Shown: positions 1-61,745 of the stretch, in pieces
Layout of the letters: each line of letters starts with the position of its first letter
How positions within the stretch are numbered: position 1 is the first letter of the stretch
Source: Calditrichia bacterium
GTDB lineage: Bacteria > Calditrichota > Calditrichia > RBG-13-44-9 > J075
Assembly: GCA_028284905.1 (NCBI GenBank)
Contig: JANQQU010000048.1
Span: forward strand, 1-61,745
Direction: 5' to 3'
Length of the DNA stretch: 61,745 nt
Translations under genes and position numbers: made by a program
Notes under the pieces: generated by a model
Told to the model about the DNA's origin: nothing
The model's database searches: none
What the model saw: the letters and a program-made list of their open reading frames with translations, nothing else

Positions 1-95
1 ATATAGGGTGTTAGTCGCTTAGGAGCATTTAATGCTACTTCAGGCAACGGGAAGTCGCTGCCTGAACTTTCAACGATAGACTTTTTACACAGTCT

Positions 96-198
96 CTCCC
101 GTTTGGGAATGCGTTAGGAGGGAAACTCTGTTTCCCATTCATTTCTACTCGCGAAACAGGAGTTTCGCTAAAAATTGCATTCCCAAACGGGAGTTTGG
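96..198. repeat. Nested hairpin cluster
   Basis: A perfect 17-bp inverted repeat (96-112 with 177-193) encloses two further hairpins: 120-136 (7-bp arms, TCT loop) and 151-168 (7-bp arms, AGGA loop). The right outer arm also forms its own hairpin at 183-198 (6-bp arms, GGGA loop). All share an AAAC-loop-GTTT core, so this looks like a cluster of one small palindromic repeat family rather than a single terminator. The rest of positions 1-378 shows no convincing gene. Confidence 0.75.
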
Positions 199-317
199 AA
201 ACGAGCAGTAGAACAATGTGAATCGGTGTATAGTTTCCTCATTTTTTTACCTTTGTAAAAATTATCACAAAAGATTTTGCCGCTTGTTTTTTAGGTTTTT
301 CAATGATATACTTCCGG

Positions 318-346
318 TGTTTGATGTATCAAACAAAAGTTTTGTT
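318..346. promoter_or_regulatory. Overlapping palindromes upstream of the DtxR-like gene (operator candidate)
   Basis: Positions 318-335 form a perfect palindrome with 8-bp arms (TGTTTGAT, GT, ATCAAACA). It overlaps a second palindrome at 332-346 (AACAAAA, G, TTTTGTT). They lie 32-60 bp before the ATG at 379, where an autoregulatory operator for a metal-dependent repressor would be expected. The sequence is AT-rich and does not match the classical E. coli Fur box, so assignment to the DtxR-like protein is inference. Confidence 0.5.
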
Positions 347-378
347 AGTAAAGCAACTGTAAGAATGGTAAAACGGCA

Positions 379-909
379 ATGATCAAAGAAGTCTGGAAAA
401 AGTTTGACGAAACTGAACTGAGCCATAGTAGCGTTCACCACCTGATGGCCGTTCATCACCTGGTGAAAGAAAATGGATACGCTCGAGCTGTGGACATTGG
501 CCGTTACCTGAATCTGACCCGCGGTAGTATATCAGTAACGCTGCATAAGCTGATTGATAAAGATTACCTGGAAGAGGATGAAAACAAATTCTACCGCCTT
601 TCCGAAAAAGGGAAGCAGTTAGTTTGTTCTGTGCTGAGCAAGCGGCAGATTCTCAAACAGTTTTTTACGACCGTGCTGCGCCTGCCGGAAGATTCCGCGG
701 AAATAGATGCCTGTAAAATAGAGCATTTGCTCAGTCAGCAAGCCGGCGAACAGCTGCTGGTGTTCATGGGATATTTTCTTTCCGATAATCCGGAAGCGGC
801 TGCTTTTCGCGAGGGATTTCAACAATTCCAGTACAATTGCCCCATGGAGAACTGCTTGATCTGTGATAATACCTGTTATTTTGCCAACAGTCATACGGAT
901 TGCGAGTAA
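379..909 (+). CDS. DtxR/MntR-family metal-dependent transcriptional repressor
   Basis: A 176-residue cytosolic regulator. A winged helix-turn-helix (about residues 18-80) precedes the dimerisation/metal domain. The DtxR primary metal-site pattern Cys-x-x-Glu-His is present (C112, E115, H116 in ACKIEHLLS). The ancillary-site His/Glu of DtxR (H79/E83 there) appear replaced by basic or polar residues, so metal preference cannot be assigned. Unusually, the C-terminus replaces the SH3-like domain with a short cysteine-rich tail (C154, C159, C162, C166, C175), similar to tails seen in some MntR/FeoA-associated regulators and able to hold a further metal or FeS cluster. It lies 34 bp before a PerR-like gene, and the pair probably forms a metal/peroxide stress operon. 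Start at ATG 379; a clear RBS is not evident. Confidence 0.88.
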   Translation: MIKEVWKKFDETELSHSSVHHLMAVHHLVKENGYARAVDIGRYLNLTRGSISVTLHKLIDKDYLEEDENKFYRLSEKGKQLVCSVLSKRQILKQFFTTVLRLPEDSAEIDACKIEHLLSQQAGEQLLVFMGYFLSDNPEAAAFREGFQQFQYNCPMENCLICDNTCYFANSHTDCE

Positions 910-943
910 TAACATTTGCAAGAGATTTGAATGAGGATATACA

Positions 944-1450
944 ATGCAAGTCGATAATTTCATAAATACGCTGCGGGAAAAAGGACTGAACGTTACGTAT
1001 CAGAGAATCCTGATCTATAATTATTTGCAAACGACCAAAAATCATCCGACAGCGGAAGAGATATACCAGGTCGTAAAAGCAGAGTATCCTTCAATCTCTA
1101 TTGCGACAGTTTATAAAACATTGGAAACGCTGGCGGAACATGATTTAATCAAAAAAGTCAATCCAATGCACGATCTTGCCCGGTTCGATGGCGATACCAC
1201 ACCGCACCATCATTTGATTTGCAGCGAATGCCGGAAAATTGTTGATATCCATGATGAGCGTTTGGATGCATTGCCTGTTCCCAGCAATAATGGTTTTCAG
1301 GTAAATGGCTATCGGGTGCTTTTTGAAGGGATTTGCCAGGAATGCCTCGGCCAAATTACCCTGAAAGCAGATGTTGATTCCGATACTGTTCCGGTAACTT
1401 TTTGCGGAAAACCTGGCAGCGAAGCTTCTGCGGACGAAGACCCTTCCTAG
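944..1450 (+). CDS. Fur-superfamily regulator, PerR-like
   Basis: A 168-residue Fur-family repressor: N-terminal winged helix (residues 8-75), then the metal-binding dimerisation domain. It has the HHH cluster (88-90) and two structural zinc CxxC pairs (C93/C96 and C131/C134). H34 and the Asp in KIVD (D101) match the PerR regulatory site, where Fur proteins usually carry Glu, so peroxide sensing through Fe/Mn is more likely than simple iron sensing. A tail of about 30 acidic residues after the second CxxC is longer than usual for PerR. It is directly downstream of the DtxR-like gene and likely co-transcribed. PerR versus Fur is inferred from single residues. Confidence 0.9.
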   Translation: MQVDNFINTLREKGLNVTYQRILIYNYLQTTKNHPTAEEIYQVVKAEYPSISIATVYKTLETLAEHDLIKKVNPMHDLARFDGDTTPHHHLICSECRKIVDIHDERLDALPVPSNNGFQVNGYRVLFEGICQECLGQITLKADVDSDTVPVTFCGKPGSEASADEDPS

Positions 1451-1657
1451 TTATCCGTCTGATAAATTGAGGGGTATTCTCTTCAGAAGCTCCCTCCGAA
1501 AATGCTTCAACTTTCCTCTCCTTTCAAATATTTAACAATTTCATTTCCCTTGCTAAGTTGTAGTTTTCAATAACCTTTCACTGTTTAATACAATTGCGAT
1601 AAGCGCAGGGAAGCTTTATATTCTCTAATCAAATCCGGAAAATTTAGAGGAATTATA

Positions 1658-2089
1658 ATGGCGAAGCTGAAAACCAGTAAAAACGATGGCGATGTATATG
1701 CCTTCCTGAATGCTGTGGAAAATGAAACGAAGCGCGAAGACTGTTTTAAAATTCTGGAATTGATGCAGGAAATTACCGGGGAGCCGCCAAAAATGTGGGG
1801 GAATAGTATCGTCGGATTTGGCGACTACCATTTTCGGTATGACAGCGGGAGAGAAGGAGAATGGTTTCTCAGCGCTTTCTCTCCGCGGAAACAAAACCTG
1901 ACACTGTACGTCATGGCGGGGTTCCGCCGTTATGACGAATTGATGGCAAAATTGGGGAAATACAAAACCGGGCGCTCCTGTTTATATATCAAGAAAATTG
2001 AAGATGTAGACTGGGCAGTTCTGCGGGAATTGGTTGAACAGTCCGTCGCCCATGTGCGTAATTCCGATACCAGAAAACAGAATGACTAA
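1658..2089 (+). CDS. DUF1801 (YdhG-like) domain protein
   Basis: A 143-residue soluble protein of the DUF1801 family. Hallmarks are the conserved central stretch with MWGNSIVGFG followed by an aromatic YHFRY segment, then FSPRK and a basic GRSCLYIKK strand near the C-terminus. The family's molecular role is not established; the fold is SCP-like. An RBS-like GAGG lies about 8 bp before ATG 1658. Its stop overlaps the start of the next gene (8 bp), suggesting translational coupling. Confidence 0.85.
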   Translation: MAKLKTSKNDGDVYAFLNAVENETKREDCFKILELMQEITGEPPKMWGNSIVGFGDYHFRYDSGREGEWFLSAFSPRKQNLTLYVMAGFRRYDELMAKLGKYKTGRSCLYIKKIEDVDWAVLRELVEQSVAHVRNSDTRKQND

Positions 2090-2561
2090 AATAAAGCTGA
2101 AAAAAGTAGCGCCTGATCAACCAACGGGGATCGATTCAACATTTTATCTGACAGAAGATGCCGGCCCGGAAAATGTGTCCGTACTGGTCGTTACCTTTGC
2201 CGGGGAATATCCCGATGGCTCGCTGGGAAATAAGCGCGCAGATTATATGAAAGCTGTCGCTGTATATGGACTGGCCAGTTTCGACCCGGATGCAGTCGTG
2301 CTGGATTTTCGTGATCTCTCGTATCGATGGGGGAATTCGCTTCTTGGTGTCTTTCAGGTGATTTCACAGTTTTGTGATCAGGAGAGAGAACCGGATGAGC
2401 CATATTTTCCAGTGGCTATCGCGGCATCGGAAAAATGCATGCCCGGTTTATCCTCTTTGCTGGTGCCGGCCGATATGGACAAGCCGGAAAACCTCTTTGA
2501 AAATTTGGATGCCGCTATTTTATACGCTCGAAAAAAAGCCCGGGAGTGGCTGGATTATTAA
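2082..2561 (+). CDS. Conserved hypothetical protein
   Basis: A 159-residue soluble protein read from ATG 2082, which overlaps the preceding DUF1801 gene by 8 bp. An in-frame start exists at 2034 but would need a much longer overlap. No signal peptide or membrane segment. A central beta-strand/turn (VVLDFRDLSYRWGNSLLG) preceding a helix is weakly reminiscent of a crotonase/ClpP-type fold, but no catalytic motif is visible and I do not assign a function. Coupling to the DUF1801 gene suggests a shared role. Confidence 0.75.
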   Translation: MTKIKLKKVAPDQPTGIDSTFYLTEDAGPENVSVLVVTFAGEYPDGSLGNKRADYMKAVAVYGLASFDPDAVVLDFRDLSYRWGNSLLGVFQVISQFCDQEREPDEPYFPVAIAASEKCMPGLSSLLVPADMDKPENLFENLDAAILYARKKAREWLDY

Positions 2562-2650
2562 CACTTGCTATCTATGAATTTGGATTACTTACGAAAAATA
2601 TTACCTGTATAGTTTTGTTATTCTGTTAATGAGGAAAAGAGAAACTCTCG

Positions 2651-3445
2651 ATGAAGCGACGGCATTTATTTGAATTTGGCGACCAAATCTGGTATCCGCA
2701 ATTTTTGAAAGATATGTTGACCGATTATCTCAACTTTGTGATAAAGCGCTTCAAGCTGCATCAGCCGGTAATTCCGCTTTTAGCGGATCTGCTGAAAGAA
2801 AGCAAAGAAAGCAGGATTATCGACCTCTGCTCTGGTGCCGGAGGGGGAATGGTTGACATAGACAAAATGCTTCGCGAGGCTTACGGGGAAGATTTTACCA
2901 TTACCCTGACGGATATATATCCGAACCTGCCTGCTTTCGAAAAGATTGCGGGGGAGACTGCTGGTAAAATAGACTACCTGGAAAGATCAGTACCTGCTCA
3001 CGACCTTCCGGAGGATCTACATGGCCTGCGTACCATCTTTAATGCTTTCCATCATTTTCCCCCATCTTATGCCAAGGATGTACTGGCAGATGCCGTTGAA
3101 AAAAATAGCCCGATTGCTATCTTTGAAATAATGGAACGAAAATTTGCCAACTTGCTGCCTCCGATTGTTTTTATTCCTATTTTCGTCCTGCTATTTACGC
3201 CTTTTATTCGTCCCTTTAAAATTAGTCGTTTGATTTTCACCTATCTCATCCCCATCGTACCCATCAGCATTACCTGGGATGGGATCGTCTCCGCCTTGCG
3301 TTCCTATAAACCGAAAGAGTTACTGGCAATTGCGGAAGAAGCAGGGGGAGAAAAATATCGTTGGAAAGCTGGTATGGTTTCCGGAACCGGACCAAATAAC
3401 ATTACGTATTTAACAGGTGTGCCACAATCTCAAAACCAGAATTAA
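2651..3445 (+). CDS. Class I SAM-dependent methyltransferase with hydrophobic insert
   Basis: A 264-residue protein. Motif I for S-adenosylmethionine binding is IIDLCSGAGGG (about residues 55-65), followed by an acidic motif in TLTDIYPN. After the Rossmann core it carries a strongly hydrophobic pair of segments (about residues 169-210, rich in Ile, Pro, Phe), which may anchor it to the membrane or form a lipid-substrate lid. The substrate is unknown. It lies 25 bp upstream of the barrel-SppA gene and is likely co-transcribed with it, hinting at an envelope function. Confidence 0.85.
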   Translation: MKRRHLFEFGDQIWYPQFLKDMLTDYLNFVIKRFKLHQPVIPLLADLLKESKESRIIDLCSGAGGGMVDIDKMLREAYGEDFTITLTDIYPNLPAFEKIAGETAGKIDYLERSVPAHDLPEDLHGLRTIFNAFHHFPPSYAKDVLADAVEKNSPIAIFEIMERKFANLLPPIVFIPIFVLLFTPFIRPFKISRLIFTYLIPIVPISITWDGIVSALRSYKPKELLAIAEEAGGEKYRWKAGMVSGTGPNNITYLTGVPQSQNQN

Positions 3446-3469
3446 CCGCATCGATTTGGAGCGTTTTCC

Positions 3470-5881
3470 ATGAAAAGAATTCTTTACTGTCTGTTTTTCC
3501 TCTTAAGTATTGGAGCTCTTAATGCTCAGCAATTTACCCCCCATCAATATCGCCATACGTTTCTGCAGAATGGCGCGGCATCTTACCAAAACGGACTGCT
3601 GGGATTTGCAAATCCGGCAGCATCGGCAATGTTGCAACGCTTTAACTGGCGCTATTATTGGACCTCGGATGAAACTGAAAATTTGGGCGTTCAGAACTGG
3701 GGGATTCTCACCGGCGCAGAAGGCGTGGGGTTTGGTGCTATTCGTACAAACTTCGGCAATCGTAAGGTAACCGATTACAACATCTCCTTCGCATCGGGAA
3801 ATCAAAGTGCGGCATTTGGCCTCGGCTATCGCTGGACGACCGGCGACGGGCGTTTCTTCGGGCGGGAAAATTTAATCTCTGCCGGATGGATATTACGACC
3901 CTCCCGCTATCTGTCTGCCGGATTGGTCGGAAATTTTTCCACCCGTAGCAGCGCAAAGGAAGGCGTGCTGGAATTGGGCGTTCGTCCACTGGGAACGCCT
4001 GTATTGAGTGTTTTCGGAGATTTCAGTTTACAGAAAGATCAGCAGCTGGCGGATGCTGCCTGGAGCGCCGGCGCTGCGCTGCAGGTTGTGAAAGGGATTC
4101 ACCTTACCGGGCGTTACTTCGACAATGAACGCTTCACCATGGGCTTTAGCATTAGCTGGGGTGGGGAGCGCTTTAGCGGACAATCCCATTTTGATAGTGA
4201 ACAGGATCGACAGTTTAACAGCTACTCTGTGGGCTATGGCGATTATACACCGAGTGTATTTGAAGATATATTCAGCAAGAAAAAACATTATGTCGCGATG
4301 GGCCTGAAAGGATTGATCAGCTATCAGAAATACAAATGGTTTGATAACTCCCAACGCTTTATGGATATTCTGCAAACGATTGAAAATGCCCGGCGGGATC
4401 CTGCCGTTGAGGTCGTTGCCCTGAACCTATCCGCAATGCGTATCTACCCGGAGCACGCCTGGGAAATTCGCGAAGCGTTGCGTGCAGTAAAAGCAGATGG
4501 CAAGAAGGTGGTCATCTTTGTGGATAATGCCGGCATGAACGGCTATCACCTCGCCAGTGTGGCCGACGTCCTGATGATGGACCCGCAAGGGAGCCTGCAG
4601 CTGCCCGGATATGTTTTATCCCGCACTTACCTGAAGGGCACCCTGGAAAAACTGGGACTCGGTTTTGACGAATGGCGTTTCTTTAAATATAAGTCTGCTG
4701 CGGAAATGCTTTCCCGGGATGAGATGTCCGCCGCCGACCGCGAGCAGCGCCAGGCATTAGTAGACGACAGTTATGCGCTTTTCCAAAAAGAAGTCGCCGC
4801 TTCCCGGAATATTTCCCGCGAGAAGCTGGCCGATATTATCGATGAAAAAGTTTACGTGATGCCGGATGATGCCCTGGCTGAAGGACTGGTAGACACGCTG
4901 TGCCGCTGGAGCGAGCTGGATGGTGTTATCAGCAAATTGACCGGCGCTAAGAAAATCCCGCTGCCCGGAAAATATTTGGCAGAGCGGGCAAATGCCGTTC
5001 AACAGTGGGGCGAACCGGCGCGTATCGCCGTAGTCTACGCCCTTGGTGAGTGTGCAATGGATAGTGGTATTCGTGCCCGTTGGCTGGAAAAAGTGTTTCT
5101 TGGGCTGGCAAAAGCCCACCAGGTAAAAGCAGTGGTCTTCCGGGTGGATTCCCCCGGCGGTGACGGCATGGCCTCTGATGTGGTTGCGGAAGCACTGAAA
5201 AAATGCGCCGCGAAGAAGCCGGTGATCATTAGCCAGGGGCAGGTCGCTGCTTCCGGCGGATACTGGATTTCCATGTATGGCGATTCGATTGTTGCCGGCC
5301 CGAATACAATCACCGGTTCCATTGGCGTCATCGGTGGCTGGGTCTATGACAAGGGTATCGGGGATAAACTGGGGATGAGCTCTGACCTGGTAAAACAGGG
5401 AGCGCATGCCGACCTCGGTGTTGGGGTGCGTTTACCCTTGCTGAATTTGCAGGTGCCGGCCCGTAACCTTACCGGAGAGGAACGGGAGCGAGTGAAGGAT
5501 CTTTTCCTGAAGATGTATGACGGCTTTGTCGGGAAAGTCGCTGCTGGCCGGGAAATGCCGGTCGATTCGATTCGGGCGATTGCGGAAGGACAGGTCTTTT
5601 CCGGGACGGACGGTCTGGCAAATGGTTTGGTGGATAAAATCGGTGGCATGCAAACGGCGATAGAAATGGCCCGGAAGATGGCCGGACTAGGTGATAATTA
5701 TCGTATTGTAGAAATCCCCAAATATCGCGGCACTTTTAACAGTAATTTTCTTAGCCCATTTGCGATTGGGAAGAGTGTAGAAGAAGATCCGGTAATTCGC
5801 TTTATCAAAACCATGAGTGAGCGGCCTGGTTATCCGAGACCAATGCTTTTGCCGGGTGATTATCCCATCCAGCCGGAATAA
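3470..5881 (+). CDS. sppA: Signal peptide peptidase A (S49) fused to an N-terminal outer-membrane-barrel-like domain
   Basis: An 803-residue protein. Residues 1-19 form a signal peptide ending in LNA. Residues 20-265 are strand-rich with alternating aromatic and small residues and repeated GxGY/W patterns, resembling a PorV/OmpX-like beta-barrel. Residues 275-800 match long-form (67K-type) SppA with two tandem S49 domains. The catalytic dyad is visible: Lys408 in FKYKSA (E. coli K209) and Ser595 in AASGGYWIS (E. coli S409). Classical SppA is anchored in the inner membrane by one N-terminal helix, so here the protease may instead be held at the outer membrane. It follows a methyltransferase gene and is convergent with glycerate kinase. 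Confidence 0.9.
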   Translation: MKRILYCLFFLLSIGALNAQQFTPHQYRHTFLQNGAASYQNGLLGFANPAASAMLQRFNWRYYWTSDETENLGVQNWGILTGAEGVGFGAIRTNFGNRKVTDYNISFASGNQSAAFGLGYRWTTGDGRFFGRENLISAGWILRPSRYLSAGLVGNFSTRSSAKEGVLELGVRPLGTPVLSVFGDFSLQKDQQLADAAWSAGAALQVVKGIHLTGRYFDNERFTMGFSISWGGERFSGQSHFDSEQDRQFNSYSVGYGDYTPSVFEDIFSKKKHYVAMGLKGLISYQKYKWFDNSQRFMDILQTIENARRDPAVEVVALNLSAMRIYPEHAWEIREALRAVKADGKKVVIFVDNAGMNGYHLASVADVLMMDPQGSLQLPGYVLSRTYLKGTLEKLGLGFDEWRFFKYKSAAEMLSRDEMSAADREQRQALVDDSYALFQKEVAASRNISREKLADIIDEKVYVMPDDALAEGLVDTLCRWSELDGVISKLTGAKKIPLPGKYLAERANAVQQWGEPARIAVVYALGECAMDSGIRARWLEKVFLGLAKAHQVKAVVFRVDSPGGDGMASDVVAEALKKCAAKKPVIISQGQVAASGGYWISMYGDSIVAGPNTITGSIGVIGGWVYDKGIGDKLGMSSDLVKQGAHADLGVGVRLPLLNLQVPARNLTGEERERVKDLFLKMYDGFVGKVAAGREMPVDSIRAIAEGQVFSGTDGLANGLVDKIGGMQTAIEMARKMAGLGDNYRIVEIPKYRGTFNSNFLSPFAIGKSVEEDPVIRFIKTMSERPGYPRPMLLPGDYPIQPE

Positions 5882-5894
5882 CATTAACCGCTAA

Positions 5895-5914
5895 CCCCGG
5901 GCATCTGTCCGGGG
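5895..5914. terminator. Stem-loop between convergent genes
   Basis: CCCCGG and CCGGGG arms separated by 8 nt sit in the 39-bp gap between the convergent sppA-like and glycerate kinase genes. No T-tract follows on either strand, so it is at best a weak or bidirectional terminator. Confidence 0.35.
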
Positions 5915-5920
5915 AAGCGA

Positions 5921-7246
5921 TCACTCGATCAGCAAAACACCAATATCCATCACGTTCGTCCCGGTCGGGCCGGTGATGACCAATCCATCAATCACTTTAA
6001 AAAAATGGTAAGCATCGTTCCGCTCGAGAAATTCGCGCGGCGAGATGTTCTTCTCCTGCGCTGCCGGCCAGCTGTCCCGGGAAATCACCGCACCGGCAGC
6101 ATCAGTCGGGCCGTCGTTGCCATCGCTGCCGCAGCAGAGAAAGGCATAGGCCACATCAAAATCGGCCAAACTATCGAGAGCGGCCAGCACTAATTCCTGA
6201 TTGCGTCCCCCTTTTCCATCCCCTTTGAGTGTGACAGTCGTTTCCCCGCCAAAAATCAGGGCTGCCGGCTTCGCCAGCGGTTTGTCCCGCTCAGCGATTT
6301 CCCGGGCGATCGCTGTAATGACATGGGCGACTTCCCGTGCTTCTCCGGCGACGCGGCTGCTCAGGATAGTAGTATTATATCCCAGGGAAGCAGCAGCATC
6401 TTCTGCAGTTTCCAGGGCGCGATAGTTGCTGCCGAGAATACGATTTTCCATGCGCTGAAAAGCGGGATCGCCCGGCTTCGGGGTTTCCGGAATATTACCA
6501 GCGCTGCCAACCGCCAGATGAAGCAATATCGCCGCAGGCAAGACGCCTTCCAGTGAATACTTGTTGACGATCGCCCGCGCTTCCTGAAAGGTGCTGCTAT
6601 CCGGCGCAGTCGGGCCGGAAGCTATCGTCGCCGGATCGTCCCCGATAACGTCGGAAATCATCAGGCAGATACCACGTGCCGGGGCAATCTTCCGGGCCAG
6701 TTGCCCGCCCTTGATTGCGGAAAGATGTTTACGGAGAATATTAAATTCATCGATGGTTGCGCCACACTTTAACAATGCTGAAAAAGTGGTTTGCAAATCT
6801 TCCAGGGAGATGTCTTCCGGGAGTTTTTCCATCAGTGCCGAGCCGCCACCGGAAATAAGGCAGATGACCAGGTCATCCGGCCCGGTCTGGCTTAGCAGGG
6901 CGCACATCTCTTCCGTTGCGGAAATAGCATTGGCATCCAGCACTGGATGCCCGGCTTCGCGGATGCGAATCTTGCGGCAATCTGTGCCATGTTCATACTT
7001 GACAATAACCAGACCATCATGTATCCGGTCCCCGAGAATTTTTTCCAGCGCCGCGGCCATAAATGCGGACGCTTTGCCGGCACCAATAACATAGAGGTTA
7101 CGAATGTTGCTCAGGTCTATAGCATCATTCTGAATAATCAACAGAGAGCCATCCCAGCTAACCTGAGATGCGATCAAGCGTTCTGGTTTTACAGAATCGA
7201 TGGCAGCGTCGAAAATTTTCAGAGCATTTTGCTGTAAATGGTTCAT
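5921..7246 (-). CDS. Glycerate 2-kinase (MOFRL family)
   Basis: A 441-residue cytosolic enzyme that phosphorylates D-glycerate to 2-phosphoglycerate with ATP, feeding lower glycolysis. The N-terminal DUF4147 domain shows the glycine-rich GAGKASAFMA near the start, CLISGGGSALME and the K-H-L-S-x-x-K-G-G region. The C-terminal MOFRL domain shows GGETTVTL, GRNQELVLAAL and the DGxDGPTDAAGA active-site loop. An upstream in-frame TTG (7252) has a slightly better-spaced AGGT, but ATG 7246 is taken as start. Transcribed alone on the minus strand; the following divergent gap is long. Confidence 0.93.
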   Translation of the reverse strand: MNHLQQNALKIFDAAIDSVKPERLIASQVSWDGSLLIIQNDAIDLSNIRNLYVIGAGKASAFMAAALEKILGDRIHDGLVIVKYEHGTDCRKIRIREAGHPVLDANAISATEEMCALLSQTGPDDLVICLISGGGSALMEKLPEDISLEDLQTTFSALLKCGATIDEFNILRKHLSAIKGGQLARKIAPARGICLMISDVIGDDPATIASGPTAPDSSTFQEARAIVNKYSLEGVLPAAILLHLAVGSAGNIPETPKPGDPAFQRMENRILGSNYRALETAEDAAASLGYNTTILSSRVAGEAREVAHVITAIAREIAERDKPLAKPAALIFGGETTVTLKGDGKGGRNQELVLAALDSLADFDVAYAFLCCGSDGNDGPTDAAGAVISRDSWPAAQEKNISPREFLERNDAYHFFKVIDGLVITGPTGTNVMDIGVLLIE

Positions 7247-7792
7247 AAGCAAATACTACCTGCTTAGCGTTCAATAATGATTTTCATCATTAAAATGCAT
7301 CGAATTTTACGCTAATCCTGCGTAGACTTTATCCCGGAAATTCTTGCAACCAATTCTATCACTACTCTGTTTCGAATCATTTTTGCTGATCGCGAAGAAT
7401 ATAAACAAAAACAATTAGATAAAGAAAATACCGCAATTATTTTTTCAAGGCTTTCACGGGTGCCGCCTAAAAGTGTTTCTTTACAGGTGACACTCATATA
7501 AATTACCGAAAAAAGCGTATTAAGTTGGACCCAAATTTTTAAAACAACATATTTGAGTAATGAAATCGGCTTTTTTTCTCACAGTTTTTTACAATCCTTC
7601 CACTGGCGCCGGGCAGGCAATATTTTAATCTCTTTCCGGAATCAGGAAATAATTTGTAAATTAGTATTTGAATCACCCAGAAAGTTCTGTAAGATGGAGA
7701 ATTTGACGGTATCAGATGATTAATAACCCCGGTTAAAAGTGAGCAAAATATTAACCCGGGACCGGTAAAATAATATTAGCGACGTCTATAAT
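7247..7792. other. Long divergent intergenic region
   Basis: About 545 bp between glycerate kinase (minus) and the DUF512 gene (plus). It is AT-rich and must hold both promoters. The only structure noted is a small palindrome at 7276-7291 (AATGAT, TTTC, ATCATT) about 30 bp upstream of glycerate kinase, and an imperfect CCCGGTT/AACCCGGG pair around 7727-7762. The 61-codon frame on the minus strand here has no RBS or recognisable content. Confidence 0.5.
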
Positions 7793-9109
7793 ATGGTAGA
7801 AATTATACAGATACAGCCGGACAGTATTGCCGAAGAACTTGGCCTGGAGCCAGGCGATACTGTCGTTGCCGTAAACGGCAAGGAAATAACCGATGCGCTC
7901 GATTATCGCTTCTATATCACCAATGAAGATATCGAGTTGATCGTTAACCAGGGAGATGAACGGTTAACTTTCGAGATCGAAAAAGATTATGATGATGATC
8001 TCGGCATCCAATTGGAAGATCTGGAGCTGCGTTCCTGTGGCAATGCCTGCATCTTTTGTTTCGTTTTTCAAAACCCGAAGGGATTACGAAAAAGCCTCTA
8101 TTTCAAAGATGAGGATTATCGTTTCTCCTTTTTATACGGGCATTACACCACGCTGACCAATGCGACCCAGGAAGATCTCGATCGCATCGTCGATCAGCGC
8201 CTTTCCCCACTCTATATTTCCGTACATGTCACCGATCCGGAAATCCGCAAAGTGATGCTCGGGATTAAATTCGATGATCATCTTTTCGATAAGATGGACT
8301 ATTTGACCAGCAATGGCATTGAGCTGAATTGCCAGATCGTGCTTTGCCCGGAACTGAATGACGGTGTTCATCTCGACAAAACCATCGCGGACCTGAAAAA
8401 ATATTTCCCGATGATTCAGTCGATCGCCATCGTTCCGGTCGGCTTAACCAAGCATCGGAAAAATCTTTACGATTTAAAACAGGTGACGAAAGAATACGCT
8501 TTGGAAACGATTAGCGAAACGGACACTCGCCGGGAAAAGCTGCGCGCCGAGCTGGATAGTTCTTTTGTTTACCTCTCCGATGAATTCTATATTCGCACCG
8601 ATACGCCAATTCCCGACAACGATTATTATGAAGGCTTTTACCAACTGGAGAACGGGGTGGGACTCACCAGGGATTTTATCAATCGTTTCTCCGAAGAATA
8701 TCCCGGTTTAAAAAATCCTTCCAACCGGGAACTCAATATTAGCCTGGTAACCGGTACCCTCGGTGCCGATGTCCTGAAAACCTATTTTATGCGGGATTTA
8801 AACCGCATTCCGGACATGTTTTTTAAACTCCATCCGGTTATTAATCGATTTTATGGCCCCAGTATTACCGTTTCCGGTTTGCTGGTTGGTGAAGATATTT
8901 ACAACACCCTAAAAAACGAGCGCCTGGGAGATTATGTTGTTCTCCCGCCGGAGTGCATTAACGATGATGGTGTATTTCTGGATGACTTGACCTTGCCCGT
9001 ATTAGAAGAAAAACTCGGAAAAAAATGTATTGTTTTTCCGAAAAGTTTTAGAACCCTTTTTGATTTGATTGAAGAACATGAAGCAGCCTTTAGTTACGAT
9101 CGTCGGTAG
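7793..9109 (+). CDS. PDZ and radical-SAM DUF512-family protein
   Basis: A 438-residue protein of the DUF512 family (TIGR03279-like putative radical SAM enzymes). Residues 1-65 form a PDZ-like domain (SIAEELGLEPGD). They are followed by a cysteine cluster C82, C86, C89 (CGNACIFC) of the CxxxCxxC radical-SAM type that would ligate a 4Fe-4S cluster. The C-terminal part (about residues 200-430) is the DUF512 domain, with conserved GLTKHR and VTG patterns. Function is not established for the family. The gene overlaps der by 32 bp; pairing of DUF512 proteins with der recurs in many bacteria, which supports a ribosome- or translation-linked role. The start ATG is directly at 7793 with only a weak RBS. 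Confidence 0.92.
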   Translation: MVEIIQIQPDSIAEELGLEPGDTVVAVNGKEITDALDYRFYITNEDIELIVNQGDERLTFEIEKDYDDDLGIQLEDLELRSCGNACIFCFVFQNPKGLRKSLYFKDEDYRFSFLYGHYTTLTNATQEDLDRIVDQRLSPLYISVHVTDPEIRKVMLGIKFDDHLFDKMDYLTSNGIELNCQIVLCPELNDGVHLDKTIADLKKYFPMIQSIAIVPVGLTKHRKNLYDLKQVTKEYALETISETDTRREKLRAELDSSFVYLSDEFYIRTDTPIPDNDYYEGFYQLENGVGLTRDFINRFSEEYPGLKNPSNRELNISLVTGTLGADVLKTYFMRDLNRIPDMFFKLHPVINRFYGPSITVSGLLVGEDIYNTLKNERLGDYVVLPPECINDDGVFLDDLTLPVLEEKLGKKCIVFPKSFRTLFDLIEEHEAAFSYDRR

Positions 9110-10406
9110 ACCCAATGTTGGTAAATCGACTTTTTTTAATCGCATCCTAAAGAAACGGGAAGCGATTGTAGATGATCAACCGGGAGTAACCCGGGACCGC
9201 CACTATGCCGTTAGTGACTGGAATGGAAAATCCTTTATGCTGGTGGATACCGGTGGTTATATGCCCGCCTCGCAGGAGCTTTTCGATACCGCCATTCGTG
9301 AGCAGGTCGAGATCGCCCTAGAAGAAACCGACTTTATTCTTTTCATTGTCGATCTGATTACCGGTATTACCGATATCGATATGATGATTGCCGAAAAGCT
9401 GCGCCGCACGGATATCCCGGTGTTGCTGGTGGTAAACAAAGTCGATAATGATGGCCGGGAAGCGGAAATTTACCAGTTTTATAATCTTGGGTTGGGCGAG
9501 CCACTGCCGGTGTCGGCGATCCAGGGACGTGGCATTGGCGATATGCTCGATTGCCTCGTGGAAAACATGCAGGAAAAACCCGATCCCACACCGGGGGATG
9601 CCATTAAGCTGGCGGTTATCGGGAAAGAAAATGTCGGTAAATCATCCTTTGTAAATACCATCTTGGGAAAAGATCGGGTGATTGTTACACCGGTGCCCGG
9701 CACTACCCGCGATCCGATTGACTCTCCATTGAAGTATCAACAGCGCGATTACCTGATCATTGATACCGCCGGATTGAAACGCCGTGCGAAAGTGAAAGAG
9801 AATGTGCTTTTTTTCAGCCAGATCAGAACGATGCGTAGTCTGCAGCGATCGGACGTCGTGCTCTTTTTTATGGATGCCAACGAAGGCCCCTCCCGCCAGG
9901 ATATGCGCCTGATCAACGAAGTCGTGAACTCCCGCAAAGGAATTGTGCTTGCTGTTAACAAGTGGGACTTAATTGAGAAGGATCATAAGACTCTGAAAAT
10001 CTGGGAAAAGGAAATCATTGAAAAATTGGGTGAAAATAATTTTATCCCAATTGTCTTTACTTCGGTGCTGGAGAAAAAGCGCCTCTACAAACTGATGGAT
10101 GTCGCCACGGAAGTATATGAACGATACAATCAACGAATCAGCACCAGTCAGCTGAATAAGGTAATGTTGCCGATCATTAAGCAAACCAGCCCTCCGGCGG
10201 TTGGCGGCAAGGAAATGAAGATCAATTATGTTTCTCAATTACGCACCGCCGCACCGGTGTTTGGATTTTTCTGTAACCATCCCAAACTGATTCCGGCAAA
10301 TTATCGCCGCTTTCTGGAAAATCAGATTCGTTCCCACTGGGGATTTGAGGGCGTGCCGATTTCCGTAGTTTTTAAATCCAAACGGGGCAAGGAAGCGGAT
10401 GAGTAA
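9078..10406 (+). CDS. der: Ribosome biogenesis GTPase Der (EngA)
   Basis: A 442-residue essential GTPase for 50S subunit maturation, with two tandem GTPase domains and a C-terminal KH-like domain. G1 motifs are GRPNVGKS and GKENVGKS, G3 motifs DTGG and DTAG, G4 motifs NKVD and NKWD, and the KH-like domain begins around residue 355. Length is normal for Der. ATG 9078 lies inside the end of the DUF512 gene; a TTG nine bases upstream is an alternative. The close overlap implies translational coupling. Confidence 0.97.
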   Translation: MKQPLVTIVGRPNVGKSTFFNRILKKREAIVDDQPGVTRDRHYAVSDWNGKSFMLVDTGGYMPASQELFDTAIREQVEIALEETDFILFIVDLITGITDIDMMIAEKLRRTDIPVLLVVNKVDNDGREAEIYQFYNLGLGEPLPVSAIQGRGIGDMLDCLVENMQEKPDPTPGDAIKLAVIGKENVGKSSFVNTILGKDRVIVTPVPGTTRDPIDSPLKYQQRDYLIIDTAGLKRRAKVKENVLFFSQIRTMRSLQRSDVVLFFMDANEGPSRQDMRLINEVVNSRKGIVLAVNKWDLIEKDHKTLKIWEKEIIEKLGENNFIPIVFTSVLEKKRLYKLMDVATEVYERYNQRISTSQLNKVMLPIIKQTSPPAVGGKEMKINYVSQLRTAAPVFGFFCNHPKLIPANYRRFLENQIRSHWGFEGVPISVVFKSKRGKEADE

Positions 10407-10410
10407 ATAT

Positions 10411-10572
10411 AGTGGCAGTAGCAGTGACAGTAGCAGGCGGCAGTTGTTGTTTTGTTAGTGCGATCCGCGTAATGTTATTTGATCTGTCATCGCCCAAAGG
10501 AACCCAGTCGCAATGACTGCGGCATTACTTCTTTAACACTATTGTTGTTTTTACTGCCATCTGCTACTGCGA
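10411..10572. repeat. Degenerate copy of the GTCATTGCGAGG palindromic element
   Basis: The gap after der holds an imperfect inverted repeat built from GGCAGTAGCAG-like arms (about 10414-10432 and 10553-10572). Inside it is a partial copy of the element found complete at 51963-52113: TGTCATCG at 10486 and, inverted, GCATTACTTCTTTAACACTA at 10522-10541, the complement of that element's left terminus. It appears to be a decayed, recombined copy. Confidence 0.55.
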
Positions 10573-10622
10573 CTAGGTTCTAACCAGGAATGTTCGTCGA
10601 AATCGAACGACCAGGGAACCTT

Positions 10623-11507
10623 ATGCAAGATACCAGTTGGATTGACCGCGAAGCATACCCATTTCAGTCTAATTATTTTGAGAGTCCGGATGGCCGGATA
10701 CATTTCCTCGATGAAGGTGAGGGGGAAGCGGTCGTGATGCTTCATGGCAGCCTTACCTGGTCATTTCTATATCGGGATTTTATCAAAACGCTGGCGCCCG
10801 GTTATCGCTGTATTGTGCCGGATCATCTTGGGTTTGGGTTATCGGATAAACCAGCGCAGGCAGCTTATCGCCCGGCAGATCATGCCCTTCGTTTACAACA
10901 GCTCATTGAACATCTTCAGCTGGATAATTTCTCCCTGGTCGTGCATGATTTCGGAGGGCCTATTGGCTTATCTTACGCGTTGGAACACCCGCAGGCAATT
11001 CGTTCAATGATCATTTTGAACACCTGGATGTGGCCCCTGCGTGGCGAAGGTGTGGCACACATCGCTGGATTGATGAGCCGTGGCAAACCGGGTAAGTTTA
11101 TCTTCCAAAATTTGAATTTTGAACTGCAGGTATTATTCCCTCAGGTGTGGGGAAAACGCAGTAAGTTAGGCAAGGAGCTTCATCAACAGTATCTCAAACC
11201 ATTTCCGGATGCGGAGAGTCGGCTGGCAATTACGGCATTTGCCCGGGAACTGCTTGGTTCCAGTGACTGGTATGAAAAATTATGGCAACAGCGGGATCGC
11301 ATCAAAGAGATACCGGCGCTGCTGCTCTGGGGAATGAAAGATCCAATCTTTAAGCAAAAGCACCTGGCCCGCTGGCAATCGTTGTTTAGCGACACAAAGA
11401 CAGTTACATTTCCAACTGCCGGCCATTTTTTACAGGAAGAAGGGGGAGCATTTTTATTAAATAGTTTAAAAGAATTCCTCTCTGAACAATTTAGTGGTAA
11501 TAAATAA
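10623..11507 (+). CDS. Alpha/beta hydrolase, haloalkane dehalogenase-like
   Basis: A 294-residue cytosolic alpha/beta hydrolase. The nucleophile elbow VVHDFGGPIG places Asp109 as nucleophile, as in haloalkane dehalogenases and epoxide hydrolases rather than Ser esterases. The oxyanion region is HGSLTWSFLYR, close to the dehalogenase HGNPTWSFLYR. The acid lies in WGMKDP and the base in TAGHFLQEE. Two halide-stabilising positions differ from typical dehalogenases: Phe110 replaces the Trp that normally follows the Asp, and Ser replaces Asn in the HG motif, so true dehalogenase activity is uncertain. ATG 10623 has AGGGAA 5-6 bp upstream and is preferred to the longer ATG at 10590. Confidence 0.85.
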   Translation: MQDTSWIDREAYPFQSNYFESPDGRIHFLDEGEGEAVVMLHGSLTWSFLYRDFIKTLAPGYRCIVPDHLGFGLSDKPAQAAYRPADHALRLQQLIEHLQLDNFSLVVHDFGGPIGLSYALEHPQAIRSMIILNTWMWPLRGEGVAHIAGLMSRGKPGKFIFQNLNFELQVLFPQVWGKRSKLGKELHQQYLKPFPDAESRLAITAFARELLGSSDWYEKLWQQRDRIKEIPALLLWGMKDPIFKQKHLARWQSLFSDTKTVTFPTAGHFLQEEGGAFLLNSLKEFLSEQFSGNK

Positions 11508-11570
11508 TAATTACTTTTACCTTCATTTACTGATCCATTAATTCGAATCTTTATTAGTAACAGGTATTTT

Positions 11571-13244
11571 ATGAAAAAAGAAATTATTCCGATGATCGTG
11601 CGTGTTATGGCACTGCTAATTCTGTTTAACGCCTCGATAGTTTTTGCGGAAAACGGTCATAAATGTGGGTTTCCGGAAAATCTGGAAATTTTCGCTAGTA
11701 ACGACAAAGCGCGGAAGGCTGAATATGAGCAACAGCGTGAGGCGCGCTATCAGAAAACGGCGGAGACTTACCTCAGCCCTTCCGGGCACTTTCTGGTTCA
11801 CTACGATACGGATGGCTTTGACGCTGTACCTGCCTACGATCGCAATGAAAACCTGCTGCCGGATTATGTCGAGTTTGTCGCCAATGCTTTTGATCGTGCC
11901 TGGGCGGTGGAAATCGATAGCCTGGGATTCGCCATTCCCCCGGATGATGATGGCAACCCGGTAACCGTCTATAACGTTTTTTGTGAGCGAATGAATTTTT
12001 ATGGCAGCACTTCTTTTGGGTTTACCCCGGTACCAGGCGATCCGGAAGATGTCTTTCGCTTTTCCTCGGATATTTCTATTTCAACGGATTTTAGCTTTGT
12101 CGAATATCCACTGATTACCGAAGACCCGATCGTGCGGGACAGTCTGGCGATTGCCGTTACCGCTGCCCACGAATTTAACCATGCGATTCAATTGGGCTAC
12201 CGCCTCTGGACAACCAATAATCAGCCCGGCGGTTCCATTCGGGACTTATGGTTGCTGGAGAGCACCGCGACTTATATGGAAGAAGTAGTCGCTACCCAGG
12301 TGAATGATTACCTGCAATACATCGATTGTTTTTTGAGTTCAACGGATCTTAACCTTACCCAGAATAACAGCTGTGACCGTATTTACGGGGAAGTGCTTCT
12401 CTTTATCATGCTCGGAGAAGTTTACGGCAATCAGATTACCCGGGAAATCTGGGAAGCAGTACGGGTTTCTCCAGGCGTAGAAGCGCTGGCTGCAACAGTG
12501 AATGCCAAAGGGGGGAGCCTCTCCCGGGAAATGGCCCGCCTGGCATACTGGACGTTTTTTAGCGGCACGAATAGCGACAGCGAATCTCCCTTTCCCGATG
12601 CAGAATTATTCTTCGAAGATGAATTCCCTGATGATTTTATCTCTGCACTTAACTCGGTATCGTTTGAAGGCACCGATCGCCAAACGGTTGACAGCGGAGA
12701 ATTACCACCCTTGTCTTTTCAAATTTTCGAAATTCCGCTGGTCGCTTCTACGGAAGTGCTTTCATCTGTCTCGGTAACGGAGAATAGCGAGAACTGGTTT
12801 GGCACACAATTACTGGATGCTGCACCTTTCGAAAATACTTTCCCGGCAAACCTCTTTTCTCCGCTGACTTTCAACGGCCCGGTCGATGATATCTATCTGG
12901 CAGTTGTCAGTGGGAACTGGAATGTAGAAAACCCCCTGGCTCGGGGGGAATATGAAATTGTGCTGAGCGGTCAAAGTAATGTCTCCGCAGTTTACCCCAA
13001 TCCGGTTCGTCCGGAAACCGGTGCTTCCCGGGTAACTTTTATAGATCTGCCGGTAGATGCACAGATCGAAATCTTTAACAGTAATGGGCTGCATTTAGCC
13101 AGCATCAGCGCTGCAGATGGTGCATCGGTCGCTTTTTGGGATCTGCATACCAAAAACGGCGAAGCGGTTGGCAGCGGGGTTTATATTTACAGGATTGTTG
13201 CCGAAGACGGCAGCCGCTCCGGAAAAATTATGGTAATCCGCTAA
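11571..13244 (+). CDS. Secreted HExxH metalloprotease with FlgD-like C-terminal sorting-type domain
   Basis: A 557-residue exported protein. Signal peptide residues 1-26 end in VFA. The MXAN_6640-type putative metalloprotease domain contains the zinc motif H200-E-F-N-H204, with E230 (WLLESTATYMEE) as probable third ligand. The C-terminal 90 residues form a FlgD-Ig/type-A secretion-like domain: VYPNP, then a strand-rich segment and a GVYIYRI ending. This suggests export through a type IX-like route or surface display. It ends 1 nt before the PTS IIC gene, an unexpected neighbour, so translational coupling to a sugar PTS is possible but may only reflect gene packing. Confidence 0.88.
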   Translation: MKKEIIPMIVRVMALLILFNASIVFAENGHKCGFPENLEIFASNDKARKAEYEQQREARYQKTAETYLSPSGHFLVHYDTDGFDAVPAYDRNENLLPDYVEFVANAFDRAWAVEIDSLGFAIPPDDDGNPVTVYNVFCERMNFYGSTSFGFTPVPGDPEDVFRFSSDISISTDFSFVEYPLITEDPIVRDSLAIAVTAAHEFNHAIQLGYRLWTTNNQPGGSIRDLWLLESTATYMEEVVATQVNDYLQYIDCFLSSTDLNLTQNNSCDRIYGEVLLFIMLGEVYGNQITREIWEAVRVSPGVEALAATVNAKGGSLSREMARLAYWTFFSGTNSDSESPFPDAELFFEDEFPDDFISALNSVSFEGTDRQTVDSGELPPLSFQIFEIPLVASTEVLSSVSVTENSENWFGTQLLDAAPFENTFPANLFSPLTFNGPVDDIYLAVVSGNWNVENPLARGEYEIVLSGQSNVSAVYPNPVRPETGASRVTFIDLPVDAQIEIFNSNGLHLASISAADGASVAFWDLHTKNGEAVGSGVYIYRIVAEDGSRSGKIMVIR

Positions 13245-13245
13245 T

Positions 13246-13878
13246 ATGTTCAGGATTCTAATTTCATCCCTGATCGGCCTGCTGGGGTTGGATACGACCA
13301 TCGCCTTCCAGGTGATGATCTCCCAGCCAATCTTTTCCGCCGGCATTTTAGGACTGGTGTATGGCAATTTACCTGCTGCCCTGGAAATCGGCATGATGAT
13401 GCAGTTACTCTGGCTGGGGATCGTTCCTGCCGGGGCAACGGTTTTTCCGGAAGGGAACATCGGCTCGATGATTACCTGCGCGATTGTGCTCGATTATTCC
13501 CATTTGGAAATTCCCAACCTGGTGTTTGCGACCGCTTTTGCCGGCGGCATTATCACCAGCTACATCGGTGCATATGTAACTGTGGCAGATCGGAAAATAA
13601 ATGGCCGCATCCTTGGTCTGACGCTCGCAGCCGCCCGCAAGGCGCGATTCAATCAAATCACTCTCTTGAATTTGCTCAGCATTTTCATCTATTTTATTCT
13701 GATGAGCTTGTTAGCGTTTATCGCCCTGTTTATTGGCGATCAGGTTATCGAAGCCTTACAAACTTACCTCCCCGCGTCCATGGACAAAAGTTTTTCCCTG
13801 CTAAAGCCAGCGGTGTGGGGCTTAGGTATTGCATTGATTATTCCGATACTATATCGGGAAGTAAAACAATATTTGTAA
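13246..13878 (+). CDS. PTS mannose/sorbose-family transporter subunit IIC
   Basis: A 210-residue polytopic inner-membrane protein of the EII-Man/Sor family IIC type. It has about 5-6 hydrophobic segments and a family-typical region MMMQLLWLGIVPAGA, FPEGNIGSM. It is somewhat shorter than enterobacterial ManY (about 266 residues). ATG 13246 begins 1 nt after the upstream stop. The paired IID lies about 0.2 kb downstream, after a palindromic repeat. No IIA or IIB domain is found anywhere in the window. Confidence 0.85.
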   Translation: MFRILISSLIGLLGLDTTIAFQVMISQPIFSAGILGLVYGNLPAALEIGMMMQLLWLGIVPAGATVFPEGNIGSMITCAIVLDYSHLEIPNLVFATAFAGGIITSYIGAYVTVADRKINGRILGLTLAAARKARFNQITLLNLLSIFIYFILMSLLAFIALFIGDQVIEALQTYLPASMDKSFSLLKPAVWGLGIALIIPILYREVKQYL

Positions 13879-13923
13879 TGTCTGTGATATAAAGTTCTTG
13901 GTTATGTTAAGAGATTCGATCCC

Positions 13924-14009
13924 GTCATTGCGAGGTGCTTTTTGCCGAAGCAATCTCAAAAGTGCATTTGACGAGGAGATCGCTTCGGCAAAAAGCGCCT
14001 CGCGATGAC
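13924..14009. repeat. GTCATTGCGAGG palindromic element
   Basis: Left arm 13924-13951 pairs with right arm 13982-14009 (28 bp, two mismatches). Pairing continues imperfectly inward (GCAATCTC with GAGATCGC). This is the intergenic repeat whose core GTCATTGCGAGG...GAAGCAATCTC occurs in many unrelated bacterial genomes. It separates the PTS IIC and IID genes and would form a strong hairpin in the transcript. Confidence 0.85.
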
Positions 14010-14104
14010 AGTTAGCATCGTTTTTGAATTGTTTCTTCAACTCTAACAATTTATTGAGTGTTAAATAAGTTCATTTAGCATTAACAGAAAGTTTGCTATC
14101 GCGT

Positions 14105-14902
14105 ATGCCGGAAAAGGAAAACAAGATTCCTCCGAAAATCAGAATCCGCCAGTGGGATATTTTTCGAGTCTTTCTGCGCAGTTTTTTTGTGCAGTCGATG
14201 TGGAATTATCGCAGCCTGATCTCCGTCGGCTTTGGCATTTGCCTGTTGCCGATTCTCCGGCGCTTGCATACGGATACGGAAGCGCGAAAAGCATTTATGG
14301 ATCGCCATTTGAAATACTTTAACGCGCACCCGTACATGGCATCTTATGCACTTGGTGTATCGATTCATCTGGAAGAAGTAATCGCCGCCGGGGATAAAGA
14401 TGCACCGAAAAAATTGCTGCGGATGAAGGAACTGCTGGTTGGGATTCTCGGTGCGACGGGTGACCAATTATTTTGGTCGAATATCAAACCATTCTCGTTG
14501 GTTATCGGGGTCAGTTTATTAATGCTGACGGTAAACCCGCCAATGATGCTGGCAATGTTAGCATTTACTTTTTTGCTCTATAATATTCCACATATCTACT
14601 TTCGCTATAATGGTTTACAGGAAGGCTACCGTTATGGCATGAATATTTATCAAAAGTTAAATGAACAAAGATTTCAACGGCTAAAAAACAGCTATTTTTT
14701 CAGTGGTACGTGTGCGTTTTTGTTGTTTTTAGCTATTTTAATTACTAAACTAATTAAGGTCGGCTGGCTGGAACTGAGCGTTATGCTTGGTGCCCTGGTT
14801 GTCGCGGTCTTTCTATATCGTTTTACCCGTAAATTTTATTTGACTGCCGCGGTTATTTTTATTCTCGGCATTCTTTCCGGCTTCATCGTTTACGGTGTAT
14901 AA
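14105..14902 (+). CDS. PTS mannose-family transporter subunit IID
   Basis: A 265-residue inner-membrane protein of the ManZ/IID family. Family motifs are FNAHPYMASYALGV followed by LEE, and GDQLFWSNIKPF, matching the HPY...GD-LFW-P pattern of IID. The C-terminus has several transmembrane segments. An in-frame TTG at 14093 could also start translation; neither start has a strong RBS. The downstream gene is HPr, giving the order IIC-IID-HPr-EI. Confidence 0.88.
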   Translation: MPEKENKIPPKIRIRQWDIFRVFLRSFFVQSMWNYRSLISVGFGICLLPILRRLHTDTEARKAFMDRHLKYFNAHPYMASYALGVSIHLEEVIAAGDKDAPKKLLRMKELLVGILGATGDQLFWSNIKPFSLVIGVSLLMLTVNPPMMLAMLAFTFLLYNIPHIYFRYNGLQEGYRYGMNIYQKLNEQRFQRLKNSYFFSGTCAFLLFLAILITKLIKVGWLELSVMLGALVVAVFLYRFTRKFYLTAAVIFILGILSGFIVYGV

Positions 14903-14922
14903 CATTTAAAAACAGCTGGTAT

Positions 14923-15189
14923 ATGATTTCAAAAACATTCTGTATCAAAAACAAATATGGCCTGCATGCTCGTCCGGCAGCGTTGCTGGTAAAGACGACC
15001 AGTAAATTTCAGTCGCATATCGAAATATCCAAGGACGGTTTACGGGCAAATGGAAAGAGCATTATGGGGTTGATGACCCTGGTTGCTGAGGTTGGGAGCG
15101 AAATTGAAGTAAATATTGATGGGGTCGACGAAGAAGCGGCGATGGATGCGATTGCGAAATTAATCGAAAACAATTTCGATGAAGAATAG
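14923..15189 (+). CDS. ptsH: Phosphocarrier protein HPr
   Basis: An 88-residue cytosolic phosphocarrier that receives phosphate from Enzyme I. The catalytic His15 is in KYGLHARPA, and the regulatory Ser46 is in NGKSIMGLM, at the standard spacing for phosphorylation by HPr kinase. Twenty bp separate it from IID, and 66 bp from ptsI. Ser46 conservation implies that an HPr kinase exists elsewhere in the genome; none is seen here. Confidence 0.96.
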   Translation: MISKTFCIKNKYGLHARPAALLVKTTSKFQSHIEISKDGLRANGKSIMGLMTLVAEVGSEIEVNIDGVDEEAAMDAIAKLIENNFDEE

Positions 15190-15255
15190 TGATTTTTATG
15201 CTATCCGTAAACCGTTGCCAGTGTCGTCGAAAACAGTAAGGGCGATTTCGTTTCT

Positions 15256-17034
15256 ATGAAAAATAAAACCGAAGATACGGCCGTGCAGGAAATGGTTCTT
15301 GAAGGGGTTGCTGCCTCTCCGGGAATTGTCATCGGCCCTTGTTTTCTTTACCTGGAACCTTTTTGGGAGCCGGAGCCCCGGGTTATCTCCCGCGATGAAA
15401 TTGACAAAGAAATTAATATCTTTCGTCAATCTGTCCAGAAATCCCACGACGAACTGAAAAAATCCTACCAAAATGCCCTCGATCAATTCGGTAATGATGT
15501 CGCTGCCATCATGGAAATGCAAATGTCATTTCTGGAAGATCATATTTTTCTGCAGGAAGTTGAAGAAGCGATCGAAAAAAAGCGCTACGATGCCGCATAT
15601 GCAACTTTCACCGTTTTCCGGAAAAAGAAAGAATATTTCCTGCAGATGCCAAATGAGTATTTTCGGGACCGGGCATTCGACATTCAGTTTTTAAAAGAAT
15701 CGATTATCAAAAACATCCTCGGGAAAAGTAAAAATTTTGCAACGTCTATCGGCAAGCCGGCAGTAGTTATTGCCCGGAATTTAAGCCCGACAGATACCGT
15801 GCAGTTATACCAGCAACGCGTGCTGGGGCTGGCCACGAATATGGGCGGAAAAACCTCGCACACGGCAATTATTGCCCGGTCGTTGGGAGTGCCGGCAGTT
15901 GTCGGTCTGAAAAAAATGACTGACCTGGTGAAAACCGGCGATACTGTTATTCTCGATGGTAATAATGGAAAAGTTGTCTTGAATCCTACGCCGGAAACAA
16001 TTGAAACCTACCAGGAACAACAGCGCATATTCCATAACTTGGAAGAACAACTTTTAAAAGAGAGTACGCTGGAAACCCAAACCCAGGAAGGGAAACGGAT
16101 TTATGTCCATGCCAATATCGAATTTCAGGATGAAATTACTCACTTGCTAAAAGTCGGCGCGGATGGTATCGGCCTTTTCCGGACGGAAGGAATTTTTCTA
16201 AATAGCAATGATCTCCCCTCCGAGGAAAAACAGGCGGAAATCTATAGCAGCATTGCCGCGAAGATGTATCCCCGCAAAGTGATTATCCGTACCCTGGATA
16301 TAGGCGGGGATAAAATTATCTCCGGGTTATTGGATAATAAGGAAGAAAATCCGTTTCTTGGCTGGCGGGCGATCCGCTTCTGGCTGGATCACCGGGCCGG
16401 ATTTATGGCACAGCTGAAAGCGATTTTACGTTCAAATGTAAAAGGAAATGTTCAGATTTTGCTGCCAATGGTAAGCGGTTTGGGAGAAATTTACCAGGTA
16501 AGAGAGCTGCTGGAGGCCGCCAAAGAAGAATTGCGCAATGAAGGACTAAAATTTGGCGAATCGATCGACCTGGGAATTATGATTGAAATTCCCTCGGTGG
16601 TGGTAATGGCAGATATTCTTGCCCGGGAAGTCGATTTCTTTAGTATTGGCACCAATGATTTGGTGCAGTATACCCTGGCGGTTGATCGGGGGAACGAGAA
16701 AGTTGCGAACCTCTACTCACATTTTCATCCGGCAGTACTCCGCATGATCAAAATGACGATTGATGCTGGGAAGCAAGCAAATATTCCCGTAGGCATGTGT
16801 GGGGAGATGGCTGGCGACCCGCTGGCGGTGCCAATCCTGCTGGCAATGGGCTTTGAATCATTAAGTGCATCCCATTCGGTTATTCCGGAAATTAAAAAGA
16901 TTATCCGGGAATTATCCCTCAGCGACTGCGATGCGCTTTATAATAGCATAAAAGATATTTCCATCACCAGCGAAATTATTCAGGTTGTTAAGGCATTTTT
17001 CCGGGAACGCTTCCCGGATATGGCTCACCGTTAA
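15256..17034 (+). CDS. ptsI: PTS Enzyme I (phosphoenolpyruvate-protein phosphotransferase)
   Basis: A 592-residue cytosolic enzyme that transfers phosphate from PEP to HPr. The order is an N-terminal helical HPr-binding domain, the phosphohistidine domain with active His202 in GGKTSHTAIIARS, and the PEP-binding TIM barrel (FRTEGIFL; IGTNDLVQY; active Cys in PVGMCGEMAGDP). No GAF domain is present, so it is the ordinary sugar-type EI, not PtsP. It ends overlapping the stop of the convergent rmlC by 3-4 bp. Confidence 0.97.
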   Translation: MKNKTEDTAVQEMVLEGVAASPGIVIGPCFLYLEPFWEPEPRVISRDEIDKEINIFRQSVQKSHDELKKSYQNALDQFGNDVAAIMEMQMSFLEDHIFLQEVEEAIEKKRYDAAYATFTVFRKKKEYFLQMPNEYFRDRAFDIQFLKESIIKNILGKSKNFATSIGKPAVVIARNLSPTDTVQLYQQRVLGLATNMGGKTSHTAIIARSLGVPAVVGLKKMTDLVKTGDTVILDGNNGKVVLNPTPETIETYQEQQRIFHNLEEQLLKESTLETQTQEGKRIYVHANIEFQDEITHLLKVGADGIGLFRTEGIFLNSNDLPSEEKQAEIYSSIAAKMYPRKVIIRTLDIGGDKIISGLLDNKEENPFLGWRAIRFWLDHRAGFMAQLKAILRSNVKGNVQILLPMVSGLGEIYQVRELLEAAKEELRNEGLKFGESIDLGIMIEIPSVVVMADILAREVDFFSIGTNDLVQYTLAVDRGNEKVANLYSHFHPAVLRMIKMTIDAGKQANIPVGMCGEMAGDPLAVPILLAMGFESLSASHSVIPEIKKIIRELSLSDCDALYNSIKDISITSEIIQVVKAFFRERFPDMAHR

Positions 17035-17591
17035 TACTGCGGTAAATCTGCTGCAGGCATTTCCGATAACTTCAGGTTCTTTTTGTCTTTCTCCGAAAGC
17101 AACGGCGCTGCGTCGATAGGCCAATCAATACCTATTTCTGGATCATCCCAGGCAATGCCGCGCTCCCCTTCTGGTGAATAGAAATCGGTGCATTTATAAA
17201 TGACATCGACAGTGTCGCTCAGCACACAAAATCCATGGGCGAATCCCTCCGGAATATACAATTGCCGCTTATTTTCGCCGGAGAGAGTAATGCCGGTCCA
17301 CTGTCCAAATGTTGGTGAGCCCTGGCGGATATCCACGGCGACATCAAAAATTTCCCCACTTACCACATAAATAAGCTTCCCCTGTGGCTGAGTGATTTGG
17401 TAATGTAAACCGCGTAAAATGCCCTTGCTGGATTGAGAATGGTTGTCCTGCACAAATGTTTCCGGGATGCCGCAGGCGCCATATTTACTGCCATTGAAAG
17501 TTTCCAGAAAAAAACCACGCGGGTCGGTAAAAACCCGCGGTTCAATAAGGACTACTCCCGGTAAGTTCGTTTCAGTTACTTTTAAGCTCAT
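17031..17591 (-). CDS. rfbC: dTDP-4-dehydrorhamnose 3,5-epimerase
   Basis: A 186-residue cupin epimerase of dTDP-L-rhamnose biosynthesis. Conserved motifs are the DPRGFFLETF start, NHSQSSKGILRGLHYQ with the catalytic His, IPEGFAHGF, and YKCTDFYSPEGERGI with the catalytic Tyr. RBS GAAGGA is 5 bp before the ATG at 17591. It lies 38 bp downstream of ugd on the same strand, forming a nucleotide-sugar pair for surface polysaccharide. The other rml genes are not in the window. Confidence 0.95.
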   Translation of the reverse strand: MSLKVTETNLPGVVLIEPRVFTDPRGFFLETFNGSKYGACGIPETFVQDNHSQSSKGILRGLHYQITQPQGKLIYVVSGEIFDVAVDIRQGSPTFGQWTGITLSGENKRQLYIPEGFAHGFCVLSDTVDVIYKCTDFYSPEGERGIAWDDPEIGIDWPIDAAPLLSEKDKKNLKLSEMPAADLPQY

Positions 17592-17629
17592 TATTTCCTT
17601 CTCCGTTCGGAACTGCTCTACAATCCTTG

Positions 17630-19015
17630 TTATTCAGGTAACGGGCTTAATACCGGGGAGCCGACAGCCAGATAATGATATCCTTTTTCAGCGAGATCAT
17701 CATAATCCGGAATCATTCGACGGCCATCGATGATCATATAGGGTGGTTTTACCGTCTCCATGATGGTACTGGACAATCCGCGGAATTCTTCCCAATCGGT
17801 AGAAATGAACAAGGCGTCACTGCCTTCCAGTGCTTCTTTCGCAGAATCAAAATACTCAATTTTTTCAAAGAGGATATTGTTCTTAACGCTAAACACTTTA
17901 CTGGCTTCTTCATTTGCCAGCGGGTCATATGCTCGTAATTTTTTGACGCCTTTTCCTAAAAGTGTTTCGATTACTTTTATCGAGGAAGCATCGCGCATAT
18001 CGTTGGTTTGTTTCTTAAAAGCCAATCCCAATACGGCAACCGTGCGGTCGCTGAAGCGAAATTGTGCTTCGGATATTGCCCGGTCGATCAGATATATTTT
18101 CTGATACTCATTCACTTCATAGGACGATTCCAACAATTTGGTATCGACGTCGACCCGGCGCAACTGATAGATCAACGAACGGATGTCTTTGCCAAAACAA
18201 CTACCACCGGCGCCATTGCTAACATAGGATCCCCAGGTACTGATGCGATCATCCGCGGTTACGCCGCGCCGTAAATCTTCGATATTGATATTTTCGATTT
18301 TTTCACCGATCCGGGCACCAACCCCATTCCAGAAGGAAATATAGGTAAGCAGCATGGTATTGGCGACATATTTGATTGCCTCTGCGGTTTCCGGAGTGGT
18401 TTCGATGTACTTGATCCGCACGTGATTAACAAACTGCGAATAAACCCGGCGAAGAATTTTAAAATCCTCGACGCGGTCGCAGCCGACCACGACACGGTCC
18501 GGCTTCCGTGCCTGGGAAACCGCCGTTCCTTCCGCGAGGAACTCCGGGTTGGAAGCAACACCAAAGTTGTCAACTTTCTGGGAAAGCAGAAGGTTTTCCA
18601 AATGACGGGCAGTGCCAATCGGCACAGTGCTTTTATCCACAAGCACCACCCGGCGCTTGTCTTTTCGCTTAGCCAGGGATTTTGCCATGTCCTGCACGGC
18701 AGCATCATAGTAGGTTAGATTGGAAGAGCCGTCCAGATTGGGCGGGGTTGGTAAACAGAGGAAGATGACGTCCGTACCTTCAATAATTGATTCCAGGTCC
18801 GAGGTAAAAAAGAGATACTTGTTCAGCGTTTCCTTGATAATATTCGATAAACCCGGCTCATTCACATACTGCTCTATCTCTTCCGGATCACCGGTAGAAT
18901 AGGCGCTAATTTTAGTTTTATCTATATCATACGCATAAACTTCATGCCCATATTCAGAACAAACAGCGGCATGGACCAGCCCAACATACCCCGTTCCAGC
19001 AACAATAATTTTCAT
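17630..19015 (-). CDS. ugd: UDP-glucose 6-dehydrogenase
   Basis: A 461-residue NAD-dependent enzyme oxidising UDP-glucose to UDP-glucuronate. The N-terminal Rossmann motif is GTGYVGLVHA. The domain includes STVPIGT and the NPEFLAEGTA loop, the catalytic Cys is in GGSCFGKDI, and the C-terminal UDP-binding domain begins with LGLAFKKQTNDMRDA. It is slightly longer than TuaD-type enzymes and resembles the eukaryote-like branch. GGGAGA precedes the ATG at 19015. It is the first gene of the ugd-rfbC operon. Confidence 0.95.
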   Translation of the reverse strand: MKIIVAGTGYVGLVHAAVCSEYGHEVYAYDIDKTKISAYSTGDPEEIEQYVNEPGLSNIIKETLNKYLFFTSDLESIIEGTDVIFLCLPTPPNLDGSSNLTYYDAAVQDMAKSLAKRKDKRRVVLVDKSTVPIGTARHLENLLLSQKVDNFGVASNPEFLAEGTAVSQARKPDRVVVGCDRVEDFKILRRVYSQFVNHVRIKYIETTPETAEAIKYVANTMLLTYISFWNGVGARIGEKIENINIEDLRRGVTADDRISTWGSYVSNGAGGSCFGKDIRSLIYQLRRVDVDTKLLESSYEVNEYQKIYLIDRAISEAQFRFSDRTVAVLGLAFKKQTNDMRDASSIKVIETLLGKGVKKLRAYDPLANEEASKVFSVKNNILFEKIEYFDSAKEALEGSDALFISTDWEEFRGLSSTIMETVKPPYMIIDGRRMIPDYDDLAEKGYHYLAVGSPVLSPLPE

Positions 19016-19379
19016 ACGACATCTCCCGTTCTTTCCTGAAAACCTTTACTAAATGATTTAGTTAAATTGAGTAATTCGAAGTTGTAAATAGGAAGCAAAA
19101 TGCTTTGCGATTTATCCCCGGTAAATTGTGCAAAATTTCGCAAAGAGATGAATGTAATGAATTTAAGATGGACAATCCATTATCTTATGAAAAAATACAT
19201 AATTGACTCTCACCTTTTTAGGGCTCATTAGCATCCGCTGGAAATTGCAGAAATTGGCTCCTATTCGCTGTGCAATGAATCACAAGTCAGGCTGCTGTCG
19301 CGACTTACCTAGTTGGTATGGGATATCGTTATAAAGTATCCAAATTGGCAAATTTGCCGCATTCTCAGGCCAGGTCGCT
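19016..19379. other. Divergent intergenic region, ugd / cytochrome operon
   Basis: About 364 bp that must hold both divergent promoters. The visible structure is a perfect 12-bp palindrome GGCAAATTTGCC at 19347-19358, ending 22 bp before the decaheme cytochrome start, a possible operator. No ORF with an RBS is seen. Confidence 0.45.
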
Positions 19380-20873
19380 ATGAAGCTATCTGTCTCGACA
19401 TTCATCTACATAGCTTTTCTCAGCATACTATCGGTGATGTTTCTAAGTAGCACCAATCCCCCATCGGAAGAGAGCGGCTGTCTTTCCTGTCATTCAGGCC
19501 TTTTGCCTTTTACCGAGGGAGAAATGATGGCGGAAATACGTGCGCTTGGCAGTAAAAATGGGGATAGAGAAGGGTGCGTCGTTTGTCATGGCGGAACGCC
19601 TTCCGCAGAGTTAAAAGTTGACGCCCATCAGGGAGCGCCGCCGGGACTAAGCGCGCTTGGCGGACCGCAGCAGTTTTATGTGAATCCGGGGAATCTGCTT
19701 GTTGCAAAGTATACTTGCGGGCAATGTCATACCGGATATAGCGAGCGGCTGACTAAATCTTTGATTAGCACTGAAGTGGAAAGTATCCAGCGTGATCTAT
19801 GCTTAAACGCGTTGCAGGTTTATAAGTCACAGGATCGCTCCACTATTCGGCAATTTGGCAAGCATGCGATTTCTGATACGGATGGATCCGAACCGGCGGC
19901 TGGCTCACCAGCTTACAAAGCATACATGAAAAATTTGGCAGCCAACCCTGCACTTTTCCGGAATGAATTACACGCTATTCCTTCATTCGAAAAAACAGTC
20001 GATATACAACAATGGGAACAACAGTGTAGCAGTTGCCATAGTGAGCAGCCTGCCCATACCGTTTCGCTAAATGAGGACGGCACCGGATGTTCATCCTGCC
20101 ATGTCCCTTATCAGCAAAATGCCGGTTATCAGGGAAAGGATGTCACCATTGATAAATCCCAGCCGGGAAAATTACTGCTGCATCGTTTGCAAGGAACCGC
20201 GAGTGGCCGCGGCAAGGACAACCTGCTCAGCAACACCGCGATCCTGGAAAATTGTTTTAGCTGCCATCATGATGTGCGTTCTCAGGAATTAAACCCCATC
20301 GGTATAGTGATGACCCATTACGGCAGTTTCCATGAGGACGAAATGGGCGGCGCTTTGCTATGCCAGGATTGCCATACAACCATCGATATGCATGGTGATG
20401 GTAATATTCCGCTGAATTCACATGCACAGGTAGAAATAAAGTGCGAAGACTGCCATGGCACTGTAGAAAAGGCGCCCTGGGAATTGCCAATTGGCTTTGG
20501 TGAAAAGTTTGCCGGAACACTTCCGGAAAAACCGCGTGGTCTCGCTAACGATGCTGCCAATAAGAATATTCCGCTAGACGTGCCGGTTGATGGATATCTC
20601 TTAACCGCCCGGGGAAATCCCTTCGGTAATATCATTAAATCCGGAAATCAGGTCATTTTATATTCCGCAACCGGGAAAACAATACCTGTGCCTGTTCTAA
20701 AATTTATTCATCAGGATAATACCTGGAAATCGTCGCTTTCCCGGTCGACAAAAGCCGAGGTGCCGGCACACCTGGAGAATATGAACTGTACCTCCTGCCA
20801 TGGGGACAGGGCACCGCTCTGTATCGGATGTCACGGTGCTGCACAGGAAATGAAATGGGGAATTGCGCAATGA
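19380..20873 (+). CDS. Decaheme c-type cytochrome
   Basis: A 497-residue exported multiheme cytochrome. An N-terminal hydrophobic segment (residues 5-24) acts as signal or anchor. Ten CxxCH heme-binding motifs are countable: CLSCH (34-38), CVVCH, CGQCH, CSSCH twice, CFSCH, CQDCH, CEDCH, CTSCH and CIGCH. No known catalytic signature was recognised and the spacing is not that of the MtrA or OmcA families, so I call it an electron-transfer protein only. It is first in a three-gene operon, and its stop overlaps the next start as ATGA, indicating coupled translation. Confidence 0.93.
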   Translation: MKLSVSTFIYIAFLSILSVMFLSSTNPPSEESGCLSCHSGLLPFTEGEMMAEIRALGSKNGDREGCVVCHGGTPSAELKVDAHQGAPPGLSALGGPQQFYVNPGNLLVAKYTCGQCHTGYSERLTKSLISTEVESIQRDLCLNALQVYKSQDRSTIRQFGKHAISDTDGSEPAAGSPAYKAYMKNLAANPALFRNELHAIPSFEKTVDIQQWEQQCSSCHSEQPAHTVSLNEDGTGCSSCHVPYQQNAGYQGKDVTIDKSQPGKLLLHRLQGTASGRGKDNLLSNTAILENCFSCHHDVRSQELNPIGIVMTHYGSFHEDEMGGALLCQDCHTTIDMHGDGNIPLNSHAQVEIKCEDCHGTVEKAPWELPIGFGEKFAGTLPEKPRGLANDAANKNIPLDVPVDGYLLTARGNPFGNIIKSGNQVILYSATGKTIPVPVLKFIHQDNTWKSSLSRSTKAEVPAHLENMNCTSCHGDRAPLCIGCHGAAQEMKWGIAQ

Positions 20874-21934
20874 TGAAACCATTCAGCTTTGAGAAAATAT
20901 GCTACACCTTTTATCTGATTCTTTTCGGCATCTTTTTCAACTATGCCGATGGTATAGCAGAGGTCAACCGCTCGGATATTTCTCTGGAAGAAGTGATGCC
21001 GGCCGTCGTTCGGATTAGTGGGTATATGGCAGATACAGAAGGTGAGCAACTTTCTAAATATGCGGAAACCAGTGGTTTCTTTTTTAATGAAAAAGGATAT
21101 ATACTGGCTGCCTATCGCCCTTATGTAACTGCTGAAACACGCCTGCTATGTGAGAAGTTCGAAGTTCATTTATACAATGGTGAGACACTTTCCGCCGCAA
21201 TTTTCGCTGTCGATCCGGTATTAAATCTGGCGATCTTAAAGCTGAAGCAGGATGGAAATTACCCTACACTGACACTCTCCGATAAAGCACCACCGCAAGT
21301 TGGGGATCAGGTATGGGCAATCGCTGGTAAGCAAACGGGAAATGAAGCGCTTAGTTTTCCCGGTCAGGTAAAAGCACCAAACAAAAATTCTATTTATGAA
21401 GACGGCTGTGGTGATCTGTTAATTAACACTTATATGCAGTTGCCGGATTATGCTTATGGTGGACCGCTGATGAATAAGGAAGGTGCTGTAATCGGCATCA
21501 ACATACCCTATACGCATCCGGAAGCGCATGAAGATAGTTTTCCCGGCGAAGAGCATCCAGTGCCGATCAGCGAGGTTACTATTATTGCTAAAGTACTCTA
21601 CGCTTTTCCGACTTTTGAGCAAAACTGGATTGGGTTTAGCGTCCGCCGGCTGACGCAGGAAGAAAGAGCAGCGGCTAAGCATCTGATACGAAAGAGGGAT
21701 GGTATTGCCGTAGATTTCGTCTGGGAAGACGGCCCGGCAAAAACAGCAGGTATACTGCCCGGGGATATTATTACTAAAATGAACGGGCAGCGGGTGTTGA
21801 CGATGATTCATTTCAGGACCCAGATTTTCAAAGCGCAACGGCATTCACTGGCAAATTTGTCGATTATTCGAAATGGCAGTCCACTGGTTATTCAAACTCA
21901 AATCGAAAAACGTCCGTTGTGGGCAGCACCATAG
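20870..21934 (+). CDS. HtrA-like trypsin-fold plus PDZ protein lacking the catalytic triad
   Basis: A 354-residue exported protein from ATG 20870 (4-bp overlap; GGGGAA 8 bp upstream). The fold order is HtrA/DegP: signal peptide or anchor (about 10-30), trypsin-like beta-barrels (about 45-215), one PDZ domain (about 270-340; DGPAKTAGILPGDIITKMNGQ). All three catalytic positions are replaced by alignment to DegP: His to Arg83 (GYILAAYRPYV), Asp to Asn119 (DPVLNLAILKL), Ser to Tyr196 (DYAYGGPL). It is therefore a probable pseudoprotease and a binding or chaperone factor. Its place between two cytochrome genes suggests a role in their assembly or docking. Confidence 0.87.
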   Translation: MMKPFSFEKICYTFYLILFGIFFNYADGIAEVNRSDISLEEVMPAVVRISGYMADTEGEQLSKYAETSGFFFNEKGYILAAYRPYVTAETRLLCEKFEVHLYNGETLSAAIFAVDPVLNLAILKLKQDGNYPTLTLSDKAPPQVGDQVWAIAGKQTGNEALSFPGQVKAPNKNSIYEDGCGDLLINTYMQLPDYAYGGPLMNKEGAVIGINIPYTHPEAHEDSFPGEEHPVPISEVTIIAKVLYAFPTFEQNWIGFSVRRLTQEERAAAKHLIRKRDGIAVDFVWEDGPAKTAGILPGDIITKMNGQRVLTMIHFRTQIFKAQRHSLANLSIIRNGSPLVIQTQIEKRPLWAAP

Positions 21935-21949
21935 GAATTGGACAATTCA

Positions 21950-22849
21950 ATGATATACCTAAAAAATTTATATAGACTTTCCTTGGCAAGTCTCCTTCTA
22001 CTGGGAACGGTGTTTCTCCTTTCTCAATGTCAGAATACTGAAAGTCGTGCAGCCGAAGCAGGTTTGGAAAAACCAGCGCACGATCCCCTGGTATTGATTT
22101 TTTTGTTACAGTATATTAGTCGGGACTATCAATATGCAGTGGCGGAAGGAAAGATTATAAACACCTTTGAATACCAGGAAATGATGACGTTCAGCCACCA
22201 GGCGCTCGAATTATATCTTGAAATGCAACAGGATTCGGCTCAGCCCAATACCATTTTTCAGCTGCAGCAACTTCGGGAAATTGTTCATGAAAAAGTGGAA
22301 ACAGATTTTATCGATGCACATACCAAAGTGTTGATTACTGATTTAAATACAGAGCTTAAGATCAGGGCTTATCCACCTCAGATGCCGTCAATTGAGCGCG
22401 GGAAGCAGCTATATCAGGCGAGTGGATGTGGCACTTGTCATGGCAGCAATGGTGCCGGAGATGGTCCGGTTGCCGCGACACTTACGCCCGGCCCAGGTAA
22501 TTTTCAGGATATTGATGGGATGAACACAGCGGTTCCCTATCATTTCTTTAACGCGATTCGGCTGGGTATTGAAGGAACGTCAATGCCTGCTTTTCAGGAG
22601 GCTTTCAGCATTCAGGAGGCCTGGGATATTTCCTTTTATCTGTTAACGCTACGAGCAGGACTTAAGCCGGTAGCACCGAGCAAGCCGCTGAACGTAAGCC
22701 TTTCCGATCTTGCAACCAAATCCAATAATGACCTGCTGGAGGAGCTGCAGGAGGAAATGAGCCCTCTCGCTGAGCCGCAAAAAACTTCTTTAATGAATAG
22801 CATCGACGATTTACGTTTGAATCCGGCAAGTGTTCTCTCGAATGAATAG
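21950..22849 (+). CDS. Monoheme cytochrome c with FTR1-fusion-type N-terminal domain
   Basis: A 299-residue exported protein. The hydrophobic leader ends near Cys27, but the residue before it is Gln, an atypical lipobox. Residues 45-140 resemble the helical domain that precedes cytochrome c in cytochrome c/FTR1-family iron permeases (QYISRDYQYAVAEGKI, then EYQEMM). Residues 145-240 are a class I cytochrome c with C160/C163/H164 (CGTCH) and probable axial Met212 (GTSMPAF). The FTR1 permease part itself is absent. Third gene of the cytochrome operon. A TTG at 21938 is an alternative start. Confidence 0.85.
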   Translation: MIYLKNLYRLSLASLLLLGTVFLLSQCQNTESRAAEAGLEKPAHDPLVLIFLLQYISRDYQYAVAEGKIINTFEYQEMMTFSHQALELYLEMQQDSAQPNTIFQLQQLREIVHEKVETDFIDAHTKVLITDLNTELKIRAYPPQMPSIERGKQLYQASGCGTCHGSNGAGDGPVAATLTPGPGNFQDIDGMNTAVPYHFFNAIRLGIEGTSMPAFQEAFSIQEAWDISFYLLTLRAGLKPVAPSKPLNVSLSDLATKSNNDLLEELQEEMSPLAEPQKTSLMNSIDDLRLNPASVLSNE

Positions 22850-22859
22850 AACACTTGCC
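22825..22859 (+). terminator. Strong stem-loop overlapping the cytochrome c stop codon
   Basis: A perfect 12-bp inverted repeat (GGCAAGTGTTCT at 22825-22836, complement at 22848-22859) with an 11-nt loop ends the cytochrome operon and includes its stop codon. The following sequence is AT-rich without a clean T-tract, so it is either an intrinsic terminator of weak type or an mRNA 3-prime stabiliser. Confidence 0.55.
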
Positions 22860-22894
22860 ATTTAATATCTCAGACGAAGTGTAACCATAGTTAC

Positions 22895-22908
22895 GGAAAG
22901 CGCTTTCC
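22895..22908. promoter_or_regulatory. Palindromic operator candidate (LacI/cre-like)
   Basis: A perfect 14-bp palindrome GGAAAGCGCTTTCC with a central CG lies 58 bp upstream of the methyltransferase ATG at 22967 and just upstream of a sigma70-like -35. This is the symmetry expected of LacI-family operators (compare the cre consensus). The cognate regulator is not in the window. A shorter related palindrome, AAAGCGCTTT, recurs at 52323-52332. Confidence 0.4.
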
Positions 22909-22930
22909 TGCCAATGGAAATTACCGTAAA

Positions 22931-22959
22931 TTGACGGTTCATTATTTATGGATTAGTAT
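22931..22959 (+). promoter_or_regulatory. Sigma70-like promoter, possibly giving a leaderless transcript
   Basis: TTGACG (22931-22936), a 17-bp spacer and TAGTAT (22954-22959) fit a sigma70 promoter. The ATG at 22967 begins 8 bp after the -10 hexamer, so the transcript would start at or just before the start codon and lack an RBS. Motif-only evidence. Confidence 0.4.
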
Positions 22960-22966
22960 CAAGTTT

Positions 22967-23716
22967 ATGAGTGATTATACCAACATCAATTACGCGAACC
23001 TGACGATTAATCATCGTAATCCGATTAAGCGAATGCTCCAGAGCCATCGTCTGGATCATGGATTACTGGAGTTACAGCGACTGGGAAATGATTTTCAGGG
23101 AAAGGTGCTGGATTTCGGATCCGGAGATGGCGAGCTTTGCCGGCGGTTAAATGCGACATCCCAGCCAACTGAAATCGTCTGCTACGAGCCGGCGGAAAGC
23201 TTAAGGGAACAAGCAGAAAAAAACCTTAGCGGGATTAAGAACGTTCGCATCGTGGGGGACATAAGCACTCATCCGGATGAATCTTTCGATTTCATTTTTT
23301 GCCTGGAAGTCTTCGAACATTTGCCGGAAAAAGAAACGCTGCAAGCATTGACGGACATCCATCGACTGGCTAAAAAAGATGCGACCATCGTAATCGGTGT
23401 ACCGAATGAACTCTTTCTGGCGGCGTTGTTCAAAGGAGCGTTTCGTTTAAAACAGCGCTATGGCTCGGAAGATGCGCGCTTTGGGAATATCTTTCGTGCG
23501 TTTCTGGGATTTCCACCCCGGAAAAGGCCGGTCATTCAATTTGGGGACATGCCCTACATCTTGAGACATATCGGTTTTAATCACCGGCAGTTTAAAAAAA
23601 CACTCTCCCGTTTTTTTCATATCCACAAAATCTATGGCAGCCCAAACCTGCGCTTGCCGATTTTTGCCAATTTTGAAGTTTATTTTGTTTGTCAAGCGCG
23701 TGAAGTAATCAAATAA
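22967..23716 (+). CDS. Class I SAM-dependent methyltransferase
   Basis: A 249-residue cytosolic methyltransferase of the Methyltransf_11/23 type. Motif I is VLDFGSGDGELCR (about residues 49-61), the acidic residue follows in CYEPAE, and motif IV/post-I is FIFCLEVFEHLPE. The substrate is unknown; sequences of this kind act on lipids, quinones or polysaccharides. No RBS is visible before ATG 22967 (see the promoter entry). The longer in-frame start at 22931 coincides with the -35 element and is unlikely. Convergent with the next gene, with no spacing. Confidence 0.85.
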   Translation: MSDYTNINYANLTINHRNPIKRMLQSHRLDHGLLELQRLGNDFQGKVLDFGSGDGELCRRLNATSQPTEIVCYEPAESLREQAEKNLSGIKNVRIVGDISTHPDESFDFIFCLEVFEHLPEKETLQALTDIHRLAKKDATIVIGVPNELFLAALFKGAFRLKQRYGSEDARFGNIFRAFLGFPPRKRPVIQFGDMPYILRHIGFNHRQFKKTLSRFFHIHKIYGSPNLRLPIFANFEVYFVCQAREVIK

Positions 23717-24814
23717 CTACTTCTTTTTCGGAATTGTTGGGGGTGGCTCATTTGGTGGGCCATCAAAAATAAAACGGAATTGGTTCTGATCCAGGCTGCT
23801 GTTACGGATCATATCCTGCAGTTGGATCTGATGCGGATGCTTTTCGGATAGAATCGTGAACTCTTCCATCAAATGATTACGGCGCAGCGTGTAGCCATTT
23901 TTTTCGGCATCACCGATGGCATAAAGCAACGCGCTGGCAAAGAGCTCCCGGGGGCGAATCTCCGGGTGCCGATGGCAAACATCGCGGAAAATATCGAGAA
24001 GCATATCCTGCCGGTTAATGGAGTTTTCTTTCTGAATCGTTGTTGAAAGCGTCATCAGGAAATTGTCGAAGATGACCGGGTCCTGCGGATGCCGTTTTAC
24101 CAGACTACGAAGTTCATGAATCATTGCATCCCGGCGCATCAGGTTTTCTTCCTTATCCGCATGAGCAAGGGCAAAAGCAAGGGCTGCCCGTACTTTTCGG
24201 TAACTGGGGTAACGATCCGATAATACCCGCAATTCGATGAGCATTTTGTCCCGCTGAATCAGATTGTCTTTAAAGCGGTTGTCGATATTAACATTGGCGA
24301 GTTGGTTGGCAAACTCATTCCAGGTAAACTCATCAATATAATGTTTCTCTGCAAACTTGCGCAGCTCATCCAGTACCGAAAAATAGACCTGCCGGTTGTC
24401 CTTGACAGAGGGTGATTGAAAAGCAGCCCTGAGCACATTGGTATAACCTTCGCGAATGCGAATAATATTGGGGAGGCGTTGAACAACGACGTAGGCATCA
24501 TAAAGAAAAACGGAGAGAATTTCGTAGCGTTCTTCCCGCAGCACCGCTTCCCGTAGTGTTTCCATCAAACGGAGCTGAACGGAAACATCTTCCGGATGGG
24601 TATCAGCAAATTTCTTAAACTGATTGATTATTTTCGTTCGCTGATCATCAGAAAATATAAAGCGGAAGTTCACTTCATCGAAAGCCGTATAAACTTCGAA
24701 AAGCATATCGACAAACTGCTTGCGAATGGCTGCTTCGTCCGGATATTGCTGGACCAACTGATGATATTTCACCAGCTTTTCGTTGAGCAATTCCTGTTTT
24801 TTTGAGCGTTTCAT
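23717..24814 (-). CDS. Helical-repeat protein of unknown function
   Basis: A 365-residue protein, all-helical in appearance. It has recurring units of about 38-45 residues containing a basic R-x-x-L/M-x-x-E-x-x-x-L pattern followed by HP or YP (for example LIELRVLSDRYPS, MIHELRSLVKRHPQD, LMEEFTILSEKHPHQ), which suggests TPR-like or Sel1-like solenoid packing. No signal peptide; the tail is proline-rich and ends in lysines. Function unknown. It lies about 160 bp downstream of the CHASE2-sigma54 regulator on the same strand and could be co-transcribed with it. ATG 24814 chosen over TTG 24844. Confidence 0.75.
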   Translation of the reverse strand: MKRSKKQELLNEKLVKYHQLVQQYPDEAAIRKQFVDMLFEVYTAFDEVNFRFIFSDDQRTKIINQFKKFADTHPEDVSVQLRLMETLREAVLREERYEILSVFLYDAYVVVQRLPNIIRIREGYTNVLRAAFQSPSVKDNRQVYFSVLDELRKFAEKHYIDEFTWNEFANQLANVNIDNRFKDNLIQRDKMLIELRVLSDRYPSYRKVRAALAFALAHADKEENLMRRDAMIHELRSLVKRHPQDPVIFDNFLMTLSTTIQKENSINRQDMLLDIFRDVCHRHPEIRPRELFASALLYAIGDAEKNGYTLRRNHLMEEFTILSEKHPHQIQLQDMIRNSSLDQNQFRFIFDGPPNEPPPTIPKKK

Positions 24815-24974
24815 AAATCGATATTGGTTGATTCGTAGCTGCAAAGCCCTTGTAGTAACGCTGCTAGTGCGCCCTTTGGAAATAAATTCTTCGAGTTATA
24901 CGCAAGCTTTGATAGATAGTTGTCGAATGCTCCCGAAACAAATTACAGAAATGGAAGAATAAAGGCAAAAGAAA

Positions 24975-27569
24975 TCAGCCTGAGCCGCTGTTTTTTTTCT
25001 GCAGGTGAATAAGCACCTGGCGCAGGGATGGGTGGTATTTTTTCGGTAATCCCTTGAATTGCGGCAAGGATGATACGTCTCCGTCGGTGATATCTTCTGT
25101 CTGTGGAAAGGGCGCGAGGTTTTCGAGATACCGCTCCAGCTTTTTAGCGACCCGCGAGCGCACCTGGGAATCATCGCTGGCGGCAATTCGGCGAACAGCC
25201 TCCTGCCGATCAAATTGGCATTCTGAGAGTATCTGAAAACATATGCCGCGAAAGTATTCGGTGATCGTGCCGCGGTCCCTATTGCCAAGCTGACGCGCTG
25301 TTTCTGTTATCGAAGACCGGGAAAATTGTAGCTCCCGCAGGGAATTGAGAATCTGTTCATCAAGAGAAAGATAGTTGAGGTCTTTTTGATCAGCACTATT
25401 GCCGGGTTGAAGTGCTTCAGGTAAATCCGCAGTGCGAATCATGGAACGGTCGGCATTTTCCGCAAGTATGACGGCGCGCCGGATGATGTTTTCCAGCTCG
25501 CGCACATTTCCCGGCCAGGGGTAATTTGTAAGTAGGTGCATTGCCTGGTCGGAAATATCTTTTACTGCTTTCGTCGCATACTTCTTCAGAAAGTGCACGG
25601 CTAGCAGGGGAATGTCCGTTTGGCGTTCTTTCAGCGATGGCAGTTCGATGGGAAAACCGTTCAAGCGATAGAATAAGTCCGCGCGAAAACGACCGCTGTC
25701 TATTTCCGTTTGCAGGTGACGATTGCTGGCGGCAATGATGCGGATATCGACATTGATGGAAGTTTCACTGCCAAGCCGTTCAAAGGTGCCTTCCTGCAGA
25801 ACCCGCAATAAGCGTGATTGAAAGGCCGGTGAGGTTTCGGTGATCTCATCGAGGAAAATTGTGCCGCCATCGGCGAGTTCGAATCGTCCCTTACGGCGAT
25901 TTTGGGCGCCGGTAAACGCTCCTTTTTCATGTCCGAACAGCTCACTCTCGAGGAGGTTCTCTGCCAGTGCACCGCAGTTGACGGCAATAAATGGCTTTTC
26001 TTTTCGGGCACTGGTATCGTGGACTGCCCGGGCGATCATTTCCTTTCCGGTGCCGGTTTCACCGATAATTAAAACGGCGATATCGTCGTTGCGTATTTGA
26101 TGAACGGCGCGGAGCACCTGGGCGAAAGGGCCATCTTCGGCATAAATAATGTTGGCAAAATCTGCCCCTTCAAGGGGCACGGTAGCACGGTTATCGGCTT
26201 TTAGTTCATCCAGTTCCTGCGCCAGTTGGGAGATCAACTTCTCTTGTGACTGCACCTGGCTCTTTTGATCATCATAATTTGCACTTTGCCCTTCCAGCGC
26301 CTTGTTCAGTTTTTCCAACTCAATCTGTGCGGAGCGAAGATCTTCAGTTTTATCAGAAATGCTTGCAGCCAATTGCGACTCACGCCCCTGCCAATCTGCT
26401 TCCCGCTGCCGCAGTTCTGCAAAATGCGAATAAAGCAGAACGGCGAGAAATGCCAGGGCAGGATAGATAAACGAAATAACCAGGTTGCCATAAACAAAAG
26501 CGCCATAAACTATCAGCACGCTTAAAAGGAAAGCCGCAACAGCAAGAAGTATACGTTTGCGTTTGTTGTTAAGTCGTGCTATAACGAGGGCAAGTCCGGC
26601 GGCTAAGAGAATTAGTATCGCATTCAGGTAACCGGGGGCTACCTGCAGAAAATTTTGAGAAATAATATTTTCCGCCACGGTTAAATGCAGGAGGCTGGCC
26701 GGGAATGTCGCCTGTAGCGGCGTACTGCGAACAACCGGTAAGCCCGGTGCTGTCGCTGCAACGAGGACAATTTTATCTTGTAAATCTAAGGTATCGCTGC
26801 CGGCGGACTGTAACAATTCGACAAAACTAATTGCGGAAACATTTTCCAGAGAACCGAAGTGATTGAGCAGCAGCTGACCCTGATCATCCAATGGGATTTC
26901 GCGAACTTTCCCATTCAATCTTTTTAATTGCAAATAATTGCCGGATACCTGTGGCTTTTCTGCTTCCAGAAAGCGGCTGGCAATTGCTACGCCATAGGAG
27001 AAATGATAATTTCCGTCTGCGCTATTTCTCGCAACTAACGGGGCGCGGTATTGAACAGCTTCGCTGGCAAGATTGCTAAATCCCATCCCTGCAAGGTGCT
27101 CCCGGAATATCGGTATTGGATAAACAGGTGCCTGACCAACCGTAATGTCACCCGGCTGTTTGGAAAATTCGCCGAAGGCCATGGGCAGGCAAATATTGCC
27201 GACAGCGAGGATCATTTCTGCCAGCATTTCATCGTGCTCTTCATACTTGGCAGCGGGCTTATCCAAAAGGATATCAAAACCGATTGCTTTTGCGCCTTTA
27301 CCCCGAAGCTGGTGAATCAGGTAGCCATAAAAATCCCGGGTAATCGGCCAACCGTCAAGATCGGTGATATCTTCATTATCGAGAAAAACAAAAAGGAAAT
27401 TATCGGAAAGGTCTCGATCGCCACGGATCTTATACATCGCAGAAAGCCAGGCGTTATCGATAAAATTATGCCAGGGGAGGGGGAAGATGCTGGCCAGCAA
27501 AAATGTTAAAATAATTAACGGTAAAAATATTTTTTCATGCTTGATGGGTAGGCGCATAAGTTTTACCAT
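24975..27569 (-). CDS. Membrane CHASE2-domain sigma54-dependent activator
   Basis: An 864-residue single-chain sensor/regulator. TM1 is at about 13-32; an extracytoplasmic CHASE2 sensor follows (about 35-310). Three TM helices (about 315-332, 340-360, 363-380) lead into a coiled coil (about 385-458), then the sigma54-interacting AAA+ domain: Walker A GETGTGKE (503-510), GAFTGA loop (550-555), Walker B DGGTIFLDE (567-575) and an arginine-finger region FYRLNGFPI. The final 160 residues start with a Fis-like helical segment (ITETARQLG) but are longer than a plain Fis HTH. CHASE2 is usually found on kinases and cyclases, so direct coupling to a sigma54 ATPase is unusual. Divergent from pckA. Confidence 0.9.
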   Translation of the reverse strand: MVKLMRLPIKHEKIFLPLIILTFLLASIFPLPWHNFIDNAWLSAMYKIRGDRDLSDNFLFVFLDNEDITDLDGWPITRDFYGYLIHQLRGKGAKAIGFDILLDKPAAKYEEHDEMLAEMILAVGNICLPMAFGEFSKQPGDITVGQAPVYPIPIFREHLAGMGFSNLASEAVQYRAPLVARNSADGNYHFSYGVAIASRFLEAEKPQVSGNYLQLKRLNGKVREIPLDDQGQLLLNHFGSLENVSAISFVELLQSAGSDTLDLQDKIVLVAATAPGLPVVRSTPLQATFPASLLHLTVAENIISQNFLQVAPGYLNAILILLAAGLALVIARLNNKRKRILLAVAAFLLSVLIVYGAFVYGNLVISFIYPALAFLAVLLYSHFAELRQREADWQGRESQLAASISDKTEDLRSAQIELEKLNKALEGQSANYDDQKSQVQSQEKLISQLAQELDELKADNRATVPLEGADFANIIYAEDGPFAQVLRAVHQIRNDDIAVLIIGETGTGKEMIARAVHDTSARKEKPFIAVNCGALAENLLESELFGHEKGAFTGAQNRRKGRFELADGGTIFLDEITETSPAFQSRLLRVLQEGTFERLGSETSINVDIRIIAASNRHLQTEIDSGRFRADLFYRLNGFPIELPSLKERQTDIPLLAVHFLKKYATKAVKDISDQAMHLLTNYPWPGNVRELENIIRRAVILAENADRSMIRTADLPEALQPGNSADQKDLNYLSLDEQILNSLRELQFSRSSITETARQLGNRDRGTITEYFRGICFQILSECQFDRQEAVRRIAASDDSQVRSRVAKKLERYLENLAPFPQTEDITDGDVSSLPQFKGLPKKYHPSLRQVLIHLQKKNSGSG

Positions 27570-27571
27570 GA

Positions 27572-27604
27572 AACGAAGTGTTTCAATTCGTTCAGCACTT
27601 CGTT
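27572..27604. promoter_or_regulatory. Inverted repeat in the CHASE2-sigma54 / pckA divergent region
   Basis: Perfect 9-bp arms AACGAAGTG (27572-27580) and CACTTCGTT (27596-27604) with a 15-bp spacer sit immediately upstream of the activator start (27569) and about 120 bp before pckA. It may be an operator or a 5-prime UTR hairpin of the activator mRNA. Confidence 0.45.
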
Positions 27605-27724
27605 AAACTTTTCACGAAAATGTTTTTATTAAAATCTTTATTTATTACTTTAAATTCTCAAGCAGTTGAATGATAATAATTAATTACCACAAATTAAAGT
27701 TCTTAACGATTCTGGAGGGCAGTT

Positions 27725-29305
27725 ATGGCTACTAAAACAGAACAACTCCACGCTTTGGGCATTCGGAATTGGAATTCGATTCAGTGGAATCTCTCGACAC
27801 CGCAGTTGGTGGAGTTGGCCATTGCGCGGCAGGAGGGGCATCTTGCGGCGAATGGGGCCTTGCTTGTGGAAACCGGTAGCAGGACCGGTCGTTCCCCTAA
27901 CGACCGCTTTATTGTTGAAGAAGACAGTAGCAAAGATTTGATTGCTTGGGGTAGTGTAAACAGACCGATGTCGGAAGAGACATTTGATCATCTTTACAAG
28001 AAAATTACAGATTATATGCAGGGAAAAGATCTGGTTGTGCAGGAGCTTTTTGCCGGACAGCATCCCACCTATCGTATGCCGATTCGGGTCGTTAGTGAAA
28101 AGGCCTGGGCAGGATTGTTTACCCGGACATTATTTGTGCGTCCGGAATCCCTCGATGAAGTAAAAGATCATAAGCCGGAATTTACAACAATACATGCGCC
28201 GATGTTATTGGCTGATCCGGAAAAAGACGGTACGAATTCTGAAGCTTTTGTGGTAGTTAACCTGGCGAAAAAAGTAGTCATTATTGCCGGAACTCAATAT
28301 GGTGGTGAAACGAAAAAATCCATTTTTTCAATAATGAACTATCGCTTGCCGCTGCAGGGAGTTTTCCCGATGCACTGTTCCATCAATGTTGGGGAAAAAG
28401 GTGATACCGCCCTTTTCTTCGGTTTGTCAGGGACAGGAAAAACCAGCCTTTCTGCGGATCCTGAGCGTCGCTTGATCGGCGATGATGAGCACGGCTGGGG
28501 CGATGACGGCGTCTTTAATTTCGAAGGCGGCTGTTATGCCAAGGCTATTAAGCTTTCGCATGAAAAGGAGCCACAGATTTATAATGCGATTCGGTATGGT
28601 TCTATTGCAGAGAATGTCATCTATGATGAGTATACCCGGGAAATCGATTATGATGATGACAGCATTACGGAAAATACCCGGGCGACCTATCCACTGGAAT
28701 ATATTGATAATGTGCAACTGCCGGGCATCGGCGATCATCCGAAGAATATTATTTTTCTGACTGCAGATGCGAGTGGCGTTTTACCGCCAATTGCCAAGCT
28801 AACGCCAGAAATGGCGATGTATCACTTTCTCTCTGGCTATACTTCGAAGCTGGCGGGAACGGAAGCAGGTATTACCGAACCGACTCCGACATTTAGCGAA
28901 TGTTTTGGGTCTCCGTTTTTGCCGTTGCCAGCAACCCGTTATGCAGAAATGCTCGGTGAAAAAATGCGTGACCATGAAGCCGATGTTTGGCTGGTAAATA
29001 CCGGCTGGTCCGGTGGCCCTTATGGTGTTGGCGAACGTATGGATATTCGCTTGACCCGCGCGATGATCAAGGCTGCACTACATGGTGAACTGAAAGATGT
29101 GGAGTTTGATCTGGATCCGATCTTTAACGTAATGGTACCGCAAACTTGCCCGGGCGTTCCCGATAATGTGCTGAAACCACGTAATACCTGGAGCGACAAA
29201 TCAGCGTATGATGAAGCAGCTAAAAAGCTTGCCGGGCATTTCCGGAAAAATTTTGAGAAGTTTCCGGATGCTTCCGATGCCATTAAAAATGCGGGTCCTC
29301 GTTAA
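27725..29305 (+). CDS. pckA: Phosphoenolpyruvate carboxykinase (ATP)
   Basis: A 526-residue cytosolic enzyme converting oxaloacetate and ATP to PEP and CO2, the entry step of gluconeogenesis. Diagnostic motifs are TGRSPNDRF near the N-terminus, MHCSINVG, the kinase-1a P-loop [11 protein letters not shown], the metal-binding DDEHGW, and [19 protein letters not shown] is 6 bp before ATG 27725. It is followed by a strong intrinsic terminator and is monocistronic. It supplies PEP, the donor used by the PTS encoded about 10 kb upstream. Confidence 0.98.
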
Positions 29306-29356
29306 CATGGCAGTAAATTGATTATAAGCTGTGCTTTTAGTGCAGCATGATTTTCT

Positions 29357-29402
29357 ATCCGCGGATAGCTTTCTCTTTGAGAAATATCCGCGGATTTTTT
29401 TT
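29357..29402 (+). terminator. Rho-independent terminator of pckA
   Basis: ATCCGCGGATA (29357-29367) pairs with TATCCGCGGAT (29385-29395). The stem continues after a 2-nt bulge with TTTCTC/GAGAAA and a TTT loop, and eight Ts follow from 29395. It begins 52 bp after the pckA stop. Confidence 0.92.
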
Positions 29403-29749
29403 AAACTCTTTAATAACAAGCAGTGAGCGCTATTTTTCTTCAAAGCCTTCCTTTTTCTCAACAAATTTAAGGTTAAAAAATCCGTGATTTCTAACATCAA
29501 TCGACCTGCTGATTCTGGTTACGATCTTAACAGGTGTTGTGTGAGCGTGGGAAGGATTCTTTCTTCTAAGTAATTGGAGTTATAGAATTAATATTCTCGC
29601 TGATATCTGAATACTTCTTATTATGCCCCACTTTATATCCGGCGAACACGGCACCTTGCATTTGCAAAAGTGAAACGGAACGCCGATAGCATTTCGTATA
29701 TCGTTTACGGTGAATAACCACTATCAACAGAAAGATTTGAGGCGCAAAT
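29403..29749. other. Intergenic region upstream of the beta-helix-TonB gene
   Basis: About 347 bp after the pckA terminator. It should contain the promoter of the downstream gene. No gene with an RBS and no strong repeat was seen; the short frames here lack recognisable content. Confidence 0.4.
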
Positions 29750-31459
29750 ATGAGACGATTAGCCGTCATCAGCATATTTATGATGCTATGCACATCGCTT
29801 GTTTGGGGGCAACAGCAGTTTCAGGGGAATATTACCACCGATACCCGCTGGTCCGGTATGGTCCTGCTTAACGGGGACGTTCAGGTGGCTAAAGGAGCAA
29901 CGCTAACTATAATGCCGGGCACCCGCGTAATGGTTGCCGCGAATAGCGATGCTGCGAATATGGCGAAAGATGCCCAACGGGTAGAAATCGTTGTTAAAGG
30001 AAAGCTGCTGGCCCAGGGGGAATTGAGCAACAAAATTATTTTCACATCCAATTCGCCTAACCCACAGATGCATGACTGGTCCGGCATCGTTATTAAAAAC
30101 CCCCGGGAAGCGTCAGTGATCGATAATTGTGTGATTGAGTATGCATATAAAGGGATTACCTGTTTTGGCAGCGCACCACTAATCACCAATAATGAAATTC
30201 GCTATAATCTCTATGCCGCCATTAGCTGCGAAGTGCGTTCCCATCCGCGTATTGTTAAAAATACGATTTCCGGAAATGACTTTACCGGCATTGCCTGTGA
30301 ACTGGCTTCCAATCCGATTATCGAGCAAAACATCATTACCCAAAATAATAACGGGGTAATCATTTTTGATCGTTCCAAGCCCGATTTGGGAAGCATTCCT
30401 TTAACCCGTAACAGCTCTCGCGGTGAAAACCTGATTTTGAATAATTTTGAATCGAATATTTATAATCACTCCGGAAACGACATTTCTGCAAAAAATAACC
30501 TCTGGAACACGGCCGATTCGGATCAGATCATTAGCACGCTTTTCGACCAAAACCAAAATCCTTCCAAGGGAGAAGTGGTTTTTTCCCCGGTATTCGAATC
30601 GGGTAATCCGCTAACAATTTTAGCTGCGAATACATCGACAGCGACGAATGTAAGTGCAACGCCAGCATCTAACCAACGGCAGACTACACCGGTGAATACA
30701 GCTGCCAATAATACTGCGAATAATGTTGCCAATAATAATACAACGCCGGCAACGAATGGTGCTGCGAACAATGCTGCGAATACTTCTACCCGGAACCCGC
30801 AGACAAACAGACAAACAACTGTTGAGAAGAAACCATTGGCGACCCGGGAAGATGAAAAAGTCGACAGCAATATTCAACCGGTAGAAACCCAGAACAAAAT
30901 CGCTGATAACAGCAACTCGAAACCAGCGGAAAAAGAATCACAACCTCCGGTAACGAATCTGGCAAATAATACAGCCAATAATAATACCACATCGGACCAG
31001 TCCTCAGTGGAGAACAATAATCCACCGGCGACGAATGGTGCTGCCAATACGACTTCTACATCTACGAACAACAACGCTGCTGCCAATGTTGCCAGCACGA
31101 CAAATTCCTCGACGCTGGATCAAATGGTTGCCGAGAAAACCACCAGCGGGCCGGCGATAGTTGAGCCAGTTATTGAAGCATTATTGGACGCCGGCAGCCG
31201 GCAGTATATTTCCCGGGTAAAACCGGAATATCCCTCGATGTATATGAAGACCGGACACCAGGGGAAAGTCCTGATGGAAGTACTGGTAGACAGAGCCGGG
31301 AATATCGAAACTTATCGTATTCTGAAATCGGACGGTGACCTTTTCGCTAATGCTGCAGAAAAAGCGTTGAAGAAATACAAGTATAAGCCCGGCACCCATA
31401 AAGGGCAGCCAGTGAAGTTCAAAGTGGTTGAGCCGTTTATTTTCCGTTTGAGAAAATAA
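29750..31459 (+). CDS. Beta-helix protein with Asn/Thr-rich linker and C-terminal TonB domain
   Basis: A 569-residue exported or inner-membrane-anchored protein. Signal sequence or anchor 1-20 (ends VWG). A right-handed parallel beta-helix (about 25-285) has NosD/pectate-lyase-like turns (NNEIRYNLYAAI, KNTISGNDFTGI, EQNIITQNNNGVI). A low-complexity Asn/Thr/Ala-rich linker (about 290-465) follows, then a TonB C-terminal domain (about 480-569; VKPEYPSMYMKTGHQGKV, MEVLVDRAGNI). TonB normally has only an N-terminal helix and a Pro-rich spacer, so the beta-helix is unusual. No ExbB/ExbD neighbours. RBS GAGGCG is 6 bp upstream. Confidence 0.87.
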   Translation: MRRLAVISIFMMLCTSLVWGQQQFQGNITTDTRWSGMVLLNGDVQVAKGATLTIMPGTRVMVAANSDAANMAKDAQRVEIVVKGKLLAQGELSNKIIFTSNSPNPQMHDWSGIVIKNPREASVIDNCVIEYAYKGITCFGSAPLITNNEIRYNLYAAISCEVRSHPRIVKNTISGNDFTGIACELASNPIIEQNIITQNNNGVIIFDRSKPDLGSIPLTRNSSRGENLILNNFESNIYNHSGNDISAKNNLWNTADSDQIISTLFDQNQNPSKGEVVFSPVFESGNPLTILAANTSTATNVSATPASNQRQTTPVNTAANNTANNVANNNTTPATNGAANNAANTSTRNPQTNRQTTVEKKPLATREDEKVDSNIQPVETQNKIADNSNSKPAEKESQPPVTNLANNTANNNTTSDQSSVENNNPPATNGAANTTSTSTNNNAAANVASTTNSSTLDQMVAEKTTSGPAIVEPVIEALLDAGSRQYISRVKPEYPSMYMKTGHQGKVLMEVLVDRAGNIETYRILKSDGDLFANAAEKALKKYKYKPGTHKGQPVKFKVVEPFIFRLRK

Positions 31460-31524
31460 AGTTTAGCAGGCAATTTTGGGACTGATGGATTAATTTGCTA
31501 TATTGTTAAAAATAGCAGAGTGTT

Positions 31525-31857
31525 ATGACAAACTTTCGAAAAATTGCTGAAGACCGGATTCGCGAAGCGATGGACAATGGCGAATTCGATAGCTTGAGGG
31601 GTAAAGGAAAACCGCTCGATTTAAGAGAATATTTTCAAACGCCGCCGCACTTGCGAGCGGCGTTTGACTTTTTAAAAAACGCTGATATTTTGCCGCGGGA
31701 AATTTCTTTGAAAAAAGATATCGAAGTGCTGGAAGGAAAACTGCGCCGCGCGCGTTCTGAAAAAAAGAAAACGGAATACCGCCGCAAAATCAATGAAATG
31801 ACAGTTCAGCTAAATATTATGCTGGAGAAGTATCATTTTAATAAAGACCGGCTTTGA
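31525..31857 (+). CDS. DUF1992 (YhdN/DnaJC28-like) protein
   Basis: A 110-residue cytosolic protein. The DUF1992 signature is RIREAMDNGEFDSLRGKGKPLDL near the N-terminus (conserved core GEFDxLxGKGKPL), followed by a lysine-rich coiled helix. It matches bacterial DnaJC28-like proteins of undefined function. It sits 65 bp after the beta-helix-TonB gene. A TATATT -10-like element precedes it (about 31498-31503), so it may have its own promoter. Confidence 0.9.
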   Translation: MTNFRKIAEDRIREAMDNGEFDSLRGKGKPLDLREYFQTPPHLRAAFDFLKNADILPREISLKKDIEVLEGKLRRARSEKKKTEYRRKINEMTVQLNIMLEKYHFNKDRL

Positions 31858-31898
31858 AAACCACTTACCAACTTATCTCCCCCCATTAATTCCTTTTA

Positions 31899-33125
31899 CT
31901 AAGCTTTATTCCTGCCGATGGCGAAGGAACGGATCATTAGTGCCAGTGCTAATGGTAGGGTAGCGCTATGCAATTTCTGGGGAATCCATAACCAGGCAAT
32001 AACGAGGACAAGAACGACGCCTGCAGCCAGCGTTAAATAAACCTGTGTCCATTTGGGCGGCGATTTAAAAAGGCCGGGCAGGAAAACCAGTAAATGCATC
32101 GGCCAGGCCCAGGCAATATTCCAGTTGTTGGGCGTCGTTTGGTGATCTGTAAAGAACCAAAGAAAAACGATCAGTAAACCGACTAAACCGGCCAACCCAA
32201 AGAGCGGATAATCTATCGCTCGGCGGAAAGCTGAGGCAGTCTTATTCGCTCGCCAATCAACGATTGTTTTCGCCAGCACAATAAGAAACAGACTCCAGGT
32301 GATCAGATGCACCCAGGGAAATGCTGCCGGCAGCGGTGGGTTTTGAGCGCCATCTATCCAGAAAAGTGTGTCGGTGCTGCTCACCAACGGGCGTTCGCTG
32401 CCGCTGTGAGAAATACGAGCCCCGGCGAAGGATTCGAAAAGATAATCGGGGAGAAAAAGCACTTCTTTCGGGTCGGCAATCCGGTCGGTTTTTGCGCCGA
32501 GAGCGAGATCGATGCCATAATCGCTGAAAGGCTGATTCACCAGGTAGATGTCAATATAGTTGCGGAAAGTTAGCTGGCGGGTATCATTATAAAAAAGTTG
32601 CAGGCTATCCTTTAAGGTATTTTCAAAAACATCCCGGATGCGCGTGGCGCAATTGTCAAAGAAAAAGTCGTAGCGATAGCCGCGGTTTTCCGGCAGATAA
32701 TTCCACTCCAGAAATTGATAGATATTTTGCTTCATTGCTGCGCTGAGATCCAGAGTTTGTGAGATAATCGGCCGCCGTTCATCTTCATATATCATTTGCG
32801 CGAAACGATAGGAATAGGCTGCCAGTTTATAATCGAGCTTCCCCCGGCAAAATTTGATGTAAAAGCCCGGTTCGTCGAAATCGAAGGTGCCATAATTGTA
32901 AATGCGATCCAGCCGTTGGGGATAATCCTGGATGCGAATTGCCGAATGACCAAAGGTGGAATAAAGTTCGTTGCCGGGATAAACTGTAATAAGAGACACC
33001 TCCGCTGCCGGAGAGAGTGTATCCGGTAAAGTCTGGCTGAGCAGTGGTGAAATCAGCAGCAAAGAAATAAAACCATAAAGCAGGCGAAAGTAACGGGAAG
33101 AAAGTGAACGAACGGTCTTTGTCAT
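31899..33125 (-). CDS. Lnb-type (DUF4105) lipoprotein N-acyltransferase-like membrane protein
   Basis: A 408-residue inner-membrane protein. Signal/anchor about 10-30; a periplasmic DUF4105/Lnb_N domain (about 35-250) with the conserved FGHSAIRI (His60) and DNCATRIRD (Cys159), a probable Cys-His catalytic pair; then four C-terminal TM helices. Proteins of this family acylate lipoprotein N-termini or related lipids in Bacteroidota; the assignment here is by family only. AAAAGGAAAA 6-8 bp upstream supports ATG 33125 over TTG 33143. Confidence 0.88.
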   Translation of the reverse strand: MTKTVRSLSSRYFRLLYGFISLLLISPLLSQTLPDTLSPAAEVSLITVYPGNELYSTFGHSAIRIQDYPQRLDRIYNYGTFDFDEPGFYIKFCRGKLDYKLAAYSYRFAQMIYEDERRPIISQTLDLSAAMKQNIYQFLEWNYLPENRGYRYDFFFDNCATRIRDVFENTLKDSLQLFYNDTRQLTFRNYIDIYLVNQPFSDYGIDLALGAKTDRIADPKEVLFLPDYLFESFAGARISHSGSERPLVSSTDTLFWIDGAQNPPLPAAFPWVHLITWSLFLIVLAKTIVDWRANKTASAFRRAIDYPLFGLAGLVGLLIVFLWFFTDHQTTPNNWNIAWAWPMHLLVFLPGLFKSPPKWTQVYLTLAAGVVLVLVIAWLWIPQKLHSATLPLALALMIRSFAIGRNKA

Positions 33126-33218
33126 GAATTTTCCTTTTAGCAAAACGCCCTAAAATATCTTACCTTTCAGAACGGCGCAAGAAAAAGTTCAGTGATACCA
33201 AAGAATATAGGATCTTAG

Positions 33219-34109
33219 ATGTATATAGCTCGATTTAGAAATGGACTGTTGGCAGCAGTCTGCCTGTTAATTTGTATCCAGTCAACAGAAGTAGCTGCAC
33301 AAAAAGTAAATGCTTATCATTCCTTCGATAATCAGGAAGATCACTACATTCAATGGCGGGGAAATGCCTCCGGTGGCCTGATTTTGGGATTCGTTACCGG
33401 CTTTTATATTTTCACCCGCCCGATATATTATAATGAAAGGGCCGTTAAATTTCATTTTTCCCGGCATCCGGATGGGCGATTGACCATTTTTGAAAACCGC
33501 TTCCGGGGGCTGGATAAATTCGGCCATATTTTTTCGACCAGCCTCTTTGCCCAGAATATCTACTTCCTTTCCCGTTGGAGCGGCTTTAGCAATAAAACCA
33601 GCTCATACCTTGGGGCATCTGTAGGGCTGGCAATTATGACTGGTATGGAAGTTCATGATGCGCACTACGAGCGCTGGGGATTTTCTGTCGGAGACCAGGT
33701 CGCAAATGTACTGGGTAGCATGCTGCCAATCGCCCAGCAGAATATACCTTCTTTACGAAAATTCGACTATAAACTGAGCTATGATTTTACCGCTGAACCG
33801 TCCGATACTCCGATTGAAGATTACGAGAATATGACATACTGGCTGACGGCGAATCCGGCGGGTTTCTTTGGAGAGTCGAAACCTTCCTGGTTACCATCGT
33901 TTCTCAACATCGCCGTTGGTGTAGGCCTTTCCGCTAACGATACCCGGGAACGGGAACTTTATATTGGGCTGGATTATAATTTGAAGAATGTCATTCACAC
34001 CGATTCTATTTATCTCAATCACTTAGTGGCCCTGCTGGACCGCTTCCGATTACCGGCACCTGCGATTCGAATAACGCCTTCTTTTGTCAGTTATGGATTT
34101 TTCTTTTAA
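33219..34109 (+). CDS. DUF2279 (YfiM-like) envelope protein
   Basis: A 296-residue exported protein. Signal peptide about 1-28 (ends VAAQ). The DUF2279 core is DKFGHIFSTSLFAQ and GASVGLAIMTGMEVHDAHYERWGFSVGDQVANVLGS-type sequence, containing the D-K-x-G-H motif, a conserved E and the D-x-x-x-N-x-x-G pattern. The C-terminal half is strand-rich, consistent with an outer-membrane location. Function unknown. It is divergently transcribed from the Lnb-like gene across a 93-bp gap, so the two may share regulation. Confidence 0.85.
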   Translation: MYIARFRNGLLAAVCLLICIQSTEVAAQKVNAYHSFDNQEDHYIQWRGNASGGLILGFVTGFYIFTRPIYYNERAVKFHFSRHPDGRLTIFENRFRGLDKFGHIFSTSLFAQNIYFLSRWSGFSNKTSSYLGASVGLAIMTGMEVHDAHYERWGFSVGDQVANVLGSMLPIAQQNIPSLRKFDYKLSYDFTAEPSDTPIEDYENMTYWLTANPAGFFGESKPSWLPSFLNIAVGVGLSANDTRERELYIGLDYNLKNVIHTDSIYLNHLVALLDRFRLPAPAIRITPSFVSYGFFF

Positions 34110-34121
34110 GGGGGGCGCTCA

Positions 34122-34242
34122 TTGCATTCGCTGATGGTTGCACTCACTGCGTTCGCTGATGGCTGCACTCACTGCGTTCGTTGATGGTTCCGCTCCCGCT
34201 GGTCGCTAATGGTTCCGCTCACTCTGTTCGCTGATGGTTTTT
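34122..34242. repeat. 25-bp tandem repeats (about 4.8 copies)
   Basis: Five degenerate copies of a 25-bp unit start at 34122, 34147, 34172, 34197 and 34222. The core is CGCTGATGG followed by T-rich/CGCTCACTG. Copies 1-2 and 3-5 form two subtypes (TGCACTCA versus CCGCTC). No spacer-like unique sequence is present, so this is not a CRISPR array. Confidence 0.85.
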
Positions 34243-34258
34243 ATTCTTTGTCTTTTAA

Positions 34259-34413
34259 CCATGAGCGAAGCGGAACCATAGTGCACGAAAGCGCTGATAA
34301 TAAGCAAGCCATCGCCAATTCAATAAACTGAATTAACACTTCTCCCCACCATCTAGCCATGAGCGAAGCGGAACAATGAGCGACTAACGGGAGCGGAGCC
34401 ATATTGCACGAAA
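34259..34413. repeat. Inverted counterparts of the 25-bp repeat
   Basis: Two direct copies of CCATGAGCGAAGCGGAAC (34259-34276 and 34357-34374) and two of a CCATA-TGCACGAAA motif (about 34276-34290 and 34399-34413). These are reverse complements of the GGTTCCGCT/CGCTGATGG core of the neighbouring tandem array, so the 34122-34413 region can fold into a large imperfect cruciform. No gene lies in the 34110-34476 gap. Confidence 0.6.
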
Positions 34414-34476
34414 TAATGTAACGGAAGAGATCAAAATACTACCCCAAAACCTGAGCGTTCACTCAACCTTCCCCCC

Positions 34477-35343
34477 TCAAAAATTCTCCCAGGAAGGCTT
34501 CTTACGCTGCGGTGTGCGGCCGAGAATGACGTTTATGCCTACTTTGAAAAAGTCATTTTCCTGCTGTAAGTCGGAGTTGTTTATTTCGACGGTTTCGCGT
34601 AGATAACGGAAGTGAAAGGCAATGGTATTATTACTGATACGAGCAATATTGATTAAGGCAGAAATTCCCAGACGATCGAAATGCAGTTCCGGTGTATCAA
34701 TCATTACCGAATTGCTGTAGCCGCCATTGAGGAATATTCGCCGGCCGATCCGTATCGCTGCCTCTGCATGATATCCGGCTTCCAGACCGCGCAAGGTAGA
34801 ATCCGCCAATGCCCCAAAGGCGGGATAATTGGACTGGCCAAGCTCCTTCTTGCCGGGGCCGGCACTAACCTGCACTTTCGGAGAAACGGAAAAACGGCGA
34901 TTACCAACGGTAAAACCCGGGCCAATTTTTAGGTTCACCCATTGAACGTCTTCATGGAGAAAACCACTTTTGTCATAATATACCAATGAGAGACCGATGG
35001 CGAGATTCTTTCGCATCGTATTCATTTTCAGTAGTCCTGCCCGCCAACGAAGAACGGTCGTATCGGCAATAGTATCGAAGCGGTAACCAAGGGCTAAATT
35101 TACATAAGACATATAGCCACCGGGGCGCGGCATCGTTCGGGAAAATTCGGCAATACCCTGGTGAACCTCTCCGGACTGCGAGCTGTTATAGCGAAGTCCC
35201 AGGTTGATAGGGCCGCGGCCGCCCAGGAGAATTCCCAATTGTGCGGATAGATCTGCCAATGGCAGCATTAACAAAATCAAAAACATCAGGCAGAGATGCC
35301 GGCACTGAATGCTGCCGGCAGAAGACGGTAATACAAATTTCAT
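34477..35343 (-). CDS. Outer-membrane beta-barrel-like protein of unknown function
   Basis: A 288-residue exported protein. Leader about 1-34 ends in LSAQ. The mature part has alternating hydrophobic strands with frequent Gly and aromatic residues (YVNLALGYRFDT, NLAIGLSLVYYD, IAFHFRYLRET) and an even spacing suggestive of an 8-12-stranded barrel. The terminal residue is Phe, as in many BAM substrates. No family recognised. Single gene; it ends beside the repeat-rich 34110-34476 gap. Confidence 0.75.
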   Translation of the reverse strand: MKFVLPSSAGSIQCRHLCLMFLILLMLPLADLSAQLGILLGGRGPINLGLRYNSSQSGEVHQGIAEFSRTMPRPGGYMSYVNLALGYRFDTIADTTVLRWRAGLLKMNTMRKNLAIGLSLVYYDKSGFLHEDVQWVNLKIGPGFTVGNRRFSVSPKVQVSAGPGKKELGQSNYPAFGALADSTLRGLEAGYHAEAAIRIGRRIFLNGGYSNSVMIDTPELHFDRLGISALINIARISNNTIAFHFRYLRETVEINNSDLQQENDFFKVGINVILGRTPQRKKPSWENF

Positions 35344-35621
35344 ACTGGAAATCCTTTATTTCTATTTTCTACGATTCTGGTGCGGTTTTTCTCCCCGCTA
35401 AAACAAAACAAACAAAATTGTTGGGTAAATGTCATTATCCGCGCGGAAATATAGGGTAGATTCACTGAACAGACAAGCATTCTGAGAAAGGCGGGCAGGT
35501 TCCTCTGGCTAAGCAGCGAAAAGCTGAATCACAATCTTGCTTCCCGGGAGCATGCACCTTATTTTAACCGTCGCCAAACGATCACTAATTTGTTAATGAA
35601 TTTAATCCGTAAAAGGAATTT

Positions 35622-36695
35622 GTGAAAAATTTTAAGCGCCAGTTTCCCAACGGACTCCGAAAGATTCTCCTGATTCGAATGAGTTCTATTGGGGATATCA
35701 TTCTTACCTCACCACTAATCCGGCAATTGCGAAAATTATATCCTGAGGCGGCAATCGATTTTGTGGTCCGCCAGGAATTTGCCGGGTTGCTGGAGAGCCA
35801 CCCGGATATTCAGCGGGTCATCTCGATAGACGTGAAAGAAGAAGGCGCTTTGAAAAGTCTGAGAGCGGAGATTCGTGAGACTGATTACGATGTTATCCTC
35901 GATCTGCATCGAAATTTTCGGAGCCTTTACCTTTCTCTTTATCCGAATAATCCTCCAGTGCTGGCCATTCGCAAAAATCAATTGAAGCGGTTTCTACTGG
36001 TAAAATTTAAGCTGAATCTCTATTCGAAAAATGCAGATGAGTTTCATTCCGTACCGGAAAAATATTTGCAGGCTGCCAGCTCACTGGGGGTTGATAGAAA
36101 AGATCAGGTGCTCTCATTGCATTTGCCAACAGCAGAAACGGAAAAAGCCGATGTTGCCTGGCAACAACTTTCTCAGGAAGGATTCCAGGTTGTGATGGCG
36201 CCGGGTGCCCGTCATTTTACGAAACGCTGGCCTCCCGAATTTTACGGCGAACTAATTCGCCGATTACATGCAGAAAAGGGCTGGAAAACGCTGCTGCTTG
36301 GCGGTCCCGAGGAGCGGCCACTGGCCAATGAGATTCGGGAAATCGCCGGGGCGGATATTGTCAGAAATTTATGTGGGGAAATATCACTACTGCAAACCCT
36401 GGCGATGATTCGAAAAGCGCCGCGTTTTCTCAGCAACGATTCCGGCCTGATGCACGTTGCTGCTGCCTTTCAACGGCCGCAAATCGCCATCTTCGGATCG
36501 ACGGTGCAGGCACTGGGTTTTTTTCCGGTCAATCCGAATGCCCGAGTGTTGGAAGTGCCCGATCTCTCCTGCCGCCCCTGCTCTCATATTGGCAGGAACG
36601 AATGTCCGAAAGGGCATTTTAAATGTATGATGGACGTTTCGCCTGAGAGAGTCTATGATGCATTAAGCGATGCGCCCGACAAACCTTCCCGCTAG
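35622..36695 (+). CDS. Glycosyltransferase family 9 (heptosyltransferase-like)
   Basis: A 357-residue cytosolic/peripheral enzyme similar to WaaC/WaaF/WaaQ ADP-heptose:LPS heptosyltransferases. N-terminal motif RMSSIGDIILTSPLIRQLR binds acceptor; the C-terminal nucleotide domain has APGARHFTKRWPPE, LLLGGPEER, LCGEISLLQT and NDSGLMHVAAA. A Cys-rich tail (CRPC, then C-P-K-G-H-x-x-C) is typical of this family. It probably adds heptose or a related sugar to LPS core. The start is GTG 35622 with AAAAGG 5 bp upstream. Confidence 0.92.
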   Translation: MKNFKRQFPNGLRKILLIRMSSIGDIILTSPLIRQLRKLYPEAAIDFVVRQEFAGLLESHPDIQRVISIDVKEEGALKSLRAEIRETDYDVILDLHRNFRSLYLSLYPNNPPVLAIRKNQLKRFLLVKFKLNLYSKNADEFHSVPEKYLQAASSLGVDRKDQVLSLHLPTAETEKADVAWQQLSQEGFQVVMAPGARHFTKRWPPEFYGELIRRLHAEKGWKTLLLGGPEERPLANEIREIAGADIVRNLCGEISLLQTLAMIRKAPRFLSNDSGLMHVAAAFQRPQIAIFGSTVQALGFFPVNPNARVLEVPDLSCRPCSHIGRNECPKGHFKCMMDVSPERVYDALSDAPDKPSR

Positions 36696-36699
36696 TCTT

Positions 36700-39096
36700 T
36701 TACTCATGTCTTAACGCTTCGATTGGATTTCCTATTGCCGCTTTTAGCGCCTGAAATCCCACACTGAAAATTGCGACTGCTAATGCTAATAGGCCCGAGC
36801 CGATAAAAATTGGCCAGCCGGGTGTTATCCGAAAAGCAAAATCCTGCAACCAGAGATTGCTGCCATACCAGGCCAATGGCCAGGCGATAAGATTTGCGAA
36901 TACAACCAGCAGAAGAAAGTCCCGGCTGAGCAGTTGTAAAATACTCTGTACCGAGGCACCAAGCACTTTCCGAATACCGATTTCCCGGGTGCGCTGCTCG
37001 GCCATAAATGCCGCTAAACCGAAGAGCCCCAGGCAGCCAATGACAATCGCCAAAAAGCTGAAATAGCTAAATACCGTGGCAATCTTTTTTTCCGACTGAT
37101 AAAGCTGTTGTAAATCGTCGTCCAGGAATGTATATGAGAAGGGTAAGTCCGGCGCAAATTTCCCCCATTCCTGTTCGATGAAAGCAATTGCTGCCTCGGG
37201 ATTACCGGGACGGAGCTTGACGCCGAATACCGCATACCAATTTGCATCACCATTATGAATCACCATCGGTTCGATGGCATGGTGAACGGAATTAAAATTG
37301 AAATTTCGTACGATACCGACGACCGTTCCACTACGTTGCATGGAGGGAACATCAATCTTCTTACCAAGCGGGGATGCATCGCCAAAGAGCGCTTCTGCAG
37401 CCACTTCGTTGAGGATAAAGGCAGCGCTATCGCCGGCAAATTCCCGGGAAAAATTTCGCCCGGAAAGCAATTCGATGTTGAGGGCTGGCAGAAAATCATA
37501 ATCGGCCGCAAACATTGGTAGCACACTGGCATCTTCCGGCAGGGTGCCTTCCGGCACCATTTGCAGCACCGGCATGGAGGGAATTTCCCCGGGCATGTTC
37601 GTGGCAAAGGTAACTTGTTCAATATCCGGATGACTGGTCAGGGTATTGCGGATGCTCTCCTGTTGTTGACGCACATCCATATTACGGGTGGGCACTACCA
37701 GCATCTGTTCCTGATCAAAACCAAGGCGCATGCTGCGAATATAATCCAGCTGTGAATACACTACGACAGTTGCAATAATCAAAAAGATTGAGATGGAAAA
37801 TTGCAGAACAACCAAGGTGCGCCGCATGCTGGCTGCGGAAAAAAGTTTTCGGGACAAGCCACTATTTCTGTCAGTATTTCCACGCAGCGCATTGATCGGA
37901 CGGAAAGCCGAGAGGAAAAATGCCGGGTAAGCACCGGCGAGTAGCGCAATAATTATGACGAATAATCCCAACAAGCCAGCGATCTGGAAGTTTGCCGGAA
38001 TGCTGGTAGCGATTGCCTTGCCGGTTAGCGCATTCATAACGGGCAACGCTAATTCTACCAATGCAAAAGCAATCAACAAAGCGAGCAAAGTGTAGAGAAG
38101 CGATTCACCCAGGAATTGTCCAATTAGCTGCTGCCGGTAAGCGCCGAGCACTTTCCGCAATCCCACTTCTTTTGCCCGGCCAATGGAACGGGCCGTTGCC
38201 AGATTCATAAAGTTAAAACAGGCAACGAGGAGAATTAAAAAGGCGACGACAGCGAAGATATAAACATTGGTGATATTACCATTGGGATTCATCTCATAAA
38301 GCAGATGAGAATGAAGGTGAATATCCGGCAGATGCTGCAACGCCGGAGAGAAAATTTGCCATTGATTATTGCTGGCGAAACGTTCTTTTAAGAATGCTGG
38401 TAACTGAGCGCTTAACTGGCCGGCGTCGGCATCTTCGTGTAAAAGAAAATAGGTATACGGCCAACTGTTATTGAGTGTATTATTATCCAGACTGTTCATC
38501 GATGCCAGAAATGTGAAATGAAAATGGGACTGTGTCGGAATATCATTCAACACGCCGGTGATCGTATAGTCCTGTTGTTGATGGAAGCGAATGGTTTTGC
38601 CAACCGGGTTTTCATCCCCAAAATATTTTTCAGCAGTTTGCCGGGTTAAAACGACGGAATAGGGTGCGGAAAGTGCATTCGCAACATCGCCGCGCTGCAG
38701 CGTCCAGCTAAAAACCTCCCAAACTTCCGGATCTACCCAGAGAAATTTTTCTTCATAAAACTGCTTGTCCTGGTAACTGACCAGGCGGGGCGTCCAGTTT
38801 CGTTTGAAACGGACAGCTGCCTCTACCTCCGGAAACGCATCGCGGATGGCCGGACCCCAGGGGGAATGAATGATCGGCGATGCGGTGAGCTCACCCTGTA
38901 AATTGAAATCGTTGACCAGCCGATAAATGTTATCTGCATTCTCATGGTAACGATCGTATTTCAGCTCATCCTGAACGAACAACAAAATGAGAAAGCAAAC
39001 GGTAATGCCAATTGCTAATCCGCTAATATTAATCAGGGAATACATTTTTTGCTTACGTATTTGGCGCAGGGTAATTTTCAAATAATTACTGAGCAT
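36700..39096 (-). CDS. MacB/FtsX-family ABC transporter permease
   Basis: A 798-residue inner-membrane protein with two FtsX-type permease domains, each preceded by a periplasmic MacB_PCD region, in the arrangement common in Bacteroidota. N-terminal TM about 20-42 (MYSLINISGLAIGITVCF), TM groups about 278-400 and 680-790, and conserved coupling helices GRAKEVGLRKVLGA and EQRTREIGIRKVLGAS. No ATPase gene is adjacent, so it needs a partner encoded elsewhere. Probable role in efflux or lipoprotein/envelope stress. Convergent with the glycosyltransferase (4-bp gap). Confidence 0.92.
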   Translation of the reverse strand: MLSNYLKITLRQIRKQKMYSLINISGLAIGITVCFLILLFVQDELKYDRYHENADNIYRLVNDFNLQGELTASPIIHSPWGPAIRDAFPEVEAAVRFKRNWTPRLVSYQDKQFYEEKFLWVDPEVWEVFSWTLQRGDVANALSAPYSVVLTRQTAEKYFGDENPVGKTIRFHQQQDYTITGVLNDIPTQSHFHFTFLASMNSLDNNTLNNSWPYTYFLLHEDADAGQLSAQLPAFLKERFASNNQWQIFSPALQHLPDIHLHSHLLYEMNPNGNITNVYIFAVVAFLILLVACFNFMNLATARSIGRAKEVGLRKVLGAYRQQLIGQFLGESLLYTLLALLIAFALVELALPVMNALTGKAIATSIPANFQIAGLLGLFVIIIALLAGAYPAFFLSAFRPINALRGNTDRNSGLSRKLFSAASMRRTLVVLQFSISIFLIIATVVVYSQLDYIRSMRLGFDQEQMLVVPTRNMDVRQQQESIRNTLTSHPDIEQVTFATNMPGEIPSMPVLQMVPEGTLPEDASVLPMFAADYDFLPALNIELLSGRNFSREFAGDSAAFILNEVAAEALFGDASPLGKKIDVPSMQRSGTVVGIVRNFNFNSVHHAIEPMVIHNGDANWYAVFGVKLRPGNPEAAIAFIEQEWGKFAPDLPFSYTFLDDDLQQLYQSEKKIATVFSYFSFLAIVIGCLGLFGLAAFMAEQRTREIGIRKVLGASVQSILQLLSRDFLLLVVFANLIAWPLAWYGSNLWLQDFAFRITPGWPIFIGSGLLALAVAIFSVGFQALKAAIGNPIEALRHE

Positions 39097-39415
39097 GATG
39101 CCTCCGGAATAATATTCAGGAGAGTAAAGTTCAACTTTCGTGCCACTTTCAATTTCCCGGTTTAAACGGCGTTTCTTGCCATTTGCTGACCATTCGCTGT
39201 TCGATGATATAACAGCGGTGTGCGGTTTTGGACAATTTTTCCCGCTGCTTGTTTCGTCAGCACTTTTGAAAACAACCGTTTAGCCGGTATTGTATCGCTA
39301 ACTTTCATTTGCTTTTTTCGGGCATCCCGTTTATTTTGCATAAGCAACAAAATCAGCATATCCCTCAATACCATATGAATTTAAGCCGTTTTCGCAGACC
39401 TTGAGGAGAATATTC
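39097..39415. other. Divergent intergenic region, permease / xdhA
   Basis: About 319 bp expected to carry the promoters of the permease and the purine operon. A 70-codon minus-strand frame (39162-39374) lacks an RBS and known content. No strong palindrome or riboswitch was recognised. Confidence 0.4.
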
Positions 39416-40867
39416 ATGACACCCCATTGCCATTTCTATTTAAACGACCGGGAAGTAAAAACGACTCGTCCTCGCGGATTGTTGGTGCTGGACTATTTGC
39501 GGCATCATCAACGTATGACCGGTACCAAGGAAGGTTGTAAAGAAGGTGACTGCGGGGCCTGCGGAGTACTGATCGGCACCCTGACCGATGGTGAAGTGCG
39601 TTATGAGGCAGTAACTGCCTGCCTGATGCCGCTGGGAGAATTACATGGTAAGCATCTGGTAACAGTGGAAGGATTGAACTTGCCGGCACTCTCGCCAGTG
39701 CAGGAAAGCATTGTGGAGGAAGGAGCCAGTCAATGTGGCTTTTGCACGCCCGGGATTGTTGTATCTCTGACCGGGGCAATGATGGCAAAGGGATCGGATA
39801 TCAATCAGGCTGATGTAAAAACTGCGCTCAGCGGACATCTCTGCCGTTGCACTGGATACGCTTCCCTGCTGCGGGCGGGAGAGCGCATGATCGATGCGGC
39901 AAAAACCTTGAGCGGTGGCGATGTTGCCCAACGGGAGCACATTAAAACGATGGTCGCTCAAAAAATGCTCCCGGCCTACTTTCTGGAGATGCCCACCAAA
40001 CTGGCGGGCATCTTACCCTGGCAGCAGAATGGCAGCACAAAAACTTCCCCGGTAAAATTTATTGCCGGAGGCACCGATCTTTATGTGCAGCAGGGGGAAT
40101 CCCTGCCGGACCAGCAGGTTGAGATTCTGAATCTTTATCCGGAAATGCGTGGCGTGCGCAGTGAAAATGGCGAAATTCGTGTCGGTGCCCTGACGAGCTT
40201 CGAAAGCTTTGCGGCAGATCCGCTGGTGCAGCAAGCTATTCCGGAAATTAAAGAATACATGTATTTGATTGCTTCACTGCAAATTCGCAACCGGGCCACG
40301 CTCGGTGGCAATATTGTGAATGCATCTCCCATCGGGGATATGACAATCTTACTCCTGGCAATGGGGAGCCGCTTGATTCTGAAGAAGGGAAATGAGCGGC
40401 GTTCGTTGCCGATGCGGGAATTTTATACCGGCTATAAGCAATTGGCAAAATCCTCCGATGAAATCGTTACGGAAATCATTTTTCCGGCAACTGACCGAAA
40501 TACCCGGGTGAATTATGAGAAAGTATCCAAACGGGAATGCCTGGATATTTCCAATGTCACCAGCGGGCTGCGCATTACTGTTGACCAGGGCATTATTGAT
40601 GCGGTCAGTTTATCCGTGGGCGGTGTGGCCCCGATCCCGTTGTTTATGACGAACACCTGCAACTTTCTGTTAGGAAAAATGCTAAAAACAGAAGTGTTGG
40701 CGGAAGCATTAATGATCGCTCAGGCGGAAATTGCCCCAATCAGCGATATTCGCGGTTCTGCGCATTACAAGCGCATCCTTACCCGGCAGCTGATTATTGC
40801 GCACTTTTGCAAATTATTTCCCGAACAGTTTCCGCTGGAAGAAATGCTGGCGGGGTTGTTGGAATAA
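39416..40867 (+). CDS. xdhA: Xanthine dehydrogenase small subunit (2Fe-2S and FAD domains)
   Basis: A 483-residue subunit. Residues 1-160 hold two [2Fe-2S] clusters: plant-type C41, C46, C49, C69 and helical-domain C107, C110, C143, C145. Residues about 215-480 are the FAD domain (FIAGGTDLYV, QIRNRATLGGNIVNASPIGD, then a CO-dehydrogenase flavoprotein C-terminal domain). It takes electrons from the molybdenum site of XdhB. GAGGAGA 5 bp upstream fixes the start at ATG 39416, not 39401. First gene of a purine-catabolism operon. Confidence 0.94.
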   Translation: MTPHCHFYLNDREVKTTRPRGLLVLDYLRHHQRMTGTKEGCKEGDCGACGVLIGTLTDGEVRYEAVTACLMPLGELHGKHLVTVEGLNLPALSPVQESIVEEGASQCGFCTPGIVVSLTGAMMAKGSDINQADVKTALSGHLCRCTGYASLLRAGERMIDAAKTLSGGDVAQREHIKTMVAQKMLPAYFLEMPTKLAGILPWQQNGSTKTSPVKFIAGGTDLYVQQGESLPDQQVEILNLYPEMRGVRSENGEIRVGALTSFESFAADPLVQQAIPEIKEYMYLIASLQIRNRATLGGNIVNASPIGDMTILLLAMGSRLILKKGNERRSLPMREFYTGYKQLAKSSDEIVTEIIFPATDRNTRVNYEKVSKRECLDISNVTSGLRITVDQGIIDAVSLSVGGVAPIPLFMTNTCNFLLGKMLKTEVLAEALMIAQAEIAPISDIRGSAHYKRILTRQLIIAHFCKLFPEQFPLEEMLAGLLE

Positions 40868-40924
40868 CTAAGTTCAAAGTTCAGCGTTGAAAAACCGTTG
40901 TTCGTTGATCGTTGTTCGAAACTT

Positions 40925-41051
40925 TCGTTAGCGCAAAATATTTACGCCAAAGGCGTTACAGATCGCGGCCTGATCCCGCCGCCATGCGGCTGCATCAGGA
41001 ACCCAAATTCTCGTTAGCAGAAAAGCATTACGCCAAAGGCGTTACAGATCG
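40925..41051. repeat. 41-bp direct repeat between xdhA and xdhB
   Basis: Copies at 40925-40965 and 41011-41051. The last 22 bp (ACGCCAAAGGCGTTACAGAT plus CG) are identical and can form a small ACGCC/GGCGT hairpin; the first 19 bp differ at a few positions. The second copy ends directly at the GAAGAGG ribosome-binding site of xdhB. Confidence 0.75.
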
Positions 41052-41063
41052 AAGAGGTTGTTT

Positions 41064-43379
41064 ATGAAGCATTATGATGCCGCTTTACATACCCGGGGAG
41101 AATCCCAATATATCAACGATATGCCCCGCCCTGATGGCATGTTGCACGGCGCGATTTTCTCCTCACCAATCGCACATGGTCATTTGCAAGGCCTCGATAT
41201 CGATGCCGCCCTGGCAATTGAAGGCGTGAAGGCGGTAATTACCGCCCGGGATATTCCCGGTGAGAACCAGATCGGACCATTGATTCAGGATGAAGCGCTT
41301 TTAGCAGAAACGGAAGTACATTTCATCGGCCATCCGATTGCTATTATTGTTGCGGATCGCCCGGAGATTGCCCGTAAAGCTGCCGCAGCAATTATTGCCG
41401 ACATTGATCCGCTACCAGTGGTTACCGATCCCCGCGAAGCCTATGCCGCCGGGCAATTGATTGGCCCCGAACGCACTTTTGAAATGGGCGATATCAAACA
41501 GGCCTGGCAGGATTGTGATGTGATCGTGGAAGGCCGCACGGATATCGGCGGACAGGAACATGTCTACCTGGAAACCCAGGCCGCGCGCGCCATCCCGGAA
41601 GAAGAAGGGCGGATCAAAATATATTCCTCTACGCAAAGTCCTTATGCGGTGCAGAAAGCCGCGGCGAAAATTCTTTCCGTGCCCAATCATAAAGTAGAAG
41701 TGGATGTCAAGCGTATTGGCGGAGGTTTCGGGGGAAAGGAAGACCAGGCGACACAGTGGGGATGTATGGCTGCACTGGCGGCCCGGGTTACCAGTAAAGC
41801 AGTAGAAATCGTCCTCAATCGCCATGACGATTTGAAAATGACCGGCAAGCGCCATCCTTATACTGCCGATTTCAAAATGGGACTGTCTGCCAAGGGAAAA
41901 ATCCTCGCTTACCAGGTAATGCATTATCAAAATGGCGGCGCCTCGGCAGATCTCTCCCCGGCGGTGATGGAACGGACGCTTTTCCACAGTACTAATGCTT
42001 ATTACGTCCCCAATGCCCGAATCACTGCTGCTTCCTGCCGTACCAATATTCCACCGAATACCGCTTTCCGCGGCTTTGGTGGCCCCCAGGGGATGTTTGT
42101 GATTGAGGCTGCAATTGCCCGGGCCGCGGAAGCGTTGCAAATGCCCTGCGAGGAAATTCAGCGGAAGAACCTGATTCGCCCCGATGAGATGTTTCCCTAT
42201 GGCCAGAAAGCGGAAAATGCCCGCGCGGTAAAAACCTGGAAAGCCGCAGAAAAAGCCTATGATATCGGGATGATCCGGAAGAAAATTACCGCCCATAATA
42301 AAACCAATTCAGCCAGGAAACGTGGCTTTGCAGTGATGCCAATCTGTTTCGGCATCTCATTTACGGCAACTTTTCTCAACCAGGGAAGCGCGCTGGTGCA
42401 TGTTTATACTGATGGCAGCGTGAGCATCACCACCGGTGGTGTGGAAATGGGGCAGGGCATTAGTAGCAAGATTATCAACATGGCGGCGAAAGCATTGGGG
42501 ATTTCCGAGTCACGCATCAGGGTAGAAAGCACCAACACCACGCGTATCGCGAATATGTCTCCCAGTGCTGCCAGCGCGACTACCGACCTTTGTGGCAATG
42601 CCACGCTGATCGCCATCGAAAAAATTCTCGGGCGGCTCAGCGAACTGGCGGCGAAGAAACTCAATTTAAAGAAAGCTTCGAAAGTGTCCATCGTCGACGA
42701 ACAGGTTACCTACAAAGGGAAGCCGACCGGCTGGGATTGGGAGAAGTTGGTTGCAACCGCCTATTTTTCCCGGGTTGGCCTTTCTGCGCACGGGTTTTAT
42801 GCGACCCCAAATGTTCACTTCGATAAAGCGGAAGAAAAAGGCCGTCCTTTTAACTATCATGTTTACGGCACAGCTATTTTTGAAGTAACCGTCGATTGTC
42901 TGCGGGGAACTTACCGGATTGACGCTACGAAGTTGGTGCATGATCTTGGCCGGCCGATCAACCGCGTTGTCGATATTGGCCAGGTCGAAGGCGGCCTCGC
43001 ACAGGGGCTGGGCTGGATGACCATGGAAGACCTGCAGTACGATGCGCAGGGGCGGCTTCTTTCCGGCGCATTAGCCAGTTACAAGGTGCCGGAGGTTTAC
43101 TTTATGCCGGAGAATTTACAAATTGAATTCCTGGAAGATAAAAATCCCAATGCTCCTTATGGATCGAAAGCCGTTGGTGAACCGCCGTTACTTTATGGCA
43201 TCGGTGTTTTCTACGCAATTCGCAATGCATTACGTGCTTTCCGTCCGAAAAAACCATTAGCCTTCCACGCCCCAATGACGCCGGAAAGAGTGTTAATGGC
43301 GCTCTATGATGATACGCTGGCCGAAACCCCGGCAAAAATTTCAGCGAGCAACAGCACTGTCGAGAAAGTGGAAGCATGA
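41064..43379 (+). CDS. xdhB: Xanthine dehydrogenase molybdopterin-binding large subunit
   Basis: A 771-residue subunit hydroxylating hypoxanthine/xanthine at a molybdenum cofactor. It has the N-terminal a/b hammerhead domain, then Mo-binding motifs GGGFGGKEDQ, the AFRGFGGPQG loop, GGVEMGQGI and the catalytic Glu706 in KAVGEPPL. Length matches bacterial XdhB. GAAGAGG 6 bp upstream supports ATG 41064 rather than TTG 41058. Overlaps xdhC by 4 bp (ATGA). Confidence 0.95.
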   Translation: MKHYDAALHTRGESQYINDMPRPDGMLHGAIFSSPIAHGHLQGLDIDAALAIEGVKAVITARDIPGENQIGPLIQDEALLAETEVHFIGHPIAIIVADRPEIARKAAAAIIADIDPLPVVTDPREAYAAGQLIGPERTFEMGDIKQAWQDCDVIVEGRTDIGGQEHVYLETQAARAIPEEEGRIKIYSSTQSPYAVQKAAAKILSVPNHKVEVDVKRIGGGFGGKEDQATQWGCMAALAARVTSKAVEIVLNRHDDLKMTGKRHPYTADFKMGLSAKGKILAYQVMHYQNGGASADLSPAVMERTLFHSTNAYYVPNARITAASCRTNIPPNTAFRGFGGPQGMFVIEAAIARAAEALQMPCEEIQRKNLIRPDEMFPYGQKAENARAVKTWKAAEKAYDIGMIRKKITAHNKTNSARKRGFAVMPICFGISFTATFLNQGSALVHVYTDGSVSITTGGVEMGQGISSKIINMAAKALGISESRIRVESTNTTRIANMSPSAASATTDLCGNATLIAIEKILGRLSELAAKKLNLKKASKVSIVDEQVTYKGKPTGWDWEKLVATAYFSRVGLSAHGFYATPNVHFDKAEEKGRPFNYHVYGTAIFEVTVDCLRGTYRIDATKLVHDLGRPINRVVDIGQVEGGLAQGLGWMTMEDLQYDAQGRLLSGALASYKVPEVYFMPENLQIEFLEDKNPNAPYGSKAVGEPPLLYGIGVFYAIRNALRAFRPKKPLAFHAPMTPERVLMALYDDTLAETPAKISASNSTVEKVEA

Positions 43380-44479
43380 TCGATACCCAGGCCATCTTTC
43401 AGGAAGCGCAGCGCTTGACGAGTAACGGGGAACCGTTTCTGCTCGCGACGGTCGTTCACACCAAAGGATCAGCACCACAGAAAGCCGGTGCACGCATGCT
43501 CGTTCGCACGGACGGCAGCTTTCTTGGCACGCTTGGCGGAGGTTGCGTCGAAGGAGACATTTGGTATCTTGCCCGGGAAATGCTGGCAGAAAAATCGCCG
43601 CCCCGTTTCAAAACCTATACATTAAACGAAACCATGGCCGCACAGGATGGATTGATCTGCGGTGGCACTATGTATTTTTTTCTGCGACCGGTCTATCCGG
43701 GCAGCCGATTTGCCGATCAGATACCCCGCATTCTGGAGGCCTTGTCAGGAGGTAAGCCGCTCGTTTCCGCAACATTGGTAGACACGCCCAGCGGCTCTCC
43801 GGGAGAATCGCTGCTGAGTGATGAATTGTCCGCAGAAAATCAACCCAATGGATTTGCTTTGTTAGCTGCAGCGCTTACCGAACACAGGCAATTGGCCGCA
43901 TTTGGAGAAAAGCATTTTTTACGACAACCGGACGGCCGGGGGATCTACCTGGAAGGATTTACCACGGCGCCACTCTTGGTCATCTTAGGCGCTGGGCACG
44001 TCGGTAAAGCAGTCTGTAAGCTGGCGGTTGATGTCGGCTTACAAGTGGTGATTATCGATGACCGGGCAGACTTTGCAAACCGGGAACGATTCCCGGAAGC
44101 TACAACAGTCATTGCAGCGGATTTTGCTGCCGGCATCAGGCAACTAACGTTGAATGCAAATAGTTATATACTGGTTGCGACCCGCGGGCATCGCTATGAC
44201 GATGATGCTTTACAGGCTGCACTGAACACGCCGGCCAGCTACATTGGTCTGCTCGGCAGTAAGCGAAAGAGCCTGCTCATTTACGAAAGCTTACGGGAGA
44301 AAGGCATTTCCGAGGACGCATTGCAAAGAGTTCACGCGCCGGTAGGGCTGGATATCGGGGCTATTTCCCCGGCAGAATTAGCGGTCAGTATCATTGCGGA
44401 AATTATTGCGGTTCGTCGTGCCGGAAAAGGTGGCTTCATGAAGATGAAATTACCAACACAGGCAGGTATAAAAATATAA
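43376..44479 (+). CDS. xdhC: XdhC/CoxI-family molybdenum cofactor maturation protein
   Basis: A 367-residue cytosolic factor that carries and sulfurates Moco before insertion into XDH. The N-terminal XdhC_CoxI domain has TKGSAPQKAGARMLV and the GGGCVEGD Cys loop. The C-terminal Rossmann domain has ILGAGHVGKAV and IGLLGSKRKS. Starts at ATG overlapping the xdhB stop. Its presence right after XdhAB supports functional molybdenum hydroxylase assembly. Confidence 0.94.
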   Translation: MIDTQAIFQEAQRLTSNGEPFLLATVVHTKGSAPQKAGARMLVRTDGSFLGTLGGGCVEGDIWYLAREMLAEKSPPRFKTYTLNETMAAQDGLICGGTMYFFLRPVYPGSRFADQIPRILEALSGGKPLVSATLVDTPSGSPGESLLSDELSAENQPNGFALLAAALTEHRQLAAFGEKHFLRQPDGRGIYLEGFTTAPLLVILGAGHVGKAVCKLAVDVGLQVVIIDDRADFANRERFPEATTVIAADFAAGIRQLTLNANSYILVATRGHRYDDDALQAALNTPASYIGLLGSKRKSLLIYESLREKGISEDALQRVHAPVGLDIGAISPAELAVSIIAEIIAVRRAGKGGFMKMKLPTQAGIKI

Positions 44480-44521
44480 CTTTGAAGATTGTTGAAATTC
44501 CGTGTGTCGTTGGCTGAGAAT

Positions 44522-45493
44522 ATGCGACCGTTGAAAATTTTCGTAGTATTATTTCTATTGGGGATGATCACCTTCTTGGCAGGTCCCCGGGAGCATGTCG
44601 ATGAAAGCATTGATGCAATCCGCTTACCCGCTGACCTGGATCAGTATCTGGCGACATCCGAGGGGCAGTTTGATGATATTATCCCCGGGACGGAAAAGAC
44701 AATCATCTGGGCGGATTCTACCCGGAAGGCCAGTGAAATTGCCCTGGTTTACCTGCACGGTTTTTCGGCAACTCGCCCGGAAACGGCGCCGTTGAGCGAC
44801 AGACTTGCCGATAGTTTGCAGGCCAATCTTTTTTACACTCGCTTGCAGGGGCATGGGCGCGATGGAGAAGCATTAGCCAATGTAGCTATAAACGATTGGT
44901 TTAACGATACCGCCGAAGCGCTGGCAATTGCCCACCGCCTCGGGCAAAAGGTGCTTCTGATTGGCACCTCCACGGGCGGCACTCTGGCAACCTGGGCAGC
45001 CGCCCGGCTGGATATGAGTAATGTGCTGGGAATAATTCTCTTATCCCCGAACTTTGGGCCTGCTGCTGCCGGTGCGGACATTCTTACCTGGCCCTGGGCG
45101 CGTCAATTCGCACCATTTTTCCTGGGGAAAACCCGTAGTTGGGAAGGAATCAATGAGGGGCATAATCATTTTTGGACAACCACGTATCCCGTCGAAGCCC
45201 TTGTAACGATGATGGCTTTGGTGGATTTTGTGCGGGAAAGTGATCTTTCGGGAATTAACACGCCATTTTTGTTTATCTATTCCCCGGAGGACAAGGTGGT
45301 TGACGCTGCACAAACAGATCAAATGTTTGATCGCCTGAAAATGCCGATAAAAAAACGGGTATACTTTAGCGGCAGTGAAAACGATGCGCAGCATGTGCTT
45401 GCCGGAGATATCCTTTCGCCGGGCACAACCGGAACAGTAGTAGACATTATTTTGAAGTTCGTCAGGGAATTACCGGAAAAAACTGAAAATTAA
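44522..45493 (+). CDS. Membrane-anchored or exported alpha/beta hydrolase
   Basis: A 323-residue protein. A hydrophobic N-terminal segment (about 5-21) suggests signal peptide or anchor. The serine-hydrolase fold has oxyanion YLHGFSA, nucleophile Ser150 in GTSTGG, acid in YSPEDKVVD and His in AQHVLAG. It resembles lysophospholipase/monoglyceride-lipase-like hydrolases; the substrate is unknown. It sits between xdhC and ssnA in an operon with 15-42 bp gaps. A role in purine use is only positional, and an extracytoplasmic enzyme would be an odd member. ATG 44522 chosen over TTG 44489. Confidence 0.82.
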   Translation: MRPLKIFVVLFLLGMITFLAGPREHVDESIDAIRLPADLDQYLATSEGQFDDIIPGTEKTIIWADSTRKASEIALVYLHGFSATRPETAPLSDRLADSLQANLFYTRLQGHGRDGEALANVAINDWFNDTAEALAIAHRLGQKVLLIGTSTGGTLATWAAARLDMSNVLGIILLSPNFGPAAAGADILTWPWARQFAPFFLGKTRSWEGINEGHNHFWTTTYPVEALVTMMALVDFVRESDLSGINTPFLFIYSPEDKVVDAAQTDQMFDRLKMPIKKRVYFSGSENDAQHVLAGDILSPGTTGTVVDIILKFVRELPEKTEN

Positions 45494-45508
45494 TCGCCGG
45501 AGGTCAAT

Positions 45509-46855
45509 ATGACCATGCTTATCCATAACGTAAATATTTTTACCAACAATGCAAACAACAGCTTGCTGAAGAATCATGCGGTATTAATTGAAGGCAGTCG
45601 AATTGCGGCAGTTGGCGAGGAAAAGAAGTTACTTGCTAAAAATCCTGCTGCAGAGAAGCTGGATGGCGAGGGACGTTTATTGATGCCCGGTCTGATAAAC
45701 GCGCATAACCATTTTTACGGGACATTTGCCCGGGGCATTTCCCTTTCCGGGACGCCGAAAAACTTTCATGAAATCCTGCAAATGCTCTGGTGGAAACTCG
45801 ATCGGGCCCTCGATGCAGAGGGCGTCTATTACAGCACATTGGTGCCGGGGATAACCGCGGTTAAACGCGGCGTTACCACTATTATCGATCATCATGCCAG
45901 CCCCAATGCCCTGGAAGGTAGTCTGGATGAAATTGAGAAAGCGATGGCCCTGCTCGGCCTGCGTGGACTGCTTTGCTACGAAGTGACTAATCGGGATGGG
46001 AAGATGGTCGCCCGCAACGGGATTGCGGAGAATGCCCGCTACATCCGCAAATGTGCGGAAGCGAAAAAAGAAAATCCCGATCATCTCTTCGATGGCATGA
46101 TGGGACTGCATGCATCCTTTACTATTGCGAACGATACTCTCGCTTCTGCAGTAACTGTCGCAAAAGATCTCGATCGTGGTTGCCATATTCATGTACTGGA
46201 AGACAGCTGCGACCGCGAACTTACCCGAAAGCAATACGGCGCGGATATTATTCAGCGCTTGCGGGACAGCGGCGTGCTGAGCGATAGATCGATCGCTGCG
46301 CATGGTATTTTTCTCAGTCCGGCGGAGATGGATATTCTCGCAGAAACAGATACCATTTCCGTGCACAATCCCCAATCAAATATGAACAACGCCGTCGGGC
46401 GGGCGGATATTTTTACCATGCTGGAAAAAAACATTCTGCTCGGCATCGGCACCGATGGCATGTCCGGGGATATCTGGCCGGATGTGCGTAGTGCGAACCT
46501 TCTGCACAAGCATCATCTGAACGATGCCAATGTTGGCTGGATGGAAATTGCTGCCATGACTCTGAAAAACAATCCGGCAATCTATCAGCGCCTTACCGGC
46601 CAGGCGGTTGGGATGATTGCTGAAGATTATCTCGCCGATATCATTCTCATCGATTATCATCCTCCTACACCGCTGAGCGGGGACAATATTTGGGGGCACT
46701 GCCTCTTCGGGATTGCCGATGCCCCGGTGAATACCACCATCATCAACGGGAGAGTGGTGATGCACAATAAACAGTTGATTGATATTGATGAAGCAGAAGT
46801 TGCCGCGAAATCCCGCGAGGTTGCCGGAAAAGTTTGGGAGCGTTTTCAGGGATAA
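45509..46855 (+). CDS. ssnA: SsnA-like aminohydrolase (amidohydrolase superfamily)
   Basis: A 448-residue metal-dependent hydrolase closely resembling SsnA (putative chlorohydrolase/aminohydrolase). Metal ligands are H66/H68 (NAHNHFYGTFARG), then HIHVLED, AAHGIFLSP and GIGTDGMSGD. Characteristic are the WWKLDRALDAEGVYYS and IIDHHASPNALEGS segments. SsnA genes recur beside molybdenum hydroxylases and in selenium-dependent molybdenum hydroxylase clusters, acting on purine or pyrimidine-type amines. GGAGG 5-6 bp upstream. Last gene of the xdh operon. Confidence 0.9.
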   Translation: MTMLIHNVNIFTNNANNSLLKNHAVLIEGSRIAAVGEEKKLLAKNPAAEKLDGEGRLLMPGLINAHNHFYGTFARGISLSGTPKNFHEILQMLWWKLDRALDAEGVYYSTLVPGITAVKRGVTTIIDHHASPNALEGSLDEIEKAMALLGLRGLLCYEVTNRDGKMVARNGIAENARYIRKCAEAKKENPDHLFDGMMGLHASFTIANDTLASAVTVAKDLDRGCHIHVLEDSCDRELTRKQYGADIIQRLRDSGVLSDRSIAAHGIFLSPAEMDILAETDTISVHNPQSNMNNAVGRADIFTMLEKNILLGIGTDGMSGDIWPDVRSANLLHKHHLNDANVGWMEIAAMTLKNNPAIYQRLTGQAVGMIAEDYLADIILIDYHPPTPLSGDNIWGHCLFGIADAPVNTTIINGRVVMHNKQLIDIDEAEVAAKSREVAGKVWERFQG

Positions 46856-47134
46856 TATTAGGGGCAGCGGAACAGCATCCGTTGTATAAATACTGAAAAT
46901 TGCTGGTTATAAGGAGATGTTTAACTGCCGCTTGCAAGCTGATGTCCGAGATGGCTGGGCGCACCAATCTCCGCTTGAATTATAGACCCATCTTCTCTAA
47001 ATTTGAATCGACGCAAATCGACGCAATCTTCTACTCATTAATTTCTGCACTATAAGTTTGGGAGCTAACAGCTTTAGCAAATTCAATTGACTAACCGCCT
47101 TCCACTAATGGCGTCAAGATAGACCGGAAGAAAG

Positions 47135-50100
47135 ATGACCCTGCTTAAAAAGACTTCAAAAATATTCGGCATTATGGTTCTTTTTTGGGTAGCGCACGGC
47201 AATTGCCTGCTGGCCCAGCGGGGGTCCGCTGTAAAGATGTCTCAATCGGAAATCCGCTTCGAACAACTCTCGGTGGAACAGGGGCTGTCCAGCAACTTTA
47301 TCAACTGTATGCTGCAAGACCGGCTGGGATTTATCTGGATTGGCACTGAAAACGGGTTGAATCGCTTTGACGGCTATGAAGCGATCATTTATCGCTATGA
47401 GCCGGAAGCAGCAGAAGGACTGAGCGCCATTGACATTTCATCCCTTTATGAAGATGCGCACGGCAACCTCTGGATTGGCACTTCCCATGGACTGAATAAA
47501 TTCGATCCCATCAGCGAATCTTTCGAACGGTTTCTGCATGACCCGCAAGACTCGCTCAGCCTGATCGATAATAAGATTACTGCCATTTCTGCCGATCCCG
47601 GCAGCAGCGGCCAGGGCATTTGGATCGGCACGCCAAGCGGCTTGTGCCGCATGGAAATCGACCGGCAGGGACAGCGGATATTCCAGCACTTCGCTCATGA
47701 TCTGAAAAATAACCACAGCCCACGGCATCAGTATATTTCAGCACTTTTCAAAGATAGTGGTGGATCAGTTTGGGTCGGGACTGGCGATTTATCTGTTAAA
47801 GGAGGCGGGCTTTATAGAATTACTCCGATAGCACAAAAAGAGCGATCTTTCGCAAATGAAGGTTCTTCCGCTTCACCGAATGAATTGTTTAAAGTTGCAA
47901 GACATTATACCTTCCTCCAGACATATATTCCGGGAATAAAAAGGCCATTGGGCTTTGCAAACTGGATTCGATCTATTTATGAAAGCTCCTCGAATTTATT
48001 ATGGATCGTTGCCGGCCCGAGGTTGAGTAAGTATAACCGCAATACAGATAATTTTACCCATTATAATTATAATAATCTTCACCCGGATAGCCTTTCCAGT
48101 TTTACTTTGAATTCGGTGGTTAGTGATCTTTCCGGGAATATATGGCTGGGGACGGACTTGGATGGATTGATCAAATTCGATACAGCGGCAGAAATATTCA
48201 GCACTTATCGACGTCAACCGGAAAACCCGGCAAGTTTAAGTGAAAATTTGATCCTTTCACTTTTTCGCGACTACTCCGGGACAGTTTGGTGCGGTACCAA
48301 CGGTGGTGGCATCAGCAAGTTTGATCCTGAAAGCAACTACTTTAAACATATCAAGAACGAACTTCTATTCCCCGAAGATGCGGGGATGATCAGAATTTAC
48401 TCAATTTCAGAAAGCAACGGTGATACTTTGTGGTTAGGCACTGATCTGGGGCCGGTTAGATTTCTGCCCCCCGATCAACGAATCAAGGTTGAGGGTCGCC
48501 TCCCGTTGAAGGGAGTGCCGACGTTATCGATTATCGAGGAAGCGGAATCAGTCTGGTTTGCTGGCATGGGTATGAGCGGTATTAATCGCCGCCAGAATAA
48601 AATTACAAAACTTGACGGGAAGATGAGCCATTTTGCTGCTCACAAATTACTGATAGATCGCAATGAAACGATGTGGGTTGGCACACGTAATGGCTTAAAC
48701 AAACTGAATCGGGAAAGTGCTACATTCACATATTACTTTCACGATCCGCACAATCCTAACAGCATCAGCCACAATGCAGTAACGACCCTTTATGAAGACC
48801 GTTCCGGCGTCTTGTGGATCGGTACCGGGCAAGGCCTGAACCGTTTCAACCGGGAAACAGAGTTGTTTACCCGCTATAACCACGATCCGCGCAATGTACA
48901 TTCACTGCGAAATGATTTAATAAGAACATTATATCAGGATCGTTCCGGCAGATTATGGGTGGGGACAAAAGGTGGACTATCACTCGTGAATGGCGAATAT
49001 GCCGCTAAAACCGTATCAGACTCGCAGGCGTATCAGCTAACCTTCCGCAATTTTACTGAAAAAGATGGCCTCCCCAATGAGACCGTCAATGGCATATTGG
49101 AAGATGAAGCCGGGAATCTCTGGCTTGGTACCGAAAAAGGGCTTTCCAGGTTCGATCCTGAGAGTGGTGAATTTCATAATTATGATCATACTGACGGTCT
49201 TGCCCTGAATCGTTTTCTCGTTGGTTCCTGCTACCGGAACGATGAAGGAGAAATGTTCTTTGGCGGCCGTGACGGAATGGTGATGTTTCATCCCGATAGC
49301 ATCAGAAGCAATCCGAATCCCCCGCCAATTGTGATTACCGCCTTGAAGCGTTTCAATCGACCCGTAGAATTGGATAGTGCTATATTCCTGACAAAGAACC
49401 TTGTTTTTCCCTATCATGAAAATCAGTTCTCGCTGGAATTTGCTGCGCTAAACTTTAATTATTCCGCCCGGAACCGGTATGCCTATATCTTAGAAGGATT
49501 TAATGAATCCTGGATCGACAACGGCGGCAAACGGGAGGCAGCCTTTACAAATCTGGATCCCGGGGAATATACCTTCCGGGTAAAAGGCAGCAATGATGAT
49601 GGCGTCTGGAATGAGAACGGCGCAACACTCCGGATTATCATTACACCGCCCTGGTATCGCACCTGGTGGGCATATATTTTTTACATACTGCTGGCCGGCG
49701 GCAGTTTCGCCGCCTTTATTCGTTTTCGCGAACGGACACTACGCCAGCGCACAGAAGAATTAGAGGCAATTGTGGCGGACCGTACAGCGGAACTGGCGGA
49801 AAAGAATATCGCTCTCCAGGAGTTGGATAATATGAAGTCCCGCTTCTTTGCGAACATTTCTCATGAGTTCCGCACACCGCTTACGTTGATCCTCGGCCCT
49901 GTGGAGCAAATGATTGAAATGGTCCGCGAAAGCAATTTTGAAGAAAAACTGAATATCGTGCAACGTAATGCCCGGCGGCTATTGGGCCTGATAAATGAGC
50001 TGCTCGACCTCGCCAAACTGGAATCCGGCAAAATGACCCTCAACGCCAAATCTGGCGATTTTATCCAATTTTTGAAAGGGCTGCTCTCTGCATTTGATTC

Positions 50101-51550
50101 ACTTGCGGAAATTCGCGGTATCAACTTTCAGTTCAGCATATCCGCAGAAAAAGAAAATCTACAATCCCTGCGGGCGATGTCTTTCGATTACGATAAAATG
50201 GAGAAGATCTTTGCTAACCTTCTGGCAAATGCCTTTAAGTTTACGCCGGATGGCGGCAGTATTAGTGTAGACCTGTCGAATTCGGAATTCGGAATTGGGA
50301 ATTCGGAATTAAAGGATAAATCTTCCACCCAATCCAGGATTACGGAGAAGTGTGTTGAGGTTTGTATTTCCGACACCGGTGCCGGCATACCTCCGGAAGA
50401 ATTGCCATACATTTTTGACCGATTTTACCAGGCCCGCGATGAATCCGCTGCATCTCAGGACCGCATTGGTACCGGCATTGGTATGGCGTTAGTAAAAGAA
50501 TTGGTGGCATTGCACCAGGGCAGCATTACCGTGGAAAGCGAGCCGGGCAAAGGCACAACGGTCATCATTCAATTGCCACCGGTAGTTGCGAAGCCCCCGG
50601 TCGGTGCGAAGCCCCAGGTAGGTGCGAAGCATTCCTTCTCAGAAACTGAAAGCAATAGCGAATTAATTGCCAGGAATGCTTCGCACCTACCTGGGTTCCG
50701 TGAACCTTCCGGAATTCCCGAAGCGGCAGGCCAAATTCCAAATTCCGAATTCCAAATTCCGAATTCCGAATTCGAAAAATCCCCAAAGGGACAGGCCGAA
50801 ATCATTCTGGTCGTCGAAGACAATCCTGACATGCGAGCCTACATTCGCGAAGAATTACTGAAAGAATACCAGTTGGCAGAAGCCGAAAATGGCCGGGAAG
50901 GCTTGGATAAGGCGATAGATCTTATCCCGGACCTGATTGTCAGCGATGTTATGATGCCAAAAATGAACGGCTATGAACTCTGTGAGAAGCTGAAAACCGA
51001 TGAACGCACCAGCCACATCCCGGTAATCCTCCTGACGGCAAAAGCCGGTGAAGAAAGCAAGATAGAAGGCCTGGAAACCGGTGCTGATGATTACCTTACC
51101 AAGCCCTTCAATTTCCGGGAATTGCGCATCCGGGTCAGCAACCTTATTGAGCAACGGCGCAAGTTAAGGGAACGATTCAGCGGTGAAATGCTCTTAAAAC
51201 CCGCTGATGTTGCCATAACCTCCTTAGACCAGCAATTTTTAGAAAAAGTAATGGGCGTGGTTGAAGCCCGCATGGCAGATGAAACATTTAATGTCGATGC
51301 TCTTGCCGAAGGGGTGGTTATGAGCCGCCGACAACTTCACCGGAAGCTACTGGCGCTGACCAATCAACCGCCGCGGCAATTTATTCTCTCTCTTCGGCTT
51401 CAACGGGCGGCAGAACTTCTCCTCAATAACGCCGGAACGGTCGCTGAAATTGCCTACCAAACCGGTTTTAATACACCGAATTATTTTACCAAAGTGTTCC
51501 GGAAACAATTCGGCTGCACACCGAAAGCATATTGCGAAAAGAAGTCTTAG
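47135..51550 (+). CDS. Hybrid two-component system protein (beta-propeller sensor, kinase, receiver, AraC)
   Basis: A 1,471-residue inner-membrane regulator. Signal peptide (1-28); a periplasmic double beta-propeller of Reg_prop repeats (about 40-730; recurring LWIGT-GLNRFD units); a Y_Y_Y Ig-like domain (about 755-830); TM (about 848-866); HisKA with His910 (ISHEFRTPL); HATPase_c (about 990-1145); receiver with phospho-acceptor Asp1271 (SDVMMPKMNG); AraC HTH (about 1360-1468). This is the Bacteroidota HTCS layout, typically sensing glycans or small ligands. Odd: residues about 1148-1222 between kinase and receiver are encoded by repeat DNA (see repeats), and a short heptamer-encoded insert lies within HATPase_c. 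No SusC/D-like target genes are nearby. Confidence 0.93.
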   Translation: MTLLKKTSKIFGIMVLFWVAHGNCLLAQRGSAVKMSQSEIRFEQLSVEQGLSSNFINCMLQDRLGFIWIGTENGLNRFDGYEAIIYRYEPEAAEGLSAIDISSLYEDAHGNLWIGTSHGLNKFDPISESFERFLHDPQDSLSLIDNKITAISADPGSSGQGIWIGTPSGLCRMEIDRQGQRIFQHFAHDLKNNHSPRHQYISALFKDSGGSVWVGTGDLSVKGGGLYRITPIAQKERSFANEGSSASPNELFKVARHYTFLQTYIPGIKRPLGFANWIRSIYESSSNLLWIVAGPRLSKYNRNTDNFTHYNYNNLHPDSLSSFTLNSVVSDLSGNIWLGTDLDGLIKFDTAAEIFSTYRRQPENPASLSENLILSLFRDYSGTVWCGTNGGGISKFDPESNYFKHIKNELLFPEDAGMIRIYSISESNGDTLWLGTDLGPVRFLPPDQRIKVEGRLPLKGVPTLSIIEEAESVWFAGMGMSGINRRQNKITKLDGKMSHFAAHKLLIDRNETMWVGTRNGLNKLNRESATFTYYFHDPHNPNSISHNAVTTLYEDRSGVLWIGTGQGLNRFNRETELFTRYNHDPRNVHSLRNDLIRTLYQDRSGRLWVGTKGGLSLVNGEYAAKTVSDSQAYQLTFRNFTEKDGLPNETVNGILEDEAGNLWLGTEKGLSRFDPESGEFHNYDHTDGLALNRFLVGSCYRNDEGEMFFGGRDGMVMFHPDSIRSNPNPPPIVITALKRFNRPVELDSAIFLTKNLVFPYHENQFSLEFAALNFNYSARNRYAYILEGFNESWIDNGGKREAAFTNLDPGEYTFRVKGSNDDGVWNENGATLRIIITPPWYRTWWAYIFYILLAGGSFAAFIRFRERTLRQRTEELEAIVADRTAELAEKNIALQELDNMKSRFFANISHEFRTPLTLILGPVEQMIEMVRESNFEEKLNIVQRNARRLLGLINELLDLAKLESGKMTLNAKSGDFIQFLKGLLSAFDSLAEIRGINFQFSISAEKENLQSLRAMSFDYDKMEKIFANLLANAFKFTPDGGSISVDLSNSEFGIGNSELKDKSSTQSRITEKCVEVCISDTGAGIPPEELPYIFDRFYQARDESAASQDRIGTGIGMALVKELVALHQGSITVESEPGKGTTVIIQLPPVVAKPPVGAKPQVGAKHSFSETESNSELIARNASHLPGFREPSGIPEAAGQIPNSEFQIPNSEFEKSPKGQAEIILVVEDNPDMRAYIREELLKEYQLAEAENGREGLDKAIDLIPDLIVSDVMMPKMNGYELCEKLKTDERTSHIPVILLTAKAGEESKIEGLETGADDYLTKPFNFRELRIRVSNLIEQRRKLRERFSGEMLLKPADVAITSLDQQFLEKVMGVVEARMADETFNVDALAEGVVMSRRQLHRKLLALTNQPPRQFILSLRLQRAAELLLNNAGTVAEIAYQTGFNTPNYFTKVFRKQFGCTPKAYCEKKS
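50278..50312. repeat. Heptanucleotide tandem repeat inside the hybrid regulator gene
   Basis: Five GAATTCG-type heptamers (GAATTCG, GAATTCG, GAATTGG, GAATTCG, GAATTAA) lie within the HATPase_c coding region, giving NSEFGIGNSE. The insertion is in frame and falls in a loop between ATPase-domain strands. Confidence 0.85.
50615..50693. repeat. 21-bp perfect inverted repeat in coding sequence
   Basis: Arms 50615-50635 and 50673-50693 are perfect reverse complements (core AGGTAGGTGCGAAGCATT), with a 37-bp spacer. They are preceded by two shorter GGTGCGAAGCCCC-like direct copies from about 50585. The segment is read through in frame as part of the kinase-receiver linker. Confidence 0.9.
50732..50773. 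repeat. Six tandem heptamers encoding an IPNSEF repeat
   Basis: Six 7-bp units (CAAATTC or CGAATTC) at 50732, 50739, 50746, 50753, 50760 and 50767. They are the reverse complement of the heptamer at 50278-50312. Because 3 x 7 = 21, they translate as a 7-residue repeat (QIPNSEF). Confidence 0.92.
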
Positions 51551-51560
51551 TTTAGGGCGC

Positions 51561-51707
51561 GTTGACAATTAATCGAAACACAGATTTTGGCGTTTTTTCC
51601 GCCTAATTTTGTTGTTTTTTTCGCGAGATGAACCACATCGCGGCTCAAAAAACGCCTCATTAGGCGAAAAAACCTCTCAAAATCTGCTGTTCCGCCTAAT
51701 TGCCAAC
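51561..51707. repeat. Long imperfect palindrome, MITE-like
   Basis: Left arm 51561-51606 and right arm 51660-51707 are about 46-bp imperfect inverted repeats starting GTTGACAATTA / TAATTGCCAAC and ending GCCTAA / TTAGGC, with an inner CGCGAGATG/CATCGCGG pair. It begins 11 bp after the hybrid regulator stop and could act as its terminator. No transposase frame inside. Confidence 0.7.
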
Positions 51708-51790
51708 ACACCCCAGGTAAACGACAACCTGATTTTGCAATTTTTAATCCATTAACTGATTTCACGCGGCAATAAGAGTAACGTGATATC

Positions 51791-51898
51791 GTCATTGCGA
51801 GGAGTGAAGCGACGAAGCAATCTCAAACGTGCATGCGACAAAGAGATCGCTTCGGCAAAAAGCGCCTCGCCCCGAAGGGACTCCTTGGGAGCGATGAC
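51791..51898. repeat. GTCATTGCGAGG palindromic element, copy with extra insertion
   Basis: Left arm GTCATTGCGAGGAGTGAAGC at 51791 and the AAGCAATCTC that follows pair with GAGATCGCTTCGGC...GCGATGAC (51843-51898). The right arm carries an extra about 20 bp (CCCGAAGGGACTCCTTGGGA) forming its own small hairpin. Confidence 0.85.
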
Positions 51899-51962
51899 GG
51901 ACAAGACAACTTTCAGCATTGCATGTTTAGCATTACCACTTTTTCCGGGTACTTAAAAAACT

Positions 51963-52113
51963 GGTAGTGTTAAAGAAGTAATGCTGCAAGCTGTCATCGC
52001 GAGGAGTGCAACGACGTGGCGATCTCTTTGTAGATGTTCACCTTAGAGATTGCTTCGGCAAAAAAGACGCCTCGCAATGACAGACCAAATAGCATTACAT
52101 GTTTAACACTACC
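51963..52113. repeat. GTCATTGCGAGG element with outer terminal inverted repeats
   Basis: Inner palindrome 51993-52081 (TGTCATCGCGAGG to CCTCGCAATGAC) is nested inside 23-bp outer arms: 51963-51985 (GGTAGTGTTAAAGAAGTAATGCT would exceed display; core AGTGTTAAAGAAGTAATG) and 52091-52113, its complement with 3 mismatches. It is the most complete copy in the window. The remaining sequence to 52347 holds no supported gene. Confidence 0.85.
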
Positions 52114-52347
52114 AAAAAACTTAATCTACAATCTGCTTAACGTCCCGCAACTTTTTAAACACCCTCCGTTTTTGCAACGAAACGCTGCCCAGCAGTCCTA
52201 AAATCACCATCAATCCCCCTGGTTTTCCGCCTTTTGGCAAGAAATTACCTTTTTATGGCAGAGGAGTGTAATGCCCATCCTCGCCGAATTCTTTAGGTTG
52301 ATCTTGAAAGCTGCTTGAATGAAAAGCGCTTTGCCAAAGGAGAGAAA

Positions 52348-52557
52348 ATGGAAAACAAAAAGAATTTAGTGAAGAACGAAAACCCCCGAAAAATCCCGGC
52401 GGCAAGGCAGCATTCTGAAAGTATTGAAGCACTTCGCAAGGAATACCGCCGTTTGATGAAACAATTTGAAGCATTGAACCAAAACGGCGCTTACGACGCC
52501 GTCATAGAACATTTGCTGAACAAGTTGGAACAACTGAAAAAACAATCACCCAAATAG
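52348..52557 (+). CDS. Small charged hypothetical protein
   Basis: A 69-residue soluble protein. It is rich in Lys, Glu, Asn and Gln, with a predicted amphipathic helix (about 18-65; IEALRKEYRRLMKQFEAL), possibly a coiled coil. AGGAGA 4-5 bp before ATG 52348 is a strong RBS and decides the start. It lies 10 bp upstream of the AraC-type gene, so the two form an operon. A partner or antagonist of that regulator is possible but not demonstrated. Confidence 0.72.
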   Translation: MENKKNLVKNENPRKIPAARQHSESIEALRKEYRRLMKQFEALNQNGAYDAVIEHLLNKLEQLKKQSPK

Positions 52558-52567
52558 GAGATAGGTT

Positions 52568-53086
52568 ATGTATCATCAACAAGCCAATACTGCAGCGCTT
52601 TCCTTTTCGGGAATCATATTCCAGGATTACAAGCACCCGGGGTATCGGGAGTGGCAACAGGAACATTTTCACCCATCAATTGAAATTGATGCCGCTGAAA
52701 CCGCTATGATAAATGCCAATGAGCGCTTCTTGCAGCGAATGATCGCCATCGTTAAAGCGAATATGGGGGACGAGACTTTCGGCGTCAGCCAATTGGCCGG
52801 GGAGATCGGCCTCTGCCGCCGGCAATTGCACCGCAAGCTGCGGGCGCTGCTGAATCAATCTCCCACCGGTTTTATCCGTAGCTGCCGTTTGCAACACGCT
52901 GCTGCCTTAATCCAAAACAGCAGCGAGACCTTCTCGGAAATTGCCTATAAAAGCGGCTTCAACACCCCGAATTATTTTTGCAAAGTCTTCCGGGAAGCAT
53001 TTGGCTGCACGCCGAAAGCATACCGGGCAAAAGCAGGTTTAATAAGTCGAAATCGCCAACAAAAAATCCAGTGGGTGAATGGTTAG
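52568..53086 (+). CDS. Stand-alone AraC-family DNA-binding protein
   Basis: A 172-residue protein. Residues 1-50 are a short unmatched N-terminus; residues 52-155 are an AraC double HTH that aligns closely with the C-terminus of the 47135-51550 hybrid regulator: shared cores are GDETF, LCRRQLHRKLRAL, EIAYKSGFNTPNYF and FGCTPKAYR. No receiver or ligand domain precedes it. It looks like a detached HTCS output domain. AGGAGATAGG 2-8 bp upstream. It lies 58 bp before the first giant tail-spike-like gene and is a candidate regulator of that pair. Confidence 0.88.
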   Translation: MYHQQANTAALSFSGIIFQDYKHPGYREWQQEHFHPSIEIDAAETAMINANERFLQRMIAIVKANMGDETFGVSQLAGEIGLCRRQLHRKLRALLNQSPTGFIRSCRLQHAAALIQNSSETFSEIAYKSGFNTPNYFCKVFREAFGCTPKAYRAKAGLISRNRQQKIQWVNG

Positions 53087-53144
53087 AGAGCCTGATGATT
53101 GATCGGCCAACCAACAATTTAACGATAGATCAGGGAGTAATATC

Positions 53145-56100
53145 ATGCAAAATAGAATCTTTATTCTCAGCCTAATTTTTATCTTCAGCGCCGGTCTTTT
53201 TGCCGGAGATGCGGGAGATCGGAAAAAATCTAATGGGAAATCTGCCGCAACAGGAAAAACGAATACATCCGGGGAGCTAAATATCGAGGGGGCTGCTGCC
53301 GGAGGGATTAGTTTCGTAAACGCCAATGGCGATACGCTGATGCAGGTACGGGAAGACGGCCAGGTCATCATCGGTGCAGCGGTGGCGAACGGTAATGCGG
53401 TTCTCGATGTAGATGCGCTCAATAATGATAAAGGCGTTATGCTGCCGCGGCTGACGAGAGCTGAGCGCTTTGCGATGAGCCTTACCCCGGCGGATGAAGG
53501 CCTGCTGGTATACGATGAAACCAATAGCCGTTTCTGGTATTGGCAGGGCAGCCAGTGGGAGGTCGTCGGTAATAATGTTGGCGACAATCTCGGCGACCAT
53601 ACTGTCCGGCAAACACTAAATCTTAATGATTACTATCTCTCCGGCGATGGTGATAGCGAAGGTCTTTATATTGATGACGATGGCAACGTGGGCATCGGCA
53701 CGACAGTGCCGTCGGAAAGATTCCATGTGAACAATGGCGATGTTTTGATCAGCAGAACAGGGTCGAACTCAACCGGCACATCCTTAACTATCGAAGGTCG
53801 AATGAGAATAAAAAATGACCCCATAGTTTCGCTCGATTTTAAGAATAGCGACGCTGATGATTCCGATGTGACTTATACCGCCGCTGCGATCAGATCATTC
53901 AATAATGGCGGCTCCGACGATGGTGACCTGCGCTTATTTACCGCTGCGGATTCGATCCTGGCTGAGCGCATGAGAATTACCGATGAGGGCAACGTCGGTA
54001 TCGGCACGAAAACGCCAGGGAGCGAATTGGAGGTTAACGGAACAATTACTGCCACATCTTTCGTGGGAGATGGATCCGGATTAACCGGCATCGCCGGCGA
54101 TAATCTCGGCACTCACACCGCCACCCAGGCGCTTGACCTCGCCAATAATAATGTCGCCAATGGCGATACGATCACAGCCAATGTTTTCCTTGGAGACGGC
54201 TCCGGCTTAACCGGCATTGCCGGTGACAACCTTGGCAGCCACACCGCCATCCAAACGCTGGATCTAGCCGATAATAATATTACCAATGGTGATACGGTTA
54301 CAGCCAATGTTTTCGTAGGTGACGGTTCCGGTTTAACCAACCTGCCGGCCGGCAACGTTTGGCAGCTCACAGGCAATACCGGCACCGACAGCACCGTTAA
54401 CTTTATAGGCACTACGGATGATCAGCCGTTGTTTTTTAAAGCGAATAACCAGACTATTCTACGGTTGTATGATCATGCCTTAGCACCCAATATTATTGCC
54501 GGGTTTTCCGGTAATCACATTAGTGCAGGGAGCAAAGGCGTTACTATTTCTGGTGGAGGAAATAATGCCAACCCAAACTCAGTAAGCAGTGACTACGGTA
54601 CGATCGGTGGCGGTTTCAGAAATACAGTTACGCGTGACGGTGCGGTAATCGGCGGAGGTAGAATAAATACAGCCGGTGGTTTCTACGCGACGATAAGCGG
54701 TGGCAGTAATAACACTGCCGAGGATGATTATGCAGCCGTGGGCGGCGGCCTGCATAATATGGCCAGCGGCGTTACAGCGACTGTATCAGGGGGAAACAAA
54801 AACACAGCCAGTGGGTCTCGCTCGACGGTCGGTGGCGGTCGTTACAACATTGCCAGTGGAACAAGCGCAACCGTTGCCGGCGGTGGCGGCTATTTCTCAG
54901 GTAGTTTGGGGAACACCGCCAGCGGGGATTGGTCAACGATAGGTGGTGGTCGTGAAAACACTGCCAAAGGCTCTTCAGCGACAGTGCCCGGTGGGCGCCA
55001 GAATAATGCCGCTGGCAATGGCAGCTTTGCAGCCGGCCAGCGTGCCAAAATTGCGGATGCTCACAATGGTACTTTTCTTTACTCCGATCAGAGCAATTTC
55101 GATTTCAATTCTGCTGCATCCAATGAATTTGCCATCCGTGCGACGGGCGGTATGCGCTTTGTAACCGCTATTGACGCTTCCGGAAACCCGGTGCAAACGA
55201 TTCACATTGATAGTACTGGCACCGTAAGCGCCAGCGCTTTTGTTGGTGATGGCTCCGGCTTGACCGGCATCGCCGGCGACGATCTCGGTAGCCACACTGC
55301 CACCCAAATCCTTGATCTGGCCAATAACAACATAACCAATGGTGATACGGTCACTGCCAACGCCTTCGTCGGTGATGGTTCCGGTTTAACCAACCTGCCG
55401 TTCGGCAATGTTTGGCAGCTCACAGGCAATACCGGCACCGACAGCACCGTTAACTTTATTGGCACTACCGATGACCAACCGTTGTTTTTTAAAGCGAATA
55501 ACCAGACTATTCTGCGTCTGTATGATGGCCTCGAATCACCGAATATCATTGCCGGGTTTTCCGGCAATCGTTTCGCCGAAGGTGTTAGCGGGGCTACGAT
55601 TTCCGGTGGTGGAAATAATCTTGCCCCAAACTCAGTAATTGGTGATTACGGTACGATCGGTGGCGGCCTGGGAAATACCGCCAGCGAACCTCATGCGACG
55701 GTGAGTGGGGGCGAAGAAAATACGGCCGCCTTTTATGCAACGGTGAGTGGCGGCGAGGAAAATACGGCCAGCGGCGGTTATGCGACGGTGAGTGGCGGTC
55801 AGGAAAATACAGCCAGCCTCCTTTATGCGACGGTGAGTGGCGGCGAGAGAAATACGGCTAGCAGCCTTTATGCGACGGTCGGTGGCGGCGAGGCAAATAT
55901 GGCCAGCGCCTATTATACGACGGTGAGTGGCGGCGAGGAAAATACGGCCAGCGGGGAGAGCGCTACGGTGCCGGGCGGTTACCAAAATACCGCGGCTGGC
56001 CAGGGCAGTTTTGCCGCCGGCCAGCACGCCAAGATTGCGGATACTCACGATGGCACTTTCCTTTTCTCCGACCATAGTGGTTTCGATTTCAACTCTGCCG

Positions 56101-57539
56101 CGGCCAATGAATTTGCCGTTCGTGCGACCGGCGGCGTGCGCTTTGTAACCGGGATTGACGGCGTTGGAAATTCGACGCAGACAGTAGGCATAAATAGTAA
56201 CGGCAATGTCGGCATCGGCACGGCGACGCCAGGCCACCGGCTGCACGTTAAAGGAACCAGCATTGCATTGACAGAAGGCGCACAATCACTCAGTTTGAGA
56301 ACTTCTGAAGCCAATGGCTATGTGCAACTCGACGTCGGTGGTTCCGGTCATTCCGGTGATAAGATTTATATCGGAGATTTGACCAACAACACCAACGAAG
56401 TCATCATGATGGGTGATGTCGGCATCGGTATGACAAACCCGGCTAATAAACTTTCAGTTTCCGGTTCAGCAGATTTCTCTGGCAAGGTCGGCATCGGCAC
56501 ATCCGCCCCGGAGAAAAAATTGCATATCAAGAGCTCCGGTGCCAACGATGCGAAAATCATTATTGAGGGGGACGCAAATGACGATCCGACGATTGAGTTC
56601 CGGGATGACGCCGGTACTATTGGCTTCATTGGCTGGGACAATAGCGAAAATGCCATCAGAATAACTCCTGACCCCTACCACTACAATTCTCGGGGTATAA
56701 GCATTAATCCTGAAGGCAATGTCGGCATCGGTACCACGGACCCGATAAGGGCGAAAGTAGAAATTCAGGGACATACCGGTGTTTTGCCGCTTAGCTACGG
56801 CTGGCTAAATAACACCGGTAATACCGGAACGGCTTCCAATGGTAACGGCAGATATTCGCTGTATGCCAGTGACCGTATTGCCGCGGTCGAATTCAATGCC
56901 TTCTCGGACGAGCGAATCAAAAATATTCGCGGTCGCTCAGACAGTGAGCAAGACCTGAACACGCTGCTGGCCGTAGAGATCACCGACTACACCATGATCG
57001 ACACCGTTGCCAAGGGCAGCCAATTCCATAAAAAAGTAATTGCCCAGCAAGTGAAGGACGTTTTCCCGCAGGCAGTTTCTACCATGACTGACGTAGTGCC
57101 GGATATCTACCAACTGAGCGAGATCGCAGACGGCTGGGTGCAGCTCGCTACCGATTTACAGGTTGGGGAAAAAGTGAAGCTGATCAGAAAAGATGGCAGC
57201 GATATCTATGCAGTGCAGGCAGTGCGGGACGGCGCCTTTCGGGTCGATCTGGCGGAAAACGGCGAAGTCTTCGTTTACGGCCGGGAAGTGGATGATTTCC
57301 ACACCGTTGATTATGAGGCGATTGCCATGCTCAATGTTTCGGCGACGCAAGAATTGTTTCAGCGGATGCAGCAGCAGCAGGCAGCGATGAATGTGCAGCA
57401 AAAAGAGATCGCCGCGCTGAAGGAAAAAGTTGCCAAAGTGGATATGCTGGAAAACCAACTGGCGGCAATTATGCAGCAACTGGCATCCTCCAACGCGGTT
57501 AGGAGTGCTATGCTAACAGGTAGCAATGAAGCTCAATAA
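53145..57539 (+). CDS. Giant secreted tail-spike/adhesin-like protein with C-terminal S74 chaperone domain (copy 1)
   Basis: A 1,464-residue exported protein. Signal peptide 1-20 (GLFAGD). An N-terminal LPRLT...GLLVYD..WYWQGSQWEVV motif is typical of Bacteroidota surface fibres. The body has VGIGT units, repeated DGSGLTGIAGDNLGSHTATQ units and two YadA-head-like blocks of (A/S)TVSGGxxNTASG repeats, expected to form a trimeric beta-roll. The C-terminal peptidase S74/intramolecular chaperone domain has Ser1254 in FSDERIKNIRG, the predicted self-cleavage point, then KVIAQQVKDVFPQAV and a final coiled coil. Auto-release of about 211 residues is predicted. No phage structural genes are nearby. Tandem paralogue follows. 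Confidence 0.88.
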   Translation: MQNRIFILSLIFIFSAGLFAGDAGDRKKSNGKSAATGKTNTSGELNIEGAAAGGISFVNANGDTLMQVREDGQVIIGAAVANGNAVLDVDALNNDKGVMLPRLTRAERFAMSLTPADEGLLVYDETNSRFWYWQGSQWEVVGNNVGDNLGDHTVRQTLNLNDYYLSGDGDSEGLYIDDDGNVGIGTTVPSERFHVNNGDVLISRTGSNSTGTSLTIEGRMRIKNDPIVSLDFKNSDADDSDVTYTAAAIRSFNNGGSDDGDLRLFTAADSILAERMRITDEGNVGIGTKTPGSELEVNGTITATSFVGDGSGLTGIAGDNLGTHTATQALDLANNNVANGDTITANVFLGDGSGLTGIAGDNLGSHTAIQTLDLADNNITNGDTVTANVFVGDGSGLTNLPAGNVWQLTGNTGTDSTVNFIGTTDDQPLFFKANNQTILRLYDHALAPNIIAGFSGNHISAGSKGVTISGGGNNANPNSVSSDYGTIGGGFRNTVTRDGAVIGGGRINTAGGFYATISGGSNNTAEDDYAAVGGGLHNMASGVTATVSGGNKNTASGSRSTVGGGRYNIASGTSATVAGGGGYFSGSLGNTASGDWSTIGGGRENTAKGSSATVPGGRQNNAAGNGSFAAGQRAKIADAHNGTFLYSDQSNFDFNSAASNEFAIRATGGMRFVTAIDASGNPVQTIHIDSTGTVSASAFVGDGSGLTGIAGDDLGSHTATQILDLANNNITNGDTVTANAFVGDGSGLTNLPFGNVWQLTGNTGTDSTVNFIGTTDDQPLFFKANNQTILRLYDGLESPNIIAGFSGNRFAEGVSGATISGGGNNLAPNSVIGDYGTIGGGLGNTASEPHATVSGGEENTAAFYATVSGGEENTASGGYATVSGGQENTASLLYATVSGGERNTASSLYATVGGGEANMASAYYTTVSGGEENTASGESATVPGGYQNTAAGQGSFAAGQHAKIADTHDGTFLFSDHSGFDFNSAAANEFAVRATGGVRFVTGIDGVGNSTQTVGINSNGNVGIGTATPGHRLHVKGTSIALTEGAQSLSLRTSEANGYVQLDVGGSGHSGDKIYIGDLTNNTNEVIMMGDVGIGMTNPANKLSVSGSADFSGKVGIGTSAPEKKLHIKSSGANDAKIIIEGDANDDPTIEFRDDAGTIGFIGWDNSENAIRITPDPYHYNSRGISINPEGNVGIGTTDPIRAKVEIQGHTGVLPLSYGWLNNTGNTGTASNGNGRYSLYASDRIAAVEFNAFSDERIKNIRGRSDSEQDLNTLLAVEITDYTMIDTVAKGSQFHKKVIAQQVKDVFPQAVSTMTDVVPDIYQLSEIADGWVQLATDLQVGEKVKLIRKDGSDIYAVQAVRDGAFRVDLAENGEVFVYGREVDDFHTVDYEAIAMLNVSATQELFQRMQQQQAAMNVQQKEIAALKEKVAKVDMLENQLAAIMQQLASSNAVRSAMLTGSNEAQ
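54175..56160. repeat. Internal 1,053-bp duplication within copy 1
   Basis: The segment containing VWQLTGNTGTDSTVNFIGTT and the following head block occurs twice, offset by 1,053 bp (351 codons). For example, GGTTCCGGTTTAACCAACCT is at 54324 and 55377. Long stretches are nearly identical at DNA level, implying recent in-frame duplication. Confidence 0.85.
55695..56006. repeat. 42-45-bp minisatellite in the adhesin head
   Basis: Seven units starting with GCGACGGTG-like sequence at 55695, 55737, 55782, 55827, 55872, 55917 and 55962 (spacing 42, then 45 bp). They encode ATVSGGEENTASG-type repeats. Near identity suggests copy-number variability by slippage or recombination. Confidence 0.92.
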
Positions 57540-57593
57540 TCGTTGTTAAGCGGTCAGATTATTGATCGGCCATACAGCAATTTTAAGATAGAT

Positions 57594-57777
57594 TTCAGTG
57601 CCAGGTGCTTGTTATTGAAGCCACGGGTTTGCACCGATGAACACAGATTGATAAAAAGAGTTTTCTACAAATGTTCAAGAATCTTCCTAATGCCGGTTAA
57701 ATCCGTAGCCTGTCCCGGAAGGCCGGGAGTGATCGGTGGCTAATTTTTAAAAGAGTCCGGCACGTAAGAGAATAGAT
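57594..57777. mobile_element. Putative insertion between duplicated leader sequences
   Basis: The region before copy 1 (53098-53144) reads GATCGGCC...AATTTAA-GATAGATCAGGGAGTAATATC-like. Before copy 2 the same sequence is interrupted after ATAGAT (57588-57593) and resumes at ATAGAT (57772-57777). The 6-bp direct repeat and about 184 bp extra suggest an insertion with target duplication. No ORF or clear terminal inverted repeats. Confidence 0.45.
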
Positions 57778-57791
57778 CAGGGAGTAATATC

Positions 57792-60700
57792 ATGCAAAAA
57801 CAAATTTTGATTCTCAGCCTAATTTTTATCTTCAGCGCCGGCCTTTTTGCCGGAGATGCGGGAGATCGGAAAAAATCCCCAAAGAGAGCTTCCGCAGCGG
57901 CAGCACAAGCGGGAAAAACGAGTAAGAGCGGCCATCCAAATGTCGAGGGCGCTGCCGTTGGTGGCGTCAGTTTTGTAAACGCCAATGGCGATACCCTCAT
58001 GCAAGTGCAGGATGACGGCAACGTCGGCATCGGCACGGCAGCACCGGGCAGCAAATTGGGCGTTGCCGGTGCCGTTACTGCGGACAGCTTGATAACCGGC
58101 ACGAACAGTCAACCGGATGGCGCTACCCTTCTTCGCTTTAACACCCGGCGCCCCTGGGAATTCCAGGTAGAAGGCAACCAGCATTCCGGGACGCACCTCC
58201 GTTTACGCAATGTTGAAGGCGGCACAAAACGCTTTTATATTGACACCAATGGCCGGACGGATTTCCGAAACGTTGACGGCAGTATAACCCATTTTTCTTT
58301 CCACCATAACCTCGGTAGATTGGGAATCGGCACAATTTCTCCATCGACAGCACTGGAGGTTGCCGGTACCGTCACCGCTACGGCTTTTGTAGGGGATGGC
58401 TCGGGGTTGAGCGGGATCACCGGTGATAATTTGGGCAGCCATATTGCCAGCCAGTCGTTGGATCTGGCCAGTAATAATATGACCAATGGTGATACAATCA
58501 CTGCCAATCTCTTCATTGGTGATGGTTCGGGATTGAGCGGGATCGCCGGTGATGATTTGGGAAGCCATGTTGCTAGCCAGGCGCTGAATCTCGGCAACAA
58601 TAATATAACCAATGGCGATACGGTCACTGCCAACGCCTTCGTCGGTGACGGCTCCGGACTGATCGGGTTGCCAGCCAGCCCCTGGCTACTGAACGGCTCA
58701 ACTACTTACTATAACGGCGGTAACGTTGGCATCGGTACCAATGCCCCGAATGAACAATTGGAGCTAACCGGAAACCTGCGTCTGCCTGCCAGTACGAACA
58801 ACAGCGGCATCATCTATAGTGCGGAGCAAACCTTGCTTCATTCTTTCGGGAGCAACAATTTTTTTGCCGGGAAAAACGCCGGTAATTTAATCCACGATAA
58901 TATCGCCAGTGAGAACACCGGCATCGGCGAAAACGCCCTTTCCAGCATAACGACCGCCGACGCCAATACCGGCGTGGGCGCCAATGCCCTGCTAGGGAAC
59001 ACGACCGGGGAGGCGAATACCGCCGTTGGGGATCAGGCATTACAAAGCAATATTAACGGACATCTGAACACCGCGATTGGCGCCGAAGCCGATGTTGCCG
59101 CAGACGGTTTGAGTAATGCTACCGCCATCGGCTACAAAGCGGTGGTAGATGCCAGTAATAAAATCCGCCTGGGCAATAGCCAGGTAACATTAGTAGAAAC
59201 CGGCGGTATGGTTTCCGCCAGGAACCTTCACATGCCGGTCGGTAATGCCACTGGTGGCATCATCTATATTGGTGATAAATTGCTGATGCATACCTACCGC
59301 AGCGAAAACTTTTTTGCCGGAAAGAATGCCGGCAATTTACTGCTGACCGCTTCGGCGCAGCGGAATACCGGTATCGGGGAAAATACCCTCTCCAATTTGA
59401 TTGACGGCGACGCCAATACCGGCGTGGGTGCCGAGGCCCTGCTAGGGAACACCAGCGGGGAGGCGAATACCGCCGTTGGGGACCAGGCATTACAGTCAAA
59501 TGTTAGCGGAAACCTGAATACTGCGATTGGCGCAGAAGCTGACGTTACCGCAGGCAATTTGCGCAACGCCACCGCCATCGGTTTCGGTGCGAAGGTCGAT
59601 GCCAGTAATAAAATCCGCCTGGGTAATACCCAGGTGACGCTGGTGGAAACCGACGGCACCATTTCCGCCGCCGGTTTTGTTGGCGATGGCTCGGGGCTCA
59701 CCGGCATTCCCGGGGACGACCTCGGTAGCCATACCGCCACACAGGCGCTTGATCTTGCTAATAATAATGTTACTAATGGCGATACGGTCACCGCCAATGT
59801 TTTCGTTGGTGACGGTTCCGGCTTGACGAACATGAATGGTTGGCAGCTCACCGGTAATGCCGGCACCGGCGGCAGCGATTTTATTGGCACTACCGATGAT
59901 CAGCCTGTGTTTTTTAAAGCGAATAACCAGACTATCCTGCGATTGTATGACAAGTCAACATCCCCCAATATCGTTGGCGGATTTTCCGGAAACAGCTTCA
60001 GCACCGGGGTTGAAGGTGCGACAATTTCCGGCGGCGGAAGCAGCGCTGCTATAAATACTGTAGCCGGTAACTATTCAACAATCGGCGGCGGTTTAGGTAA
60101 TCAAGCCGGTGGCAATTCAAGAGAATTTGCGACAGTTAGCGGAGGTGGTTACAATACTGCTAGCAACCCGGAAGCTACTGTCTCAGGTGGATATGAGAAT
60201 ACTGCCAGCGGCGCTGGGGCGACGATTGGTGGCGGCAACAATAACAATGCCACGATGAACGACGCGACTGTTAGTGGCGGTATTCAAAATACTGCCAGTG
60301 GCATTGCGTCGGCAGTCGGTGGTGGGTACAAGAATCAAGCCACGAATGACCACTCAACAATCAGCGGGGGTAGTGAAAATATTGCTGATGGGTTTCGGTC
60401 AACAATCGGCGGTGGTAGAAAAAATACTGCCAGTGGCATTTATGCAACAGTGCCGGGCGGCCGCCTGAATAGCGCGGCCGGTGAATACAGTTTTGCAAGC
60501 GGTCGGCGCGCTAAAATCGCGGATACTCACGATGGCACTTTCCTTTACTCCGATCAGAATGATTTCGATTTCAACTCTGCAGCGGCCAATGAATTTGCCG
60601 TTCGTGCGACCGGCGGCGTGCGCTTTGTAACCGGGATTGACGGCGCTGGAAATCCGACGCAAACGGTCGGTATAGATAGTGACGGTAATGTCGGTATCGG

Positions 60701-61745
60701 CACGACGACGCCCGCCGCACCTCTCGATATTGTCAAGGCTGTCAATAATGACGCCGTGGTCAAACTACGAAATAATGGTACTGTTGGCGCGCAAGTTCTG
60801 AATGTCTCTAGTAATGTAACGGGCACTGCCGATATTGTTGATTTTCAAAACGGTGCTTTTGTTGTTCAGGGAAATGGCAACGTCGGTATCGGAACGACGG
60901 CGCCAGGCCACCAGCTGCACGTTGCCGGCACCAGCATTGCCTTAACAGAAGGTGCACAAACAGCCAGTTTGAGAACATCCGAATCCAATGGCTATGTGCA
61001 ACTCGACGTCGGCGGCAGTGGCCATTCCAGTGACAAGATTTATATCGGAGATTTGACCAACAACGCCAACGAAGTCATCATGATGGGTGATGTCGGCATC
61101 GGCACGGCAACACCTTCCTCTCCCCTGCATATAGAAAAGACGCTCAATTTCGGCGCCCTGGTAACCCTGACCAATAATGGCACTAGCGGTGCGAATGTCT
61201 TGAACATCACGAGTAGTTCAACAGGCACTACTGATATCGTCGATATTCAAAACGGCGCCTTTGTGGTGGAAGGAAATGGCAATGTCGGCATTGGCACCAC
61301 GAATCCAACAAGAGCGAAAGTCGAAATTATCGGGTCTCAAGGTTCTTTAATTTCCACGCCGTATTTTGTGGTAAATCAAAATACGGGCTTTCCCGGCGGC
61401 AACGTACCTGCGAATTATTCACTTTATGCCTCAGCGCATATTGCTGCTGAAGAATTGAATATCTATTCAGACGCACGCATCAAAAACATCCGTGGCCGCT
61501 CAGACAGTGAGCAAGACCTGAACCGGCTGATGGGCATCGAGATCACCGACTATACCATGATCGACACCATTGCCAAGGGCAGCCAATCCCACAAAAAAGT
61601 AATTGCCCAGCAAGTGAAAGACGTTTTCCCGCAGGCGGTTTCCACGATGACCGACGTGGTGCCGGATATCTACCAACTGAGCGAGATCGCAGACGGCTGG
61701 GTGCAGCTCGCCACCGATTTGCAGGTTGGGGAAAAAGTGAAGCTG
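57792..61745 (+). CDS. Giant secreted tail-spike/adhesin-like protein with S74 domain (copy 2, runs off window)
   Basis: An open frame of 1,318 codons from ATG 57792 to the window edge, with no stop. The leader is nearly identical to copy 1 (FILSLIFIFSAGLFAGDAGDRKKS versus ILILSLIFIFSAGLFAGD; core LSLIFIFSAGLFAG). The body has VGIGT and DGSGL(T/S)GI units, two blocks of NTGIGENAL...NTGVGANALLGNT-type head repeats not in copy 1, one SGG..NTASG head block and the same S74 start with Ser1226 (YSDARIKNIRG). Its S74 and linker DNA is almost identical to copy 1, but the head composition differs. GGAG lies 6-9 bp upstream of the ATG. About 140-150 C-terminal residues are missing here. Confidence 0.88.
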   Translation, partial: MQKQILILSLIFIFSAGLFAGDAGDRKKSPKRASAAAAQAGKTSKSGHPNVEGAAVGGVSFVNANGDTLMQVQDDGNVGIGTAAPGSKLGVAGAVTADSLITGTNSQPDGATLLRFNTRRPWEFQVEGNQHSGTHLRLRNVEGGTKRFYIDTNGRTDFRNVDGSITHFSFHHNLGRLGIGTISPSTALEVAGTVTATAFVGDGSGLSGITGDNLGSHIASQSLDLASNNMTNGDTITANLFIGDGSGLSGIAGDDLGSHVASQALNLGNNNITNGDTVTANAFVGDGSGLIGLPASPWLLNGSTTYYNGGNVGIGTNAPNEQLELTGNLRLPASTNNSGIIYSAEQTLLHSFGSNNFFAGKNAGNLIHDNIASENTGIGENALSSITTADANTGVGANALLGNTTGEANTAVGDQALQSNINGHLNTAIGAEADVAADGLSNATAIGYKAVVDASNKIRLGNSQVTLVETGGMVSARNLHMPVGNATGGIIYIGDKLLMHTYRSENFFAGKNAGNLLLTASAQRNTGIGENTLSNLIDGDANTGVGAEALLGNTSGEANTAVGDQALQSNVSGNLNTAIGAEADVTAGNLRNATAIGFGAKVDASNKIRLGNTQVTLVETDGTISAAGFVGDGSGLTGIPGDDLGSHTATQALDLANNNVTNGDTVTANVFVGDGSGLTNMNGWQLTGNAGTGGSDFIGTTDDQPVFFKANNQTILRLYDKSTSPNIVGGFSGNSFSTGVEGATISGGGSSAAINTVAGNYSTIGGGLGNQAGGNSREFATVSGGGYNTASNPEATVSGGYENTASGAGATIGGGNNNNATMNDATVSGGIQNTASGIASAVGGGYKNQATNDHSTISGGSENIADGFRSTIGGGRKNTASGIYATVPGGRLNSAAGEYSFASGRRAKIADTHDGTFLYSDQNDFDFNSAAANEFAVRATGGVRFVTGIDGAGNPTQTVGIDSDGNVGIGTTTPAAPLDIVKAVNNDAVVKLRNNGTVGAQVLNVSSNVTGTADIVDFQNGAFVVQGNGNVGIGTTAPGHQLHVAGTSIALTEGAQTASLRTSESNGYVQLDVGGSGHSSDKIYIGDLTNNANEVIMMGDVGIGTATPSSPLHIEKTLNFGALVTLTNNGTSGANVLNITSSSTGTTDIVDIQNGAFVVEGNGNVGIGTTNPTRAKVEIIGSQGSLISTPYFVVNQNTGFPGGNVPANYSLYASAHIAAEELNIYSDARIKNIRGRSDSEQDLNRLMGIEITDYTMIDTIAKGSQSHKKVIAQQVKDVFPQAVSTMTDVVPDIYQLSEIADGWVQLATDLQVGEKVKL

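Follow-up and report, generated by a model that had tools for sequence, protein, structure and literature searches.

In-frame dispersed repeats at two sites of the HTCS hybrid regulator family in a Calditrichia bacterium

The gene for a hybrid two-component regulator (HTCS) in a Calditrichia bacterium contains, translated and in frame, repeats of two unrelated families that are dispersed through the same genome, a GTAG-type palindrome and GGAATTC heptamers. Heptamer repeats recur in paralogues of this gene at the same two sites: the stretch between the N box and G1 box of HATPase_c (the loop) and the linker between HATPase_c and the receiver. In these two segments, permissive and predicted to be disordered, hairpin repeats have probably been tolerated repeatedly, staying in frame as passive spacers.

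The window is the whole 61,745-nucleotide stretch of DNA analysed here, contig C45 of an 8.55-Mb genome (G000; 93 contigs, completeness 100). Its regulator belongs with the HTCS hybrid two-component systems by Pfam domains that run in one chain from a periplasmic propeller to an AraC HTH (Reg_prop propeller repeats, Y_Y_Y, HisKA, HATPase_c, receiver and HTH_18/AraC), and a PDB fold search with the protein confirmed the histidine kinase core and no more. All repeats in the gene are present and in frame within a single ORF, as the earlier note had held. The features are as follows:

47135..51550, + strand: HTCS gene, 1471 aa (Pfam scan, every domain above curated cut-off)
50278..50310, + strand: GGAATTC-type heptamer array, 4.7 copies, 92% matches (TRF; paralogue alignment; AlphaFold)
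50575..50630, + strand: 18-bp tandem unit, 3.1 copies, GCCCCCGGTAGGTGCGAA (TRF; codon alignment with the C60 paralogue)
50613..50695, + strand: GTAG-type REP-like palindrome (repeat search; dispersed arm; alignment of ten copies)
50717..50732, + strand: CCCGAAGCGGCAGGCC, a variant of the motif with the exact 15-mer CCCCGAAGGGGCAGG (read in the sequence; 15-mer search)
50731..50777, + strand: GGAATTC-type heptamer array, 6.7 copies, 87% matches, inverted orientation (TRF)
50781..50797, + strand: CCCCAAAGGGACAGGCC, second variant of the CCCGAAGCGGCAGGCC/CCCCGAAGGGGCAGG motif (read in the sequence)

The first heptamer array codes for NSEFGIGNSE and sits in the HATPase_c beta-hairpin; the second codes for IPNSEFQIPNSEFE and forms the 3' end of the kinase-receiver linker. 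Six tandem linker heptamers and a complementary run in HATPase_c had been noticed before, and both are confirmed, the two arrays being complementary over 35 nt at 97% (50276-50310 against the linker run). The palindrome has perfect arms of 24 bp (50613-50636 and 50672-50695) around a 35-nt spacer, rather than the 21 and 37 bp first given for it, and codes for VGAKHS...RNASHLP. Its left arm is the material of the 18-bp tandem, present in three copies in the window gene and two in C60. Directly 5' of the receiver domain, CCCCAAAGGGACAGGCC codes for SPKGQA, a peptide that is also found in the paralogue on C91 and in an NRPS. Other repeats lie elsewhere in the window: a 25-bp tandem repeat of 4.9 copies at 34118-34239 (CTCACTGCGTTCGCTGATGGTTCCA), a repeat of the TCATTGCGAGGAGTGAAGCGACGAAGCAATCTC type at 51796-51900, downstream of the HTCS gene, and a long protein at 53145-57539 with internal 126-bp and 45-bp repeats, followed from about 57.8 kb by an apparent second, related gene with the matching 126-bp repeat and a 9-bp repeat near its start.

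Is the linker made of intergenic-type repeats, as the earlier note proposed? For the palindrome, which occupies five intergenic places, and for the GGAATTC heptamers it is; the third component it named, GGTGCGAAGC, is not an independent repeat. The window gene has three exact copies of GGTGCGAAGC (two direct, one inverted) and the variant GTTGCGAAGC, and six of the 16 copies in the genome fall in this gene and the C60 paralogue (reversed control, 4). Outside C45 and C60 its frequency is near chance, and it was rejected as a dispersed repeat in its own right, as was GTGCGAAGCAT; GGTGCGAAGC is the left arm of the palindrome, reused in the 18-bp tandem. CCCCGAAGGGGCAGG was likewise rejected as a genome-wide repeat, its four matches all lying within three HTCS genes.

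For the palindrome arm GGKGCGAAGCATYCC the genome search gave 14 matches, and none for the control; they lie in the window gene, the C60 paralogue and the five intergenic places (on C13, C33 and C73), a dispersed and mainly intergenic distribution like that of GTAG REPs. It is dispersed as well in two genomes of sister genera (G005 and G006). Ten aligned copies have in common the core GG-G-GAAGCATTCC ... GGAATGCTTC, and a GTAG tag stands at one end (GGTAGGTGCGAAGC...GCTTCGCACCTACC; GTAGGGGCGAAGC in G005 and G006); other copies in the window's genome have GTGGGGGCG or GTCGGGGCG instead, which means that the tag varies. According to PMC3733652, GTAG REPs have a stem of 5-13 bp and a loop of 2-20 bp, and because stem and spacer here exceed those values we call the element REP-like, nearer to the TIR/MITE type. 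On contig C73 it flanks both sides of a small RAYT-like gene (L277:2402-2989), which of all families matches the REP-associated tyrosine transposases best (NF047646, 60.7 bits, below the cut-off of 80; Y1_Tnp 22.8, below the cut-off of 23). This neighbourhood suggests that a RAYT-type single-strand transposase probably mobilises the palindrome, and PMC3733652 describes both such mobilisation of GTAG palindromes and intragenic copies. For the window insert, no target-site duplication and no empty ortholog was found. In the sister genera the palindrome stands in frame in HTCS linkers, a Ser/Thr kinase and RAYT-like genes, and all nine coding copies examined have the same arm codon phase, giving VGAKHS...NASP. 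Two of the RAYT-like genes (L271 and L273) hold it in frame inside their own coding sequence, and one HTCS linker of G005 (L269 on C120, about 3332-3578) has, in tandem and in frame, about four 60-nt units that derive from it.

The GGAATTC doublet, a 14-mer (GGAATTCGGAATTC), occurs 60 times against none for the reversed control, and no doublets were found in six same-family genomes searched. About two-thirds of the strict clusters lie outside ORFs of at least 150 codons, and others are in short or 5'-extended ORFs. Nine strict arrays are inside the bodies of long ORFs, eight in HTCS genes (one a contig-end fragment) and one in an NRPS, an HTCS enrichment with a binomial P of about 1e-10 if 75 HTCS genes are assumed and an estimated coding fraction is used. 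The NRPS array (L103:3053-3080, contig C67) is in an AMP-binding domain, near the start of that domain, and is followed by the SPKGQ peptide of the HTCS linkers; elsewhere, GGAATTC hairpin arrays lie between apparent tRNA genes (L098, C54:82200-82850). A second heptamer, TAACTGA, reported before from Beggiatoaceae, Cyanobacteria and Bacteroidetes (PMC4679880), is likewise scattered through this genome (32 matches, control 0), and it fills the HATPase loop in six other paralogues, where it is translated as LSVISYQ/LITDN.

Both heptamers tend to come in opposed runs. In each of the six TAACTGA loops the reverse run precedes the forward one and the predicted fold is strong, and GGAATTC linkers that hold both orientations are mostly + then -. 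Intergenic GGAATTC clusters show the same order in 24 cases against 3 of the opposite (P 5e-5), a count to which compact arrays with GGAATTCC contribute trivially; restricted to clusters with a span of 60 nt or more, the ratio, read from the table, is about 15 to 3. Since coding and intergenic polarity agree, the heptamer element tends towards a hairpin with heptamer arms. The heptamer arrays may be mobile, but growth in place by slippage, or spread by gene conversion alone, could also account for them, the latter in keeping with the restriction of CCCCGAAGGGGCAGG to HTCS genes.

What ties these repeats together is where they sit. Scoring a paralogue as repeat-bearing at three or more GGAATTC-type or two or more TAACTGA-type matches, 15 of the 29 analysed carry such repeats, and every HTCS array is in the loop or in the linker. 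On a paralogue tree built without those two segments, repeat state changes at least eight times for the loop and at least five for the linker, which makes the pattern recurrent; many branches are weak, which leaves the count of independent events approximate, and the window, C60, C12 and C1 genes have a common ancestral repeat state. One paralogue is split across contigs in the HATPase loop, just past its heptamer array (L088, C32:61998-62090, and L099, the end of C57), with IS-like inverted termini GGGTAGTCACCCGTTTT / AAAACGGGTGACTACC and a duplicated GAAAATT; frame loss at its array was considered and rejected on account of these termini and the duplication at the contig ends.

Loops and linkers have medians of 22 and 38 aa in the named genomes searched and measure 23-60 and 46-78 aa in the window's genome. 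A full-length homologue found there (L222, from a candidate division KSB1 record; 40% identical and not a strict ortholog) has a loop of 33 aa and a linker of 50 aa, both free of the window repeats, so that the insert is missing from a homologue, has dispersed copies elsewhere in its genome and leaves its ORF intact, as RPE-like insertions do. AlphaFold, run on the fragment from 49769 with a 12-sequence alignment (mean pLDDT 72.6), predicts strands at 164-175 and 192-202 and pLDDT below 50 at 176-190 and 274-341, so that the loop insert lies where a beta-hairpin turns and the linker falls within a low-confidence stretch. Loop and linker are pre-existing permissive spacers that have since been lengthened.

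Together these observations suggest a route by which the repeats became protein. The HTCS family has expanded, and its linker and HATPase loop would be permissive segments exposed to solvent, into which short repeats resident in the genome were inserted again and again: a REP-like palindrome with a GTAG tag, probably moved by a RAYT-type single-strand transposase, and heptamer-armed inverted repeats (GGAATTC, and TAACTGA in other paralogues). The surviving insertions would be those that kept the frame, brought no stop codon and were confined to disordered loops. Gene conversion between paralogues may then have spread the inserts, as the third-position identity of 80-88% between the C45 and C60 genes over linker and receiver supports, and in-frame duplication altered their length. 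In the protein they would do no more than separate kinase from receiver, as passive hydrophilic spacers; we infer that they entered by transposition and are neutral.

For the loop, recurrence extends to sister lineages. Other families of the same order have different, often palindromic, inserts in their HTCS loops (PPSKGG...SPFEGG in G005 and G006; NPPVSP.PSG.RTGM in G008 and G014), and the sister-order loop motif GGACAGGTATGCNTAAGGGRGG had only three occurrences in the genomes searched, all in HTCS loops; the matches listed for the G005 loop palindrome were all at loci already under analysis. A bolder reading, which we regard as unlikely, makes the HATPase hairpin and the linker recurrent HTCS landing pads for hairpin repeats across the order, each lineage with its own repeat family and the hairpins kept for translation pacing or for in-frame variation of linker length that diversifies paralogous sensors.

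A role for the RNA itself would have the coding-sequence stem-loops slow the ribosome, or offer an RNase target, between kinase lobe and receiver, tuning the folding or level of the regulator. The mRNA hairpin that the earlier note suspected is indeed predicted and very stable: the linker RNA folds at -96.3 kcal/mol (z -7.2 against shuffles), and loop plus linker together reach z -7.7, the two heptamer arrays pairing with each other. The strong reverse-then-forward folds of the six TAACTGA loops and the + then - order of several GGAATTC linkers point the same way. However, the intergenic copies have that same architecture, in part trivially through the compact arrays, so the hairpins come from the element itself; moreover, 14 of the 29 paralogues lack GGAATTC and TAACTGA repeats by the count used, and the repeat family varies from gene to gene. 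Selection for an RNA hairpin is therefore improbable as the reason for the repeats.

Common repeats in loop and linker could also act as recombination hot spots at which HTCS genes swap kinase, receiver and sensor modules, a proposal to which we give equally little weight. The paralogue on C60 is the closest to the window gene, at 80% identity. Third-position identity of the pair is 80-88% over linker and receiver, declines across the AraC part to about 40%, and is about 40-65% over most of the rest, with a second tract of 90-100% at residues 150-300; the raised identity over linker and receiver indicates that the common linker reflects recent exchange, and the confinement of CCCCGAAGGGGCAGG to three HTCS genes fits with swapping. 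In this one pair, however, the tract over the linker does not end on repeats, and the tract at 150-300 has no repeat at all.

Phase variation, which the earlier note had suggested, would have slippage by 7 nt alternately break and restore the reading frame of the HATPase lobe, the receiver and the AraC domains. The arithmetic is sound: 7 is not a multiple of 3, and a change of one heptamer in silico truncates the protein to 1056-1063 aa at the loop and 1226-1246 aa at the linker. Perfect runs reach 4.9 units in C60 and 4.6 in C12 and C91, and there is a precedent in H. influenzae, where phase-variable heptanucleotide repeats lie upstream of hmw1a/hmw2a and number 13-38 in the quoted strains (PMC2651432). 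The idea is nevertheless very improbable, because the longest perfect run in the window gene is 2.7 units at either site, every array-bearing paralogue analysed is in frame through its arrays (a chance of about (1/3)^n for n independent genes), the length differences between the C45 and C60 genes are 18 nt (one tandem unit), 30 nt and 12 nt, in no case 7, and the only broken array-bearing paralogue seems to have been interrupted by an IS, not by a heptamer slip.

The reading of tolerated, passive spacers thus stands as the probable one, and it is best placed by comparison with known systems. The hmw1a/hmw2a loci also have a 7-bp unit, but the units here are few, imperfect and inside the ORF, and the C45 and C60 lengths never differ by 7. 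The TAACTGA repeats are the identical heptamer described in PMC4679880, where most intragenic copies fall in hypothetical proteins or at the ends of proteins; here the heptamer is dispersed too, and is translated inside the hairpin of a catalytic domain, running reverse then forward. The GTAG REP/RAYT REPtrons of PMC3733652 resemble the present palindrome in the GTAG tag, the flanked, putative RAYT-like gene and the presence of some intragenic copies, and differ in that stem (15-24 bp here) and spacer (35 nt) are longer here and copy number is low; the main text of that paper names no histidine kinase or two-component target. Rickettsia palindromic elements, which are also intergenic and lie in frame, apparently tolerated, in genes for conserved proteins (PMC2229807), are like these repeats, as are intragenic MITEs, in being palindromic, intergenic as well, and in-frame. 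The kind of event is ordinary, an intragenic REP/RPE-like insertion; its setting is unusual. Descriptions of intragenic repeats usually have them spread across genes that are unrelated, whereas here three unrelated types occupy the same two fixed positions in one large gene family. Such natural replicates could be used to ask how selfish or recombining DNA turns into protein sequence, what parts of a protein can accommodate it, and whether hybrid sensor kinases are affected by the length of their linkers or by coding hairpins.
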